Shown: positions 1 through 64,000, counted from the first letter of the stretch. The stretch is DNA of 64,000 nucleotides from Beijerinckiaceae bacterium (GCA_947452005.1 CANGBC010000002.1:186001-250000), one strand, 5' to 3'. Notes: generated by a model not told the origin, from the letters alone. Translations and numbers: made by a program.

Positions 1-851
1 CCGGGCATCCAGATGAGACGCGCAATTTTCACGCGCGCACAAAAGCGCTCTGCGGCGAAGGAATCGGTCACCCAATCATCCTGTGGTGCAAAGACCAGCA
101 AGGGTGTGTGAATGGTGCGCGGATAATCGGGGTCTGCAAAACGCGCCATCTGCCGAAAGGCAGCATGCGCCCAGCCGATGGTCGGATCACCCAGCGACAG
201 GCGTTGTTCGCTGCAGACCATTTTTGTCAGACGATCAAAACGAAAGCGATCGGTTGTCAGCGGATTGCGCTCAAAGCCGCGCACGACAATCGGCTCCCGT
301 CGCCCGCTGGGCACATAAGCGCGACCAAGGCCGATAGCATGCAAGGCATGGGCAGCAAAACGCGCCAGTCGCGGCCATGTCAAAACCAGATCAATCATCG
401 GTGCACAGAGCACCATGCGCTCGAAGGGTGAAGCCTGCCGATGCGCATGCTCAAGCAGAATGGCGCCACCCATGGAATGGCCCAGCGCAAACCAAGGCTT
501 GGGTGCGTGCGGCACAAAGACCTTGGCCAGCACCGCATCCAGATCGCGCTGGTAATGCGCGAAATCGGCAATATGCCCTTTGTCAGCTGCACGCAGCAGC
601 CGCGCGGAAAGGCCTTGGCCGCGCCAGTCAAAAATCACCACGGCCAGATTGCGCGCCAGCAATTCACGGATTGTCTCGAAGTATTTTTCAATCGTTTCAG
701 CCCGCCCCGTGGCGAGCAGCACGGTGCCGTGCGCAGGTGCTTCGGGCATGAACATGGCCGTGCGCAGACGCACCCCATCAGCAGCCTCAATAAAGGCAAT
801 TGTTCCGCCTTCTGGGGCCGGATTATCGGGTGTGTCGACAAGTTTCATCAT
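1..851 (-). CDS. Alpha/beta hydrolase, lysophospholipase-like (3' end truncated by window edge)
   Basis: Manual reverse-strand translation: MMKLVDTPDNPAPEGGTIAFIEAADGVRLRTAMFMPEA...VVIFDWRGQGLS...GHSMGGAILLEHAH; runs off the left edge so absent from the ORF track. Confidence 0.8.
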   Translation of the reverse strand, partial: MMKLVDTPDNPAPEGGTIAFIEAADGVRLRTAMFMPEAPAHGTVLLATGRAETIEKYFETIRELLARNLAVVIFDWRGQGLSARLLRAADKGHIADFAHYQRDLDAVLAKVFVPHAPKPWFALGHSMGGAILLEHAHRQASPFERMVLCAPMIDLVLTWPRLARFAAHALHAIGLGRAYVPSGRREPIVVRGFERNPLTTDRFRFDRLTKMVCSEQRLSLGDPTIGWAHAAFRQMARFADPDYPRTIHTPLLVFAPQDDWVTDSFAAERFCARVKIARLIWMP

Positions 852-920
852 GCGCGCATGTCACCTCAACGTGAGCAAGATGACAGGATGATGAAGGTGC
901 TGCCAAGACCTCTGGAGAAA

Positions 921-1913
921 TCAGGCCACGCCCAGGCGCAGCAAATCGTGCAGATGCACAATGCCGCAAGGGCGGTTTTGCGGGTCCACCACAAGCATGG
1001 CTGAAATTTTGCGGCTGTTGAGCATTTCCAACGCTTCCACGCCCAGTGTCTCAGGCGTGACGGTGCGCGGGGCGCGCGTCATCACATCATCGACATGGGC
1101 CGCCATCAGATCGGGGCGCATGTGGCGGCGCAAATCACCATCGGTGACAATGCCAGCCAGCGTGCCATCCGTATTGACGACACCCACGCAGCCAAAACCT
1201 TTGGCCGAAATCTGCACCACGGCGTCTCCCATCAGCACGCCCAACGGCACGAGCGGCACGCGCTCATCGCGATGCATGATGTCACGCACGAATGTGAGCT
1301 TCGCGCCAAGCTTGCCGCCCGGATGAAACACACGGAAATCCTGCGCAGTGAAACCCTTCACTTCGAGTAGCGCCACAGCAATCGCATCGCCCAGCGCAAG
1401 CTGCATGGTGGTGGATGTGGTGGGCGCCAAACCATTGGGACAGGCTTCTTCACTTTTGGGCAGAGCCAGACAGACATCGGCCTCGCTGCCCAAAGCGCTG
1501 TCTGCATTGGAAGTGATGGCCACCAGCGGAATCTGGAAGCGGCGCGAATAGGTGATGATGTCGGCAAGCTCTGCCGTCTCACCTGACCAAGAGAGGGCGA
1601 GAATCACATCACCCTGCTGGATCATGCCAAGGTCACCATGGCTGGCTTCGCCCGGATGGACGAAATAAGCCGGCTGCCCTGTTGAGGCGAGGGTTGCGGT
1701 AATCTTGCGCCCGACATGGCCTGACTTGCCCATGCCCGTCACAATGACGCGACCATTGGACGATGAGATCATCTCAATCGCGCGGGCGAACAGATCGCCA
1801 AGGCCGGTTTGGCTGAGGGCCGCCTCAAGGGCTGCAATACCCGCACGCTCAAGACCGAGCGTGCGAAGGGCGGAGGCCTTGGCCTGTGAAGAATGGGGAG
1901 CGCCAGATGTCAT
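921..1913 (-). CDS. kdsD: Arabinose-5-phosphate isomerase (KdsD/KpsF/GutQ family; SIS domain plus CBS pair)
   Basis: VIVTGMGKSGHVGRKITATLASTGQPAYFVHPGEASHGDLGMI motif and C-terminal CBS-like repeats. Confidence 0.93.
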   Translation of the reverse strand: MTSGAPHSSQAKASALRTLGLERAGIAALEAALSQTGLGDLFARAIEMISSSNGRVIVTGMGKSGHVGRKITATLASTGQPAYFVHPGEASHGDLGMIQQGDVILALSWSGETAELADIITYSRRFQIPLVAITSNADSALGSEADVCLALPKSEEACPNGLAPTTSTTMQLALGDAIAVALLEVKGFTAQDFRVFHPGGKLGAKLTFVRDIMHRDERVPLVPLGVLMGDAVVQISAKGFGCVGVVNTDGTLAGIVTDGDLRRHMRPDLMAAHVDDVMTRAPRTVTPETLGVEALEMLNSRKISAMLVVDPQNRPCGIVHLHDLLRLGVA

Positions 1914-1962
1914 AGGCTTCTCATACCAGCGCCAAGCTCCAGAGGAAACCCCGCAGGGTTTT

Positions 1963-2847
1963 CTAGAGTGATCCCAACAGTTTCTTCAATTCAGCCTTGA
2001 AGGCCGGCGCCATATCTGCGCGCTCCAGCGCAAAATGGACATTGGCCATCAGAAAGCCAAGCTTCGAGCCTGTGTCGCAGGTGCGCCCGTCAAACCGCAC
2101 GCCAAAGAACTCCTGCGTTTCCGACAATTTCTTCATGCCGTCGGTGAGCTGGATTTCACCGCCCGCGCCCTTCTCGATTTTTTCAAGAATGTCGAAAATC
2201 TGGGGCTCGAGAACATAGCGTCCCGAAATAATGAGATTGGAGGGCGCAGTTCCCTTGGCTGGCTTTTCAACCATGCCGCCGATCTGGAAGGTCGCGCCAA
2301 AATCCTGGCTCACAGAAACCACGCCATAAATATGCGTGTCTTCGTGCGGCACTTCTTCAACAGCGATAATATTGCCGCCGTGCTTGGCATAAGCATCCAG
2401 ACATTGCGCCAGACAGCGCGTCTTGCGCGCGCCCGGCAGTGTGATCATGTCGGGCAAAATGACAGCAAAGGGCTCATCGCCAACAATATCACGCGCGCAC
2501 CACACGGCATGGCCCAAGCCCAATGGGGCCTGCTGGCGCGTGAAACTGGTGGCCCCTGCAGCGGGAAGATCAGCCATCAGCGCTTCATATTCTTTCAGCT
2601 TGCCACGCTTCTGCAGCGTGTCCTCAAGCTCATAGGACATGTCAAAATGGTCTTCGATGGTTTGCTTGCCGCGCCCCGTCACGAAGACAAAATGCTCAAT
2701 GCCAGCCTCGCGCGCCTCTTCCACCGCATGCTGCAGCACAGGCCGATCGACAACAGTGAGCATTTCTTTTGGAATGGTCTTGGTGGCAGGCAGAACACGG
2801 GTGCCAAGACCTGCAACGGGAAAAACGGCTTTGCGGACGCGCTTCAT
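1963..2847 (-). CDS. galU: UTP--glucose-1-phosphate uridylyltransferase
   Basis: MKRVRKAVFPVAGLGTRVLPATKTIPKEMLTVVDRPVLQHAVEEA; internal Met at 2847 preferred over ORF start 2913. Confidence 0.95.
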   Translation of the reverse strand: MKRVRKAVFPVAGLGTRVLPATKTIPKEMLTVVDRPVLQHAVEEAREAGIEHFVFVTGRGKQTIEDHFDMSYELEDTLQKRGKLKEYEALMADLPAAGATSFTRQQAPLGLGHAVWCARDIVGDEPFAVILPDMITLPGARKTRCLAQCLDAYAKHGGNIIAVEEVPHEDTHIYGVVSVSQDFGATFQIGGMVEKPAKGTAPSNLIISGRYVLEPQIFDILEKIEKGAGGEIQLTDGMKKLSETQEFFGVRFDGRTCDTGSKLGFLMANVHFALERADMAPAFKAELKKLLGSL

Positions 2848-2991
2848 GGGGTGGCCATTCCAAACGATTAACCAAAGGGCGGCTAGGCTGCCTCCGCGCC
2901 CCAGGGAACGCAAGCACAGCTTGGCGGATTGTCTCCCGGATCGGGGCTTTCCTGTGGCATGCTATAACAGGCCCAGATGGGGTGAAAGTTA

Positions 2992-3999
2992 ATGAGCGTT
3001 CTGGTGACGGGCGGGGCCGGCTATATCGGCAGCCATATGGTTCTGGAGCTTCTGGACGCGGGCGAAAAGCCGATCGTCCTTGATGACCTGTCGACGGGAT
3101 TCCGCTGGGCTGTGCCGGACGGCGTGCCTTTCATCGAAGGGCAATGTGGCAATCAGGACTTGGTCAGCCGGGTGATCCGCCAGCACGGCGTGACCGAGAT
3201 CATTCATTTCGCCGGCAAAATTATCGTCGCGGAATCGACCAGCCAGCCGCTTGATTACTACGACCACAACACCAGCCAGTCTCGCAATCTCATCGACTGC
3301 GCGGTCAAAGGCGGCGTGAAGCATTTTATTTTTTCATCCACGGCTGCGGTCTACGGTGAACCGAAAGCCAATCCGGTCACGGAAGACGAGCCACTCATGC
3401 CCGTCTCACCCTATGGGCGCTCGAAACTCATGACTGAGTGGATGCTGGAAGATGCCAGCCGCGCACATGGACTGCACCACATCGTGCTGCGCTATTTTAA
3501 TGTGGCAGGTGCCGACCCGAAAGGGCGCGCGGGCGAATCGTGCACAATCGCCACGCATCTGGTGAAACTGGCGGCGCAAGCAGCGCTCGGCATCAGACCT
3601 GCGCTTGAGATTTTCGGCACCGATTACCCCACACCCGATGGCACATGCTTGCGTGATTATATTCAGGTCACCGATCTTGCGCGCGCGCATCTGGCCGCGC
3701 TGATCCATTTGCGCGAAGGCGGCAGCAATCTCGTTTGCAATTGCGGCTATGAACGGGCTTTTTCAGTGCGCGACGTCATTGAGACCATGAAAAAGGTTTC
3801 GGGCATCAATTTCGAAGTGAAAACGTCTGCGCGCCGCCCGGGCGACCCAGCCGCCATTGTCGCCAGCAACACACGTGTGCGCGAAAAGCTCGGCTGGACG
3901 CCGCTTTTTGACGATTTGCCGACCATCGCGAAACAGGCGCTCGATTGGGAACGCCGGTTGCACAACCGCAGGGCTCACGGGAGCGGCACGAAAGAATAG
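2992..3999 (+). CDS. galE: UDP-glucose 4-epimerase
   Basis: MSVLVTGGAGYIGSHMVLELLDAG...SSTAAVYGEP...SPYGRSK, SDR epimerase. Confidence 0.95.
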   Translation: MSVLVTGGAGYIGSHMVLELLDAGEKPIVLDDLSTGFRWAVPDGVPFIEGQCGNQDLVSRVIRQHGVTEIIHFAGKIIVAESTSQPLDYYDHNTSQSRNLIDCAVKGGVKHFIFSSTAAVYGEPKANPVTEDEPLMPVSPYGRSKLMTEWMLEDASRAHGLHHIVLRYFNVAGADPKGRAGESCTIATHLVKLAAQAALGIRPALEIFGTDYPTPDGTCLRDYIQVTDLARAHLAALIHLREGGSNLVCNCGYERAFSVRDVIETMKKVSGINFEVKTSARRPGDPAAIVASNTRVREKLGWTPLFDDLPTIAKQALDWERRLHNRRAHGSGTKE

Positions 4000-4805
4000 C
4001 CAGCATCTTTGCGTTGCAGGCGTCCAATGCCCGGATGATCCAGATGGGCAGCGGCAACAATCGCACCTGTTGAGGCAACCCACTCCAGCATGGCCTTGCG
4101 GGTGGCACCGGCGGTCTTGGGATCCAGATCATAGACCATGGCCGTTTCAGGTCGCGGCAAATGCAAAGCCGCCAGATGCACGACATCGCCCCAAGCGATG
4201 ATTGGCGCATCCCCTGTATCAATCACCCAAGCTGTGTGGCCCGGCGTATGGCCGGGTGCAAGGCGCGCAGCAATGCCGCCCTCACCACCGCCCTCAGGCA
4301 CGCGGCGAATGCGATCCAGATAGGGCCTGAAGGCTTTGTCATTGAGATGCAGCGTGCCACGTGCACGCTCAGACATGTATTCGGGTGGCGTGTCGAACCA
4401 GAAATCGGCTTCGACCTCATGCAGAACAATTTCTGCATTGGGGAACATGGCGGCACCCGCATCATCCACCAATCCGCCAAAATGATCCTTGTGCACATGG
4501 GTGAGATAAATGGCACGAATATCGGCATGCGAGACGCCGGTCTCGGCAAGGCGCGCATGCAAATGGCCAAGCCTGTTGTGCATCATCGTGCCCGTGCCTG
4601 CATCGATCAGCACGGGCCCATCTGCGCGATGCAGCAGAAAGGCATTGCAATCCATCGTCAGGGCCTTGTCGCCACCGGCCGCGGCAATCAGGCGGGTCGC
4701 GGCCGCGCGATCAACGGGATCGGGCACTTTGTCGAGCGCGGCATCGAGGTCGCCATCGAGCAGCGACGTGATCTCGGCGTGACCAATTTTGAATGTGCGG
4801 GGCAT
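3975..4805 (-). CDS. MBL-fold metallo-hydrolase
   Basis: YLTHVHKDHFGGLVDD (HxHxDH-like motif) and APGHTPGHTAWVI; start at internal Met MPRTFKIGH likely. Confidence 0.88.
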   Translation of the reverse strand: MPRTFKIGHAEITSLLDGDLDAALDKVPDPVDRAAATRLIAAAGGDKALTMDCNAFLLHRADGPVLIDAGTGTMMHNRLGHLHARLAETGVSHADIRAIYLTHVHKDHFGGLVDDAGAAMFPNAEIVLHEVEADFWFDTPPEYMSERARGTLHLNDKAFRPYLDRIRRVPEGGGEGGIAARLAPGHTPGHTAWVIDTGDAPIIAWGDVVHLAALHLPRPETAMVYDLDPKTAGATRKAMLEWVASTGAIVAAAHLDHPGIGRLQRKDAGYSFVPLP

Positions 4806-4999
4806 GGGGCTCTCCCTGTCTCTTTTTGGCTTTACGGAAGCTTGGGCCTGAACCGGCGCGGCGTAAAGCCCTTCCCTTTTTTCGATCGTGGTAAACAATT
4901 CGGAAACGAAAGCCCGCCTATGGTCTCAAGCTTCGAATCGCCCGCGCTGGGCGTTCATGCTTCCGTCGGCGATCCGGCGACCTCTGGAGTGGTTTTGCC

Positions 5000-6304
5000 G
5001 TGTTCAAGCGTTCAGCATTCAAAGCGAGGGTAACACCGCTGGCCCCTATCGGGCGGCGCGATGTCTATTGCTCGCCGGGACAAATCATTCGCACACTCGT
5101 CCTCTTCGCGCTGTTTTGTGCGGGCCTCATGATTGCGGCCACAGCCAATGCGCGTGCACAGGAGGCAGCGTCCGTCAGCGAAGCGCAATTCAAAAGCTTT
5201 GTCACAAATCTCTGGCCCGATGCGCGCAAAGCAGGCGTGTCACGCGCGACATTCGATGCAGCGCTGGGTGGACTCTCACCCGACCCGTCTGTGATTGCCA
5301 TCACCGGCAAGCAATCAGAATTTGTGAAGCCCATCTGGCACTACATCAGCAGCGCCGTCTCGGCGCAGCGGCTGGAGCGTGGCAGCGCACGCGCGAAAGA
5401 GGTCGATGCTTTTCTTGCCCGCATCGAATCCAAATATGGCGTTGATCGTTATGTCGTACTTGCCGTCTGGGGCATGGAGACGAATTACGGCAGCTTTTCT
5501 GGCAAGATGAATGTCGTGCGCTCGCTGGCCACGCTCGCCGCTTCCGGCTATCGCGGCAGCTTCTTTCGTGACGAGCTGATCGTTGCGCTCCAGATTCTCG
5601 AGCAAGGCCATATTGAGCCTGAAAACATGCTGGGCTCTTGGGCTGGCGCCATGGGACAGACGCAATTCATGCCCTCCAGCTTTATGAAATATGCGGTCGA
5701 CTGGGATGGTGATCGCCACAAGAACATCTGGACCAGCACGCAAGATGCGCTCGCCTCCACCGCCAATTTTCTGAGCGCACATGGCTGGGTGCGTGATTGG
5801 ACCTGGGGCTATGAAGTCATTCTGCCGCAGGGCTTCTCGCTTCTGAAACACGAGCCCCACATCGAGCGACCCTTTGCGGATTGGGCACGTGCTGGCGTTA
5901 AAATTGCTGATGGTGGCGACATGCCGCGCCAAGGCGAGGCGAGCTTGCTCTTGCCCGCTGGCAAGACGGGGCCAGCATTTCTTGTCACCAAAAATTTCCA
6001 GGCGATCAAATCCTACAACACGTCGACCGCCTATGCCTTGGGCGTCGCGCTCTTGTCGGATCGTCTGGCGGGCGGTGACGCGCTGGTTGGCAAATGGCCG
6101 CTCAAAGAGCGCATGCCAGATGCCGAGCAATCCCTCGAAATCCAGAAACATCTTGTGCGCATGGGCTATGACATTGGCACGCTTGACGGAAAAATTGGTG
6201 AGAAAGCGCAAAGTGCCATTCGCCAATATCAGCGCAAGCTCGGGCTTGAGCCGGATGGATTTGCAAATATGGCGCTTCTGGAACGCATGCGCCGCCACAA
6301 TTGA
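5000..6304 (+). CDS. Lytic murein transglycosylase (MltB/SLT_2 type) with C-terminal peptidoglycan-binding domain
   Basis: AVWGMETNYGSFSGKMNVVRSLATLA, GAMGQTQFMPSSF, C-terminal IQKHLVRMGYDIGTLDGKIGEKAQSAIRQYQ. Confidence 0.92.
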   Translation: MFKRSAFKARVTPLAPIGRRDVYCSPGQIIRTLVLFALFCAGLMIAATANARAQEAASVSEAQFKSFVTNLWPDARKAGVSRATFDAALGGLSPDPSVIAITGKQSEFVKPIWHYISSAVSAQRLERGSARAKEVDAFLARIESKYGVDRYVVLAVWGMETNYGSFSGKMNVVRSLATLAASGYRGSFFRDELIVALQILEQGHIEPENMLGSWAGAMGQTQFMPSSFMKYAVDWDGDRHKNIWTSTQDALASTANFLSAHGWVRDWTWGYEVILPQGFSLLKHEPHIERPFADWARAGVKIADGGDMPRQGEASLLLPAGKTGPAFLVTKNFQAIKSYNTSTAYALGVALLSDRLAGGDALVGKWPLKERMPDAEQSLEIQKHLVRMGYDIGTLDGKIGEKAQSAIRQYQRKLGLEPDGFANMALLERMRRHN

Positions 6305-6321
6305 CGCGTTAGACTGGAGTC

Positions 6322-7437
6322 ATGGGATCCAGATTCCGCGTTCTCATTCTCCTCACGCTTGCGCTGGGCTGCGCAGCCCCGGCACGCGCGCAATTTTTCT
6401 ACGATGAAGACACGGCCGCCGGCTATTGGATGCTGGAGCGCCAACGCCAACAAAGGCTGTTTGAACGCGCGCGCCCCGCACGCCAAACACCGGCGCGGTT
6501 GGTGCCGCATAGCCCACCCAAACAATCCGCGCGCAGCACCGACAAAGATCCGCCAGAGCCTGAGGTGTTTGACCCCAATGATCAGCGCCCACGCATTGCT
6601 GTTCTGGGTGATGATCTGGGCGATGATTTGATGGACGGGCTGAAAGCCCTGTCAGCCGAGCGTGGCATCTATCATCCGCTTCGCCGCACCAAAGACACGG
6701 CCAGCCTCGCCCGCGATGACATGCGCGACTGGACGAAAGCCGCCCGCGAAACGCAAAACGGCACAGAAAAAATTGCGCTGGCCGTCATTCTGCTAGGCAA
6801 CAATGATCGCCAACCGATCCGCGATGGCAAAACAAACCAAGATGTGCGCAGCCCGCGCTGGAAAGAGATTTACGCGGGACGCGCGCGCTTGTTGGGCGAG
6901 ACATTTCGCGACCTGAAAATTCCGCTTGTGTGGGTGGGTCTGCCCATCACCGGCAATGACAAAGCTTCGACAGATTTTGCGCAGATGAATGATCTGTTCA
7001 AACTGGCCGCACAGGAGACGGGCGCTAGCTTTGTTGATGTGTGGGAGGCTTTCGCAGATGAGCGTGGGCATTTTTCGCCTTACGGGCCCGACATCAACGG
7101 GCAGCTGGTGCGCCTGCGCACCAGTGATGGCACGCATTTCACGCGCGCGGGCGCTAAAAAGCTTGCCCATTTTGTCGATGGTGAGATCGCGCGCCTTCTG
7201 GGTGAAAACACACCACGCGACATGACGCGCGCTCTGCCCGCACCATCTGCACCCGCACAAAAAGGCCGCCCATTGATTGGGCCTGTGATGTCACTCACCG
7301 CGCCACCCCGTTCGCCGGGCGGCAACTTGATGAGCGCACCGGAACACGAGTCCAACACCGATCTTGATGCCATCTTCACGCGCGGACTGACAGCTGAGCC
7401 AAAATCCGGCCGCGCAGATGATTTTTCTTGGCCGTGA
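6322..7437 (+). CDS. SGNH/GDSL-like periplasmic protein, DUF459 family
   Basis: Signal peptide; IAVLGDDLGDDLMDGL, LLGNNDRQPIRDG, DGTHFTRAGAKKLAHFV blocks typical of DUF459. Confidence 0.75.
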   Translation: MGSRFRVLILLTLALGCAAPARAQFFYDEDTAAGYWMLERQRQQRLFERARPARQTPARLVPHSPPKQSARSTDKDPPEPEVFDPNDQRPRIAVLGDDLGDDLMDGLKALSAERGIYHPLRRTKDTASLARDDMRDWTKAARETQNGTEKIALAVILLGNNDRQPIRDGKTNQDVRSPRWKEIYAGRARLLGETFRDLKIPLVWVGLPITGNDKASTDFAQMNDLFKLAAQETGASFVDVWEAFADERGHFSPYGPDINGQLVRLRTSDGTHFTRAGAKKLAHFVDGEIARLLGENTPRDMTRALPAPSAPAQKGRPLIGPVMSLTAPPRSPGGNLMSAPEHESNTDLDAIFTRGLTAEPKSGRADDFSWP

Positions 7438-7533
7438 CTTTGGCCGTGATTCGTCCGCGCTTCTGGCAGCGATGGAACAGAAGGCGAGCGAAGCGGTTCG
7501 CCTTGTCCGCTTTCATTGCAAGGGGATCACAAG

Positions 7534-8118
7534 ATGCACATGCGCACGATCCATGTCCTTGGCCTTCTGAGCCTGATCATGGCCACACCTGCGACCGCGC
7601 AATATGCGGATCCGCGCGGACGTTATCTCGATGCACCCGACACTTATGCGCCGCAACGCGCCTATCCCACCGCGACTCGCCAGCTGGTGCAGGTTGGCGC
7701 GCGTTATGGACGCGGCACTTTGGTGGTCGATACCAGTAGCCGCGAGCTCTATTACATGCTCGGCCAAGGTCAGGCGATTGCCTATGGCATTGGTGTGGGC
7801 CGCGAAGGGTTTCTCTGGAAAGGCAGCGCCCATATCGGCCGCAAGGCGCAATGGCCGGGCTGGACACCGCCGCGCGAAATGCTCAAACGCCGCCCCGATC
7901 TGCCGCGCCACATGGAGGGCGGCATCGACAATCCACTGGGTGCGCGTGCGCTCTATCTCTACCGCGGCAAGAAGGACACGTTGTTTCGCATTCACGGCAC
8001 CAATGAGCCCTGGACCATCGGACAGGCGGTCTCATCAGGCTGCATTCGCATGATGAATGCCGATGTGATTGATCTGTTCGGCCGCGTATCGGTGGGTGCG
8101 CGCGTGGTGGTGATTTAG
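7534..8118 (+). CDS. L,D-transpeptidase (YkuD domain)
   Basis: RELYYMLGQGQAIAYGIGVGREGF...FRIHGTNEPWTIGQAVSSGCIRMMNADVIDLF (HGT...SSGCIRM catalytic motif). Confidence 0.93.
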   Translation: MHMRTIHVLGLLSLIMATPATAQYADPRGRYLDAPDTYAPQRAYPTATRQLVQVGARYGRGTLVVDTSSRELYYMLGQGQAIAYGIGVGREGFLWKGSAHIGRKAQWPGWTPPREMLKRRPDLPRHMEGGIDNPLGARALYLYRGKKDTLFRIHGTNEPWTIGQAVSSGCIRMMNADVIDLFGRVSVGARVVVI

Positions 8119-8137
8119 ATCTTGATGCAAGAGACAA

Positions 8138-8170
8138 CAAAAAAGCCCCGGAAAACCGGGGCTTTTTCTT
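8138..8170. terminator. Bidirectional rho-independent terminator between ldt and gltD
   Basis: AAAAAGCCCCGG-AAAA-CCGGGGCTTTTT hairpin with T tract on both strands. Confidence 0.85.
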
Positions 8171-8189
8171 AATTTTGGAAACTCAACCG

Positions 8190-9608
8190 TTAGCGCGGCA
8201 GGACGGTCGAGCCCATCAGGAATTTGTCGACCGAATGCGCGGTCTGGCGGCCTTCGCGGATCGCCCAGACGACGAGCGACTGACCACGGCGCATGTCGCC
8301 GCAGGCAAACACTTTTTCCTTCGTCGACTTATAGCTGACCGTATCGGCCGCGACATTGCCGCGATTGTCGAGCTTGACGCCGAGCGTATCAATAAGGCCT
8401 TCCGAAATCGGCGCCACAAAGCCCATGGCTAGCAACACGAGATCAGCCTTGATCTCGAATTCTGTGCCAGGAATCGCCTGGAACTTGCCATCGACGCGCA
8501 CGCATTTCAGCGTCTTCACCGCGCCATTTTCGCCACCAAACTCAACCGTGTTCACGGCAAAGTCACGCTCCGCACCTTCTTCATGCGACGAGGACGTGCG
8601 CATTTTGAGCGGCCATTCGGGCCAGGTGAGCAGCTTGTTTTCTTTCTCCGGGGGCTTGGGCATAATTTCCAGCTGCGTCACCGACAGCGCGCCTTGGCGC
8701 ACAGATGTGCCGATGCAGTCAGAGCCGGTGTCGCCACCACCGATGACCACAACATGCTTGCCCGAGGCCAGGATCGGCGCATTGGTCGTCAGCGGTTCTT
8801 TCGACACGCGACGATTTTGCTGCGGCAGGAAATCCATGGCGAAATGCACGCCAGCAAATTCACGACCCGGGATCGGCAGATCGCGCGGCTTTTCAGAACC
8901 GCCCGCCAAAATCACCGCATCATGGCCATCGACAAGATCTTCGACCTTCATCGAAACGCCGACATTGACGTTGTAATGGAAGGTCACGCCCTCGCCTTCC
9001 ATCTGCTTCACGCGACGGTCGATGAGCTGCTTTTCCATTTTGAAGTCAGGAATGCCATAGCGCAGCAAACCGCCGGCGCGGCCCTGCTTTTCATACACAT
9101 GCACATCATGCCCTGCACGCGCGAGCTGCTGGGCCGCGGCGAGTCCCGCAGGGCCTGAGCCGACAACGGCAATCTTCTTGCCGGTCTTGTGCGATGGCGC
9201 TTCAGGCACGAGCCAGCCTTCAGACCAGGCACGATCAACAATCGCGCATTCAATCGACTTGATCGTCACCGACTGGTCGTTGAGGTTAAGCGTGCACGAT
9301 GCTTCGCAAGGCGCGGGGCAAACACGGCCCGTGAATTCTGGAAAGTTGTTCGTCGAGTGCAGATTGCGCGACGCTTCTTCCCAATTGCCGTTGTAGACCA
9401 GATCATTCCAATCGGGGATCTGGTTGTTCACGGGGCAGCCATTGTGGCAGTAAGGAATGCCGCAATTCATGCAACGCGCGGCCTGATCCTTTGTCGCTTC
9501 TTCCGACAGCGGGATCACAAATTCCTTGTAGTGACGAATGCGATCAGACGCCGGCGCATAGCGACGGTCGCGACGATCGATCTCGAGAAATCCGGTTACC
9601 TTGCCCAT
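8190..9608 (-). CDS. gltD: Glutamate synthase [NADPH] small chain
   Basis: [63 protein letters not shown] binding motifs. Confidence 0.95.
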
Positions 9609-9612
9609 CGGA

Positions 9613-12600
9613 TTACTCCCCCGCAGCAGCCACAGGCTGCGCTTGCTGTGACATGAGTTCGGCAAGTGCGCGGCGGTATTCCACCGGCATCACTTTGCGG
9701 AACTTGGATTTATACGTATCCCAATTGTCGAGGATCATTTTCGCACGGGTTGAACCCGTGTGGTGAAGATGATTGGCGATCAACTGGTGCAGACGTTCGG
9801 CATCAAAGCGCGTCATGTCGGCCATCACATCGACGCGGCCATGACCTTCGAGATCGCCACCCTGATGGTTGAGGCGCTGGTTCAGCTCCTCTTCCTCGGC
9901 GACAGGCTCAAGATCGACCATCGACATATTGCAGCGGCTTTCAAACGTGCCGTCTTCATCGAGCACATAAGCAATACCGCCCGACATGCCGGCCGCAAAA
10001 TTGCGACCCGTCTGACCGATGACGACGACAATGCCGCCCGTCATATATTCGCAACCATGGTCGCCTGTGCCCTCGACCACCGCAATAGCGCCGGAGTTAC
10101 GCACGGCAAAACGCTCACCCGCGACACCGCGGAAATAGCATTCGCCATTGATGGCACCATAGAGAACCGTATTGCCGACGATGATCGAATTTTCCGGCAC
10201 AATCTGCTTGGCTTCCTTGGGCGGAAAGACAATCAGCTTGCCGCCCGACAGACCCTTGCCAACATAGTCATTGGCTTCGCCTTCGAGTTCAAGCGTCACG
10301 CCATGCGCAACCCAGGCACCAAAGCTCTGGCCAGCCGTGCCCTTCAGCTTCACATGAATCGTGTCGTCCGGCAGGCCCTTGTGGCCATATGTCTTGGCGA
10401 TCACACCAGACAGCATCGCGCCCGTGGAGCGATTGACCGAATTGATCGGCGATTCAATCGACACTTTCTCGCGGCGCTCAATTGCGGCCTTGGCTTTTTC
10501 GATCAACGTGCGGTCGAGCACCTTGCCCAGATTATGGTCCTGATCTTCCGTCTTGAAGATCGGCAGATTGCCCGCATCCGGCTTGTGGAAGAGACGCGAG
10601 AAATCCAGACCATTGGCCTTCCAGTGATCAATCGCACGATCGCGATCAAGCATCTGCATCTGGCCCGTCATTTCGCTGAGGGTGCGATAGCCCATAGAGG
10701 CCATGATTTCGCGCACTTCTTCAGCGACGAAGAAGAAGTAATTGATGACATGCTCAGGCTGACCGACGAAGCGCTTGCGCAGAACAGGGTCCTGCGTCGC
10801 GACACCCACCGGGCATGTGTTGAGATGACACTTGCGCATCATGATGCAGCCCGCCGCAATCAACGGCGCTGTGGCAAAACCGAATTCATCTGCACCCAGA
10901 AGCGCGCCGATGATCACATCGCGACCCGTGCGCAGACCACCATCGACCTGCACGGTAATGCGCGAGCGCAGACGGTTCAGCACGAGTGTCTGATGGGTTT
11001 CGGCAAGACCGATTTCCCAAGGAGAACCCGCATGCTTGATGGAGGAGAGCGGCGAAGCGCCCGTGCCACCTTCATAGCCCGAGATCGTCACGTGATCTGA
11101 ACGACCCTTGGCGACACCTGCCGCCACTGTGCCAACGCCGACTTCAGAGACGAGCTTCACAGACACAAGCGCATCCGGATTGACGTTCTTCAGGTCGTAA
11201 ATCAGCTGCGCCAGATCTTCGATGGAATAGATGTCGTGATGAGGGGGCGGCGAAATCAGGCCGACACCCTGCGTTGAATGGCGCACTTTGGCGATCACCG
11301 CATCGACCTTATGGCCGGGCAATTGTCCGCCTTCGCCGGGCTTGGCACCCTGCGCCATTTTAATCTGCATCATGTCGGAATTGACGAGATATTCCGTCGT
11401 CACACCGAAACGGCCAGACGCCACCTGCTTGATCGCCGAGCGCATCGAATCGCCATTGGCCATCGGCTTGAAACGATCTGGCTCTTCGCCACCTTCACCC
11501 GTGTTGGAACGACCGCCAATGCGGTTCATCGCAACAGCAAGCGTAGTGTGGGCTTCGCGTGAGATCGAGCCGAAGGACATGGCGCCCGTTGCGAAACGCT
11601 TCACGATTTCTGCAGCAGACTCAACTTCCTCAAGCGGCACAGGCGTACGACCATCTTCTTCTGCACTCTTGATGCGGAAGAGACCACGGATCGTCAGCAG
11701 CTGCTCATCCTGCTCGTTGAGGATTTTAGCGAATGCGCGATATTTGTCCTGGCTGTTGCCGCGCACGGCGTGCTGCAGCAGCGAGACCGACTGCGCCGAC
11801 CAGGCATGCGCTTCGCCGCGTGTGCGGTAGGCATATTCGCCACCCACATCAAGCGAGGTGCGATAGACTGGCGAGTCACCAAAGGCGTCAGCGTGACGCT
11901 CCACAGTCTCCTGCGAGACTTCGGTGAGACCAACGCCTTCAATCGTTGTGGCCGTGCCTGCAAAGAAACGATCCACAAAAGCCTTCGACAGGCCGATGGC
12001 ATCAAAGATCTGCGCGCCGCAATAGGATTGATAGGTCGAGATGCCCATCTTCGACATGACCTTCAGCAGGCCCTTGTCGACCGACTTGATGAAGCGCTTC
12101 GTCACTTCATAAGCATCCACCTCTTCCGGGAAATCCTTGGCCATGGCGGCCAGGGTTTCAAAGGCGAGATAGGGGTTGATGGCTTCCGCACCATAGCCAG
12201 CAAGGCAAGCGAAGTGATGCACTTCGCGCGCTTCGCCTGTCTCAACCACAAGACCAACCGACGTGCGCAGACCCTTGCGGATCAAATGATGATGCACGGC
12301 TGCCGTTGCCAGCAGGGCTGGAATTGGAATGCGATCAGCACCGACCATCCGGTCCGACAGAACGATGATGTTATAGCCACCCTTGACGGCCGCTTCGGCG
12401 CGTTCGCACAGGCGATCAATCGCCGCTTCCATGCCTTCCGTGCCCTTGGCGGACTCGTAAGTGATGTCGAGCGTCTTGGTGTCGAAGGAATCTTCAAAGT
12501 GACCAATGCAGCGGATCTTTTCGAGATCGCCATTGGTCAGGATCGGCTGGCGCACTTCCAGACGCTTGCGCTTGGAGGAGCCTTCATGATCGAGCAGATT

Positions 12601-14283
12601 GGGGCGCGGGCCGATGAAGGAGACGAGGCTCATCACGGCTTCTTCGCGGATCGGATCGATCGGCGGGTTCGTCACCTGCGCGAAATTCTGCTTGAAATAA
12701 GTGTAGAGCAGCTTCGACTTGTTCGACATGGCCGAGATCGGCGTGTCGGTACCCATCGAGCCAACAGCTTCCTGACCGGTAATGCCCATCGGCGCCATCA
12801 GGATCGCGAGATCTTCCTGCGTGTAGCCGAAGGCCTGCTGGCGATCGAGCAGCGACACATCGGTTCGCGAGGCGCGCGGCTCAACGGTCTTCAGATCTTC
12901 AAGAACGATCTGCGTATTGTCGAGCCATTCCTTGTAAGGATGCGACGTTGCAAGCTGACGCTTGATCTCTTCGTCCGAGACGATGCGGCCCTGCTCCAGA
13001 TCGATGAGGAGCATCTTGCCCGGCTGCAAACGCCACTTGGTGATGATCTTCTCTTCTGGAATCGGCAGAACGCCCATTTCAGACGCCATGACGACGAGGC
13101 CATCATCGGTGACGATATAGCGCGCGGGGCGCAGACCATTTCGATCCAGCGTCGCGCCAATCTGGCGACCATCGGTAAAGGCCACAGCGGCGGGACCGTC
13201 CCATGGTTCCATCAGGGCTGCATGATATTCATAGAAGGTGCGGCGCTCTTCATCCATCAACGGATTGCCGGCCCAAGCTTCGGGGATCAGCATCATCATC
13301 GCATGCGCGAGCGAATAGCCGCCCTGCACCAGGAATTCGAGCGCATTGTCGAAGCAAGCCGTGTCCGACTGGCCTTCATAAGAAATCGGCCAGAGCTTGG
13401 TGATGTCATCACCAAACAGGTCAGACGCCACAGAGGCCTGACGCGCCGCCATCCAGTTCACATTGCCACGCAGCGTGTTGATTTCGCCGTTATGGGCAAC
13501 CATGCGGTAGGGATGAGCCAGTGACCATGTCGGGAATGTGTTGGTCGAGAAGCGCTGATGAACGAGCGAGAGCGCCGATTCCAGGCGCGCATCTTTCAGA
13601 TCCAGGAAGTAATCACCGAGCTGAGTGGCCAGCAGCATGCCCTTGTAGACGAGCGTGCGCGAGGACAGCGACACAGGATAGAAACCCTTCGTGCGCTTGT
13701 CCTTGAGATTATAAACCGTGTTCGAGATCACCTTGCGCAGCAAGAACAGCTTGCGTTCAAAGGTTTCCTGATCAGCCGTGCCCGCACCGCGACCAATGAA
13801 GATCTGCTTGTGCACGGGCTCCGTCGGCTTGACGCTTTCGCCAAGGCCTGAGGGATCGACCGGCACATCGCGCCAGCCCAGGAACGTCTGGCCTTCGTCA
13901 GCCACAACCTTCTCGACAATCGCTTCGACAATCTTGCGACCATCGGCATCGCGCGGCAGGAACAAAGCGCCGACCGCATAGTCACCTTCGGCTGGCAACG
14001 AGAAGCCAAGACGGGTGGATTCTTCACGCAGGAAGCGATCGGGAATCTGCACGAGCATGCCGCAACCATCGCCCGCTTTCGGGTCAGCGCCGACTGCGCC
14101 GCGATGATCGAGGTTCAAAAGAATCTCGAGGCCCTTGGCCACAATGTCATGCGACTTGCGATTGTGCATATTGGCGACGAAGCCAACGCCGCAGGCGTCT
14201 TTTTCATTCGAAGGATCATACAGGCCATGCGCTTCAGGCAGCGCGTGATCAATCATCGAAACGGAAGAGGGCAACTGCGACAT
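9613..14283 (-). CDS. gltB: Glutamate synthase [NADPH] large chain
   Basis: [21 protein letters not shown] (N-terminal Cys amidotransferase), [23 protein letters not shown]; start taken as [20 protein letters not shown]. Confidence 0.95.
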
Positions 14284-14944
14284 GGGGCGAACTCCAGAAA
14301 GCGAGAGAGAGGCGGCGGATGTGGCCGTGCGTTTCGAGTCACCGTTCAATCCGGTGGTCGCTGCGCCCTGCACGTCGTCCTTCGAAAATCCGCTCATTTC
14401 CCGCTCCAGATCGTGGTTACGATCAAACAAAAGTCGAAACCGGCGGCTGCTATGCAGCCCGGACTACCTTTAAGCCCATGCAAGAGGCGCGCCGCCGCCA
14501 AGCTGTGGCGAAGATCGGCTGTCCTTAAATGGTCAGTAAAGCTGTCCTATTAACAGGCGCGCGAACATGCCAGAATTATGGCACTCACACAAGCGATGAA
14601 AAGCCCTATCGGAAGCGTCAACTGGGCGCAGGTGGACAAGTCCTCCACAAGGGCGGCCGCAACGGCAAAATTCCCGAAAAGACAGCGCTGTGGCACGGGT
14701 TTCGGCGCAGCGTCGCCAGCCAGGGCTTGGCGGGCCCGAGGCCGTGGTTGAGGCGACCCCAGACGCCCGAGCTGACGATGCGGACGCTCCCTTTTTGCCA
14801 CAAAGACCCGACATTTCCGGTCAGGCGGCTGGGACGCGGCCCTCAAAAATTGCGCTGGCCTGGACAACGCAGGCTAAGCTGCTGATTTAAATAGAATTTT
14901 GCCGCAAGTGCGCCGTAATCCGCCAACAAGCTCCGGTTTTCTGC

Positions 14945-15502
14945 ATGGAGATTGGGCATATGAGGATGATCCGGGCTGTCGCGGCACTTGGTGCTGCCCT
15001 GCTGACCAGCGCCGCTGAGGCCCAGTTCATCGATGACGGTTATGGCGAGCGCTGGCGCGCGCCCTCCGAGCGCTACGAGCCCTATGAGGCCCCAGACAGT
15101 TTCAGCGACCTGCGTCCACTCTCCGTGCAAGAGATCCGCGCGCTTCTGGGCCGACGCGGCTATCAAGCCCTGTCTTTTGAACGCGAGGCGGGAGATTGGG
15201 TCGTCGAAGCACGCGATCCTGAAGGCCGTCTGCTCCGCCTGATTGTTGATGCTTATGACGGACGCATTTTGCGCCGCTCTGATGTGGTCCCGCGCCCGCG
15301 CGCGCCCCAACCGCGCCCACAGCCTCGACCAGCGCCCCCGCGCGCCCAACCCGCACCCGTCGCGCCAGTCCCTGCACCAGCGCCAGCACCGCCCGCCGTG
15401 GTGCCCAGCGAGCCAGCGCCACCCCCACCCCAAGCGCAAAGCACGCCGCCACGCATCATCCCGCTTTACAATCGCCCGGGAGAGTCAAAACCGGAGCCAT
15501 AA
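14945..15502 (+). CDS. Secreted protein with PepSY-like segment and proline/alanine-rich C-terminus
   Basis: Signal peptide; LSVQEIRALLGRRGYQALSFEREAGDWVVEARDPEGRLLRLIVDAYDGRIL followed by PRPRAPQPRPQPRPAPP tail. Confidence 0.65.
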   Translation: MEIGHMRMIRAVAALGAALLTSAAEAQFIDDGYGERWRAPSERYEPYEAPDSFSDLRPLSVQEIRALLGRRGYQALSFEREAGDWVVEARDPEGRLLRLIVDAYDGRILRRSDVVPRPRAPQPRPQPRPAPPRAQPAPVAPVPAPAPAPPAVVPSEPAPPPPQAQSTPPRIIPLYNRPGESKPEP

Positions 15503-15530
15503 AAAAGGGCGCCCGCAAAGGCGCCCTTTC
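15502..15530 (-). terminator. Rho-independent terminator downstream of hsp20
   Basis: AAAGGGCGCC-CGCAAA-GGCGCCCTTT stem with six T on the minus strand. Confidence 0.75.
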
Positions 15531-15547
15531 AGCAAAGTGGGAGAGCC

Positions 15548-16000
15548 TTAAGCGGCTTTGGCTTCCACGAGCTTTGTGCCAATCGCAATGCGGCGCGGCT
15601 TCGAGGCTTCCGGAATCTCGCGCACGAGATCCACATGCAGCAGACCATTCTGCAGCGAAGCACCCGTCACCGTGACGTGATCGGCCAGCTGGAAGCGGCG
15701 TTCAAAAGCACGCGCGGCAATGCCCTGATAAAGCACTTCGGCTTTTGCAGCATCTTCCGCGCGGACATCTTTGCCGCCTTTGATGATGAGTGTGTTTTCG
15801 CGCGTCTCAATCGTCAGGTCGTTCTCGGCAAAGCCCGCGACTGCAACGCAGATGCGATATTCATTCTCGCCCGTGCGCTCGATATTATAGGGCGGGTAGG
15901 TATTGGCCACATCCACGCCAGACACTTGGTCGAGCAAGGAAAACAAACGGTCAAAACCAACCGTCGAACGATAGAGCGGCGAGAGATCAAAGTGACGCAT
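15548..16000 (-). CDS. Hsp20/alpha-crystallin family small heat shock protein (IbpA-like)
   Basis: MRHFDLSPLYRSTVGFDRLFSLLDQ...YPPYNIERTGENEYRICVAVAGFAENDLTIE. Confidence 0.93.
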   Translation of the reverse strand: MRHFDLSPLYRSTVGFDRLFSLLDQVSGVDVANTYPPYNIERTGENEYRICVAVAGFAENDLTIETRENTLIIKGGKDVRAEDAAKAEVLYQGIAARAFERRFQLADHVTVTGASLQNGLLHVDLVREIPEASKPRRIAIGTKLVEAKAA

Positions 16001-16158
16001 GACATATCCTCCTGATGAGCGATACCAATCAGCACGTCCAAGCAGTGGCCCGTGCTGATGATCAGGTGGGAATTGGTTTTTGGAGTTTCAAGAGGGCCGC
16101 CACAACACGCTGCATGAAATCCCCCTCCCCCTTGAGGGTGGGTGGGGTCGCGCAATGT

Positions 16159-16192
16159 TTCTGGATTGCTTCGCTGACGCTCGCAATGACGC
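16159..16192. repeat. Half-copy of dispersed palindromic repeat (CTGGATTGCTTCGC..CTCGCAATGAC)
   Basis: Same core as repeats at 16528, 18500, 25604, 27190, 45017 and 46108. Confidence 0.8.
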
Positions 16193-16195
16193 TGG

Positions 16196-16522
16196 CTAGC
16201 GGGTGACCTGCGTGATCCAGTCCAGATAGGATTGTGATCCGGCATCGACATCGAAGCGCAGTATTTCCGGCGTGTCGTAATCATGCACGGCGCGTATGGC
16301 GTCTTCGATCGCGCTCCAGTCAGCCACCTTGGCCTTGATGATCAGCAGATCTTCCGCCTCATCCCGCGCAACGCCCTGCCAGACGTAATGGCTGCGCGTG
16401 GGTATAGTCTGGATACAAGCCGCGAGCTGTTTCGACAGCAAAGCTTCGATGATCTTCTGCGTGGTCGCGCCCTGCGCCGTGGTGAGGATCATGCAAAAGC
16501 GGCTCATCCTAACCTCCGTCAC
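16196..16522 (-). CDS. cutA: Divalent-cation tolerance protein CutA
   Basis: ACIQTIPTRSHYVWQGVARDEAEDLLIIKAK...YDTPEILRFDVDAGSQSYLDWI. Confidence 0.92.
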   Translation of the reverse strand: MTEVRMSRFCMILTTAQGATTQKIIEALLSKQLAACIQTIPTRSHYVWQGVARDEAEDLLIIKAKVADWSAIEDAIRAVHDYDTPEILRFDVDAGSQSYLDWITQVTR

Positions 16523-16527
16523 GCGAA

Positions 16528-16562
16528 GCTCTGGATTGCTTCGCTTACGCTCGCAATGACGG
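16528..16562. repeat. Half-copy of dispersed palindromic repeat
   Basis: GCTCTGGATTGCTTCGCTTACGCTCGCAATGACGG. Confidence 0.8.
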
Positions 16563-16573
16563 CGTCGGGCAGG

Positions 16574-17674
16574 TTACACCCAGCCGGACAGCTCGCGCTT
16601 CACCACTGTTTCCAACACGCGCATGCCGCCTTCGCTGTCATTCAGACAATCAATGCGTGCGAATTTTTCTCCGCCTGCATGCTCAAAATATTCGGCGTTT
16701 TCGCCGCCGATTTCTTCGATGGTCTCAAGGCAATCTGCGGTAAAGCCCGGCGTGATGACGGCAATCTTCTTGATGCCTTTTTCAGGCAGCGCCTTGATCG
16801 TCTCATCCGTATAGGGCCGCAACCATTCCGCAGGCCCAAAGCGCGACTGGAATGTCGTCATGATCTTGTCAGAGCCCCAGCCAAGCTTCTCGCGCAACAG
16901 GCGCGTCGTCTTCATGCAATGGCAATGATAGGGGTCACCCTTGTCGAGATATTCGCGCGGCACGCCATGATAGGAGGCGAGCACGAGATCGGGTTCAAAA
17001 TCGAGCTTGGCCAATGATTCATGAATCGAGCCTGCCAGAGCCTCCACATAAACCGGATCATCATGCCAAGGCGGCGCGACGCGCAGAATGGGCTGCCAGC
17101 GCAGCGTCTTCAAAATATCAAAAGCCTTGTCGCAGACGGTCGCTGTGGTGGCTGCTGCATAATGGGGATAGAGCGGCACCAGCAAAATGCGCTCGCAACC
17201 TTGCGCTTGCAAAGCCTTGAGACGCGATTCCATCGACGGGTTGCCATAGCGCATCGCCCAATCCACCACGATGCGTGAGGGATCAACATCGCCAAGTCCG
17301 CCCTTTGCGACGAAGTCCGCAAGCTTTTCAGATTGCGAACGCGTGATGGTTTTTAAGGGACCTTCATTGCGCTCTTTGTTCCAGATCGTGTCGTAATCGC
17401 GACCCTTGGGACCGGGGCGCACGGTCAGGATGATGAGATTGAGAATGAGCCACCAGATGACGCGCGGCGTCTCGATCACGCGGCGGTCGGAGAGAAATTC
17501 TTTCAGGTAACGGCGCATCGACCAATAATCAGTCGCATCCGGCGTGCCGAGATTGACGATGAGGACGCCAATGCGCCCAAATGCTACTTGCGGGTGATCC
17601 TTCGGCCAAGAGGCGGGAGCCGCCGCGCCGGGCTTCATAAAATCCGCAAATGCTTTTCTGATCGTCTGCAACAT
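16574..17674 (-). CDS. hemH: Ferrochelatase
   Basis: RIGVLIVNLGTPDATDYWSMRRYLKEFLSDRRVIE; ILLVPLYPHYAAATTATV; ASYHGVPREYLDKGDPYHC. Confidence 0.95.
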   Translation of the reverse strand: MLQTIRKAFADFMKPGAAAPASWPKDHPQVAFGRIGVLIVNLGTPDATDYWSMRRYLKEFLSDRRVIETPRVIWWLILNLIILTVRPGPKGRDYDTIWNKERNEGPLKTITRSQSEKLADFVAKGGLGDVDPSRIVVDWAMRYGNPSMESRLKALQAQGCERILLVPLYPHYAAATTATVCDKAFDILKTLRWQPILRVAPPWHDDPVYVEALAGSIHESLAKLDFEPDLVLASYHGVPREYLDKGDPYHCHCMKTTRLLREKLGWGSDKIMTTFQSRFGPAEWLRPYTDETIKALPEKGIKKIAVITPGFTADCLETIEEIGGENAEYFEHAGGEKFARIDCLNDSEGGMRVLETVVKRELSGWV

Positions 17675-17685
17675 GCCATTCGCCT

Positions 17686-18492
17686 TTAACGCCACAGACC
17701 CACAAAATGGTGGACGGGACCATGCCCCTGCCCCACTTCCAGCGCGTCAGCGGCGCGCAGGGCTTGTGTGAGATAATCTTTCGACAGCTGGATCGCCTCA
17801 ACAAGCCCGAACCCCATTGCCAGATGCGCGGCAATGGCGGAGGAGAGCGTGCAGCCCGTTCCATGTGTATTCTTGGTATCTACGCGCGGGGCGGAGAAAC
17901 GGCTCACCTGACCGCCTGCAAAAAGCAGGTCCGGCGCGGTCGCGCCCGACAGGTGCCCGCCCTTGACCAGCACGGCGCGTGCGCCCTGATCGACCAGCAG
18001 GCGGGCGAGAGGCTCCAAACCTGCCTCATCGGCGGGCATTTCCACCCCCGCGAGGCGTGCCGCTTCCGGCAAATTGGGAGTGATAACGCTCGCCAAAGGA
18101 AACAGCTCAGCGCGCATCGCCTCAACCACGCCGGGTGCGCCCAGCGAATGGCCCGATGTCGCCACCAGAACCGGGTCCAGCACAATATGGGCGGGCTTGT
18201 GGGCGCGCAGGCAGGCCGCCACTGCGCTGACAATGTCGGGCGAGCCGAGCATGCCGATCTTCACCGCATCCACGCGCACATCGGCAAAGATGGCCTCAAT
18301 CTGGTTCGCGATGAAGGCGCTGTCGGGCACATGCACAGCACTGACACCCTGCGTGTTCTGAGCCGTGAGTGCAGTGATGGCCGCCATGCCATAGCAGCCG
18401 AGTGCGGAAAAAGTTTTCAGATCAGCCTGAATGCCTGCGCCACCTGAGGGATCAGAGCCAGCAATCGAGAGAACGTTTGGGATCATTTTCAC
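17686..18492 (-). CDS. thiD: Hydroxymethylpyrimidine/phosphomethylpyrimidine kinase
   Basis: VLSIAGSDPSGGAGIQADLKTFSALGCYGMAAITALTAQNT; NTHGTGCTLSSAIAA. Confidence 0.94.
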   Translation of the reverse strand: MKMIPNVLSIAGSDPSGGAGIQADLKTFSALGCYGMAAITALTAQNTQGVSAVHVPDSAFIANQIEAIFADVRVDAVKIGMLGSPDIVSAVAACLRAHKPAHIVLDPVLVATSGHSLGAPGVVEAMRAELFPLASVITPNLPEAARLAGVEMPADEAGLEPLARLLVDQGARAVLVKGGHLSGATAPDLLFAGGQVSRFSAPRVDTKNTHGTGCTLSSAIAAHLAMGFGLVEAIQLSKDYLTQALRAADALEVGQGHGPVHHFVGLWR

Positions 18493-18499
18493 ACTCCCC

Positions 18500-18584
18500 C
18501 GTCATTGCGAGCGAAGCGAAGCAATCCAGAAGCCACGCGTGAGGCCCCTGGATTGCTTCGTCGCTGCGCGCCTCGCCATGACGA
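18500..18584. repeat. Full copy of dispersed palindromic repeat
   Basis: CGTCATTGCGAGCGAAGCGAAGCAATCCAGAAGCCACGCGTGAGGCCCCTGGATTGCTTCGTCGCTGCGCGCCTCGCCATGACG, inverted arms around a short loop. Confidence 0.85.
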
Positions 18585-18588
18585 ACCC

Positions 18589-19587
18589 TTACACCGGCAG
18601 ATCAAGCAGACCCGCCGCGCCATCTTCTGCACCAAACAGCAAGCGACCACCATCCGCGCTCCAGGCGAAGCTTGAAATGGCACCCGCCTTTTCGCCTTCC
18701 GGCACAGAGCGCACGAGAATTTCAGCCGCATCGGTGATGCGGCAGATCATTACCCAACCATCATCATAACCAATGGCCACAACCAATGAGCGCGGATGAA
18801 AAGCCACGCGCGTCACTTTGGCCGGGCGCACGCCACATTCGCGCGGACCTTTGCCCATTGGCCCGTCTTTCGACTGAAACGGCCAGATGATGCAGGCTTC
18901 CGCACCTGATGTGGCCATCCAATGACCATCCGCCGACCACGAGAACGAGCGCGTCTTGGTCGGATAGCCGGTCATGCGCATGTCTTTGTGATCTTGCACA
19001 CGCCAGCCATGAAGCGCTGCTTCCTGCATGGCTGAGACAATGAACTTGCCATCCGGCGACACAGTCACATCGAGATGCGAGCCTGCCCATTTGAAGAACT
19101 CGGGCTCGGCCGCCATGTTGGGAAACCACAGCGACACGCCATTGTAATGCGACAGCGCCAGTCGATAGCCCTTGGGCATGAAAGCCAGACCACGCACCGA
19201 AGAGGGTGCGCTCATGTTTTTCACGTCGCCCTTTTCATTGCGCGAAAAAACCTGTTTGCCGGACGCCCAAGCCATCGGTCCATCGCCGCGCACGGCCAGC
19301 GCATCGATCCAGCCTTTTTCTTTCGCAATCTGCTCAACCGAGCCATCAGCAGAGGTGGCCACCACACGACCATCATCACCACCCGTGATGAGACGCGAAC
19401 CATCGCTGTGGCCAACCAGAATGACGGCATCTTCATGCGCCATAACTTTGCGGCTTTGCGTGCCGTCAAACAGAATGATCTCACCGCTCGCCAAAGCGAA
19501 GGCTGGCACATCGTCCAAAAATCCGCTTGCGACAATTTCCGAATCAGCGCTAAGCGCTGTGACATATTGGGTCATTGATTGCGACAT
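18589..19587 (-). CDS. WD40-repeat (beta-propeller) protein
   Basis: Repeating GxxDGR/WSADGxW blades, e.g. VILVGHSDGSRLITGGDDGRVVATSADG, FSWSADGHWMATSG. Confidence 0.82.
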   Translation of the reverse strand: MSQSMTQYVTALSADSEIVASGFLDDVPAFALASGEIILFDGTQSRKVMAHEDAVILVGHSDGSRLITGGDDGRVVATSADGSVEQIAKEKGWIDALAVRGDGPMAWASGKQVFSRNEKGDVKNMSAPSSVRGLAFMPKGYRLALSHYNGVSLWFPNMAAEPEFFKWAGSHLDVTVSPDGKFIVSAMQEAALHGWRVQDHKDMRMTGYPTKTRSFSWSADGHWMATSGAEACIIWPFQSKDGPMGKGPRECGVRPAKVTRVAFHPRSLVVAIGYDDGWVMICRITDAAEILVRSVPEGEKAGAISSFAWSADGGRLLFGAEDGAAGLLDLPV

Positions 19588-19592
19588 GACGC

Positions 19593-20012
19593 TTAAATCT
19601 CTTCCTCGAGCGCATCCTCATCAAGGACTTGCGGATAAAAACTCAAAGCGACAGAGGCCTGCAGAGCGCCCAGACAATCCATCAGATTGGCTGGCAATTC
19701 ACAGGTGAAGCTTTCTGCCTGATCATCGACCATCAGGCCGATTTCCAGCTTGAGGCGGCGCGCCATGGCGCCCGCAAAGAGATCGACATCAGCCTCAATG
19801 AAATGCCGATCAAACCAGAGCGCAAACCGCGCACAAGCTTCATCGACAATGCCATCGCCAATCTGGCTGTCGAGATCATAGGTCAGCGCGCGCAGACCTT
19901 CGCGCATTTCATCGCGGATTGGCTTGCCCAGCGCTGCTGGCAGATCGCCAGAAAAGCCACGCAGATCAACGCGCAGCAAAGCGCCAATGACAATCGCCTC
20001 GCCCGAAATCAT
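19593..20012 (-). CDS. Conserved-looking protein of unknown function in the CobW/WD40 operon
   Basis: Overlaps the end of the CobW gene by 1 nt and lies 5 nt upstream of the WD40 gene; no family recognised. Confidence 0.65.
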   Translation of the reverse strand: MISGEAIVIGALLRVDLRGFSGDLPAALGKPIRDEMREGLRALTYDLDSQIGDGIVDEACARFALWFDRHFIEADVDLFAGAMARRLKLEIGLMVDDQAESFTCELPANLMDCLGALQASVALSFYPQVLDEDALEEEI

Positions 20013-21139
20013 CAGGCGACCGCGCAAGCAAGAAAGCCGCGGCGCAACTCATCCTGCTTCAGCTTGCGACCGATAAAGACAATGCGCGACTCGCGGCTTT
20101 CATCGGGCTTCCATTCGCGCTGCAAATCGCCATCCAGAATCATATGCACGCCCTGAAAGACAAAACGCTTGGGCTCATTGGGAAACGACAAAATGCCTTT
20201 TGAGCGCAAAATGTCAGGACCCATGTCCTGCACGATCTTGTTGATCCACGGCATGAACAGATCAGGGTTCACAGGCCCATCAATGCGCATGGAGATCGAC
20301 TGGATCTCCTCATCATGAATGGTCTTCAACCCGCCATGGTCATGTCCGCAATCGGGGCCACAATCTTGCGTATGCTCATGACCATGATGGGCATGGCCGT
20401 GGTGGTCGTGATGATCGTGACCGCAATCAGCCGCACAGTCTTCACCATGCGCATGGGCATGGTGATCATGATGATCATGGTGATCATGATCCTGCGCCTT
20501 CAGGAAGGCGGGTTCGAGTTCGAGAATGCGGTCAAGGTCAAACGCATTGCGGCCAAGCACCACATCAAGCGGCACATTGCATTTCACCGCGCGGTGAATC
20601 TGCGCATAAGGATTGATGCCGCGAATACGAGCTTCGACTTCTTCAATCTCGGCAGGTGTCACGAGATCCGTCTTGTTGACGATGATGACATCGGCAAAAG
20701 CGATCTGGTTCTTGGCTTCGGGCGCATCTTTCAGGCGCGCGGCCAGAAACTTTGCATCCGCCACGGTGACAATGGCATCAAGCCGGGCTTCGTCAGCGAT
20801 TTCCTGATCAACGAAAAACGTCTGGGCGACAGGGGCGGGATCGGCCAGACCCGTGGTCTCGACGATAATCGCGTCAAACTTGCCCTTGCGCTTCATCAAG
20901 CCCTCGATGATGCGGATCAGATCGCCGCGCACGGTGCAGCAGATGCAGCCGTTGTTCATCTCAAAAACTTCTTCGTCCGCACCCACGATCAGATCATTGT
21001 CGATGCCGATCTCGCCAAATTCATTGACGATGACCGCGTAGCGCTGGCCGTGCTGCTCGGAGAGGATGCGGTTGAGCAGCGTGGTCTTGCCGGCGCCAAG
21101 ATAGCCGGTGAGCACGGTGACGGGTGTCTTTTGCGACAT
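20012..21139 (-). CDS. CobW/COG0523 family GTP-binding protein (putative zinc chaperone), His-rich
   Basis: VTVLTGYLGAGKTTLLNRIL (Walker A), NGCICCTVRGDL (CxCC), His-rich DHDHHDHHDHHAHAHGEDCAADCGHDHHDHHGHAHHGHEH. Confidence 0.93.
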   Translation of the reverse strand: MSQKTPVTVLTGYLGAGKTTLLNRILSEQHGQRYAVIVNEFGEIGIDNDLIVGADEEVFEMNNGCICCTVRGDLIRIIEGLMKRKGKFDAIIVETTGLADPAPVAQTFFVDQEIADEARLDAIVTVADAKFLAARLKDAPEAKNQIAFADVIIVNKTDLVTPAEIEEVEARIRGINPYAQIHRAVKCNVPLDVVLGRNAFDLDRILELEPAFLKAQDHDHHDHHDHHAHAHGEDCAADCGHDHHDHHGHAHHGHEHTQDCGPDCGHDHGGLKTIHDEEIQSISMRIDGPVNPDLFMPWINKIVQDMGPDILRSKGILSFPNEPKRFVFQGVHMILDGDLQREWKPDESRESRIVFIGRKLKQDELRRGFLACAVA

Positions 21140-21238
21140 GTCGGTCTCCGAAAAGGGGGGTGGCGGGCAGCTGGGCCCGCAAAAGGGTCGGGGGACATGT
21201 GACGATGCACCCCCGCCCGGTCAAGGGGTGGGTGGGAT

Positions 21239-22468
21239 TTACAGCCCCGCCAGCGCGTCGCGGGCGGCTTTTTCACCGCTCTCCCATGCGCCATGGGCGG
21301 TGGAGAAGAATTGGGGCGAAACCGCCTCCCCCGCAAAGAACAGCCGCCCGACCGGGGTGGCCAGCCTGGCCCGTGCCCCGGCTTGGCCCGGCAGCGCATG
21401 GGAATAGGAGCCCAGCGCCCAAGGATCACGCGCCCAGCTGGAGGCAGCCAGCGGGCGCAGCCGCGCCCTGAAATCTGCGCCCATGACCGCGACCAGCTGC
21501 TCAATGGCAAAATCGGCAAAGGCCGCCAGCCCGCCAATCTCCAATTCACGCGCGCATTGGCCGCCGAAATAGGCCTCGATCACCGGCCGCCCGAAAGGCC
21601 GCACATGGTAATTGGCCGTGCCGACGCGATCCGTCGCGCCATAGATGCGCGAGTCGATCTCGAATTCGTCTGCGCCCTCCAGCGCCAGAAAGAGCTTGTT
21701 CGCCACACCCAGCGGCAAGACGCTTGCGGCTTCCACATGATCTGGCAAAGCGGGTGAAAAGCGCAAAGCGCCTGTGGCGAGCACGGATGTCGGCACGGTG
21801 ACGATCACGCTGCGCGCGGTGAGCGTACCTGTGCTGGTGTCAACGCGCATCGGGCTTGCGCCATGATCGACCAGCCGCACGTGAACGCCAAGACGAATAT
21901 CAAGTCCCTGTGCGAGAGCACCAATCAAGGCTCCATAGCCTGCAGGCAGGCGCCAATTTACTTCCGTGTCTTCATAAGCATCGAAATCAATCAGCGAGAG
22001 ACGATCCGTCTCCGTGCCATTCACATAAGTGGACATGGCCTCAATCAGCGGCGTCCAGCGCCCGGCCGGATCGAGCAGGCGTGCGACCGGATAATCGACA
22101 CCCTTGCGCGCCTCTTCTTCTACGCGCGCAAAAAAGCGACCGATCTCGGTGCGATAGGCCCGCTGGTCGTCACGCGAAAAGCCGCGATCATCAGCACTCT
22201 TTTGCCAAGGCGGGGTTTCGCGGTTCAATTCGAAACCTGTCTCGGTGGCGAGCGGCACCAAGACATTGCGATCTGCCGAATGCAGCCAGCCGCAGCCCAG
22301 ATCCAGCGGATGACCTGCGACCTCTTGCGTGAAGGCCCGCCCGCCGATGCGCTGGCGTGCTTCCAGCACACAGACATTGCGCCCTGCACGTGCCAAAGCG
22401 CGCGCCGCCGCAACGCCTGCCGCGCCTGCGCCAATCACCACCACGTCGAAATCCGCTGAAGAAGTCAT
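21239..22468 (-). CDS. Flavin-containing amine oxidase
   Basis: FDVVVIGAGAAGVAAARALARAGRNVCVLEARQRIGGRA; C-terminal GRLFFAGEAVSPQFFSTAHGAWESGEKAA. Confidence 0.9.
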   Translation of the reverse strand: MTSSADFDVVVIGAGAAGVAAARALARAGRNVCVLEARQRIGGRAFTQEVAGHPLDLGCGWLHSADRNVLVPLATETGFELNRETPPWQKSADDRGFSRDDQRAYRTEIGRFFARVEEEARKGVDYPVARLLDPAGRWTPLIEAMSTYVNGTETDRLSLIDFDAYEDTEVNWRLPAGYGALIGALAQGLDIRLGVHVRLVDHGASPMRVDTSTGTLTARSVIVTVPTSVLATGALRFSPALPDHVEAASVLPLGVANKLFLALEGADEFEIDSRIYGATDRVGTANYHVRPFGRPVIEAYFGGQCARELEIGGLAAFADFAIEQLVAVMGADFRARLRPLAASSWARDPWALGSYSHALPGQAGARARLATPVGRLFFAGEAVSPQFFSTAHGAWESGEKAARDALAGL

Positions 22469-22578
22469 AAGAAGCCACATAGGACGCGCCAGCGCGCGCG
22501 TCCAGCGCAGGCATTGCCCCTCGTGCAAAAAGCGCGCTAGCATGGGACTAACCGGCACGAGACCGGGCCGGAGGAGAT

Positions 22579-23106
22579 ATGCAGGCCAACACCCCACAAG
22601 CCCCTTTGCAAGGCGCGCACATCATTGCTGCGGTCAAACAGGCGGGCGTGAAGCACATTCTCTCCGTGCCCGATCTGCACACGAGCAATGGCCTCTTGAA
22701 ACCTATCGCGCAGGACCAAGAGCTCACGCTCATCCGCACCTGCAAGGAAGATGAAACGCTCGGCATTGCAGCGGGCCTGTCTTACGGCAACAAGCGCGCG
22801 CTGATCCTCGTTCAATGGACCGGCTTTCTCTATGCGATGAATGCCATCCGCGCGATGGCGTGTGATCAATCCATGCCCATGTGCATGATGATTGGCCTGC
22901 TCGGCAAAGAGCCCGATGTGCCCTCACGCCAATCCGCGCGTTTTGGCGTGCGCGTGGTGGAACCCATTCTCGATGTGATGGGCATTGCCTACCACCGCAT
23001 CAGCGTAGATGCCGATGCAGAGCTGATCGCACCGGCGATTGAGCAAGCCTATGCGCAATCCAAACCCATCGCCTTTCTCATCGAACGCCGCCCGGTGCAT
23101 GCATGA
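22579..23106 (+). CDS. TPP-dependent decarboxylase N-terminal (Pyr) subunit, sulfopyruvate/phosphonopyruvate decarboxylase alpha-like
   Basis: HIIAAVKQAGVKHILSVPDLHTSNGLL...TCKEDETLGIAAGLSYGNKRALILVQWTGFLYAMNAIRA. Confidence 0.82.
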   Translation: MQANTPQAPLQGAHIIAAVKQAGVKHILSVPDLHTSNGLLKPIAQDQELTLIRTCKEDETLGIAAGLSYGNKRALILVQWTGFLYAMNAIRAMACDQSMPMCMMIGLLGKEPDVPSRQSARFGVRVVEPILDVMGIAYHRISVDADAELIAPAIEQAYAQSKPIAFLIERRPVHA

Positions 23107-23666
23107 TTGATCGCAAACAAGCCTGGGCAGCACTGGCCCGTCACATCACCGATGAAATTGTCGTCGCGACTTATTCGTCTGCAACAGACTGGATGGCGAT
23201 CGCTGATCGCCCGCTCAATTATTTTGCCTTCGGCGCGATGGGCCTTGCCTCATCACATGCGCTGGGCCTCGCACTGGCGCGCCCCGACAAGCGCGTGATT
23301 GTGCTCGATGGTGACGGCAGCCTGCTGATGAATCTGGGCACACTCGTCACCATTGGTGCGGTGGCACCAAAAAACTTCACCCATATTGTCGGACACAATG
23401 GCTCATATGAAGCCAATGGCGGGCATCCGATCCCCAACCGGCAAACAGATTTCGCCGGCATTGCGCGCTCATCCGGCATTGCGAAGGCGCAGCGCATCAA
23501 TCAGCTGGCTGATTTCGTGCGCGCCATTCCGGGCTTGTTGAAAGATGAAGGCCCGCTGTTTGTCGATCTTGTCATCGAACAGGGCGAGCTAGGCCCACGC
23601 TCGTATAAAGACATGTATAGCCGCGCACGCCGTGAGGCGTTCAGGCAGGCTTTGCAGGCGGGATAA
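23103..23666 (+). CDS. TPP-dependent decarboxylase C-terminal (PP) subunit, sulfopyruvate/phosphonopyruvate decarboxylase beta-like
   Basis: MGLASSHALGLALARPDKRVIVLDGDGSLLMNLGTLVTIG...NGSYEANGG (GDGS..N TPP-binding motif); ATG overlaps previous stop. Confidence 0.85.
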   Translation: MIDRKQAWAALARHITDEIVVATYSSATDWMAIADRPLNYFAFGAMGLASSHALGLALARPDKRVIVLDGDGSLLMNLGTLVTIGAVAPKNFTHIVGHNGSYEANGGHPIPNRQTDFAGIARSSGIAKAQRINQLADFVRAIPGLLKDEGPLFVDLVIEQGELGPRSYKDMYSRARREAFRQALQAG

Positions 23667-23670
23667 AGTT

Positions 23671-23904
23671 TCAGCCGCGGATCGGCTCGACCTTCAGCGC
23701 AGCGCGCACGAAGTAATAAACGAGCAGGAGACCGAAGCCCGCGCCCAGAACCTCGACGCCACGGCTGACCAGCGGCGGCAGGCCCATCAGGCCGCCCAGC
23801 GCCCAGCCGGCCGCCCAAGAAATACCAACCAGCTCGGTGCCGACGAGAATCGCGACACTGATCACGGTGATGGCATTGTCCCAATGGATCGGCTTTTTGC
23901 TCAT
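23671..23904 (-). CDS. Small membrane protein of unknown function
   Basis: MSKKPIHWDNAITVISVAILVGTELVGISWAAGWALGGLM..., two predicted TM segments. Confidence 0.6.
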   Translation of the reverse strand: MSKKPIHWDNAITVISVAILVGTELVGISWAAGWALGGLMGLPPLVSRGVEVLGAGFGLLLVYYFVRAALKVEPIRG

Positions 23905-23968
23905 GGAACTCGGGTCCGCTGTTGTCTGAACGGGGGCAGAATTACCCCATCGCCTGCAGCGAGGCAAA

Positions 23969-24913
23969 TCAGGCCGCCATCAACAAGCCGAGACCCAAGA
24001 GCAGGACCGCTACAGCGGCTGCCAGCTCAAGCCCCGCAAGGAGGCGCGCCGCTACCCCTGTGCGCAGCACCATCCAGCGCTGCGCCTGCGTCTTGGCATA
24101 GACGGCAAATGCGGCAATGGCGCCTGTGGTGAGCGCCGTGCCCGCCGCCATGGCGAGCGTGGCTGCAATGCCCGCCTGCACAATGCCCTGCGCGGCCGCA
24201 AAAACCAGAACAAGGATCGCGCCTGAACAGGGACGCAAACCCGCCGCAATCACCGTGCCCGCCGCATCCCGCCAATCGAGCTTGCCGCCAAGCTTTGCGG
24301 GATCGGGCATATGCACATGTGCACAATCAGGCCCATGCACATGGGAGGCATCTTCTCCCCCATCGCAAACAAAGCGCGAGGCGATTTGTGGCTTTTGCAA
24401 AAAAGCCCTGCCCTTGCGCCACACCAGCGCAGCCCCCACCAGCGCAATGGCCGCGTAGGACGCAAGCTCCACCCATTGCGCAGCATCGCGCAAAGAGCGC
24501 GCGGTGACCCCCAGCAATGTGGTGAGACCCAGCACCAGCACAATGGCCACAAGTGCCTGCAAGAGAGCGGCAAGCGCCGCCATGATCAAACCGCGCTTCA
24601 AGGCGCGTTCATTGGCAATGAGATAAGCCGCCAACACCGCCTTGCCATGCCCCGGGCCTGCGGCATGAAACACGCCATAGGCAAAAGCCAGTCCGGCGAG
24701 GCTCCAGAAAGCAGAGGCATCGGTGCGAATGGCGCGCACAGCCTCACGCATCAACAGATCGAAATGCTGTTGCAGCGCCAAAATCCATCCCGTGAGGCCA
24801 GCAGCCGAACCACCGCCTTCGGAAATGCCGACAGAGAAAGGATTGCGCGCCTGCGCAAAGACATCAGGCGTCAGCAGGGCCAGACAGATCAGGACAAACG
24901 CGATACGTCTCAC
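23969..24913 (-). CDS. Nickel/cobalt transporter, NicO/RcnA-like
   Basis: Multi-TM; AFAYGVFHAAGPGHGKAVLAAYLIAN; HVHGPDCAHVHMPDP; ITAGLRPCSGAILVLVFA-like segment. Confidence 0.88.
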   Translation of the reverse strand: MRRIAFVLICLALLTPDVFAQARNPFSVGISEGGGSAAGLTGWILALQQHFDLLMREAVRAIRTDASAFWSLAGLAFAYGVFHAAGPGHGKAVLAAYLIANERALKRGLIMAALAALLQALVAIVLVLGLTTLLGVTARSLRDAAQWVELASYAAIALVGAALVWRKGRAFLQKPQIASRFVCDGGEDASHVHGPDCAHVHMPDPAKLGGKLDWRDAAGTVIAAGLRPCSGAILVLVFAAAQGIVQAGIAATLAMAAGTALTTGAIAAFAVYAKTQAQRWMVLRTGVAARLLAGLELAAAVAVLLLGLGLLMAA

Positions 24914-25548
24914 GGGCAGGCCACCGTGGCGCGGCTGGCGAGCTTGATGCCGAAATCAGCGCCTGGTGACAGGCCTGAGAAAAAGGCCTCATTCAAGCGC
25001 TTGGATTCACTCTCTCCCAAAGGCGTGGGCTGCGTCAGCGAGACCGAACAGCCCGACGGCGCACCCGTCATCGCCACACCGTCTTTGGCAAAATCAAACG
25101 ACACGAAATAGGTCGGGTCATAGACCTGCAGCGTGAAAGCCTTGTCGGCTTTCACGGGCTGCTTCAACGGCAGTGTGAAGGTCAGCGTGATGAGTTTCTT
25201 GTCGTCTTCGCGCATGGCAATGGCCTGCGGCTTGGCAAATTCGATCTTTTGGCCGGGCACTTTCACAAGGGTGAAATAGCCATATTCGGCCAGATCCGAG
25301 ACATTCTGCTCAGCCAAGGGCTGCAATTGCTCTGCGCTCACCGGCTTGCCATCCTCGCTCGCACCCGTTGTGACGAAGGAGGAATACATCTCATCAAAAG
25401 TCCAGGACTGGCTGATGCCAGACACACGCCCCTGCGCATCAAAAAGCACTTGGCTGGTCACCACCACAAAGACATGCGGATGGGCGAGCGCAGGGCTGGC
25501 ACCGGCGAGTGCGAGAGTAGCGAGCGTGGCGGAGATGATTCTCTTCAT
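24910..25548 (-). CDS. DUF1007 family periplasmic protein
   Basis: ALAHPHVFVVVTSQVLFDAQGRVSGISQSWTFDEMYSSF; overlaps NicO gene by 4 nt. Confidence 0.88.
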   Translation of the reverse strand: MKRIISATLATLALAGASPALAHPHVFVVVTSQVLFDAQGRVSGISQSWTFDEMYSSFVTTGASEDGKPVSAEQLQPLAEQNVSDLAEYGYFTLVKVPGQKIEFAKPQAIAMREDDKKLITLTFTLPLKQPVKADKAFTLQVYDPTYFVSFDFAKDGVAMTGAPSGCSVSLTQPTPLGESESKRLNEAFFSGLSPGADFGIKLASRATVACP

Positions 25549-25603
25549 GGCGAGATCATCACTCGCCGCAGACTTTGGCGCAAGAATGGCAAAGACCCCC
25601 TTG

Positions 25604-25690
25604 CGTCATTGCGAGGAGGCCGAAGGCCGACGCGGCAATCCAGAGCCGCGCGTGAGGCCTCTGGATTGCTTCGCTTCGCTCGCAATGACG
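25604..25690. repeat. Full copy of dispersed palindromic repeat
   Basis: CGTCATTGCGAGGAGGCCGAAGGCCGACGCGGCAATCCAGAG...CTCTGGATTGCTTCGCTTCGCTCGCAATGACG. Confidence 0.87.
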
Positions 25691-25699
25691 ACCCAGAAG

Positions 25700-25727
25700 C
25701 AAAAGGCCCGCACGAGGCGGGCCTTTC
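25700..25727 (-). terminator. Rho-independent terminator downstream of homospermidine synthase
   Basis: AAAGGCCCGC-ACGAG-GCGGGCCTTT, T tract on the minus strand. Confidence 0.75.
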
Positions 25728-25732
25728 AAACT

Positions 25733-27163
25733 TTATCGCACGATCACATTCTTGAACTGCCACGGGTCGCTGGTGTCCAGATCCTCAGGGAACAGAACAC
25801 TGCGATCATCGAGCGGTGTCCATTGCGTATATTCGCCGATCACCGGGCCGAGATAGGGACGCTGCACTTCGAGGCAGCGGCGGAAGTCGATCTCATCGGC
25901 TTCCACAATGCCGGCGTTGGGATTTTCCAGCGCCCAGACCATGCCAGCCAGCACCGCGCTCGTCACCTGAAGGCCCGTCGCATTCTGATAAGGCGCAATG
26001 CGGCGCGTCTCTTCAATCGAGAGCTGCGAGCCATACCAATAGGCATTCTTCTTGTGGCCGTAGAGCAGGACGCCAAGCTCATCAATGCCGTCGACGATTT
26101 CTGTCTCGTCGAGAATTTTGGATTCCTTCTGCTGCTTCCAGCCTGAGCCTGCCATTTCATGCAGCGAGAGCACCGCATCATTGGCCGGGTGATAGGCATA
26201 GTGACAGGTCGGGCGATAGGCCGCCTTGCCGCCTTCATAGACAGTCAGATAATCGGCAATCGAAATCGATTCGTTATGCGTCACCAAAAACGCATGCTGC
26301 GCACGCGCGGTTGGCGTCCATGAGCGCACCATTGTGCCAGCACCCGGGCGCATCAGATAGATGGCAGCATTGGAGCCGAAATCATGCTCGCGGCCTTCAG
26401 GCGGCAGCGCCTTTTCATGCGTGCCCCAGCCCAGTTCCGCAGGCTGCAAACCTTCCGACACAAAACCTTCGACCGACCAGGTGTTGACGAAAACGCCCAT
26501 GGGCTTGGGATCGCGTGCGCGCTGCGTGTCGCGCTCGGCAATGTGGATGCCCTTCACGCCAGCCTTCTGCGCCAGACGCGCCCATTCTTCGCGGTTGCGA
26601 GGCTCTGGCATATCAACGCCGCAATCAGCGGCAACATTGAGAAGCGCCTGCTTCACAAACCACGACACCATGCCGGGATTGGCGCCACAGCACGACACGG
26701 CTGTCGGGCCGGTCGGCAAATCATCACGCAGATCGAGCACAACTTCGCGCAAAGCATAATTGGAGCGCTGCGAAGCGGAGAGCGATGTGTCGGTATAAAA
26801 ACCTTTCCAAGGCTCAGCCACAGTATCAATGTAGAGCGCGCCGATCTCGTGGCAGAGCTTCATGATCGCCGTCGACGACACTTCCACCGACAGATTAACG
26901 ACAAAGGCCTGACCCTTGCCTTCTGTGAGAAGCGGCTTCAGCAACTCGATGTAATTGTCTTCGCGCACGCTGTCCTTGATGAAGCGGATGCGGCGCTCAT
27001 CGCACAGGCCACGACCTGCATCATCCGGATCAATGACGGTGAAACGCTTCTTGTCGAATTTGAAATGGCGCTCAATGAGCGGCAGTGTTCCGCGACCAAT
27101 CGAGCCAAAGCCGATCATGACGATAGGACCAGTAATCGTGCCATGCACGGGCCATTGCGACAT
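25733..27163 (-). CDS. hss: Homospermidine synthase
   Basis: GTITGPIVMIGFGSIGRGTLPLIERHFKFD...SVEVSSTAIMKLCHEIGALYIDTVAEPWKGFY. Confidence 0.94.
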   Translation of the reverse strand: MSQWPVHGTITGPIVMIGFGSIGRGTLPLIERHFKFDKKRFTVIDPDDAGRGLCDERRIRFIKDSVREDNYIELLKPLLTEGKGQAFVVNLSVEVSSTAIMKLCHEIGALYIDTVAEPWKGFYTDTSLSASQRSNYALREVVLDLRDDLPTGPTAVSCCGANPGMVSWFVKQALLNVAADCGVDMPEPRNREEWARLAQKAGVKGIHIAERDTQRARDPKPMGVFVNTWSVEGFVSEGLQPAELGWGTHEKALPPEGREHDFGSNAAIYLMRPGAGTMVRSWTPTARAQHAFLVTHNESISIADYLTVYEGGKAAYRPTCHYAYHPANDAVLSLHEMAGSGWKQQKESKILDETEIVDGIDELGVLLYGHKKNAYWYGSQLSIEETRRIAPYQNATGLQVTSAVLAGMVWALENPNAGIVEADEIDFRRCLEVQRPYLGPVIGEYTQWTPLDDRSVLFPEDLDTSDPWQFKNVIVR

Positions 27164-27189
27164 TTGACATTACTCCAGACAAAAGGACG

Positions 27190-27253
27190 CCATTACGAAA
27201 GAAACGAAGCAATCCGGCTGGATTGCTTCGTCGCTTTGATTCTCGCAATGACG
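27190..27253. repeat. Dispersed palindromic repeat (shortened copy) between hss and ornithine decarboxylase
   Basis: CATTACGAAAGAAACGAAGCAATCCGGCTGGATTGCTTCGTCGCTTTGATTCTCGCAATGACG. Confidence 0.8.
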
Positions 27254-27261
27254 AGAAAGGT

Positions 27262-28404
27262 TCAGATCACGTAGGATTTGAGCGGCGGGAAGCCGTTGAA
27301 CTCGACCGCCGAATAGGTGGTCGTGTAAGCGCCGGTTCCCTCGATCAGCACTTTCGCGCCAATCTCGAGGCTGACGGGAAGGAGATAGGGGTCCTTCTCA
27401 TACAGCACATCGACCGAGTCGCAGGTCGGACCTGCAAGCACGCAAGGCTCCAGCTCATCACCATCATAGGCAGTGCGGATCGGATAGCGGATCATTTCAT
27501 CCATCGTCTCGGCCAGACCATTGAACTTGCCGATGTCGAGATAGACCCATTTCACCGTGTCATCGTCCGACTTCTTGGAAATCAAAACGACTTCAGCCTC
27601 GATCATGCCGGCATTGCCGACCATGCCGCGACCTGGCTCGATGATGGTCTCAGGAATCCGGTTGCCGAAATGCTTGCGCAGCGACTTGAAGATCGACTGG
27701 CCATAGGCTTTCACCGCCGGCACGTCCTTCAGATATTTCGTCGGGAAGCCGCCGCCGAGATTGACCATCGACAGGTGAATGCCTCGCTCTGCGAGATCGC
27801 GGAAGATTTCAGCCGACGAGGCCAAAGCCGCATCCCACATGCGCGGGTTGCGCTGCTGCGAGCCGACATGGAACGACAGGCCATAGGCCACGAGGCCCAG
27901 GCGGTGCGCATGCTCGAGCACGCGGCCAGCCATTTCCGGCACGCAACCGAATTTACGCGACAGCGGCCATTCGGCGCCGGCACCATCGCAGAGAATGCGG
28001 CAGAACACGCGCGAACCAGGAGCGGCGCGCGCAATCTTCTCGACTTCGGCTTCGCAATCGACAGCGAAGAGACGAATGCCGAGCTCATAAGCGCGCTCGA
28101 TGTCGCGCTCTTTCTTGATTGTGTTGCCGAAGGACAGACGGTCGGGCGTGGCACCAGCGGCCAGCGCCTGCTGGATTTCGACGACGGAGGCCGTGTCGAA
28201 GCAGGAGCCAAGAGCGGCCAGCAGCTTCAGCACTTCCGGAGCGGGATTGGCCTTGACGGCGTAAAAGACGCGCGTGTCCGGCAACGCCTTGGCAAAGGCA
28301 CTGTAATTTTCGCGCACGACATTGAGGTCGAGGACCATGCAAGGTCCATCATCCTGACCCTTTTCGCGTCGGTCGCGAAGGAAATCGATAATACGGTCGG
28401 TCAT
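27262..28404 (-). CDS. Type III PLP-dependent ornithine/lysine decarboxylase
   Basis: VLDLNVVRENYSAFAKALPDTRVFYAVKANPAPEVLKLLAALGSCFDTAS; GPTCDSVDVLYE; start MTDRIIDFLRDRREKG. Confidence 0.94.
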   Translation of the reverse strand: MTDRIIDFLRDRREKGQDDGPCMVLDLNVVRENYSAFAKALPDTRVFYAVKANPAPEVLKLLAALGSCFDTASVVEIQQALAAGATPDRLSFGNTIKKERDIERAYELGIRLFAVDCEAEVEKIARAAPGSRVFCRILCDGAGAEWPLSRKFGCVPEMAGRVLEHAHRLGLVAYGLSFHVGSQQRNPRMWDAALASSAEIFRDLAERGIHLSMVNLGGGFPTKYLKDVPAVKAYGQSIFKSLRKHFGNRIPETIIEPGRGMVGNAGMIEAEVVLISKKSDDDTVKWVYLDIGKFNGLAETMDEMIRYPIRTAYDGDELEPCVLAGPTCDSVDVLYEKDPYLLPVSLEIGAKVLIEGTGAYTTTYSAVEFNGFPPLKSYVI

Positions 28405-28800
28405 CGCGGCATCCCCTCGACGCAACCAGTGGCGCGCCGATACGAGTGGACTTCGTGGATGGCAGCGTTCCTCCCCGCGCGTTGGAGACGCGGAAGCGGA
28501 ATCGGCAACCATCCGTGACCTGTGCCGCCTGACTGAACCATTTCAGCCAGACAAACATAGGTCGGGTGCTGCGCCGTAGGACACGTCCACCCCAGATCAG
28601 CTTGACGCTGTCCAAGGGATCAGTGGCCATCGATTGGATGGGATGAGCTCCCGTCCGCACGTGCGGCAAGAAAGACAAGCCTCTTCGGTACGCTAGCCTT
28701 TGGAGGGCCAACAGAGACGAAAAAGCCCGGTCCGTCGTTGCTTTAAGTCGCGTCCCCCGTTTGGCGGGGTTCGCCGGTTCGCTCCGGCTGCCGGTTTTTT
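28405..28800 (-). promoter_or_regulatory. Candidate speF-type structured leader RNA upstream of ornithine decarboxylase
   Basis: About 400 nt without a convincing gene between the ODC start and the divergent opgG; hairpins CCGGC..GCCGG (28773-28788), CCCCG..CGGGG (28755-28769), CCGCAC/GTGCGG (28655-28666); speF leaders are known upstream of alphaproteobacterial ODC genes. Confidence 0.5.
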
Positions 28801-29054
28801 ACTGACGAGTGACCGGCCTCTTGTCCGGATCCCCGCCAACCGACACACGACCACAGGCACGTGCGATTTGGGCAAGGCGGAAAATATGCATTCCTCGAGC
28901 GGGTGCAAGTGTTTTTTTAAGATCTGAACCTGAATCTTCACGGATCCTTTCCAGCCTGTTGCAAAAATCACAGCACAAGGCCACGGAAAGGCCGCTTGCA
29001 GCCCCGATGAAACGGGCTTAACCGATTTCTGAAGGCGCGCTCCTGCGCTCGCAC

Positions 29055-30620
29055 ATGAAGGCAAACATGCCGCATCTGACCCGCCGCGGACTTTCCTCGC
29101 TGCTCGCCGGCACAGCGCTCAGCCTGTCGGCCCTGCCGAGCGCATGGGCGCAAGCCCCACAGCAAAAGCCCGCGCGCTTTGCCTTTGAAGATGTCCAGCG
29201 CCGCGCCCGCGAGCTGTCAGCGGCACCCTTTGCGCCCGCCCCCGCTCTGCCAGATGCGATTCAGAAGCTCGACTACGAGACATGGCGCGACATCCGCTTC
29301 AAGCCAGATCGCGCAGCCCTTGGCGGCTCCGCCTTCCGCCTGCAGACCTTTCACCTGGGCCATCTCTATCGCCGCCCGGTCACGGTGAACCTGATCCGCG
29401 AGGGGATTGCGACGCCCATCCCCTATTCGCAGGGGCTGTTTGATTACGGCCGGGCGAAATTCGACAAGCCGCTGCCCGTCAATCTCGGCTTTGCGGGGTT
29501 CCGCCTCCATTATGCGCTGAATGATCCGCGTGTCTTTGACGAGGCGATTTCTTTTCTGGGCAGCAATGCCTTCCGCCTGCTTGGCCGCGGCCAGCGCTAT
29601 GGCTTGTCAGCGCAGGGCCTGTCGCTCAATGGCGGCACGGAAAGTGAAGAAAACCCGCAATTCATCGAATTCTGGGTCGAGTCGCCTGACGCCAATGCTG
29701 AACGAATGACATTTTATGCGCTGCTGGATGGCGAATCCATCACGGGTGCCTTCCGCTTTGATTTTGCGCCGGGCATTGATTCCGTGGTCGATATTTCTGC
29801 CACGCTCCATCCGCGCCGGCCCATCCACAAGCTGGGATTGGCGCCACTCTCCTCCATGTTCCTGACGGGCGAGAATGATCGACGCATCTCAGGCGATTGG
29901 CGCCCGGAGCTGCATGATTCCGATGGCCTGCTCATCAACACGGGTGCGGGCGAATGGCTGTGGCGGCCGCTGCGCAATCCGGCACGCCAGGAAATCTCGT
30001 CCTTCGTCGACCGCGACGTGAAGGGCTTTGGCCTGATGCAGCGCGACCGGACGTTTGAACATTATCAAGACCTCGACCTGTCCTATGAATTGCGCCCGTC
30101 CTATTGGATCGAGCCGCGCGAAGGCTGGGGCGAAGGCCGGATCGAATTGATCGAATCGCCCACCAAGGATGATGCGCAAAACAATGTCTTCGCCGCTTGG
30201 TTGCCCAATGCACCCATTGAGGCTGGCAAGCCGATCACCTTGTCCTGGCGCGTCACATCGAGCTTTGACATGCGCCGCCTGTCGCCCAATGGCCGCGCAG
30301 CCTCGACTTTCCAGACGCCACCGCGTGCCTTTGGTTCATCAGAACCCGTTTTGCCAGGCTCGCGCCGCTTCCTCATCGATTTTGCGGGTGGCGAATTGCG
30401 CTATTTCCAGACGCAGCCCGAGCTGGTGGAAATCGTCGCCTCAACGACGAGCGGCGAAATCACGCGCTCCTTTGTGCAAGTGAACCCGCAGACCGGCGGC
30501 TTCCGCGCCGCCTTTGATGTGCAGCTGGCACCGGGACAAAGCACAGACCTGCGCGCCTTTCTGCGCACCGGCTCGCGTGCCCTGACCGAAACATGGACCT
30601 TCCCGTGGCGCGCGGAATAA
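29055..30620 (+). CDS. opgG: Glucan biosynthesis protein (OpgG/OpgD, MdoG family)
   Basis: FAFEDVQRRARELSAAPF...LDYETWRDIRFKPDRALW-like; twin-arginine-like LTRRGLSSLLAGTALSLSALPSAWA signal. Confidence 0.9.
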   Translation: MKANMPHLTRRGLSSLLAGTALSLSALPSAWAQAPQQKPARFAFEDVQRRARELSAAPFAPAPALPDAIQKLDYETWRDIRFKPDRAALGGSAFRLQTFHLGHLYRRPVTVNLIREGIATPIPYSQGLFDYGRAKFDKPLPVNLGFAGFRLHYALNDPRVFDEAISFLGSNAFRLLGRGQRYGLSAQGLSLNGGTESEENPQFIEFWVESPDANAERMTFYALLDGESITGAFRFDFAPGIDSVVDISATLHPRRPIHKLGLAPLSSMFLTGENDRRISGDWRPELHDSDGLLINTGAGEWLWRPLRNPARQEISSFVDRDVKGFGLMQRDRTFEHYQDLDLSYELRPSYWIEPREGWGEGRIELIESPTKDDAQNNVFAAWLPNAPIEAGKPITLSWRVTSSFDMRRLSPNGRAASTFQTPPRAFGSSEPVLPGSRRFLIDFAGGELRYFQTQPELVEIVASTTSGEITRSFVQVNPQTGGFRAAFDVQLAPGQSTDLRAFLRTGSRALTETWTFPWRAE

Positions 30621-31069
30621 TGACGAAAGCCATAATCCGGAAAGCCCACCTGTCTGATCTCGACCGCGTGGAAGAGATCGAATGGAGCGTGTTTGAGTCT
30701 GACCAGCTCTCGCGCCAATCTCTGCGCCGCTATATGCAAGTCGCCTCCGCAGCCATGATCGTGGCGCAAGAGGATAAAACCACCACGGGCTATGCGCTGG
30801 TGGGTTTTCGCAAAGGCTCGACGATCGGGCGGCTTTACTCTATTGCCGTCGACAAGGCCTGCGCGGGGCGCGGCGTTGGCCGATTGCTGCTGGATGCCAG
30901 CGAACAGGCCGCGAAGACGCGCAAATGCAAACGGTTCGCCTTGGAAGTGCGCGCCGACAACAAGCGCGCGATCAAGCTCTACAAGAAAAATGATTATGTG
31001 CTGATCGGGCGCGAAGACGATTGGTATGAAGACGGCGGGACGGCGCTGAAATTCGAGAAAGCGCTTTAA
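30620..31069 (+). CDS. GNAT-family N-acetyltransferase (RimI-like)
   Basis: RLYSIAVDKACAGRGVGRLLLDASEQAAKTRKCKRFALEVRADNKRAIKLYKKNDYVLIGR. Confidence 0.9.
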   Translation: MTKAIIRKAHLSDLDRVEEIEWSVFESDQLSRQSLRRYMQVASAAMIVAQEDKTTTGYALVGFRKGSTIGRLYSIAVDKACAGRGVGRLLLDASEQAAKTRKCKRFALEVRADNKRAIKLYKKNDYVLIGREDDWYEDGGTALKFEKAL

Positions 31070-31872
31070 TCAAGCGGCCCGTCGACGAGGCGCGCGAGAT
31101 CAAAAGCCTCGATATCCTGCAACAACTCAATGAAAGCGGTTGCGCCATAATCGGCGCTGGCTTCGCCCTTTTCCAAGCTCGCGTCATGCGCATTGCCCAT
31201 CGCGCCTGAGGGCGACAAATCCTGCGACATCCAGCCAAAGCCGACACCGTGATGCGCGCGCAGCCATGTGAAGGAGCGCTCCATTTCAGCATTGGCGCTG
31301 GGAAAATCCGCCAGCTCTTCATCGCGCACCAGATCCGGGCGATAGGCCAGCATCAATGAGGTTTCGATATCACCGCCATGAATGCCATGCGCGCGCTCTT
31401 GGCTCGTGAAAAGATCGTCCGGATAGCCAAAGCGCGTCCACGAACAGATGACGACCAGCATGGTAAAGCGGCGGCGCAATTCGCGCGCGACATGATCCAT
31501 CACCGCGACATTGCCGCCATGTGAATTGAGCAAGATCATTTTGCGCACGCCCGCGCGATGCAGGCTCTCGCCGATCTCGATCCAGGCGCGGGTGGCCGTC
31601 TCTGCCGACAAGGTCAGCGTGCCGGGAAAAGAATTATGCTCGTCGGACTTGCCAATCGTCTGGATGGGCAGGAAGAGCACGGGCGATTCATCGGGCAGGC
31701 GATGGATGACCCGCTCCAGATAGCCTTCCATGATGAATGTATCGGTACCCAGCGGCAGATGCGGCCCGTGCTGCTCGACAGCCGCCACCGGCAGGACGGC
31801 GATGATCTTCTCCATATTGAGGGAGTCGAAATCAGTCCAGGCAAGTTCGGTCCAGAAATGAGTAGGCAGCAT
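31066..31872 (-). CDS. Creatininase-family amidohydrolase
   Basis: AVLPVAAVEQHGPHLPLGTDTFI; LNSHGGNVAVMD; HGIHGGDIETSLML. Confidence 0.93.
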   Translation of the reverse strand: MLPTHFWTELAWTDFDSLNMEKIIAVLPVAAVEQHGPHLPLGTDTFIMEGYLERVIHRLPDESPVLFLPIQTIGKSDEHNSFPGTLTLSAETATRAWIEIGESLHRAGVRKMILLNSHGGNVAVMDHVARELRRRFTMLVVICSWTRFGYPDDLFTSQERAHGIHGGDIETSLMLAYRPDLVRDEELADFPSANAEMERSFTWLRAHHGVGFGWMSQDLSPSGAMGNAHDASLEKGEASADYGATAFIELLQDIEAFDLARLVDGPLD

Positions 31873-31907
31873 GGGCGGGAGACCTTTCGGGGAAACCTAT
31901 ATCACAC

Positions 31908-32029
31908 CCTCTCCCAGAGGGAGAGGGTCGCTCGCGAAGCGAGCGGGGTGAGGGGTTACACTGCATGCCGAATGGGCGTAACCCCTCATCCGGCTGCTGC
32001 GCAGCCACCTTCTCCCTCTGGGAGAAGGT
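31908..32029. repeat. Long imperfect inverted repeat (CCCTCTCCC..GGGAGAGGG / GGGTGAGGGGTTAC type)
   Basis: Arm 31908-31959 CCCTCTCCCAGAGGGAGAGGGTCGCTCGCGAAGCGAGCGGGGTGAGGGGTTAC; opposing arm 31978-32029 GTAACCCCTCATCCGGCTGCTGCGCAGCCACCTTCTCCCTCTGGGAGAAGGT. Confidence 0.85.
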
Positions 32030-32099
32030 ATGCCCACCGCGCGGTATCTGGACTTTGCGGCCCGGAGCGCCACATTAGGCAGAGACACGGAGTGGGTGG

Positions 32100-33086
32100 A
32101 TGCAGACGGCAATTCGGGCATTGGTCATTTTTCTGGCAGGCAGCCTGTCGGCCCAAGCCGCCGACAAAGTGCGTTTCGGCACGAATTGGCTCGCACAGGC
32201 CGAACATGGCGGATTCTATCAGGCCGTCGCTGACGGCACTTATGCCAAATTCGGGTTGGACGTGGAGATCATCCAAGGCGGACCGCAATCCAACACCCGC
32301 CTCATGCTGCCCACAGGCCGCCTCGAATTCGTCATGGGCGGCAATATGATTCAGGCCTTTGCCGCTGTTGAGCAAGATGTGCCGACCATTGTGGTGGCCG
32401 CCATGTTCCAGAAAGACCCACAAGTCTTCATGTCGCATCCGGGCCAAGGCCACGACACATTCAAAGACCTCGTTGGCGCGCCGATCTATCTGGGCAAGGA
32501 TTTCGTCGCCGCCTCCTTTCCATGGTTCAAAATGGAATATGGATTCCGCGACGCCGACCTGCGCCCCTATAATTTTAATGCAGGCCCCTTCATCGCCAAC
32601 AAGCAATCGGCGCAGCAAGGCTATGTGACAGCCGAGCCCTTCGCGATTGAAAAGCAGGCGGGCTTCAAGCCCAATGTCTTCCTGCTCGCTGATTACGGTT
32701 TCGATACTTATTCCACGACCATTGAGACGCGCAGCGATCTGATCGCCAAGAACCCGGACCTCGTGCAGCGCTTTGTTGATGCGTCGATCATCGGCTGGGT
32801 GAATTATCTCAAAGGCGACAATGAAAAAGCCAATGCGCTCATCCGCCGCGACAATCCCGACATGAGCGCGGAACAGATCGCCTATTCCATCGCCAAGATG
32901 AAAGAATATGGCATTGTCGATTCCGGCGACAGCAAGACGCTGGGCGTGGGCGCCATGACGGATGCGCGGCAGAAGAGCTTCTTCGACAAAATGGTGAAAT
33001 CAGGCGTGGTGAAAGCCTCGCTTGATTATCGCCGCGCCTATACATTGCGCTTCGTCAACAAAAGCGTCGGTGTGGAGACGAAGTGA
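32100..33086 (+). CDS. ABC transporter substrate-binding protein (NMT1/THI5-like)
   Basis: VRFGTNWLAQAEHGGFYQAVADGTYAKFGLDVEIIQGGPQ; signal peptide. Confidence 0.9.
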   Translation: MQTAIRALVIFLAGSLSAQAADKVRFGTNWLAQAEHGGFYQAVADGTYAKFGLDVEIIQGGPQSNTRLMLPTGRLEFVMGGNMIQAFAAVEQDVPTIVVAAMFQKDPQVFMSHPGQGHDTFKDLVGAPIYLGKDFVAASFPWFKMEYGFRDADLRPYNFNAGPFIANKQSAQQGYVTAEPFAIEKQAGFKPNVFLLADYGFDTYSTTIETRSDLIAKNPDLVQRFVDASIIGWVNYLKGDNEKANALIRRDNPDMSAEQIAYSIAKMKEYGIVDSGDSKTLGVGAMTDARQKSFFDKMVKSGVVKASLDYRRAYTLRFVNKSVGVETK

Positions 33087-33826
33087 GCCTGCTGTCTTTA
33101 AGCCAGATCGGAAAGACCTTTCCAAACGGCACGCGCGCGCTCGACCAGCTGGATCTGGCCGTGTCGCGCGGCGACTTCATTTCGCTGCTCGGGCCTTCCG
33201 GTTGCGGCAAATCAACAGCTCTGCGCCTGATCGCAGGCCTCGAGCGCGCTGACAGCGGCACGCTGACATGGGATGAGGCCAAGCCCGACATTGGCTTTGT
33301 CTTTCAAGATCCCACACTCATGCCTTGGGCCAATGTCTTCGACAATGTGTTTCTGCCACTGCGCCTGAAAGGCGTGACGCGCGCAGATGCCACGCCCAAA
33401 ATCATGGATGCATTGACACGCGTCGGGCTCGGCGATTTCGCGGACAGCTTCCCGCGCGAATTGTCGGGCGGCATGAAAATGCGCGCCTCCATTGCGCGCG
33501 CCTTGGTGCTGCGCCCCGCGCTCCTGCTGATGGACGAGCCGTTTGCGGCGCTTGATGAGATCACGCGTCTCAAACTCAATCGCGACCTGCTGGAGCTGCA
33601 AGCCGAGCTTGGCATGACCGTGATCTTTGTCACGCACTCGGTTTATGAGAGCGCCTATCTGTCGAGCCGCATTTGCGTCTTTTCCAACAGGCCGGGGCAC
33701 ATCATCGAAACCATTGACGTCGGCCCGTCTGGCCCGCGTGGCGAAGAGTTTCGTCTCACCAGCGCCTATCTCGAAACATGCCAGCGCGCATCCGCCGCGC
33801 TCGAACAGGCGATGGAGCGCGCATGA
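33083..33826 (+). CDS. ABC transporter ATP-binding protein (NitT/TauT type)
   Basis: LLGPSGCGKSTALRLIAGLE, LSGGMKMRASIARALVLRPALLLMDEPFAALDEI. Confidence 0.95.
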   Translation: MSLLSLSQIGKTFPNGTRALDQLDLAVSRGDFISLLGPSGCGKSTALRLIAGLERADSGTLTWDEAKPDIGFVFQDPTLMPWANVFDNVFLPLRLKGVTRADATPKIMDALTRVGLGDFADSFPRELSGGMKMRASIARALVLRPALLLMDEPFAALDEITRLKLNRDLLELQAELGMTVIFVTHSVYESAYLSSRICVFSNRPGHIIETIDVGPSGPRGEEFRLTSAYLETCQRASAALEQAMERA

Positions 33827-34596
33827 AAACCGCACGCATCTTGCCCCTTCTGACCTTTGTCGCGCTGTTGCTCGGCTGGGAAGCGCTCGTCCACATCCAG
33901 AACATTCCCGCCTATGTGCTGCCAGCCCCCTCGCGCATCTTTGTCGCGCTGCGCGAAGATTGGGAGCTTTTGTCAGCGGCCCTTTTCGTCACATTGAAGA
34001 TCACGGTTCTCGCGCTGGCCTTGGCTACAGGCATTGGTGTGGCGCTGGCCATTCTGTTTGCACAATCGACCTGGCTGGAGCGCACGTTCTTTCCCATCGC
34101 TGTCATTTTGCAAGTGACGCCGATCATTGCCATTGCGCCTCTGCTGCTGATTTATCTCGACGCTGGCACAGCGGTGCTGGCTTGCGCCTTTCTCGTCGCG
34201 TTCTTTCCGATCCTCTCTAATACTGCGCTGGGGCTCTCATCCACCGATCACAATCTGCGCGATCTGTTTGATCTTTACGGTGCCTCGCGCTGGCAGCAGA
34301 TGCGCTTGCTGCGCCTGCCCTCCGCGCTGCCCTATTTTCTGGGCGGGCTTCGCATTGCAGGCGGACTGGCGCTGATTGGCGCGATTGCCGCCGAGATTGC
34401 CGCGGGCGCTTCGGGCCAAGGCGCGGGCCTGGCCTATCGCATTTTGGAAGCGGGCTACAGGCTCAACATCCCGCGCATGTTTGCGGCCCTGGTGCTGATC
34501 TCGGTCGCGGGTATCGCCATCTGGCTTGCTCTCGAATTTGTGAGCACCAGACTGCTGGCGCGTTGGCATGAGTCCACCCGCGCGCGCAGCCCCTGA
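33823..34596 (+). CDS. ABC transporter permease (NitT/TauT type)
   Basis: Multi-TM; LRDLFDLYGASRWQQMRLLRLPSALPYFLGGLRIAGGLALIGAIAAEI. Confidence 0.93.
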   Translation: MKTARILPLLTFVALLLGWEALVHIQNIPAYVLPAPSRIFVALREDWELLSAALFVTLKITVLALALATGIGVALAILFAQSTWLERTFFPIAVILQVTPIIAIAPLLLIYLDAGTAVLACAFLVAFFPILSNTALGLSSTDHNLRDLFDLYGASRWQQMRLLRLPSALPYFLGGLRIAGGLALIGAIAAEIAAGASGQGAGLAYRILEAGYRLNIPRMFAALVLISVAGIAIWLALEFVSTRLLARWHESTRARSP

Positions 34597-34670
34597 CCCA
34601 ATCGGCATTTGCACAGACGCGCCATTTATGATGCGCTGGCACAAGAGGAAACGCTTGGGAGAAACCGCAC

Positions 34671-35651
34671 ATGGTTCGCCAATTTAATCGTCGTCATTTC
34701 ACCGCCCTGCTGGGGGCTGCCGCTGTGTCGACGCCCGCGCTCGCGCAAACCGCGTCTTGGCCAACCAAACCCATCCGCCTGATCCTGCCCTTTGGTGCGG
34801 GCGGCGTGGCTGATATTACCGCGCGCATCGTCACGGAGCGTCTGGGCGACAAGCTTGGACAGCGCTTTGTCATTGAGAACCAGCCCGGCCCCGGCGGCAT
34901 CAATGCCGCGCGCGCTGTTCTGTCGGGCAGCGCAGATGGATATACATTGGCGCTGTTTTCCAATGGTACCGCCGTCAGCGTGAACATGTTCAAGGAATTG
35001 CGCTTCGATCCGGTGAAAGATTTCACACCTGTTTCGACGCTCGGCTTCTTCGATTTCATTCTGGCGACCGATGCCAAGACGCGTTATCAGACGCTGAAAG
35101 ATTTCATCGATTACGGAAAAGCCAATCCGGGCAAGATGAATGTTGGCACAGTGATCGTGGGTTCGACGCAGAATCTGTCGGCTGAATTGCTGAAGTCGAT
35201 GACGGGGCTCGATTTCCGCATTGTGCCCTTCCGCAACACACCCGACCTTATGCTGTCGCTGACGCGCGGCGATGTCGATCTGATGATCGATTCCTATTCT
35301 TCGCTGAAGAGCATGATCGACGACAAGCAAGTGCGTGCGCTGGCCTCCTCTGGCCCGACGCGCTCACCCGTTACGCCCAATCTGCCCACAGCTGCAGAAG
35401 CTGGCGTGCCGGGCTATGATGTCACATCCTGGAACGCGATCTTTGCGCCCACAGGCACGCCCGCTGACGTGATTGCAAAAATGCAAAAAGCAATCGGCGA
35501 AGTGCTGGCAGAAGACGAGATCAAGCGTAAGCTTCTCGACCTTGGCATCGAAGCCAAAGCCGCCACGGGCACCGAATTGGCGAAGCGGCTGGATGCGGAC
35601 ATCGTCAAATGGGGCGAGGTGATCGCCAAGGCGAATATCCCGAAGAACTGA
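34671..35651 (+). CDS. TctC/Bug-family solute-binding protein
   Basis: WPTKPIRLILPFGAGGVADITARIVTERLGDKLGQRFVIENQPGPGGINAARAVLSG. Confidence 0.94.
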   Translation: MVRQFNRRHFTALLGAAAVSTPALAQTASWPTKPIRLILPFGAGGVADITARIVTERLGDKLGQRFVIENQPGPGGINAARAVLSGSADGYTLALFSNGTAVSVNMFKELRFDPVKDFTPVSTLGFFDFILATDAKTRYQTLKDFIDYGKANPGKMNVGTVIVGSTQNLSAELLKSMTGLDFRIVPFRNTPDLMLSLTRGDVDLMIDSYSSLKSMIDDKQVRALASSGPTRSPVTPNLPTAAEAGVPGYDVTSWNAIFAPTGTPADVIAKMQKAIGEVLAEDEIKRKLLDLGIEAKAATGTELAKRLDADIVKWGEVIAKANIPKN

Positions 35652-35677
35652 CAGGGTCGAGACAAGGAGAGAGGCGC

Positions 35678-36664
35678 ATGACTGAAATTCTGATGCCGGT
35701 GCGTCTCTCCGATTCCATCGCTGCCACGCTTGCGAGCCGCTACACGTTGCATCGCCTGTGGGAGGCGAAAGATCAGCAAACCCTGCTGGCTGACATTGCG
35801 CCACGCATTGAGGCGATTGTCACAGCTGGCTCCATTCTGGCCAGCGGCATGTCTTTCATGGTCGATGCGGCTTTCATTCAGCGCTTTCCCAAGCTGAAAC
35901 TCATCGCCAATCACGGCGTGGGCTATGACACGATTGATGCCGCTTTTGCGGCGACACGCGGGATCATGGTCACCAATACGCCCGATGTACTGACCGAGGA
36001 GACCGCCGACACGGCCTTTGGCTTGGTGCTCAACACCGTTCGCGAATTCCCCGCCGCTGAGCGTTACCTGCGCGCGGGCCAATGGCTGGGCGGCCCCTAC
36101 CGGCTGACCGCCAGTCTGCGCGGCAATACCATGGGCATTCTCGGTCTGGGCCGCATCGGCAAGGCGATCGCCAAACGCGGCGAGGCGTTCGGGCTCAGAA
36201 TCGCCTATTGCGGACGCAGCCAGCAGGCCGATGTCGACTACCCCTATTACGCAACGCCACAGGCGCTGGCGGCCGCGTGTGACATTCTGGTGGTGGCCGC
36301 ACCGGGTGGTGTGCAGACACGCAATATCATTGACGCTGAAGTGCTCAAGGCGTTGGGGCCACGTGGTTTTCTTATCAATATCGCGCGCGGCACGCTGGTC
36401 GATGAACCCGCCCTGATTGCCGCCTTGCGTGATGGCACGATAGCGGGTGCGGGGCTTGATGTGTTTGCGCAAGAGCCCAAAGTGCCAGACGCTTTCTTGT
36501 CTTTGGACAATGTGGTGCTGCTCCCCCATGTCGGCTCGGCCAGCATTGAGACGCGTCAGGCCATGGCCGATTTGTTGATTGCCAATGTCGATGCCTATGC
36601 AACGGGAGGCCAATTGCTGACGCCTGTGGCTGAGTGCATGCTTGCTCGTCCGCCTGAGCAATGA
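35678..36664 (+). CDS. D-2-hydroxyacid dehydrogenase (NAD(P)+)
   Basis: NHGVGYDTIDAAFAATRGIMVTNTPDVLTEETADTAFGLVL; GNTMGILGLGRIGKAIAKRGEAFG. Confidence 0.94.
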   Translation: MTEILMPVRLSDSIAATLASRYTLHRLWEAKDQQTLLADIAPRIEAIVTAGSILASGMSFMVDAAFIQRFPKLKLIANHGVGYDTIDAAFAATRGIMVTNTPDVLTEETADTAFGLVLNTVREFPAAERYLRAGQWLGGPYRLTASLRGNTMGILGLGRIGKAIAKRGEAFGLRIAYCGRSQQADVDYPYYATPQALAAACDILVVAAPGGVQTRNIIDAEVLKALGPRGFLINIARGTLVDEPALIAALRDGTIAGAGLDVFAQEPKVPDAFLSLDNVVLLPHVGSASIETRQAMADLLIANVDAYATGGQLLTPVAECMLARPPEQ

Positions 36665-36703
36665 TAGCGGACGATAGATCAAGCCTCGCCGGAGACGTGC
36701 CCC

Positions 36704-37147
36704 ATGAAATTGTCGAGCCCAAGCGCCCTTTATGCCGCGCTGATCTCGGCTGCCCTTTTGTCGGGCCCCACGCAGGCGCAAAACCTGCTGGATCCCGCGC
36801 CCTTGGGCGCTCCCAATGATACACGCCTGCGCGCTGCACCAGCGGCCGTGGCCGTTGCGGCGGCGCGTCCCGTCAATGATCCGCCGGGCCGCTATGCCCC
36901 TCTGCGGGAAGGCAAGAAAGACACCGGCTGCATGATCACGCTGGAGGCCTCGCGCAAAGCCCAGCTCGCGCCTGCCTGCCGCGACCAGGGGCTGGTGGTG
37001 TTTGATCCCATCAATTGGCTGATGGAGCGCGGCCGCCTCGGCCTGACGGCTCGCAAAGGCCATAAGGCCTGGTTCGACCGCCAGACCGATGGCACCTGGC
37101 TGCGCGACCCGAAAGAAGGGAAAACCCTGATTTTACGGCTGATTTGA
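36704..37147 (+). CDS. Secreted protein with AprI/Inh-like (metalloprotease inhibitor-like) domain
   Basis: Signal peptide; DTGCMITLEASRKAQLAPACRDQGLVVFDPINWLMERGRLGLTARKGHKAWFDRQTDGTW resembles the two-Cys inhibitor fold pattern. Confidence 0.5.
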   Translation: MKLSSPSALYAALISAALLSGPTQAQNLLDPAPLGAPNDTRLRAAPAAVAVAAARPVNDPPGRYAPLREGKKDTGCMITLEASRKAQLAPACRDQGLVVFDPINWLMERGRLGLTARKGHKAWFDRQTDGTWLRDPKEGKTLILRLI

Positions 37148-37317
37148 AAAGTTAACGCGCAAAATCAAGCATTTCTTACTACTTTCAGTCATTTAGCCCA
37201 ATAATGAGAGGGCGCGCGTTAAAGATATGGGCATTTTTGGCCCATAAAGCCCCCTGAGCGGCCCATTGCTGCCTTTTTCTCGCCGCACCGCACAATGAAA
37301 ACCCTGCCCGCAGCCAC

Positions 37318-37722
37318 ATGATGGACTGCGTGAGCCCAGGAGTTCCATTGAAACCTATTTTGCGCGCGGCCCTGGTTTCGGCCGCACTTTTTGCTCCCGT
37401 CTTGTTTGACGGGGCCGCCCATGCGCAGAGCTGGACCGGCAAGGCATCTTTTTATTCGCATGGCACTCGCACAGCGAGCGGCTCTCGTTTTCAACCAAGT
37501 GCTTTGACAGCCGCGCATCGCAGCCTGCCCTTTGGCACGGTGTTGCGCGTCACCAATCTCGCCAATCAGCGCAGCATCATGGTGACCGTGAATGATCGCG
37601 GCCCCTTTGTGCGCGGGCGCATTCTTGATGTGTCCTCCGGTGCTGCTGATGCGCTGGGTTTTCGTGGCGCAGGCGTTGCGCAAGTGCGGATCGAAAAACT
37701 CGATCGCAGCGCATCTCTCTAA
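37318..37722 (+). CDS. RlpA-like septal ring lytic transglycosylase (DPBB domain); may start at TTG 37348
   Basis: [66 protein letters not shown]. Confidence 0.92.
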
Positions 37723-37729
37723 AATGCAA

Positions 37730-37759
37730 ACAGCCCCTCATGTTTCCATGAGGGGCTGT
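37730..37759. terminator. Hairpin terminator between convergent rlpA-like gene and ABC binding protein
   Basis: ACAGCCCCTCATG-TTTC-CATGAGGGGCTGT perfect 13-bp stem. Confidence 0.75.
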
Positions 37760-37766
37760 GCTTGTT

Positions 37767-38795
37767 TTAGCGCTTGAGCAGCTTGTCGCACCAGCGCGGA
37801 TCAAACAATCCATCGGTGGGCGGCGCGGTGGGAAAATCACCAATCTCAACCTGATATGCGAGCATCGCTTTGGTGGGCGCTTCAATCAGGCGAATGTCGA
37901 AGATGAAATCAACAGCAGGTGATTTCAGTGCGGCCTGCATGGTTGCCGCCTCGACAAGCCCGCCACCTAAAACAGCCTCAACATGTTTGGCCGCTTCCGC
38001 CGGATCCTTGCGGATGAGGTCGGTTGCGCGTGCAAACAGCCCGACCATTTTCTCCAGCGCATCGGGCGAGGCTTTTTCAAACGCGCCTGTGGCTGCCATC
38101 ACGACACCGGGAATATCGGGAAACATGTCGCGCGCGGTCAGCAGCATTTTCAGCTTGGGATTGCGCTGCAAAACAATGGTTGCAGACGGCTCGAGCACGG
38201 TTGCGCCATCGACTGTGCCCGACAGCACCGCCTGCTGAACAGCATCAATGCCCATGGCAATGATCTCGACATCGTCTTTCGAGACCTTGCCGATCTTCCA
38301 GAGCCAATGATGAAGCGCGACGGTGGGCACGCCACCCGGCGGCAACGTCGCAAGCTTGGCCTTGCGCCCTTGCGACTTGGCAAAAGCAGCAAAGGCGATG
38401 GCTGGATCTTTATTGCCTGCAAAGCTCGCAGCCAGCGTTTCGGAGGAGACAAAGCCTGAGCCGCCCGAGCCTGCAGCCGCGACCACTTTCACATCAAGCC
38501 CGCGCGCACGAGCAACCGCAACGGGCGCCACACCAATGGCCAGCATATCCAGCGTGCCCGACGACAAAGCCTGTATGGCGGATGGACCGGAATCAAAACG
38601 CACCAGCTTCAGATCAAGCCCCGCATCGCGCGCCCAGCCTGTGCGGTCTGCCACATAAAGTGCGGAAGCGCCGATGACGGGCACATAGCCGATGCGCACA
38701 GCCGTTGGTGCTTGCGCCTGCGCCGACCCGGATACCGCAAGGGCCAGAGCGGCGGGGACAGCGGCCAATGCCTGACGGCGCGAAAAATGAGCCAT
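37767..38795 (-). CDS. ABC transporter substrate-binding protein (NitT/TauT-like)
   Basis: MAHFSRRQALAAVPAALALAVSGSAQAQAPTAVRIGYVPVIGASALYVADRTGWARDAGLDLKLVRFDSG. Confidence 0.9.
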   Translation of the reverse strand: MAHFSRRQALAAVPAALALAVSGSAQAQAPTAVRIGYVPVIGASALYVADRTGWARDAGLDLKLVRFDSGPSAIQALSSGTLDMLAIGVAPVAVARARGLDVKVVAAAGSGGSGFVSSETLAASFAGNKDPAIAFAAFAKSQGRKAKLATLPPGGVPTVALHHWLWKIGKVSKDDVEIIAMGIDAVQQAVLSGTVDGATVLEPSATIVLQRNPKLKMLLTARDMFPDIPGVVMAATGAFEKASPDALEKMVGLFARATDLIRKDPAEAAKHVEAVLGGGLVEAATMQAALKSPAVDFIFDIRLIEAPTKAMLAYQVEIGDFPTAPPTDGLFDPRWCDKLLKR

Positions 38796-38842
38796 GATCG
38801 TTCTCCAGAAAACTCTGGCCCGCTATAGCACAGCTTGCGGCC

Positions 38843-39862
38843 CTAGCCGAGTTTCCCGACCGACTTTTCCAACAAGTCCCAGGCCTGCGTGCCGATCTGC
38901 TTTTTCCAGCGCGGGTAAAAGCCATCTTTCAACCGCTGCTGGAAACCACTCATATCCGCACGGTTGAAGGCCATGCCGCGCTGGACCAGTGAGGCCTCGA
39001 GTTTCCGATTAAGATCAAGCGTCGCCTTGCGCTGCACCTTGACCTGACGGGCCACATGCTTGTCGACGATGGCACGGACGTCCGCAGGCAGCTTGTTCCA
39101 GAAGGCGGCATTGGCGATCATATTGAAGCCAGACCACATGTGATTGGTGACCGAGACATTCTTGGTCACTTCGTAAAGTTTGTTGGTCTCGACGATGATC
39201 AGGGGATTTTCCTGCCCGTCCACGCGCCCATCCTTCAGCGCGTCATAAAGCTGATTGATATTCAGCGAGACCGGATCGGCGCCCAGAGTACGAAAAACAT
39301 CGCGAAACATTTCGCCATCCGGAACACGGATTTTCTGACCTGCCAGATCATCAACGCTGCGAATGGCTTTCTCGCGCATATTCATTTGGCGAAGACCATT
39401 TTCAAACAGTCCACCACGCAATCGATGAATGCCTTTGGCCTCACATTCGCGATCCAATGTGCGCCCAAGCGGGCCATCATCAAGCTGCCACACCTGTTGC
39501 GAGCTTTTAAACACAAAGGGCAGGCCTTGAAGATCCATCACAGGCACCGCAGCGGATAACAGCCCGCCCATCAGCGCAAAAAATTCCAGCTCTCCCGATT
39601 GCACAAGCTTTAGCGCTGCGGGGTCTGAGCCCGGCAGCCCGTTGTTTTGCGGATAGACTGTGACATCAAGCCGCCCCTGCGTTTCCACGCGCACCGCCGA
39701 CCAGATGGCATCCAGCGCTTTGTAGAGCGGGTTGGCGACGGGCTGATTGACATATTGCCGGGCACGCCATCGCACCGCTCGAGAATATTGCGCCTTCACG
39801 GGCGCACTGATGCCCGCAGCAAGAGCTGATTGCAGGACAAGGCGACGCGACAACTTCACCAT
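38843..39862 (-). CDS. TRAP transporter DctP-like solute-binding protein
   Basis: PLYKALDAIWSAVRVETQGRLDVTVYPQNNGLPGSDPAALKLVQSGELEFF; IRVPDGEMFRDVFRTLGADPVSLNINQLYDALKDGRVDGQENPL. Confidence 0.92.
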   Translation of the reverse strand: MVKLSRRLVLQSALAAGISAPVKAQYSRAVRWRARQYVNQPVANPLYKALDAIWSAVRVETQGRLDVTVYPQNNGLPGSDPAALKLVQSGELEFFALMGGLLSAAVPVMDLQGLPFVFKSSQQVWQLDDGPLGRTLDRECEAKGIHRLRGGLFENGLRQMNMREKAIRSVDDLAGQKIRVPDGEMFRDVFRTLGADPVSLNINQLYDALKDGRVDGQENPLIIVETNKLYEVTKNVSVTNHMWSGFNMIANAAFWNKLPADVRAIVDKHVARQVKVQRKATLDLNRKLEASLVQRGMAFNRADMSGFQQRLKDGFYPRWKKQIGTQAWDLLEKSVGKLG

Positions 39863-39955
39863 TTTGGATCTCCTGCAGCCTAGCTGACACGATCACGCCC
39901 AGAAAGCGCCCGAATAGGCGCGCTGTTGGATACAAACTTCCTTGGGGGTGGATCG

Positions 39956-41068
39956 ATGCTACGCCGTTTCATAATTCTCACGCTGCTCATCTTCAGCTCG
40001 TCCACCTTTGCCACGGCACAGACGTCAACGAACGAAAGTGAGAATGCGATCCGTAACCGCCGCAATGCCTGGACGATCGGCATGGCTTCAGGTCAGCTGG
40101 AGGGGCTGTATCCACGCTTTGCCGCAGAAATTGCGCGCGTGCTGGATGATGGCGACAATCTGCGCATCCTGCCCTATCTGGCCTATGGCGCAGCTTCCAA
40201 TATTGAAGATCTGCTTTATCTGCGCGGCATCGACATTGCGTTCACGCAGTCCGATGCGCTCGAATATTTCAAGACCGAACGTAAGGTGCGCAATCTGCCG
40301 GGCCGCATTTCCTATCTGATGCGCCTCTACACAACCGAAGTGCATATTCTGGCGACCGCCGACATCAAGACACTGGAAGATTTGCGCGGCAAGAAAGTGA
40401 GCTTTGGACCACCCGGCAATTCGGCAGCCTTGACGGGGCAAATCATCTTTGAGCGTCTTGCCATCCCCATTGACGCCAAGCTGATCGATCACACGCAAGG
40501 ACTTGAGCAGCTGCGCCACGGCGAGATCAGCGCCTTGGTGCGTGTGGTGGGAAAGCCCGTCGATTATTTCACGAAAATTGCGCCTGACTCGGGCCTGCAT
40601 TTTCTCACCATTCCCGGCAAACAGGTCTTCAATGATCTCTATTCCTATGGCGAGCTGACAGGTGATGATTATCCAACCCTTGTGCGCAAAGGTGAGACGA
40701 TTGACACAATCGCAGTGCCAACCGTGCTGGCGGTTTTCAATTGGCCGAGAAACTCTGATCGCTGGCAGCGCCTGCAAAAATTCACCAATGCCATGTTTGC
40801 AAAATTTGATCGCTTTCAGCAGCCGCCCTTCCACCCCAAATGGCGTGAGGTCAATCTGGCCGCAGATGTGCCAGGCTGGACACGCTCGCCGCTGGCGGAT
40901 GCGGCACTGAAGTCACTGACACCCGAAGCGCAAGCGGGCTCGGACTCAAAAGCCTTTGAGGATTTTCTGCGCGCCACGCAGGGCGGCAAATCCGTCAATT
41001 CTGCGCAGCGTGAAAAACTGTTCCGCGAATTTATCTCCTGGCGTGCGCAACAATCTGTGCGCCCCTAG
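39956..41068 (+). CDS. TAXI-family TRAP solute-binding protein
   Basis: WTIGMASGQLEGLYPRFAAEIARVLDDGDNLRILPYLAYGAASNIEDLLYLRGIDIAFTQSDAL; LRGKKVSFGPPGNSAALTGQIIFE. Confidence 0.88.
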   Translation: MLRRFIILTLLIFSSSTFATAQTSTNESENAIRNRRNAWTIGMASGQLEGLYPRFAAEIARVLDDGDNLRILPYLAYGAASNIEDLLYLRGIDIAFTQSDALEYFKTERKVRNLPGRISYLMRLYTTEVHILATADIKTLEDLRGKKVSFGPPGNSAALTGQIIFERLAIPIDAKLIDHTQGLEQLRHGEISALVRVVGKPVDYFTKIAPDSGLHFLTIPGKQVFNDLYSYGELTGDDYPTLVRKGETIDTIAVPTVLAVFNWPRNSDRWQRLQKFTNAMFAKFDRFQQPPFHPKWREVNLAADVPGWTRSPLADAALKSLTPEAQAGSDSKAFEDFLRATQGGKSVNSAQREKLFREFISWRAQQSVRP

Positions 41069-41071
41069 AAA

Positions 41072-41686
41072 ATGGTGAGACGCAGCATGCATATTCTCTC
41101 AGCCTCGATCATCGGATCAGGGATCGCTTTGTTCGGCATTCTGGCTGTCGTGCAATGGCGCGATGTCGAACAATCAGCTTTCGTGATCGAAAACCCAGCC
41201 CCGCCCGCCGATCTGGCCCAAAGCCAGGCTGCACGCATCGGCGCCGAAAAGCGCTTGGCTGATGCAATGGCCACCCAGATCACCAATTGGCCCAAGGCCG
41301 ATCAGGCAAAGCCCGCTGAACCACAGCCACAGCCACAGCCACAGCCGCAAACACGTGTCGCACGCATTGAGCCATCGCCTGCGCCCTCGGCGCCGGACAT
41401 GTCGATGCCGCTCGTCGAGCAAGAGGCTTTGCTCAATCGCGTTGGCGCACTGCTGCATCAAGGCGATATTGGCGCGGCGCGCGCGGTGCTCAATCGTCTG
41501 GTGCGCGAGAATAATCCGCGTGCGGCTTTTCTGCTGGCGCAAAGCTATGATCCGGAAATTCTAAAACAGGGAAAAGTGGTGGGCATGCGCCCCGACCCGG
41601 CCCTCGCACGCTCGCTTTATGAAAAGGCGTTGCGCAATGGCGTGACCGAAGCCAAAGCTGCCCTTGATGCATTGCCCCCGCCATGA
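41072..41686 (+). CDS. Membrane-anchored protein with PQ-repeat linker and Sel1/TPR-like C-terminus
   Basis: N-terminal TM; EPQPQPQPQPQT; LLHQGDIGAARAVLNRLVRENNPRAAFLLAQSYDPEIL...ARSLYEKALRNGVTEAKAAL. Confidence 0.65.
   Translation: MVRRSMHILSASIIGSGIALFGILAVVQWRDVEQSAFVIENPAPPADLAQSQAARIGAEKRLADAMATQITNWPKADQAKPAEPQPQPQPQPQTRVARIEPSPAPSAPDMSMPLVEQEALLNRVGALLHQGDIGAARAVLNRLVRENNPRAAFLLAQSYDPEILKQGKVVGMRPDPALARSLYEKALRNGVTEAKAALDALPPP
41321..41350 (+). repeat. Hexanucleotide tandem repeat (CCACAG)4 plus CCGCAA, coding for PQ repeats
   Basis: ccacagccacagccacagccacagccgcaa. Confidence 0.9.
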
Positions 41687-41967
41687 GAGCCTGGGGCATG
41701 CGCATCGGTCTTGCTCTCCTTGCCCTGCTGCCCATGTTGATCGCGCCAGCCTGCGCGCAGGATCAGCAGCTCATCCCACTGCCTTACCCATCAGGTGCAG
41801 AGGGTGCGCATGGCCTGTCCGCTCCGCTCACGCGTCATCATCAGAGGCTGATCCCCACACCCTATCCACGCCAGATTGGCCCCAATGCGCTGGGCAATCC
41901 GCGCCCCAGTCGCGTGCGGGGGCACCAAAGACTGCTGAAGCGCCCTTATCCACGGCTGGACCGCTAG
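41683..41967 (+). CDS. Small secreted protein of unknown function with repeated LIP(L/T)PYP-like motif
   Basis: Signal peptide; QQLIPLPYPSG, QRLIPTPYPRQ, QRLLKRPYPRL: threefold motif; overlaps previous gene by 4 nt. Confidence 0.55.
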   Translation: MRAWGMRIGLALLALLPMLIAPACAQDQQLIPLPYPSGAEGAHGLSAPLTRHHQRLIPTPYPRQIGPNALGNPRPSRVRGHQRLLKRPYPRLDR

Positions 41968-42014
41968 CCGCTTTGTGCGGAACTGCACGGGCAGAGGCGC
42001 ATTGTGCTTGAGCC

Positions 42015-42383
42015 ATGGGACAAGCTCTCAAAATCTCGGAAGCACTCGTCATCTGCTCACATGCGGATTCACGCCATATTGCCTGCACGCTGATTGAGGA
42101 GAGCGGCTTTGAAGTTTTGGAAGCCGACACGATGGAAGATGGTGCCGCGCATTTGATGCAACATGCGCAATCCGTGTCGCTGGTCTTTGCGGAAGCCAAT
42201 GACGCAGAAGAGGCGCGCCGTCTGGCTTTGCTCATTCAGGATCAATGGCCGTGGATTAAAGTTCTGGTGGCCATTGACCACACCGCGGTGGCGATAGCCG
42301 ACATGCCGCACAGCGCCATTCTCATGCGCAGGCCTTGGCGCCCGCTTGATCTGCTGATCGAGGCCGAGCGCGCCACAAAATGA
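42015..42383 (+). CDS. Response-regulator receiver-like protein (degenerate)
   Basis: EALVICSHADSRHIACTLIEESGFEVLEADTMEDGAAHL...LVFAEAND...MRRPWRPLDLLIEAE. Confidence 0.6.
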   Translation: MGQALKISEALVICSHADSRHIACTLIEESGFEVLEADTMEDGAAHLMQHAQSVSLVFAEANDAEEARRLALLIQDQWPWIKVLVAIDHTAVAIADMPHSAILMRRPWRPLDLLIEAERATK

Positions 42384-42446
42384 AACGGGCGCCCGAAGGC
42401 GCCCGCTCAAATGGATCAGAGATCCAAACATTCTTGGTGGGATGGA

Positions 42447-43562
42447 TCAGAGATCCATCCAGGGCATCAGCGAGACGTGGATGACATCCGGTGCGCCCAT
42501 GCCGCCCACTGACTTGATCGCATATTCGGCGTCTTTCAGGCCGAAGCGATGTGTCGTCATCATATCGATGGGGAAACGCTTCGACGCCAATTGTTCCAGC
42601 GCCAATTCGCAAGCCTTGTAGGAATGGCCGCGTGCCGACTTCAGCGTGATGTATTTCACGGTCATCTTGCCGACTGGGAAGTTCGGGAAGTCAGCCATTT
42701 CACCCTGGATGATCATCGTGCCGCCCTTGCGCTTCAGGGCTTCGATGCCCAGCAAGATCGGCGCGGTGCCAGCGCCCGCCGTGCAATCGAGCACGACATC
42801 AACGCCCTTGCCGCCAGTGATTTCCTTGATGCGCTCGACCGGATCTTCTTCCTGCACGTTGATGACGTAATCAGCGCCCATGATCTTGGCGCAATCGAGA
42901 CGCGCCTTATCCTTGTTGGTGCCGGTGACGATGATCAGCGAAGCGCCCGCCTGCTTGCAGGCGATGGTCTGCGACAGACCCTGCTGGCCGGGGCCCTGGA
43001 TGAGCACGGTGGAATTATAGCCCACGCCGCAATCCATCAGCGCCCATTCAATGCCATTGGCCATGGGGGTGACGAGACCAGCGAGTTCCGGTGTCACGCC
43101 CTTGGGGACGTGATGAACAACCGAATTCCACGGCAGGTAAACATATTGAGCAAAGCCGCCCCACAGATGCGGAGGGTTGTCGCAAGTCGTGTAGCCGTAG
43201 CGAATGCCGTTCGGGTTGTAGCGCCAGTCAGTCGCCTCGCAATGGCGGTATTGACCCAGGTGGCACCATTCGCACTTACCGCAGGAGACGTAATGCTCAA
43301 CGAAGACGAGATCGCCTTCCTTGAAGCCCTTGCGGTTGGTGAATTCGCGACCTGCCTTGGCGATATAGCCGATGTTCTCATGGCCCATGATGACCGGACC
43401 GCCCTTGAGGGGATCCTTGAACATTTTCACGTCCGTGCCGCAGATGCCCGCGACTTCCATCTTCATGAGCGCGCCGTCGATCGGAATCTCCGGCATGGGG
43501 AACTCACGGATCTCCAGCTTGCTCGCGCCTGTTTTAACCGAAGCAAGAACCTTCTCGACCAT
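42447..43562 (-). CDS. Zinc-binding alcohol dehydrogenase family protein
   Basis: GICGTDVKMF, GHENIGYIAKAG, CGKCEWCHLGQYRHC, GPGQQGLSQTIACKQAGA. Confidence 0.93.
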   Translation of the reverse strand: MVEKVLASVKTGASKLEIREFPMPEIPIDGALMKMEVAGICGTDVKMFKDPLKGGPVIMGHENIGYIAKAGREFTNRKGFKEGDLVFVEHYVSCGKCEWCHLGQYRHCEATDWRYNPNGIRYGYTTCDNPPHLWGGFAQYVYLPWNSVVHHVPKGVTPELAGLVTPMANGIEWALMDCGVGYNSTVLIQGPGQQGLSQTIACKQAGASLIIVTGTNKDKARLDCAKIMGADYVINVQEEDPVERIKEITGGKGVDVVLDCTAGAGTAPILLGIEALKRKGGTMIIQGEMADFPNFPVGKMTVKYITLKSARGHSYKACELALEQLASKRFPIDMMTTHRFGLKDAEYAIKSVGGMGAPDVIHVSLMPWMDL

Positions 43563-43666
43563 GATATTCCCCTTTCGTTGTAGAGGGGGACTTCGTATCT
43601 TGCACAGCGAGGGACGGTCAAGCGGGTTTTGCCTGTAAAATCCGTGCCTCGCGACCCGGAGAGTCC

Positions 43667-44017
43667 ATGTCGACCGATGCTGCAGCGCAACAAAACCCTG
43701 GCCAGGGCGGTTCCTACCGCCTGGGCGTCAGCGCGCGCCCGGCTGAAAACCGCGAAGCCATCACCCGTGTGAAGGAATTTGTGCGCACGCGATTCCGATT
43801 GGTGGAAGATGACGTGGTCATGGTAACCGAGCTGGAATGTGGCCTGCCCGGCTGCCCGCCGCTTGAAACCGTCATCGCTTTCTGGTGCGAAGATGGCGAG
43901 CGGCGCCATTACAAGGTTTTCAAACCGGTGGCAGAGGTTGTCGAAGATGACCTGCCCCCGTGGTGGATGAAGAACGCATTGATCGTGCCCGAGGGAACCG
44001 GCTGCGATTGCTGTTAA
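43667..44017 (+). CDS. Small Cys-motif protein of unknown function
   Basis: VTELECGLPGCPPLETVIAFWCEDG and C-terminal GTGCDCC. Confidence 0.7.
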   Translation: MSTDAAAQQNPGQGGSYRLGVSARPAENREAITRVKEFVRTRFRLVEDDVVMVTELECGLPGCPPLETVIAFWCEDGERRHYKVFKPVAEVVEDDLPPWWMKNALIVPEGTGCDCC

Positions 44018-44032
44018 GAGAGGAAAAGAAAC

Positions 44033-45007
44033 TTGGCCAAGAAAATCCCGCTCAAACTCGCCATTGCCGAATATCCCCACACATCCAAGATCCGCGACGG
44101 ATCGATTGAGATCGAGGGCATCGAGCCGGAGTTTATCACCGTCAATCCGCAGATCGCCGCCTATCGCCGCATGGTGCGTCAGGTCGAGTTTGATGTCTGC
44201 GAAATTGCGCCCACCACTTACATGATCGCGCGCGCCTATGGCGCCCCTTTCGTGGCTCTGCCGATTTTCGTGACGCGCCATTTTCATCACGGTGGCCTGC
44301 TGGTGCGCCCGGAGCTGGGCATCAAGCACCCCAAAGATCTTGAAGGCAAAAAGGTCGGCGTGCGCGCTTATTCCGTCACCACGGGTGTGTGGACGCGCGG
44401 CATTTTCATCGACGAATTCGGCATGGACACGAGCAAGGTCACTTGGGTCGTTGATGACGAAGAGCACGTGCAGCAGCTGAAGCTGCCTGAAAATGTCATT
44501 CACACGCAGGGCAAATCGCTCTTCCAGATGATGAAAGATGGCGAATTGGCCGCAGGCTTTGCCGCCAATGCTGGCATTGGCCGCTCAGGCGATCCGGCTG
44601 GTGGCTGGAAGACAGAAGACACGAGCATGTGGCCCGATCTCTTCCCCAATGCGCATGATCTGGAAGCCGAATGGTACAAGCGCACGGGCATCTATCCGAT
44701 GCATGCCACCATTGTGGTGAAGGATTCCGTGCTGGCCGAACACCCATGGGTGGCACGTTCGCTTTATGATGCGTTTGAGACCGCCAAGCAGGATTGGATG
44801 GCGCGCATGAATTCGGGCGAGCTCGATGGGGCGAATGAGAAGAAATACAAGAAGATCATGAAAATCGTGGGCGATGATCCGCTCCCCCATGGCATGGAAT
44901 TCAACATGCCGACTATTTTGAAGCTCGAAGACACAGCCTTCAAACAGGGCATGATCCCGCAGCGCGTGCCGCTGGAGAAGGCTTGGGTTGATCCGCTGAA
45001 GGTTTGA
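44033..45007 (+). CDS. 4,5-dihydroxyphthalate decarboxylase-like / NMT1-type binding protein (paralog 1)
   Basis: LKLAIAEYPHTSKIRDGSIEIEGIEPEFITVNPQIAAYRRMVRQVEFDVCEIAPTTYMIARAYGAPFVALPIFVTRHFHHG; no evident signal peptide; TTG start. Confidence 0.82.
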   Translation: MAKKIPLKLAIAEYPHTSKIRDGSIEIEGIEPEFITVNPQIAAYRRMVRQVEFDVCEIAPTTYMIARAYGAPFVALPIFVTRHFHHGGLLVRPELGIKHPKDLEGKKVGVRAYSVTTGVWTRGIFIDEFGMDTSKVTWVVDDEEHVQQLKLPENVIHTQGKSLFQMMKDGELAAGFAANAGIGRSGDPAGGWKTEDTSMWPDLFPNAHDLEAEWYKRTGIYPMHATIVVKDSVLAEHPWVARSLYDAFETAKQDWMARMNSGELDGANEKKYKKIMKIVGDDPLPHGMEFNMPTILKLEDTAFKQGMIPQRVPLEKAWVDPLKV

Positions 45008-45016
45008 AACCCGCAC

Positions 45017-45106
45017 CGTCATTGCGAGCCGCAGGCGAAGCAATCCAGAACAGCCTCACATGTGGGCTCTGGATTGCCGCGTCGCCTTCGGCTCCTCGCA
45101 ATGACG
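45017..45106. repeat. Full copy of dispersed palindromic repeat
   Basis: CGTCATTGCGAGCCGCAGGCGAAGCAATCCAGAACAGCCTCACATGTGGGCTCTGGATTGCCGCGTCGCCTTCGGCTCCTCGCAATGACG. Confidence 0.88.
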
Positions 45107-45131
45107 AAGAAAAATGATGGAGGAAAACAAG

Positions 45132-46067
45132 ATGAAACTGCACACCGCACTCCAGACGCTCGGCCATACGCAAGCGCTGAAAGACGGCACGATCCGCCCT
45201 GAAACCTTCGACTTCGAGTTTGAAGAAGTGCCAGCCATCATTCAGGCCTTCCGTCGCATGGTGCGTGGCCTTGAATTTGATATTTCGGAAATGGCCATCA
45301 CGACCTACCTCTGCGCCAAAGCGCATGGCAAAAAGTTCACGGCCATTCCGGTGTTCCCGTTCCGCGCCTTTCATCATGGCGCGATTGTCACCAACACAAA
45401 GCTTGGCATCACCGACCCGAAACAGCTGGAAGGCAAGAAAGTTGGCGTCAATCGCGGCTATACGGTGACGGCGGGTGTCTGGGCACGCTCCATCCTGCAG
45501 CATGATTATGGCGTTGACCTCTCCAAAATCACGTGGGTGCTGTCGGGCGATGAGCATGTGGCGGAATATAAAGCTCCGTCCAATGTCGTGCCGGTGGAAG
45601 CTGGCAAGAAGGTCGAAGATATGCTGCTGTCAGGCGAGCTCGCCGCAGCGTCCGGCGTCGTGATTGATCATCCCGACATCAAGCCGCTGATCCCCAATCC
45701 TGCCCAAGCAGGCTTTGAGGCTTTGCGCTTGCGTGGCCATTATCCGATCAACCACACATTGGTTGTGAAGGATGAATTGCTCGAAGCGCACCCCGGTCTG
45801 GCGAAAGACATTTTCGAGACCTTTGCGAAAGCCAAGCGCGCTTATGTCGAGACGCTGAAGGCTGGCATTGCTGAACCCACAAAGAATGACCAGACCGCGA
45901 TGAAGATCATGGAGATCACCGGCAAGGACCCGATGCCTTTTGGTGTCGAGCCCAACCGCGCCATGATTGAAGCGATCAATCAATATGCGACCGAACAACA
46001 GATCATCCCGCGCCCGTTCAAGATGGACGAGATCTGGGCCAAGGGCACGCTGGATCTGGTGGGGTAA
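45132..46067 (+). CDS. 4,5-dihydroxyphthalate decarboxylase-like / NMT1-type binding protein (paralog 2)
   Basis: MKLHTALQTLGHTQALKDGTIRPETFDFEFEEVPAIIQAFRRMVRGLEFDISEMAITTYLCAKAHGKKFTAIPVFPFRAFHHG; GGAGG upstream of ATG 45132 (ORF opens at 45114). Confidence 0.82.
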   Translation: MKLHTALQTLGHTQALKDGTIRPETFDFEFEEVPAIIQAFRRMVRGLEFDISEMAITTYLCAKAHGKKFTAIPVFPFRAFHHGAIVTNTKLGITDPKQLEGKKVGVNRGYTVTAGVWARSILQHDYGVDLSKITWVLSGDEHVAEYKAPSNVVPVEAGKKVEDMLLSGELAAASGVVIDHPDIKPLIPNPAQAGFEALRLRGHYPINHTLVVKDELLEAHPGLAKDIFETFAKAKRAYVETLKAGIAEPTKNDQTAMKIMEITGKDPMPFGVEPNRAMIEAINQYATEQQIIPRPFKMDEIWAKGTLDLVG

Positions 46068-46074
46068 GGACAAG

Positions 46075-46104
46075 AAAAAGGCGACCCATTGGCCGCCTTT
46101 TTTG
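46075..46104 (+). terminator. Rho-independent terminator
   Basis: AAAAAGGCGACCCATTGGCCGCCTTTTTT. Confidence 0.75.
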
Positions 46105-46107
46105 TTT

Positions 46108-46192
46108 CGTCATTGCGAGGAGCAAAGCGACGAAGCAATCCAGAGCTTCACGTGGGGCCTTCTGGATTGCTTCGCTTCGCTCGCAATGACGA
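46108..46192. repeat. Full copy of dispersed palindromic repeat
   Basis: CGTCATTGCGAGGAGCAAAGCGACGAAGCAATCCAGAGCTTCACGTGGGGCCTTCTGGATTGCTTCGCTTCGCTCGCAATGACG. Confidence 0.88.
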
Positions 46193-46196
46193 GCTG

Positions 46197-47045
46197 TTAG
46201 ACGCTACCCAGAAACTCCAACAGCTCTTTGCGGGTCGCTTCTTCGCTCTGGCCAGCTGTCGCCATATCCCAATAACGCGCTTTTGGCAGGCATTCCTGCA
46301 AATAGCGCGCTGCTGAGGTGGAGTGGAAATTATCAGCACCCGGCACGATGAGTGCAGGCAAGTCGCAACGCATCATGTCTTCTGGCTCGGCGCCCGGTGC
46401 CGTGTCGCGGTCCATCAGGCCGCGCACCATGCCCACCACGATATGCTTGTACTTTTCAACATCGAGCTGCGCATAAGTTTCGGCAAAAGCCTCATCTGAC
46501 TTGATGGTCGAGGCCCATGGGCCCCCGCGCGGATCAGCGCCAAACGCCTTGCCGTCACGCTTCACCAGATCAACCACCGCCTGCATGCCATTCTGATGCA
46601 CAAAGGCCAGATGCTCGGCAAAGCGCTGATGGCTCGACATGCGATATTTGGGACCACCCACGGGCCAGTAGATGACCATGGAGGAGACGCGCTCGGGCGC
46701 CTGTGTGCCCATGGCAATCACCGGCGAGCAGCCCATGCAGCCGCCCATGATATGCACCTTGTCGATCTTCAGATGATCGAGCAGCGCCACGCCTTGGCGG
46801 ACAAAATGGCCCCAGGTGACGCGCTCGACGCGCCCACCCGACTGGCCGCATTCGCGCCGGTCAAACAGGATGACCTGATAATGCTGCGTCAGATACTCGA
46901 GCGGCTTGGTCTTGGCATAGATGCCCAGCGACGACCATTTCTCGATCGTGGCGTCAAAACCACCTGGCGAAAACATGAGCAGCGGCGGACCCTCTCCCCG
47001 GACTTCATAGCGGGTGGAAATGCCGTCAAGGAGCGCTGTGGCCAT
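46197..47045 (-). CDS. Alpha/beta hydrolase with GGCMGC nucleophile elbow
   Basis: MATALLDGISTRYEVRGEGPPLLMFSPGGFDA...VILFDRRECGQSGG...VHIMGGCMGCSPVIAMG. Confidence 0.88.
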   Translation of the reverse strand: MATALLDGISTRYEVRGEGPPLLMFSPGGFDATIEKWSSLGIYAKTKPLEYLTQHYQVILFDRRECGQSGGRVERVTWGHFVRQGVALLDHLKIDKVHIMGGCMGCSPVIAMGTQAPERVSSMVIYWPVGGPKYRMSSHQRFAEHLAFVHQNGMQAVVDLVKRDGKAFGADPRGGPWASTIKSDEAFAETYAQLDVEKYKHIVVGMVRGLMDRDTAPGAEPEDMMRCDLPALIVPGADNFHSTSAARYLQECLPKARYWDMATAGQSEEATRKELLEFLGSV

Positions 47046-47232
47046 GTCGTTTCCTGCTTGTTTCTTGAAGATAAATGGCTCGGTGGTAGCGCAGAATTCA
47101 TACCCCGCCAGAGTTTTGTCAATGGCCGTCCGAGAAAGCCGATCCAAACGTCTTGCCATGGGCGCGGCGCTCTGTTTAAGAGGACGGGAAGAGCCCAAAA
47201 GGGCTGGAGCTTCAGGAGAGGGCGATCAGCCA

Positions 47233-48258
47233 ATGATCATCGATATTCACGGCCATTACACCACTGAACCGCAGTCACTGTTTGCGTTCCGCGACAAGCA
47301 GCTCGCAGGGCTCGTCGACGCCACACGCAAGCCGGCCACCAATGATCTGGGCATCACTGATGAACAGCTCGTGCAATCTGTGCAGCGCCAGCTCGCGTTC
47401 CAGAAAGAGCGCGGCTCTGACATCACCATCTTCTCACCGCGCGCCTCGGGCATGGGTCACCATGTTGGCCCTGAATGGGTCAGCCAGGAATGGACGCGGA
47501 TGAACAATGATCTCATCCATCGCATCTGCGCGCTGCTGCCAGACAATTTCATCGGCGTCGGCCAGCTGCCGCAGTCACCCGGCGTTGATCCGCGCAATTG
47601 CATTCCTGAACTGGAACGCATGGTCAATGAACTGGGCTTCGTCGGCGTGAACCTCAATCCCGATCCGTCGGGCGGCTATTGGACAGATCCGCCGATGACG
47701 GATCGCTACTGGTATCCGATTTACGAAAAGCTCGTTGAGCTTGATGTGCCGGCGATGATCCACGTGACGGGTTCGTGCAACCCCAACTTCCATGCAACGG
47801 GCGCGCATTACATCAATGCCGACACGACGGTGTTCATGCAGTTGATCCAAGGCAATCTGTTCAAGGATTTCCCGACGCTGAAATTTGTCATCCCGCATGG
47901 CGGCGGCGCTGTGCCTTATCATTGGGGTCGCTACCGCGGCCTGTCGATGATGATGAAGAAGCCCCCGCTCGTCGAATATCTGATGAAGAATGTCTATTTT
48001 GACACCTGCGTCTATCATCAGCCGGGAATTGATCTGCTCGCCAAGGTCATTCCGGTCGAGAACATTCTCTTCGCGTCGGAAATGATTGGCGCTGTGCAGG
48101 GCATTGATCCTGAGACCGGCCATTATTTCGATGACACGCGCCGCTATGTGGACGCGGCCAAGAACCTGTCTGAAGAAGATCGCTACAAGATCTTCGAAGG
48201 CAATGCGCGCACGGTCTATCCGCGTCTCGACGCGATCCTGAAGAAGCGCGGCCTTTAA
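47233..48258 (+). CDS. ligJ: Amidohydrolase family, 4-oxalomesaconate hydratase (LigJ)-like
   Basis: MIIDIHGHYTTEP, DITIFSPRASGMGHHVG, LPQSPGVDPRNCIPELERMVNELGFVGVNLNPDPSGGYWTDPPMTDRYWYPIYEKLVELDVPAMIHVTGSCNP strongly resembles LigJ. Confidence 0.82.
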   Translation: MIIDIHGHYTTEPQSLFAFRDKQLAGLVDATRKPATNDLGITDEQLVQSVQRQLAFQKERGSDITIFSPRASGMGHHVGPEWVSQEWTRMNNDLIHRICALLPDNFIGVGQLPQSPGVDPRNCIPELERMVNELGFVGVNLNPDPSGGYWTDPPMTDRYWYPIYEKLVELDVPAMIHVTGSCNPNFHATGAHYINADTTVFMQLIQGNLFKDFPTLKFVIPHGGGAVPYHWGRYRGLSMMMKKPPLVEYLMKNVYFDTCVYHQPGIDLLAKVIPVENILFASEMIGAVQGIDPETGHYFDDTRRYVDAAKNLSEEDRYKIFEGNARTVYPRLDAILKKRGL

Positions 48259-48327
48259 GAAACACCTGTCGGGCGGCGATCTTTCGCCGCCCTTTCCTTT
48301 TCATGCGACATTCAATCGGAGACCGTC

Positions 48328-49182
48328 ATGTCCCTGCCCCGCCTCAACGGCATTATTCGCGCGCTGGAAAATGGCCAGCATGCAATCTCGTCCTTCCAGC
48401 CCATCGACATCAATGTCGCGGTCGAACTGACGCAATCCAATTATGATGGCATCGTGCTTGAAGGCGAGCATCAGGGCTGGGACATCACAACGATGCGCCA
48501 TTCTCTGCAATACATGCTCAACCGTGGACAGATCGCCAAGAATGGCGTCGCCCCGAAAGTCACACCGATGGCGCGCGTGCCCTCGAATGGCGTTGAGAAG
48601 AATCAATTCTTGGCCAAACAGGCGCTCGACATTGGCTGCTATGGCATCGTCTTCCCGCATATCTCGACGGTTGAAGAAGCCTATAATGCAATCTCGGCTT
48701 GCCGCTATTCGCGGCTGAAAGACAAGCCGCTGTATGAGCCGCAAGGCATTCGTGGTGACGGCCCGATGCAGGCTTGCCGCTATTGGGGCATCAGCCAGCA
48801 GGAATATTACGAAGTGGCAGACGTCTGGCCGCTGGCACCGAAGGGTGAGCTGTTCATCATTCTGCAGATCGAAGATACGCATGGCATCGAGAACCTCGAT
48901 GACATTCTCAAAAACGTGCCCGGCATCGGCGCGATTTTGATTGGTGAAGGCGATCTTTCCCAAGAGCTCGGTTATCCGCGCCAGACCGAGCATCCGGTTG
49001 TGCTCGATGCGATGGCGAAAGTTGTCGACACCTGCAAGCGCCACGGCGTCATTGTTGGTCATCCGCATGTGTCGGGTGCCAATGCAGAGCGCGTGATTTC
49101 AGAAGGCTATCGCTTCCTGATGTGCGCAGCACCGCGCAGCTACAACACGCTCGACAATACGCGCAAGCTGGTGGGTCGCTGA
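48328..49182 (+). CDS. HpcH/HpaI aldolase family protein
   Basis: YDGIVLEGEHQGWDITTMRHSLQYML; LFIILQIEDTHGIENLDDILKNVPGIGAILIGEGDLSQELG. Confidence 0.9.
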   Translation: MSLPRLNGIIRALENGQHAISSFQPIDINVAVELTQSNYDGIVLEGEHQGWDITTMRHSLQYMLNRGQIAKNGVAPKVTPMARVPSNGVEKNQFLAKQALDIGCYGIVFPHISTVEEAYNAISACRYSRLKDKPLYEPQGIRGDGPMQACRYWGISQQEYYEVADVWPLAPKGELFIILQIEDTHGIENLDDILKNVPGIGAILIGEGDLSQELGYPRQTEHPVVLDAMAKVVDTCKRHGVIVGHPHVSGANAERVISEGYRFLMCAAPRSYNTLDNTRKLVGR

Positions 49183-49215
49183 GACCCCTCCCGCCAACAC
49201 GCTCAACAAATCATG

Positions 49216-49248
49216 AAAAAGCCCCGGCAAATGCTGGGGCTTTTTTTT
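49216..49248 (+). terminator. Rho-independent terminator
   Basis: AAAAAGCCCCGGCAAATGCTGGGGCTTTTTTTT. Confidence 0.88.
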
Positions 49249-49387
49249 ATGCGCCACCTTCAGCGGAACCGCAAAAAACCACCGAAACGCACAAGAGTTC
49301 ATCGGAATCGGAAATATTTTGCGGTGATCAAGAAACAAAGCGCCAAGCTCGCGCGTTTCTGTGACATAGTGAGCTGGGGGACAGATT

Positions 49388-50710
49388 TTGGCTGAAGGCC
49401 GGCATCCACGCACGCAAGGCAATGAGGATCCGGAAGGCGAAAGCCCGGTCGTTGGTTCCTCGCGTCCACGCATGCTCGGCATTTTAGGGCCAGGACTCAT
49501 TGCTGGCGCATCTGATGACGACCCCAGCGGCATTGCCACATATTCGCAAGCTGGCGCGCAATATGGCTACGGTCTGGCTTGGACGCTCGTTCTCACCTAT
49601 CCGCTGATGACCGCTGTGCAGATGATTTCTGCGCGCATTGGGCGCACGACAGGGCACGGCATTGCAGGCATTTTGCGCCGCTTTTATCCCAACTGGCTGC
49701 TGCAAGTTCTCGTCTTCCTGCTGGTCAGCGCCAACACCATCAATCTGGGTGCGGACCTGGGCGCCATGGCGGAAGCCTTTGTGCTGGTGGTGCCCGGCCC
49801 GCCGAAATGGCTGCTCATCGTTTTCTTCGCAACCATCTGCGTCTATGCGCAGGTGTTCTTGCAATACACGCGCTATGTGGCCGTTCTCAAATGGCTGACG
49901 CTGGCTCTCTTTGCCTATTTCGCGGCCTTGCTGACCACGCATATTGATGCAAAAGCCCTGTGGCTTGGGCTTGTCTGGCCACGGCTTGAATGGTCGAGCA
50001 CTTATCTGACAACCGTCGTTGCGCTGTTTGGCACGACCATCAGTCCCTATCTCTTCTTCTGGCAAGCAGCACAAGAGGTGGAAGATATTCACGCCTATCG
50101 GCGCCGCCATAGCCTCAACCATTCTCCTCAGCAGGGCGGCCCTGCTCTGCACCGGATTGAAATCGACACGCTGGTCGGCATGGCTTTTTCCAATCTGGTG
50201 GCTCTGGCCATTGTCATCACCACGGCTGCGACTTTGAACAAGCAGGGCATCATGGACATACAGACCTCCGCACAGGCAGCTGAAGCTTTGCGACCCATCG
50301 CGGGTGAGTTTGCCTTTCTGGTTTTTGCCTTTGGCATTATCGGCACAGGCCTGCTGGCCGTGCCGGTGCTGGCGGGCTCAGCCGCCTATGCACTCGGCGA
50401 AGCGCGCAAATGGCCGGTGGGCTTTTCGCGCAAATGGCAGGAGGCGAAAGCTTTCTACGGCACAGTCGCGCTGGCCACATTGGTCGGCATGATTTTGAAT
50501 TTCACCGAGATCGACCCGATCAAAGCGCTGTACTGGAGCGCCGTGATCAACGGGGTTGCGGCGGTTCCCGTGCTCATCACCATGATGCTGATTGGGCGGC
50601 GCAGCGATATTCTGGGCACATTCACGCTCGGCCGCACGCTGACGATCCTCGGCTGGTTTGCCACCGGCCTGATGGGCGTGACCGTTCTGGCCATGGTCTT
50701 CGTGTCATGA
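49388..50710 (+). CDS. Nramp-family divalent metal transporter
   Basis: LGPGLIAGASDDDPSGIATYSQAGAQYGYGLAWTLVLTYPLMTAVQMISARIGRTTGHGI; multi-TM; TTG start. Confidence 0.93.
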   Translation: MAEGRHPRTQGNEDPEGESPVVGSSRPRMLGILGPGLIAGASDDDPSGIATYSQAGAQYGYGLAWTLVLTYPLMTAVQMISARIGRTTGHGIAGILRRFYPNWLLQVLVFLLVSANTINLGADLGAMAEAFVLVVPGPPKWLLIVFFATICVYAQVFLQYTRYVAVLKWLTLALFAYFAALLTTHIDAKALWLGLVWPRLEWSSTYLTTVVALFGTTISPYLFFWQAAQEVEDIHAYRRRHSLNHSPQQGGPALHRIEIDTLVGMAFSNLVALAIVITTAATLNKQGIMDIQTSAQAAEALRPIAGEFAFLVFAFGIIGTGLLAVPVLAGSAAYALGEARKWPVGFSRKWQEAKAFYGTVALATLVGMILNFTEIDPIKALYWSAVINGVAAVPVLITMMLIGRRSDILGTFTLGRTLTILGWFATGLMGVTVLAMVFVS

Positions 50711-50790
50711 CGTTTTCTCGCTCGGCCGATCCCGCAAACCGCCTCACCGAGAGGTTTTTGCGGAGCATGAAGAGTGGCGCCGCGCACCGA

Positions 50791-50886
50791 TAACGGAAAA
50801 ATTTTCTCCTAATTATTGAATATAAATCAAATGCTTAATTGATAATTGGCGTTAAATTTTGAAACCTGAAACATAGCGACTGCCTG
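50791..50886 (+). promoter_or_regulatory. AT-rich intergenic region upstream of the nfrA-like operon
   Basis: taacggaaaaattttctcctaattattgaatataaatcaaatgcttaattgataattggcgttaaattttgaaacc, strongly AT-rich in a GC-rich window. Confidence 0.5.
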
Positions 50887-52119
50887 ATGCAATCTCCTTT
50901 GTCTCAATACATCCGTTTTGTTGTGCGCTTTGTTTTGGCGCTCGGCCTTGCGTTGCCTGCGCTGCCAAGCTTTGCGGGAACACCGTCAGCCGATGAGCTG
51001 TCACACCGCCTTGCGCAAGCCAATCGGCAATCCCGCAACGCTTGGGCGCAGATGAATGCAGCCTATGGCTTGCTCGCGCGCAAAGACCCACGCGCCCTGC
51101 ACTATCTTGAACGCGCAGCAGAGCTGAAGCCGCGCGATACGAAAATTCTCGAACAGCTCGGCTATGCACGGCTGGCGGCCGGCAATCGCCGTGGTGCGAT
51201 CGCAGCTTTTCGTGCAGCGCTTGCGATGGATCCCAACAATGAAAGCCTGCGACTGCAGCTGGTCTATACGCAAGATGCGGAAGGTTTGCGTCGCGCGGCT
51301 GCAGAAGATGCCCGTCATGTTGCCATGGCGAGAGGCGCCCGCGCGGTTGAGGGATGCGCGGCTTGGAATACTCTGGCTGGACTGCCAGACCGCATCCTGC
51401 CCAAACCCTGGTTCACGGAAACTTATCTCGCACCAGAATATCGCGCGCATGATCGCTTGGGCGTCACGCCCCTGCAATTGCGCGTTGGGCGCGCGCTGAT
51501 CGGCGACGACATTTTGTCGGTCTACGGATCTATGCGCACCACATGGGACAGCCGCACGCATTATTCCGCAACATCGCAACAGGTCTTTTACGATGATGCG
51601 ATGATCTTTGCCGGCGGCCTGCGTCTGCGGCCATGGGAAGGCGCGCCCATCTTTGCTTTTCTTGAGCAGGGCGTTGCGGGAGACCTTTCACAGCGCAACC
51701 GCGCGCGCTGGCGCTCTGACACACGCACCGGGCTCGTGTTTGAAAGCGCCTGGGAAGCGGCACCCGCCTCGTGCACCGATCATGTGCGTTTTGTCTTCAC
51801 ACCCATCATCGATGTCTATGCCGAGACCATCTGGTTTTCGCGCTATCAGGACATGATTGCCTATGCGCGCGTGCGCCCTGGCGTGCGCGTGATGGAAACA
51901 TCCTTCGGTCATCTGGAAGCCTATGGCCTGGCTGCCATCACCCGCGACACTGCGGGGCGGCGCGACAATCGCTTCCATGAATTGGGCGCCGGCATTGCCT
52001 TCAAATTCCTGGCACCGCTGCGCATCACGTTCCGTGCAGAAGCTGTGCGGGTTTTTCAGACCGGCGCAGGCCATGTTCTGGATGGACGCGTGCGGCTCGA
52101 ACATGAGGTGCGCTTCTGA
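50887..52119 (+). CDS. NfrA-like (bacteriophage N4 adsorption protein A C-terminal-like) TPR plus outer-membrane protein
   Basis: Signal peptide; TPR segment RALHYLERAAELKPRDTKILEQLGYARLAAGNRRGAIAAFRAALAMDPNNESLRLQLVYT; C-terminal beta-rich region ending in aromatic F; translationally linked to NfrB-like gene. Confidence 0.75.
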   Translation: MQSPLSQYIRFVVRFVLALGLALPALPSFAGTPSADELSHRLAQANRQSRNAWAQMNAAYGLLARKDPRALHYLERAAELKPRDTKILEQLGYARLAAGNRRGAIAAFRAALAMDPNNESLRLQLVYTQDAEGLRRAAAEDARHVAMARGARAVEGCAAWNTLAGLPDRILPKPWFTETYLAPEYRAHDRLGVTPLQLRVGRALIGDDILSVYGSMRTTWDSRTHYSATSQQVFYDDAMIFAGGLRLRPWEGAPIFAFLEQGVAGDLSQRNRARWRSDTRTGLVFESAWEAAPASCTDHVRFVFTPIIDVYAETIWFSRYQDMIAYARVRPGVRVMETSFGHLEAYGLAAITRDTAGRRDNRFHELGAGIAFKFLAPLRITFRAEAVRVFQTGAGHVLDGRVRLEHEVRF

Positions 52120-53555
52120 TGTTCGAAACTTACCTCTCCACCATCCACATCGCCATTTGGGTGATTGCTATCATCTTCCTGCTCAGCGGGCTCGACGAGC
52201 TTGTGTTCGACGCGGCCTATATTGCCTGGAAATTCTATTATCGCTTCGTGCTGGTGCGCGGGAAGCAGCGCTTGCAGCTCGCCACCCTGCAAAACAAGCC
52301 CGAACAGACCGTCGCCATCATGGTCCCTGCTTGGCATGAGGAAGCGGTCATTGCCGCTATGGTGCGCAATGCGATCAAGACGATTGATTATCGCAATTTC
52401 ATCATTGTGGTTGGCGTCTACCCGAACGATCCGGGCACACGCGCGGCGCTGGATGTTGTCTTGGCTGAACATCCCGACCATGTGCGCGCCGCCATTGTGA
52501 GGAATGATGGCCCGACCACGAAATCAGATTGCCTGAATGCGATCCTGCGCGAAATTCGCGTCTGGGAACAAGAGACCGGCAAGGAAACGCAGATCTATGT
52601 TCTGCATGATGCCGAAGACCATGTGCCGCGCTATGGGCTCAAAGTGTTCAACTTCCTCATGCCCCGCAAAGCCATTGTGCAATTGCCGGTCTTTCCGCTG
52701 CATGTGCCGTGGTACTCGTTCACCGAGGGGCATTACCTCGATGAATTTGCGCAAGTGCATGTGAAAGATCTGCGCGTGCGCGAATGGCTGACGGGTGGCG
52801 TGCCCAGCGCGGGAGTCGGCACCGCCTTCAGCCGCGATGCCGTCAATATCGCCTGGCAGGAAGACATTGAAGGCGCGTTTCGTGAAGACCTGCTGACGGA
52901 AGATTATGAGATTGCCATGCAGCTTTTGCGGCGTGGTGCCCATTCAGCTTTCTTCGATGGCATTGTGCGCGGCGGCGATCTGCCCCCACCAGCCTTGCGC
53001 CTGTGGGCCATGCCCGGCGTGCCCGCTGTGCGTGGCGCCTTCCCCAATCGCTTCTGGGCGTCTGTGCGGCAAAAGACCCGCTGGACGCTGGGCATCACTT
53101 TGCAAGGCTGGGAAGATTTGGGCTGGGAAGGCTCGCCCTGGCAGAAATATCTGTTCTTTCGGGATCGCAAACCGCTGTTCACCAATATCGCCAATGTCGG
53201 CGCTTATTTTGTCGCCATTGCCTGGCTCGTGCCCTGGGCCATTGACCAATTGTTTTTCGACGCCAGCCTGCTGCCGCCGCTTTATGAAACCGGTTCAGCC
53301 TTGCACCAGCTTGTGATCACCAACATTACGATCCTGATGATCTTCATGGTCGTGCGTGCGCTGTGCACATTGCAAGCCTTTGGGCCAGCCCACGCACTCA
53401 TGTCTTTCCCGCGTCTGGTCTGGGCCAATTTCATCAACTTCGTCGCCACCGTGCGCGCGCTGCGTCAATATTTTGATGCACGGCGCAAGGGCATCAAACG
53501 AATCCCGTGGGAAAAAACAACACACGCCCTCGACCCCTTTGAGGCCAGTTCATGA
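52119..53555 (+). CDS. NfrB-like family 2 glycosyltransferase (N4 adsorption protein B N-terminal portion)
   Basis: FLLSGLDELVFDAAY, VAIMVPAWHEEAVIAAMVRNAIKTIDYRNFIIVVGVYPNDPGT, GPTTKSDCLNAIL, LHDAEDHVPRYGLKVFNFLM, LTGGVPSAGVGTAFSRDAV, LTEDYEIAMQLLRRG, SVRQKTRWTLGITLQGWEDLGW, WANFINFVATVRALRQY, PWEKTTHALD. Confidence 0.88.
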   Translation: MFETYLSTIHIAIWVIAIIFLLSGLDELVFDAAYIAWKFYYRFVLVRGKQRLQLATLQNKPEQTVAIMVPAWHEEAVIAAMVRNAIKTIDYRNFIIVVGVYPNDPGTRAALDVVLAEHPDHVRAAIVRNDGPTTKSDCLNAILREIRVWEQETGKETQIYVLHDAEDHVPRYGLKVFNFLMPRKAIVQLPVFPLHVPWYSFTEGHYLDEFAQVHVKDLRVREWLTGGVPSAGVGTAFSRDAVNIAWQEDIEGAFREDLLTEDYEIAMQLLRRGAHSAFFDGIVRGGDLPPPALRLWAMPGVPAVRGAFPNRFWASVRQKTRWTLGITLQGWEDLGWEGSPWQKYLFFRDRKPLFTNIANVGAYFVAIAWLVPWAIDQLFFDASLLPPLYETGSALHQLVITNITILMIFMVVRALCTLQAFGPAHALMSFPRLVWANFINFVATVRALRQYFDARRKGIKRIPWEKTTHALDPFEASS

Positions 53556-54730
53556 GAACATCCATGAAACGCTTATGCTCGCTCTTGGTAACAGCCCTTG
53601 TGATTTCGCTTGGCGGCGCACCCGCGCGCGCGCAAAAGGTTGCGACCGTTCTCATTGATGCCGAGTTTAGCCACCCCACCAGCACGTCGGCGCAAGCCAT
53701 CGAGCTGGGTGCCCGAATGGCGGCACGCGAGATCGAACAATCAGGGCTGCTGGGTGACATCCGCCTGGAAATTCGTACCAGTGACAATCGCGGTGTCTCC
53801 GCCATTGGCGTCGATAATTTTCTCGATGCGGCGAAAGATCCCTCCGTCATTGCCGTGATGGGGGGCAAATTCAGTCCCGTGCAGATTGAAGTTGTTCCCT
53901 ATGCCCATTCAGAAAAGCTGATCTTGCTCGACCCCTGGGGTTCAGCCGATGGCATTGTCGACAATGGTTATCGACCCAATTGGGCGTTTCGTCTGTCCCT
54001 CAAGGATGAATGGGCGAGCCAGGCTTTCGTGCAGACCGCCAAAAAGCTGGGTGCGCGCCAGATCGGCGTGATCTTGCCCAACACAGCATGGGGGCGCAGC
54101 ACACAGACAGCGCTCGCCGCGCAAGCACGCACCAGCGCCCTGCGCATTGTTGGTGAGCGCTGGTATAATTGGGGCGAGACCTCGCTAATCCAGCGCTATC
54201 AAGATCTGATTGCCGATGGCGCCGAGATCATTGTGCTGGTCGCCAATGAGATTGAGGGCTCCATCCTCGTGCGCGAAGTCGCGCAAGTGCCCGAAAATCA
54301 GCGCCGCCCCATTCTCTCGCACTGGGGTGTGACGGGCGGCAATTTTGAAAAGCTGGCGCCGCAAGTCAGCGGCCTTGATTTCCGTGTCGTGCAAACATTC
54401 TCGTTCCACAAGCCGCGCACGGAAAAGGCCAAAGCCTTTTTGCGTGACGTGATGGCGGCCACAGGCAAGAGCGCGATTGGCGAGATCGACAGCCCGGCTG
54501 GCATTGCGCATGCCTATGATCTGACCTGGATGGTGGGGAAAGCCATTGCCAAGGCGGGCAGCACGGACCGCGACAAGATCCGTGATGCGCTGGAGACGCT
54601 TGGTCCGCATGAAGGGGTTGTGCGCAACTATCCAAAACCTTTCTCCGCAGACTCTCACGAAGCCTTGTCGAAAGACGAGGTGTTTTTTGCGCGCTTCCGG
54701 GCCGAAAACGGCTTGGTGCCGGAGGACTGA
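53552..54730 (+). CDS. Periplasmic ligand-binding protein (Leu/Ile/Val-BP, Peripla_BP_6-like)
   Basis: Signal peptide; ELGARMAAREIEQSGLLGDIRLEIRTSDNRG; DPSVIAVMGGKFSPVQIEVVPYAHSEKLILLDPWGSADGI; no ABC permease or ATPase nearby. Confidence 0.85.
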   Translation: MRTSMKRLCSLLVTALVISLGGAPARAQKVATVLIDAEFSHPTSTSAQAIELGARMAAREIEQSGLLGDIRLEIRTSDNRGVSAIGVDNFLDAAKDPSVIAVMGGKFSPVQIEVVPYAHSEKLILLDPWGSADGIVDNGYRPNWAFRLSLKDEWASQAFVQTAKKLGARQIGVILPNTAWGRSTQTALAAQARTSALRIVGERWYNWGETSLIQRYQDLIADGAEIIVLVANEIEGSILVREVAQVPENQRRPILSHWGVTGGNFEKLAPQVSGLDFRVVQTFSFHKPRTEKAKAFLRDVMAATGKSAIGEIDSPAGIAHAYDLTWMVGKAIAKAGSTDRDKIRDALETLGPHEGVVRNYPKPFSADSHEALSKDEVFFARFRAENGLVPED

Positions 54731-56241
54731 TGAAATTCTTTCGGCGCGCCGACTGGACAATTGAACGCACGATCCGCAATGGCATTGTGACGATCTCTTC
54801 AACAGCTGTGTTGCTGACGGCCTCGCTTGCCTGGAAATTGGCCCATGATGCAGGCCAAGAAACATTGCGCGAAGTGACCGAATTGTCGATTGAAACAACG
54901 CAAAACCGCGTTGCCAATGTCGTCACCCGGCACATCCGCGAATTTGAGCAGATTGCATCATCCAATGTCATCGCCACAGCGCTGACCGATTCCAGTGGCC
55001 GCGAGGGCTATCTGGCGCCCTTCCTCGAGCAGCGCACGCAAGCCACCGGCCTGACGTTTGCGATCTTTGATTATCGCGGGCGCATGTTGATCCGCACCGG
55101 TGGCGGCAGTGACGTGCCTGCACCGCCCAGCTGGGTGAAAGAGGCCACGCAGGTGCCTGACCTCGATTTTTCAGCGGGGCCAGACAATGTTGCCTTTGCA
55201 GCACCGATCCGTTTTTTTGCTGACAACAAGCCCATTGGCTTTCTGACCGCGCGCATCCCGCCTGCGGTTTTGGCTGCCGATTCTGATCTGCTGTCGTCAA
55301 AGTTTTTCACGGCCAAAGTCAGCTTCTACACAACCGAAACATATGAGCCGCAACCACTTCATGTGAAAATTTCTGACACCGGCAAGAAAGTGCTTGCGGC
55401 CAGGATTGAACTCGAACCGCAGATGTCCTGGCTTGATGCGACACTGCAAAAAATGACGACGCTCGGCATTCTGGCAACCATCACCATTCTCATGTCTGGC
55501 CTTTTAATGGCGCGCTGGAGCGCCCATCTCATCGCCTCGCCGATCCGCGAATTGACGCAAGCTGTCAAACAATTGCGCGAGGGCCATGATGTGAGCGCCC
55601 CCAAGGGCGAGATGCCGGTCGAGATCAACACATTGTCGGCAGCCCTGTTTCTCGCATTCGAAGAGCGCGGCGCTGCTCTCAACAAGCTGCAAAATCTGGC
55701 CCATTACGACAGTCTGACAGGCACGCTGAGTCGCGCCTATTTTGATCACCAGGCACGCAACATGCTGCAGATCGCGGCGCGCAATGATGCCACAGCCACT
55801 CTCGTCTATCTTGATCTCGATCGCTTCAAGGCCATCAACGATACCTACGGACATGACGCCGGCGACATTCTGCTCACGACCATCACAACGCGCATTCAAA
55901 GACGCTTGCGCACCAATGATCTGATCGGGCGGCGCGGCGGTGATGAATTTGTTCTGCTGCTTTCACCTCTGGGCGACCACGGCGACATCGGCACGCTGGC
56001 TTATGATCTTTCGCGGATGATCACCATGCCCGTCGATATTGGCAATGGCATTTCCGTCAGCGTCGGTGTGTCGATGGGGGCCGCAACCTATCCCGATGAT
56101 TCGCAAAACTACAACGATCTCGTCACATTGGCCGATCAGGCGATGTACGAATCCAAAAAATTTGGCCGCGGGCGCATGACCTTTGCCTCCGGCCCCACTG
56201 TGCCGCTCGCCTCGCAGGACTGGACGGCTTCCACCGACTGA
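54730..56241 (+). CDS. Membrane diguanylate cyclase: periplasmic sensor region, HAMP-like linker, GGDEF domain
   Basis: N-terminal TM and second TM near MTTLGILATITILMSGLLMARWS; LAHYDSLTGTLSRAYFD; RTNDLIGRRGGDEFVLLL with GGDEF active site and RxxD I-site. Confidence 0.92.
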   Translation: MKFFRRADWTIERTIRNGIVTISSTAVLLTASLAWKLAHDAGQETLREVTELSIETTQNRVANVVTRHIREFEQIASSNVIATALTDSSGREGYLAPFLEQRTQATGLTFAIFDYRGRMLIRTGGGSDVPAPPSWVKEATQVPDLDFSAGPDNVAFAAPIRFFADNKPIGFLTARIPPAVLAADSDLLSSKFFTAKVSFYTTETYEPQPLHVKISDTGKKVLAARIELEPQMSWLDATLQKMTTLGILATITILMSGLLMARWSAHLIASPIRELTQAVKQLREGHDVSAPKGEMPVEINTLSAALFLAFEERGAALNKLQNLAHYDSLTGTLSRAYFDHQARNMLQIAARNDATATLVYLDLDRFKAINDTYGHDAGDILLTTITTRIQRRLRTNDLIGRRGGDEFVLLLSPLGDHGDIGTLAYDLSRMITMPVDIGNGISVSVGVSMGAATYPDDSQNYNDLVTLADQAMYESKKFGRGRMTFASGPTVPLASQDWTASTD

Positions 56242-56255
56242 AACGGAACAGTGCC

Positions 56256-57356
56256 ATGACCAAACCCCTCATTGCCCTTGTCGGCACACGCCCGGAAGCC
56301 ATCAAAATGGCGCCTGTCATTCAGGCGCTTCGCCGCGATGGCACACATGATGTGCGAGTGGTTTCAACGGGCCAGCATCGCGAAATGCTGCGCCAGACGT
56401 TAGGCATTTTCAACATCACACCCGACGCCGAACTCGACGTGATGCAGCCCAATCAATCTCTGGCGACCTTGACCGCCAACCTCTTCAGAACACTTGATCC
56501 GCTGATCGAACAGCTCAACCCCGCCATGATGATTGCGCAGGGCGACACAACCTCCGTCATGGTCGCTTCCATCTGCTCTTTCTATCGTCGCCTTCCGTTC
56601 GCACATGTTGAGGCAGGCTTGCGCACAGGCGACATCGACAGCCCCTTCCCGGAAGAATTCAACCGCATTGTCGCCGGGCGGCTCGCGGCTCTGCATTTCG
56701 CACCCACCCAGCGCGCGGTGGATAATCTGAAGCGCGAACACATTACGCAGGGCGTGCACCTCACCGGCAATACGGTGATTGATGCCTTGCTATGGGCGGC
56801 CGAGCGCGCCGGTCCGCCCCCACTCACCTTGCGTGAAGGCCAGCGGCTTGTGCTGGTCACCTGTCATCGGCGCGAGAATTTCGGCGTCCCGCTCGGGCGC
56901 ATCTTTGGCGCGCTGAAGCGCATTGTTGCAGCCGCCCCTGATTGCGAGATTATTTATCCCGTGCACCCCAACCCCAATGTGCGCGACCGCGCGCATGCGG
57001 AATTGGGCGGCATCAGCCGCATCCATCTCGTCGAGCCGCTTGATTACAGTGATCTCGTCGCGGCCATGAAACATGCCACCCTTGTGCTGACCGACAGCGG
57101 CGGCATTCAGGAGGAAGCGCCATCGCTGAAAAAACCGGTGCTCGTGTTGCGTGAAAGCACGGAGCGACCCGAGGCGGTCGAGAGTGGCGTCGCCGCCATT
57201 GCTGGCACGGATGAAGATCTGATCTTCACCAAAGCCATGCGGTTGCTCACCGACAAGGCCCATTATGCCAGCATGGCGACGGGCGCCAATCCGTATGGCG
57301 ACGGCCACGCTGCCCTCCGGATTGTTAAAGCCATCAACGCCTATCTGAAGCGATAA
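56256..57356 (+). CDS. wecB: UDP-N-acetylglucosamine 2-epimerase (non-hydrolysing)
   Basis: LVGTRPEAIKMAPVIQAL, STGQHREML, QGDTTS, HVEAGLRTGDIDSPFPEEFNR, TCHRRENFG, VHPNPNVR, LTDSGGIQEEAPSLKKPVLVLRESTERPE. Confidence 0.95.
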   Translation: MTKPLIALVGTRPEAIKMAPVIQALRRDGTHDVRVVSTGQHREMLRQTLGIFNITPDAELDVMQPNQSLATLTANLFRTLDPLIEQLNPAMMIAQGDTTSVMVASICSFYRRLPFAHVEAGLRTGDIDSPFPEEFNRIVAGRLAALHFAPTQRAVDNLKREHITQGVHLTGNTVIDALLWAAERAGPPPLTLREGQRLVLVTCHRRENFGVPLGRIFGALKRIVAAAPDCEIIYPVHPNPNVRDRAHAELGGISRIHLVEPLDYSDLVAAMKHATLVLTDSGGIQEEAPSLKKPVLVLRESTERPEAVESGVAAIAGTDEDLIFTKAMRLLTDKAHYASMATGANPYGDGHAALRIVKAINAYLKR

Positions 57357-57362
57357 AGAGCT

Positions 57363-59006
57363 TCAGCTCTCTTTCACCAGCAGCAGCAATTGACCGCCCT
57401 CAACCAGTGCGTTGCCAAGCGGCTGTGATGCGTCATAGTTGAAATGGGCTTGCACAACGACCATCAGAACGCGCGCGCCTGTGCGATACCAGGCGGCATC
57501 ACGGAACAGATCTGTGACATCCAGAATGCCTGATGTTTCCTTGTCATCAACAAAGGGAGCGGCGGGGGCCGTATATTGCCCCGCCACCACATCGCCAAAC
57601 AGAGCTGGATCAAATTTGGTCACAATGGCAAAGGCGCCATTCTGTGTGTCGTAAGACCAGATCTTGCCATTGTGTCGGCTGTTGCCTGGATCTTCGCACA
57701 GATAGATCATGCCATCGTCGCCCAAGGTGACATTGTCAAACATATCGCCACCTTCCGTGCCATCAAGCAACATTTCAATTTTGCCAATCGGTGCGCCATC
57801 GGTTGCGAGTTTTGTCACGTCATTAAAGGTCACAGCCCAGAGACGGCTGCGCCCAATTTGCGTCACATCCTGCCCGTCGCGCACGGTGCCATCGGCTGCG
57901 AAATTATTGCGGTCGGTCGTGACAAAATAATAGCGGTTGGGATTGCGGGGATCCCACACGCCATCTTCGGGTCGCTGGAAACTCGTGCCCTTGTTGACCT
58001 CTGTCAGGCTGACCACTTTGCCAGCGCCTTTGCCAACGAGACTCTTGTCGAGACCGATATTGGTGTTGCGGTTTTCCGCACTCAAGCCTGTCACCGCGAG
58101 TGCGTAAAGCTTGCCGCCCGAAAGGCCTGCCCGCTCAATCGGCGAACCTTCGCGCATCTTGCGCCCGACATAGAGATAGACCTGATTGCTTCCACCATCC
58201 GAATTGGCTGCAACAATGGTGGTGTCGCTCACCACCGGATTGACCAGCAGATTTTCCCAGGACGGGGGCAAATTCTTGTCGTCATTGGGTGTGCCAAAAC
58301 CAAAGCCCGGCAATTCATAGGCCTCGCCCGTCTCGGCGATGAAGGCAAAGGCGCGGTTGGCATTGGTGCCGCCACCCTCTTCACCATTCAGGAAAATGCG
58401 TCCCTGATAGCCAAGCCCGCTTTGCGGATTGTAGAGCCCTGACATGGGCGCAAGATCGGCCGAACAGAAACGATTGAAGTCACGCTGTTTGGCCGGCAGC
58501 GTGTCAGCAGCCTTCCAGCCATCACCTGTCCACAAATGCAGCTTGGTCGGGCTCGTCACAAAATCCTGGCCCTCCACGACTTGCAGACTGTCCTTGTCGA
58601 GCCGCCAGCGCGAGACAAACGCGCCTTTGCCACCATGGCCACGCTCAGCACCTTTGCCTCCTGCCAGCTCATGGTTCATCAGGATCGTCAGGCTGCGATC
58701 AGTATTGGCAAACACGCAAAGACCATCGGGAATACCCGCCATGTGATAGCCGCCAATTTCATTGCCCGTCGTCAACAAGGAAACCACACGCCAGCCTTTG
58801 GCGACGGGAGACAGATAAGGCGCGCCGGTTGCAGCAGGTGTTGAGCCCACAGCCGCGACATCAAGACTTGAAGGGCCGCGGCTGGCGAGCTGCGCAAAAG
58901 GATTGAAGGGTGCCGCTTGCGCCGGGCGTCCCGCCATCGCGCCGCATGCCAAAACAGCGGTCCCGGCCAAAAAGCGCCGACGATCGACAGACAGATGCGC
59001 AACCAT
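57363..59006 (-). CDS. PhoX/DUF839 family (Tat-exported) protein
   Basis: Twin-arginine DRRRFLAGTAVLACGAMAG; ILMNHELAGGKGAERGHGGKGAFVSRW; DGVWDPRNPNRYYFVTTD; MIYLCEDPGNSRHNGKIW. Confidence 0.85.
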   Translation of the reverse strand: MVAHLSVDRRRFLAGTAVLACGAMAGRPAQAAPFNPFAQLASRGPSSLDVAAVGSTPAATGAPYLSPVAKGWRVVSLLTTGNEIGGYHMAGIPDGLCVFANTDRSLTILMNHELAGGKGAERGHGGKGAFVSRWRLDKDSLQVVEGQDFVTSPTKLHLWTGDGWKAADTLPAKQRDFNRFCSADLAPMSGLYNPQSGLGYQGRIFLNGEEGGGTNANRAFAFIAETGEAYELPGFGFGTPNDDKNLPPSWENLLVNPVVSDTTIVAANSDGGSNQVYLYVGRKMREGSPIERAGLSGGKLYALAVTGLSAENRNTNIGLDKSLVGKGAGKVVSLTEVNKGTSFQRPEDGVWDPRNPNRYYFVTTDRNNFAADGTVRDGQDVTQIGRSRLWAVTFNDVTKLATDGAPIGKIEMLLDGTEGGDMFDNVTLGDDGMIYLCEDPGNSRHNGKIWSYDTQNGAFAIVTKFDPALFGDVVAGQYTAPAAPFVDDKETSGILDVTDLFRDAAWYRTGARVLMVVVQAHFNYDASQPLGNALVEGGQLLLLVKES

Positions 59007-59097
59007 AGCGTCCTCCAAAAAAGAAAGGGCTGTCACGGTCAAACCATGACAGCCCCAACTTGAGGAGAATTATGACAGGACAATGAAGCTTGGGGCT

Positions 59098-60111
59098 TCA
59101 GCCCTTGAATGCCTGTGCGGCTTTTTCGACCACATCGGCAGGCGTCTTCACAATCGCATCCGAATAGCCCTGCACAACCGAACCCGGTGCCGGATCCAGT
59201 TCAAGCGCACGCTTGGTCGCCAGTTCGATCATCGCAGGATCAGCCACCATCTTGTCGAATGTCGCACGCAGATAGGCGATGCGATCTTCCGGGATCCCGG
59301 GAGGTGCGAGCAAGGCACGGCCAATCATGGCACCAGCCGAGGCAAATTCGATCACGCGCTTGGCCACAGGATCATCGACCAGCTCCTGCATGAGCGGCAC
59401 ATTCTGCAATTCATGATTGCGCTTGAGGCCCGTCTGAATGACCGCCACCAGCTCGCCATTATCCAGCTGGCGCTTATGCGTCACACGCCAGGAATTCCAC
59501 GCAGACGAGACCAGATCAATTTCACCGCGCTCCAGCGCGATCGAATATTCATTCGCGCCCGGATAGCCGCAGATCATTTTGTATTTGTAGCCGCCCAAAA
59601 CTTTCAGCAGCGCCGGATATTGATAGGACTGCGCGGTCGTGCCTGTGCAGCCGACGATGGTTTCCTGACGCTTCATGTCTTCGGGCGTCTTGGACGGTGA
59701 ATCCTTGCGGCGCACGAAGGCTGTGTTCACCGGCGAGAAGGAGCCGATGTAGCGCATCTCTTCGACTTTCCACTTGCCCACTTCAGGCTCAAGCACCTGC
59801 GTATTGCCGATGGTTTCCGGCAAGACGCCCATCACCGTGCCATCACGCGGGGCCTGCGAGTACAGATAGGCGGTTGCCAGCAGGCCACCGCCACCTGGCT
59901 TGTTCTCCACAATCACAGCGCCAGCCTGAGGCAGATAAACACGCAGCATGTCGGCTGCGAGGCGGGCATAAAAGTCATACGAACCACCGGGCGGATGGCC
60001 GACCATGACCTTCACAGTCTTGCCTTTGAAATAGTCTTCCGGCGTTTGCGCGAGTGCTGGCACGCTGGCCAATGCACAGGCAGTGAGAAGAAGTGAGCGC
60101 AGCTTCATCAT
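59098..60111 (-). CDS. TctC-like tripartite tricarboxylate solute-binding protein
   Basis: YFKGKTVKVMVGHPPGGSYDFYARLAADMLRVYLPQAGAVIVENKPGGGGLLATAYLY. Confidence 0.9.
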   Translation of the reverse strand: MMKLRSLLLTACALASVPALAQTPEDYFKGKTVKVMVGHPPGGSYDFYARLAADMLRVYLPQAGAVIVENKPGGGGLLATAYLYSQAPRDGTVMGVLPETIGNTQVLEPEVGKWKVEEMRYIGSFSPVNTAFVRRKDSPSKTPEDMKRQETIVGCTGTTAQSYQYPALLKVLGGYKYKMICGYPGANEYSIALERGEIDLVSSAWNSWRVTHKRQLDNGELVAVIQTGLKRNHELQNVPLMQELVDDPVAKRVIEFASAGAMIGRALLAPPGIPEDRIAYLRATFDKMVADPAMIELATKRALELDPAPGSVVQGYSDAIVKTPADVVEKAAQAFKG

Positions 60112-60153
60112 GGCATGGTCTCCATGGCCCCGAAGGGCCGTCATTATGATGGT

Positions 60154-61047
60154 TCAGACGCCCAGAACGGCGCGTGATTCCTTAAACAGGTCTTCAAGCG
60201 CGTAACGCTCGGGAATGATCTTCTGCTCGTAGGCCAGTTGCACAACCAGCTCAAGCGAGGGGGCGATCACATCATAGCCAACAGGGCGCATATCGATGGC
60301 GCCTGCTGCCACTGGGGCTGCCTCTTTGCTTTTGACAAAGAGATCATAAATCTCGCGCACGGTCTCAGGGCGCGACTGCAACAGCTCGCGCTTGACGCAT
60401 AGAATATGATTGATCGGCAAAAGGCCTGTCGCCTTGTGCCAGGCAAGGCCGGCATTTTTGGCATCGGGAATGACAGCCTTGATCTTGGGATCATCTGGCA
60501 AATCATTCCCCAGAATGCCCGCATCAATTTCGCCTGACATCAGCATGGGCAAAAGCTTGGTGCCTGCGGGCGCACGGGTGACGAACGACGGCTCCTGATA
60601 TTCGGCCAGATGCGCGCCTTCAAAAATCGTCCAATTCACGCTCTCAAGATCGAGACCATGCTCTTGCGACAGAATGTTGCGCACCCACGCGCCTGTGGTT
60701 TGCGTATAGGCGCGCACACCGACCTTTTTGCCCAGCAACACGTCGGGCGTCAGCTCTTTGTGGAAGTCCGTGTTGTAAACAATGCAGCCGTGCTGAAAGC
60801 GCGAGGCCAAAACAACCGGCAACATGACAATCGGCTTCTTGTAGGCATAGGCCTGCAGGAAGGTGAAGACAGCCATTTCACTGACGTCAAACTTCTGCTC
60901 ACGCGCCATGGGCTTGAAAGCATCGTGAATGGGTTCGATCTCGTGAAATTCGAAATCAAAATTGGCCGACTTCACTTTGCCATTCAGCAAAGCTTCGGTC
61001 GTGGGATAGCGCTTGAGTGCGCAAGACAGGGCCATGTGGCTCATCAC
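60154..61047 (-). CDS. 4,5-dihydroxyphthalate decarboxylase-like / NMT1-type binding protein (paralog 3)
   Basis: MALSCALKRYPTTEALLNGKVKSANFDFEFHEIEPIHDAFKPMAREQKFDVSEMAVFTFLQAYAYKKPIVMLPVVLASRFQHG. Confidence 0.82.
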   Translation of the reverse strand: MMSHMALSCALKRYPTTEALLNGKVKSANFDFEFHEIEPIHDAFKPMAREQKFDVSEMAVFTFLQAYAYKKPIVMLPVVLASRFQHGCIVYNTDFHKELTPDVLLGKKVGVRAYTQTTGAWVRNILSQEHGLDLESVNWTIFEGAHLAEYQEPSFVTRAPAGTKLLPMLMSGEIDAGILGNDLPDDPKIKAVIPDAKNAGLAWHKATGLLPINHILCVKRELLQSRPETVREIYDLFVKSKEAAPVAAGAIDMRPVGYDVIAPSLELVVQLAYEQKIIPERYALEDLFKESRAVLGV

Positions 61048-61051
61048 ACTC

Positions 61052-61915
61052 TCACTTCAGGCTCGGATAGAGATCAAGCGCTGTGCCTGAAAAGATTTGC
61101 GCGCGATCAGCATCCGAAACGGAGGCCAGCACATGCATGGTTTCATCAACGATGTTTTTCAGCGTGTCGTCATGCGCGGGGTAGTTTGAGCCCCACAAAA
61201 CGCGGCTGGCACCAAAGGTCGACAAGACCTTGTCCATGAAGGCCGCCGGCGTGGACGCGCCCTGCTGGCAATGTTCGACCGTACGGCTGGTGAGTTTCAG
61301 GTAGATGTTTTTATAACCTGCAATGTCCCACAGGCTTTGCGCTTTGGCATAAGGCACGCCGTCATTGATGACGGGGCGGGCCAAATGATCGAGCAGGAAA
61401 TTCGTCTGCGGAAAAGCCTTCACGATTTTCAGCAAAAGGGGAATGCCTTCGGCTGTCATCTGCATGGCGATCGGCAGTTTCAACGCACCGGCCTTTTCCC
61501 AAACCGGAAACGCACGCTCGTCATCGAGCCATGTCTGCTGGCCGGGCATGGTGGAGCCCGTGGTGAAGACACGCATGCCCGTCATGCCGCGCGAGACCCA
61601 ATGATCCATCTGCTCGAGAGCTTGCGGGTCGAGCGGATCGAGTGAGAAGACGCCGGTAAAGCGCTTAGGGAATTTGACGATGCTGTCGGCCAGGTAAGAC
61701 GAATTGTGGCCATAGGCGGTCGAGGCCTGCACAACGGCAGCCTTTTCGACGCCGGCCTCATCCATCGCCGCAATCAATTGCTCAGGCGTGGTGGGGCGCT
61801 CGGATGACCAGTCGGACTGTTTGCCGCCAATAGGTGCGAGGGGATATTTTTCGCGATCCGGCGACACCACATGGCAATGGACGTCGATGATCATTGGCTT
61901 CTGGCCGCCCACCAT
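61052..61915 (-). CDS. Amidohydrolase family protein (TIM-barrel, dicarboxylate hydrolase-like)
   Basis: PMIIDVHCHVVSPDREKYPLAP; EKAAVVQASTAYGHNSSYLAD; NFLLDHLARP; RVLWGSNYPAHD. Confidence 0.9.
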   Translation of the reverse strand: MVGGQKPMIIDVHCHVVSPDREKYPLAPIGGKQSDWSSERPTTPEQLIAAMDEAGVEKAAVVQASTAYGHNSSYLADSIVKFPKRFTGVFSLDPLDPQALEQMDHWVSRGMTGMRVFTTGSTMPGQQTWLDDERAFPVWEKAGALKLPIAMQMTAEGIPLLLKIVKAFPQTNFLLDHLARPVINDGVPYAKAQSLWDIAGYKNIYLKLTSRTVEHCQQGASTPAAFMDKVLSTFGASRVLWGSNYPAHDDTLKNIVDETMHVLASVSDADRAQIFSGTALDLYPSLK

Positions 61916-62064
61916 TTGAAACTCCTTGGTATTTCCTCTGAGAAGCGCGTGTCGCGCCTTGGGGTCCACGTTACGCGAAGGGGTCACCCCACCCCCTATT
62001 CAAACCGCGGAGGACGGTATAAATTTTTACTAAACTCAGCTGGTCGAAGGCCATCAAGACACCC

Positions 62065-63270
62065 ATGAGCCCCATTGAACCCGTGCCCAGCCTGCGGCGT
62101 CTGCGCGCCTTTGAAGCGGCTGCCCGCCTGTCCTCCCTCTCGGCGGCCGCCCAGGCGCTTCGCCTGACCCAGCCGGCTTTGACCCATTCCATCGGCCAGC
62201 TGGAGGCCGAGGTCGGCACGCGTCTGTTTGAGCGCCGACCGGAAGGCTCCTTTCTGACCGAAGCCGGGCACAGCTTTCACCGGCGCACCCAGCGCTTTTT
62301 TGCGCAGGTTGAAGACGCGCTGACCCGCGCGACCGGCCAAGGGAGTGACGCCGTGCAAGGTCTCGCCATGCGGCTTGGCAGTGCGCAATTGCGCAGCCTG
62401 CTGGCGATCTGGCGGACAGGCTCCTTCCGCGCGGCGGCACACTTGCTTGGCATTTCCGAGCCCAGCCTGCAGCGCCCCGCGCGCGAATTGGAACAGCTTC
62501 TGGCCATAGCCCTGTTTCGTCGCGCAGCAGCCGGATGGACCGTCACCGAGACGGGCGATGATCTCGCGCGCCGCATGTCTCTGGCCATCGGTGAAATTCG
62601 CTCGGGCATCCAAGAGGCGGGCGGGCGGCCAGAAAACCGGCCCCATCTGCGTATCGGCGTATTGGCGCTTGCACCACGCACACTCGTCACCAAGGCCAGC
62701 GCTTTTCTGCTGGCCCATTATCCCCACCACAGGATCGAAATCGTGGAAGGCCCATATGAGCGACTGGCGCGCGATCTCAATGACGGATTGCTGGATGTCT
62801 TGATCGGCGCCTTGCGCGCGCCATCGCCTTTCCCCGATCTCTGTGAGGACATTTTCTTTGAAGATCCCTACCAGCTCGCCTGCCGCAAAGATCACCCCAT
62901 CACACAGAAAACGCCTGCCACGCCGCATGATCTGAGCGGTTTCGACTGGATCTTTCCGACAGCCGAACTGCCAAGACGCGCCGTGCTCGACAAGCTCATT
63001 ACCGACTGGGCGCTTTCGGCACCTGTGCAATTTGAGACCAATTGCCTGACCACGATCACAGCCTTGCTCGCTGACAGTGATCGCTTGTCGATCCTGTCGC
63101 GCGGACACATTGCTCTGGATAGCAGGCTGGCGGGCATTGATCTGGCGCTGCCGCATCCGCCACGCCATGTCGGCCTCACCTTGCGGCGCAATTGGCTGCC
63201 CACAGGGGTGCAGGACGCCTTTCTGCAGCAATTGCGCGTGGCCGCCAAAAGCCTCTCTGTTCAGGCCTGA
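62065..63270 (+). CDS. LysR-family transcriptional regulator
   Basis: PSLRRLRAFEAAARLSSLSAAAQALRLTQPALTHSIGQLEAEVGTRLFERRPEGSFLTEAG HTH. Confidence 0.93.
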   Translation: MSPIEPVPSLRRLRAFEAAARLSSLSAAAQALRLTQPALTHSIGQLEAEVGTRLFERRPEGSFLTEAGHSFHRRTQRFFAQVEDALTRATGQGSDAVQGLAMRLGSAQLRSLLAIWRTGSFRAAAHLLGISEPSLQRPARELEQLLAIALFRRAAAGWTVTETGDDLARRMSLAIGEIRSGIQEAGGRPENRPHLRIGVLALAPRTLVTKASAFLLAHYPHHRIEIVEGPYERLARDLNDGLLDVLIGALRAPSPFPDLCEDIFFEDPYQLACRKDHPITQKTPATPHDLSGFDWIFPTAELPRRAVLDKLITDWALSAPVQFETNCLTTITALLADSDRLSILSRGHIALDSRLAGIDLALPHPPRHVGLTLRRNWLPTGVQDAFLQQLRVAAKSLSVQA

Positions 63271-63308
63271 CAAGCTGCGTTAGTCTTTTGAAAAATCGGG
63301 AGGCTGAT

Positions 63309-63893
63309 ATGAAACGCACAGCACTGGCATTGACTGTCTTGAGCCTGACTATGAGTGCGGCCTTTGCCCAGCAGGCGCAAAATATCCGCGGCCTGATCCA
63401 GGCATTCGACGGACAAAAACTCGAGGTCGAAACATTCGATGGCCGCAAAGTGTCGATTGGCGTGCCCGCTGATCTGCGCGTCACCACCACAAAACCTTTC
63501 TCGCTTTCAGAAGTGAAGCCCGGCATGAAGCTGGGCGTCACCACAGTGAAAGCCCCAAACGGCCAGACCATCGCCATTGACGTGCGCCCCATTTCCGCCA
63601 CCGCCAATGAAGGCCTGTCGCCTTATGACCTGAAGCCCGACTCCGTGATGACCAATGGCATTGTCGAGGCCACCGTCTCCTCCGCTCAAGGCCCCGAGCT
63701 GACGCTCAATTACAAGACCGGCACTGTGAAAGTGCTGGTGCCACCAGAAGCGACACTGTCGCAGCCAGGCCCGGGCGCTCTGAGTGACCTGAAGGCAGGC
63801 GAGACGATCTTCGTGGCGGTCTCGCGCGAAGGTGACAAACTCACAGCCTTGCGGGCGCAGGTGAGCAAGGATGGCATCAAGCCGACCCAATAG
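63309..63893 (+). CDS. Secreted protein of unknown function with repeated small beta domains (DUF5666-like)
   Basis: Signal peptide MKRTALALTVLSLTMSAAFAQQ; FDGQKLEVETFDGRKVSIGVPADLRV and ELTLNYKTGTVKVLVPPEATLSQPGPGALSDLKAGETIFVAV internal repeats. Confidence 0.65.
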   Translation: MKRTALALTVLSLTMSAAFAQQAQNIRGLIQAFDGQKLEVETFDGRKVSIGVPADLRVTTTKPFSLSEVKPGMKLGVTTVKAPNGQTIAIDVRPISATANEGLSPYDLKPDSVMTNGIVEATVSSAQGPELTLNYKTGTVKVLVPPEATLSQPGPGALSDLKAGETIFVAVSREGDKLTALRAQVSKDGIKPTQ

Positions 63894-64000
63894 ACGCAGC
63901 CAAAGGCCAGATACGACTTGGCAAAAGGTGGTCTGGCCGCATATGATTTAGCCCAAGACATCCCGGGAAACGGGATCTCACCGTGCGCTTAAGAACACGC

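Follow-up and report, generated by a model that had tools for sequence, protein, structure and literature searches.

How is an exopolysaccharide synthase of the NfrB type controlled when the domain with which its Escherichia coli counterpart reads c-di-GMP is missing? In E. coli, the Nfr glycan is a c-di-GMP-dependent surface polymer and the receptor of phage N4, and NfrB depends on WecB, on c-di-GMP and on a single cyclase, DgcJ (PMC8669469, PMC8669472). The C-terminal MshEN domain of E. coli NfrB has a Kd of 1 uM for c-di-GMP, and mutating it impairs N4 infection (PMC8669469). The question is raised by five genes at positions 50887-57356 of the DNA stretch analysed here (the window, 64,000 nucleotides), which belongs to a Beijerinckiaceae MAG whose assembly is 2.03 Mb long and 58% complete. 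The first-pass annotation had described these genes as a self-contained, c-di-GMP-controlled module for glycan secretion that might also serve a phage as receptor, and had seen a novelty in their packaging into one operon. Its operon of an NfrB-type synthase, a TPR-barrel protein, WecB and a cyclase holds, while the c-di-GMP control as worded there is not supported and the packaging is not new.

Organisation and conservation of the operon

ORFs are found at exactly the positions given for the five same-strand genes:

50887-52119, + strand: predicted NfrA/BcsC-like outer-membrane exporter, 410 aa; TPR by Pfam
52119-53555, + strand: NfrB-type GT2, short form, membrane synthase, 478 aa; Glyco_tranf_2_3 / NfrB-like
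53552-54730, + strand: Peripla_BP_6 solute-binding protein (SBP), 392 aa; Pfam 99 bits
54730-56241, + strand: membrane diguanylate cyclase, 503 aa; HAMP + GGDEF
56256-57356, + strand: WecB-type non-hydrolysing UDP-GlcNAc 2-epimerase, 366 aa; Epimerase_2 / wecB

Genes 1 and 2 overlap by 1 nt, genes 2 and 3 by 4 nt and genes 3 and 4 by 1 nt, and a 14-nt gap separates genes 4 and 5, all as described. The predicted co-conservation of the five genes is found in a congener, where locus L001 has them in identical order (NfrA-GT-SBP-DGC-WecB) with 69-85% amino acid identity to the window. Codon comparison of the two loci gives dN/dS values of 0.16, 0.11, 0.09, 0.10 and 0.11 for genes 1 to 5, which indicates purifying selection and argues that all five are maintained proteins; the recurrence of the order at dN/dS of 0.09-0.16 also argues that the operon is not a chance arrangement. 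Locus L002 has NfrA-GT-SBP followed by the contig end, and L003 has SBP-DGC-PilZ-NfrA-GT-EAL-WecB, an order that groups a cyclase, a PilZ protein and a phosphodiesterase with the synthase. A BcsA-PilZ/HlyD pair adjoins the L003 cluster. Two other genera have the short-type GT in the orders NfrA-WecB-GT or WecB-NfrA-GT, with no SBP-cyclase genes. In a scan for promoters and terminators nothing promoter-like preceded 50887, and the counts were about those of shuffled sequences. Judged from its sequence, the locus is a conserved operon for making and exporting an exopolysaccharide of the Nfr type.

According to Junkermeier and Hengge (PMC8669469), a GGDEF gene accompanies the nfr operon in most pseudomonads and wecB adjoins nfrB wherever no other wecB pathway is present, so that clustering of nfr, wecB and cyclase genes was already published for Pseudomonas and the packaging is not new. 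It is also seen in a non-alphaproteobacterial locus, L112 (WecB-NfrB(MshEN)-NfrA-YbcH-GGDEF), and the alphaproteobacterial locus L069 has cyclase-WecB-NfrB-NfrA. The Pseudomonas operons (wecB-nfrB-nfrA-ybcH-GGDEF; PMC8669469) share with the window the joint packaging of synthase, exporter, wecB and cyclase genes, and differ from it in having MshEN on NfrB, a ybcH gene and no SBP. The E. coli system, made of nfrBA-ybcH, wecB (nfrC) and dgcJ, shares with the window the GT2 catalytic motifs, a TPR-barrel exporter, WecB and a membrane cyclase, whereas the window has a GT without MshEN, an exporter of 410 aa instead of 990, no YbcH, and wecB and a cyclase gene inside the operon, the cyclase being paired with the SBP. 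E. coli YbcH has no match in the window by tblastn at 1e-5, and the SBP is an unrelated protein. What appears less ordinary, and new with respect to known Nfr operons, is the proposed control circuit, with its separate candidate receptor and its paired ligand input.

Synthase, exporter and polymer

Among NCBIfam models, the GT scores 420.6 bits with NfrB, 423-424 bits with PRK15489 and 17 bits with PgaC, although it stays below the NfrB equivalog cut-off (1170 bits) and also misses the thresholds set for the shorter PRK14716 models. A PNAG or cellulose synthase is ruled out by the scores of 17 bits for PgaC and 420 bits for NfrB, in agreement with the NfrB-like assignment made earlier. The protein aligns with residues 5-475 of E. 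coli NfrB with 36% identity and keeps the GT2 motifs DxD, TED and QxxRW, the catalytic residues D164-A-E-D167 (HDAED), T260-E-D262 and Q318-K-T-R-W322 being invariant between the two proteins. Searched directly against PDB sequences, the GT had no match.

MshEN is found in this GT neither by Pfam nor by alignment, since the protein stops at 478 aa, before the domain, and a search of the 58%-complete assembly found no MshEN elsewhere in the genome. The module is therefore without a c-di-GMP receptor of its own, and the control attributed to it had been borrowed from E. coli NfrB, whose MshEN is absent here. The missing C-terminus is common to all eight short forms of Beijerinckiaceae and is thus not a local truncation. 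In the tree, these proteins form one clade (100/100, n=8) on a long separate branch, which is placed beside and not inside the MshEN-bearing NfrBs; for this reason a loss of MshEN from the window's NfrB is not claimed, and the short GT may never have had c-di-GMP control. Forms without the domain are a minority in the published survey, in which 1,705 of 1,841 NfrB homologues have MshEN and about 136 do not (Junkermeier and Hengge, PMC8669469). Ordinary long NfrBs are also present in the same family, with MshEN detected by Pfam in L019 and by a profile built here in L018. Among 51 congeneric genomes four have the short NfrB, and a fifth match belongs to a different GT with 33% identity.

The AlphaFold2 model of protein 1 (pLDDT 75, pTM 0.55) has an N-terminal signal helix, TPR helices at about 35-163, about 12 beta-strands at 175-409 and a C-terminal R-F. 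The top PDB match by Foldseek is BcsC (9b8a/9b8h) with E 3e-7; TM-scores of 0.27-0.38 and an rmsd above 11 make this a match of architecture and not a close superposition. Profile-profile comparison of the protein 1 alignment with a set of NfrA proteins gives 98% probability. As modelled, protein 1 is a BcsC/NfrA-like exporter with TPRs and an outer-membrane beta-barrel, the architecture that had been proposed for it. Of the two domains for which an HMM search had been suggested, GT2 was found, and Pfam NfrA_C was found neither in protein 1 nor in the 58%-complete genome.

Protein 5, annotated from the start as a WecB-type epimerase, scores 436.7 bits with TIGR00236 (cut-off 210) and matches the E. 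coli WecB structure 1f6d with E 4.9e-105. By analogy with E. coli, UDP-ManNAc would be the substrate of the synthase, and the product would be a ManNAc-based polymer on the cell surface. It is rather unlikely that the operon makes an exopolysaccharide other than a ManNAc homopolymer, with the short GT using another nucleotide sugar or WecB feeding a different glycan. The 36% identity to E. coli NfrB and the long separate branch of the GT would be compatible with this alternative; however, WecB adjoins the short GT in the window, L001, L003 and L014-L017, and is also found beside most long NfrBs, and the nfrB-wecB linkage is published (PMC8669469).

The solute-binding protein and the cyclase

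The cyclase, according to its model and alignment, has a helix, a periplasmic alpha/beta domain at about 40-232, a second helix, HAMP and GGDEF. Both the active site (G403-G-D-E-F407) and the RxxD I-site (R394-T-N-D397) are intact, which bears out its naming as a diguanylate cyclase. In fold searches the GGDEF part matches YfiN/TpbB (7a7e), and for the periplasmic domain all matches listed are cyclases or GGDEF-containing proteins, with no sensor class named.

Of 149 genomes of the family, 8 have this SBP or a close relative (46-61% identity), the window's genome and seven others. In all eight the SBP adjoins a GGDEF or GGDEF-EAL membrane protein, and a profile comparison relates the periplasmic domain of these proteins to the one in the window's cyclase (E from 1e-134 to 6e-6). 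These pairs are found in L003 and L060-L065, in addition to L001 and the window. This constant neighbourhood with a shared periplasmic domain argues that the SBP belongs with the cyclase and not with the exporter, so its most likely role, as read from gene context, is that of a periplasmic ligand sensor serving the cyclase. A role as part of an ABC importer was rejected, because ABC transporter genes adjoin only distant homologues (31-34% identity; L066, L067), while the close ones have GGDEF(-EAL) neighbours.

The SBP is present in 6/6 genomes with short NfrB and in 2/143 others of the family sample, even where it is unlinked, an association with a Fisher value of 2e-9 that ignores relatedness and comes from few lineages (genera g1, g5 and g12). 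Both genomes with long NfrB (G003, G082) are without the SBP. In G011, G052, G084, G004, G046 and G081, an SBP-GGDEF-EAL pair is unlinked from any GT, and G046 and G081 have the pair and no GT.

A similar layout, an SBP gene with a gene for a membrane GGDEF or GGDEF-EAL protein, is that of NspS-MbaA of Vibrio cholerae and Sinorhizobium meliloti, which affects exopolysaccharide and biofilm (PMC8967002, PMC9993111). The likeness is drawn from gene layout. NspS is a polyamine-binding SBP and the window's SBP is of Peripla_BP_6 type, and the window's cyclase has no EAL and is placed inside the exopolysaccharide operon.

PilZ proteins and the control of the synthase

Locus L003 has a gene for a 129-aa PilZ protein between the cyclase and exporter genes, and in L002 a gene of the same subfamily, in divergent orientation, is located 45 bp from nfrA. 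The window's genome has its copy, a reciprocal best match, outside the window at G000:C3:149102-149473 and unlinked to the operon; two congeners have the gene within or next to the cluster, and in two it is unlinked. The c-di-GMP motifs RxxxR and [D/N]xSxxG are kept as RFKAR/DISDVG in the window's genome, RFQAR/DISESG in L003 and RLGAR/NVSEEG in L002, and the dN/dS of the PilZ gene between the window's genome and G875 is 0.10.

Among the 51 congeners, intact members of the subfamily occur in the four short-NfrB genomes and in no other, and these four may form one clade. Genome G885, which has no GT, carries a fifth copy at the same syntenic site that is frameshifted, is altered at further conserved positions and has 67% nucleotide identity, against 78-87% for its flanks. 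An assembly error could account for part of the frameshift. Since the PilZ gene is intact only alongside short NfrB and decayed in G885, the simplest reading is that this PilZ protein works with the short NfrB, and the unlinked PilZ gene is the best candidate for the c-di-GMP receptor of the window's operon. Against this reading speak G011, G052 and G084, three sister-genus genomes in which short NfrB is present, no member of the PilZ subfamily is found at E<=1e-5 and no SBP-cyclase pair adjoins the GT.

The reading preferred here, with a probability of about 55%, is an Nfr-route glycan operon with an SBP-driven cyclase and a separate PilZ receptor that activates the synthase in trans. The Peripla_BP_6 protein would bind an external solute in the periplasm and, with its ligand, dock on the periplasmic domain of the cyclase, altering c-di-GMP output. 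As the synthase has no MshEN, c-di-GMP is proposed to be read by the small PilZ protein, which would substitute for MshEN and activate the synthase. UDP-ManNAc made by WecB would be polymerised by the short NfrB, and the small TPR/beta-barrel protein would carry the chain across the outer membrane, while the signal would be limited by the EAL protein in L003 and by the I-site of the cyclase. In this scheme we infer the contacts of SBP with cyclase and of PilZ with synthase, as well as the direction of regulation, from protein families, gene neighbourhood and co-occurrence. The stronger statement, that an NfrB branch is switched through a free-standing PilZ instead of a fused MshEN and receives its c-di-GMP from an SBP-driven cyclase of the same operon, as a ligand-to-glycan circuit with an exchanged receptor, is made tentatively and at somewhat less than even odds.

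It is unlikely that the synthase is free of c-di-GMP control, with the SBP and cyclase as an independent sensory unit, co-transcribed with it and feeding the general c-di-GMP pool, and with PilZ acting elsewhere, for example on the BcsA-like PilZ synthase of these genomes. The absence of MshEN from the GT, the pairs that lie apart from any GT or occur without one, and the BcsA-PilZ/HlyD pair flanking L003 are consistent with such independence, but the SBP-cyclase pair has joined the operon with overlapping genes, PilZ and EAL genes are also within the L003 cluster, and PilZ tracks the short GT across the 51 genomes and decays where the GT is missing. Direct contact is still less probable, the cyclase binding short NfrB in the manner published for DgcJ and E. 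coli NfrB (PMC8669469), with the cyclase I-site or an unrecognised site of the GT as receptor and PilZ as incidental. This would fit the position of the cyclase gene in the same operon, its intact I-site and the g12 genomes without a PilZ of the subfamily; however, the contact in E. coli only localises c-di-GMP production, the receptor being MshEN (PMC8669469), and the co-occurrence of PilZ with short NfrB is left unexplained.

If the circuit with a separate PilZ is real, one type of synthase would offer a comparison of fused (MshEN) with separate (PilZ) receptors, and an Nfr glycan would be tied to a specific external ligand, making the coupling of signal to glycan directly testable. Genes for sensor, cyclase, PilZ and phosphodiesterase are gathered, in varied arrangements, around a GT2 synthase that has no receptor of its own. 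PilZ serves as the c-di-GMP receptor for a GT2 synthase in the BcsA and Alg44 systems, which make cellulose and alginate. The BcsA/BcsC and Alg44 systems resemble the window's in having a TPR-barrel exporter and, in the window's case as a candidate, a PilZ receptor for a GT2, whereas the GT of the window is NfrB-like and its candidate PilZ is free-standing and soluble, neither fused to the synthase nor anchored in the membrane.

Partner of the periplasmic sensor in the sister genus

The Peripla_BP_6 protein (SBP) is paired in the sister genus with a PAS-GGDEF-EAL protein, in place of the plain cyclase, which suggests that the conserved periplasmic sensor was kept while domains around it were gained or lost.

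L060, 6664-9393: PAS-GGDEF-EAL protein paired with the SBP
L062, 4966-7683: the same
L063, 10717-13446: the same

PilZ genes inside and outside nfr loci

G885, a congener without the short NfrB, has a decayed PilZ gene, with a frameshift and changes at conserved positions, whose syntenic position is identical to that of the intact PilZ gene of the window genome.

L110 (G885, contig C6), 8400-8840: decayed PilZ gene

PilZ is also found at the C-terminal end of a BcsA-like GT2 that has an HlyD-like partner. This pair is divergent from the nfr cluster in the congener locus L003, and in the window genome it is located on contig C8, unlinked to the nfr cluster.

L003, 1197-4518, minus strand: BcsA-like GT2-PilZ and HlyD-like partner
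L059, 11192-14448, minus strand: the same

Accessory and flanking genes

Many long-form nfr loci have an additional BcsB-like periplasmic protein of about 750 aa (weak PF03170), which E. coli nfrBA-ybcH lacks.

L018, L019, L071, L076-L078, L113, L115, L116, L118: BcsB-like protein, weak PF03170, in the wecB-nfrB interval

Two genes with similar products lie one on each side of the window operon, and the cassette of congener locus L001 has a TctC-like receptor and an amidohydrolase nearby.

Window 45114-46067, plus strand: protein of about 300 aa, substrate-binding or dihydroxyphthalate-decarboxylase-like by eye
Window 60154-61047, minus strand: protein of about 300 aa, same likeness by eye
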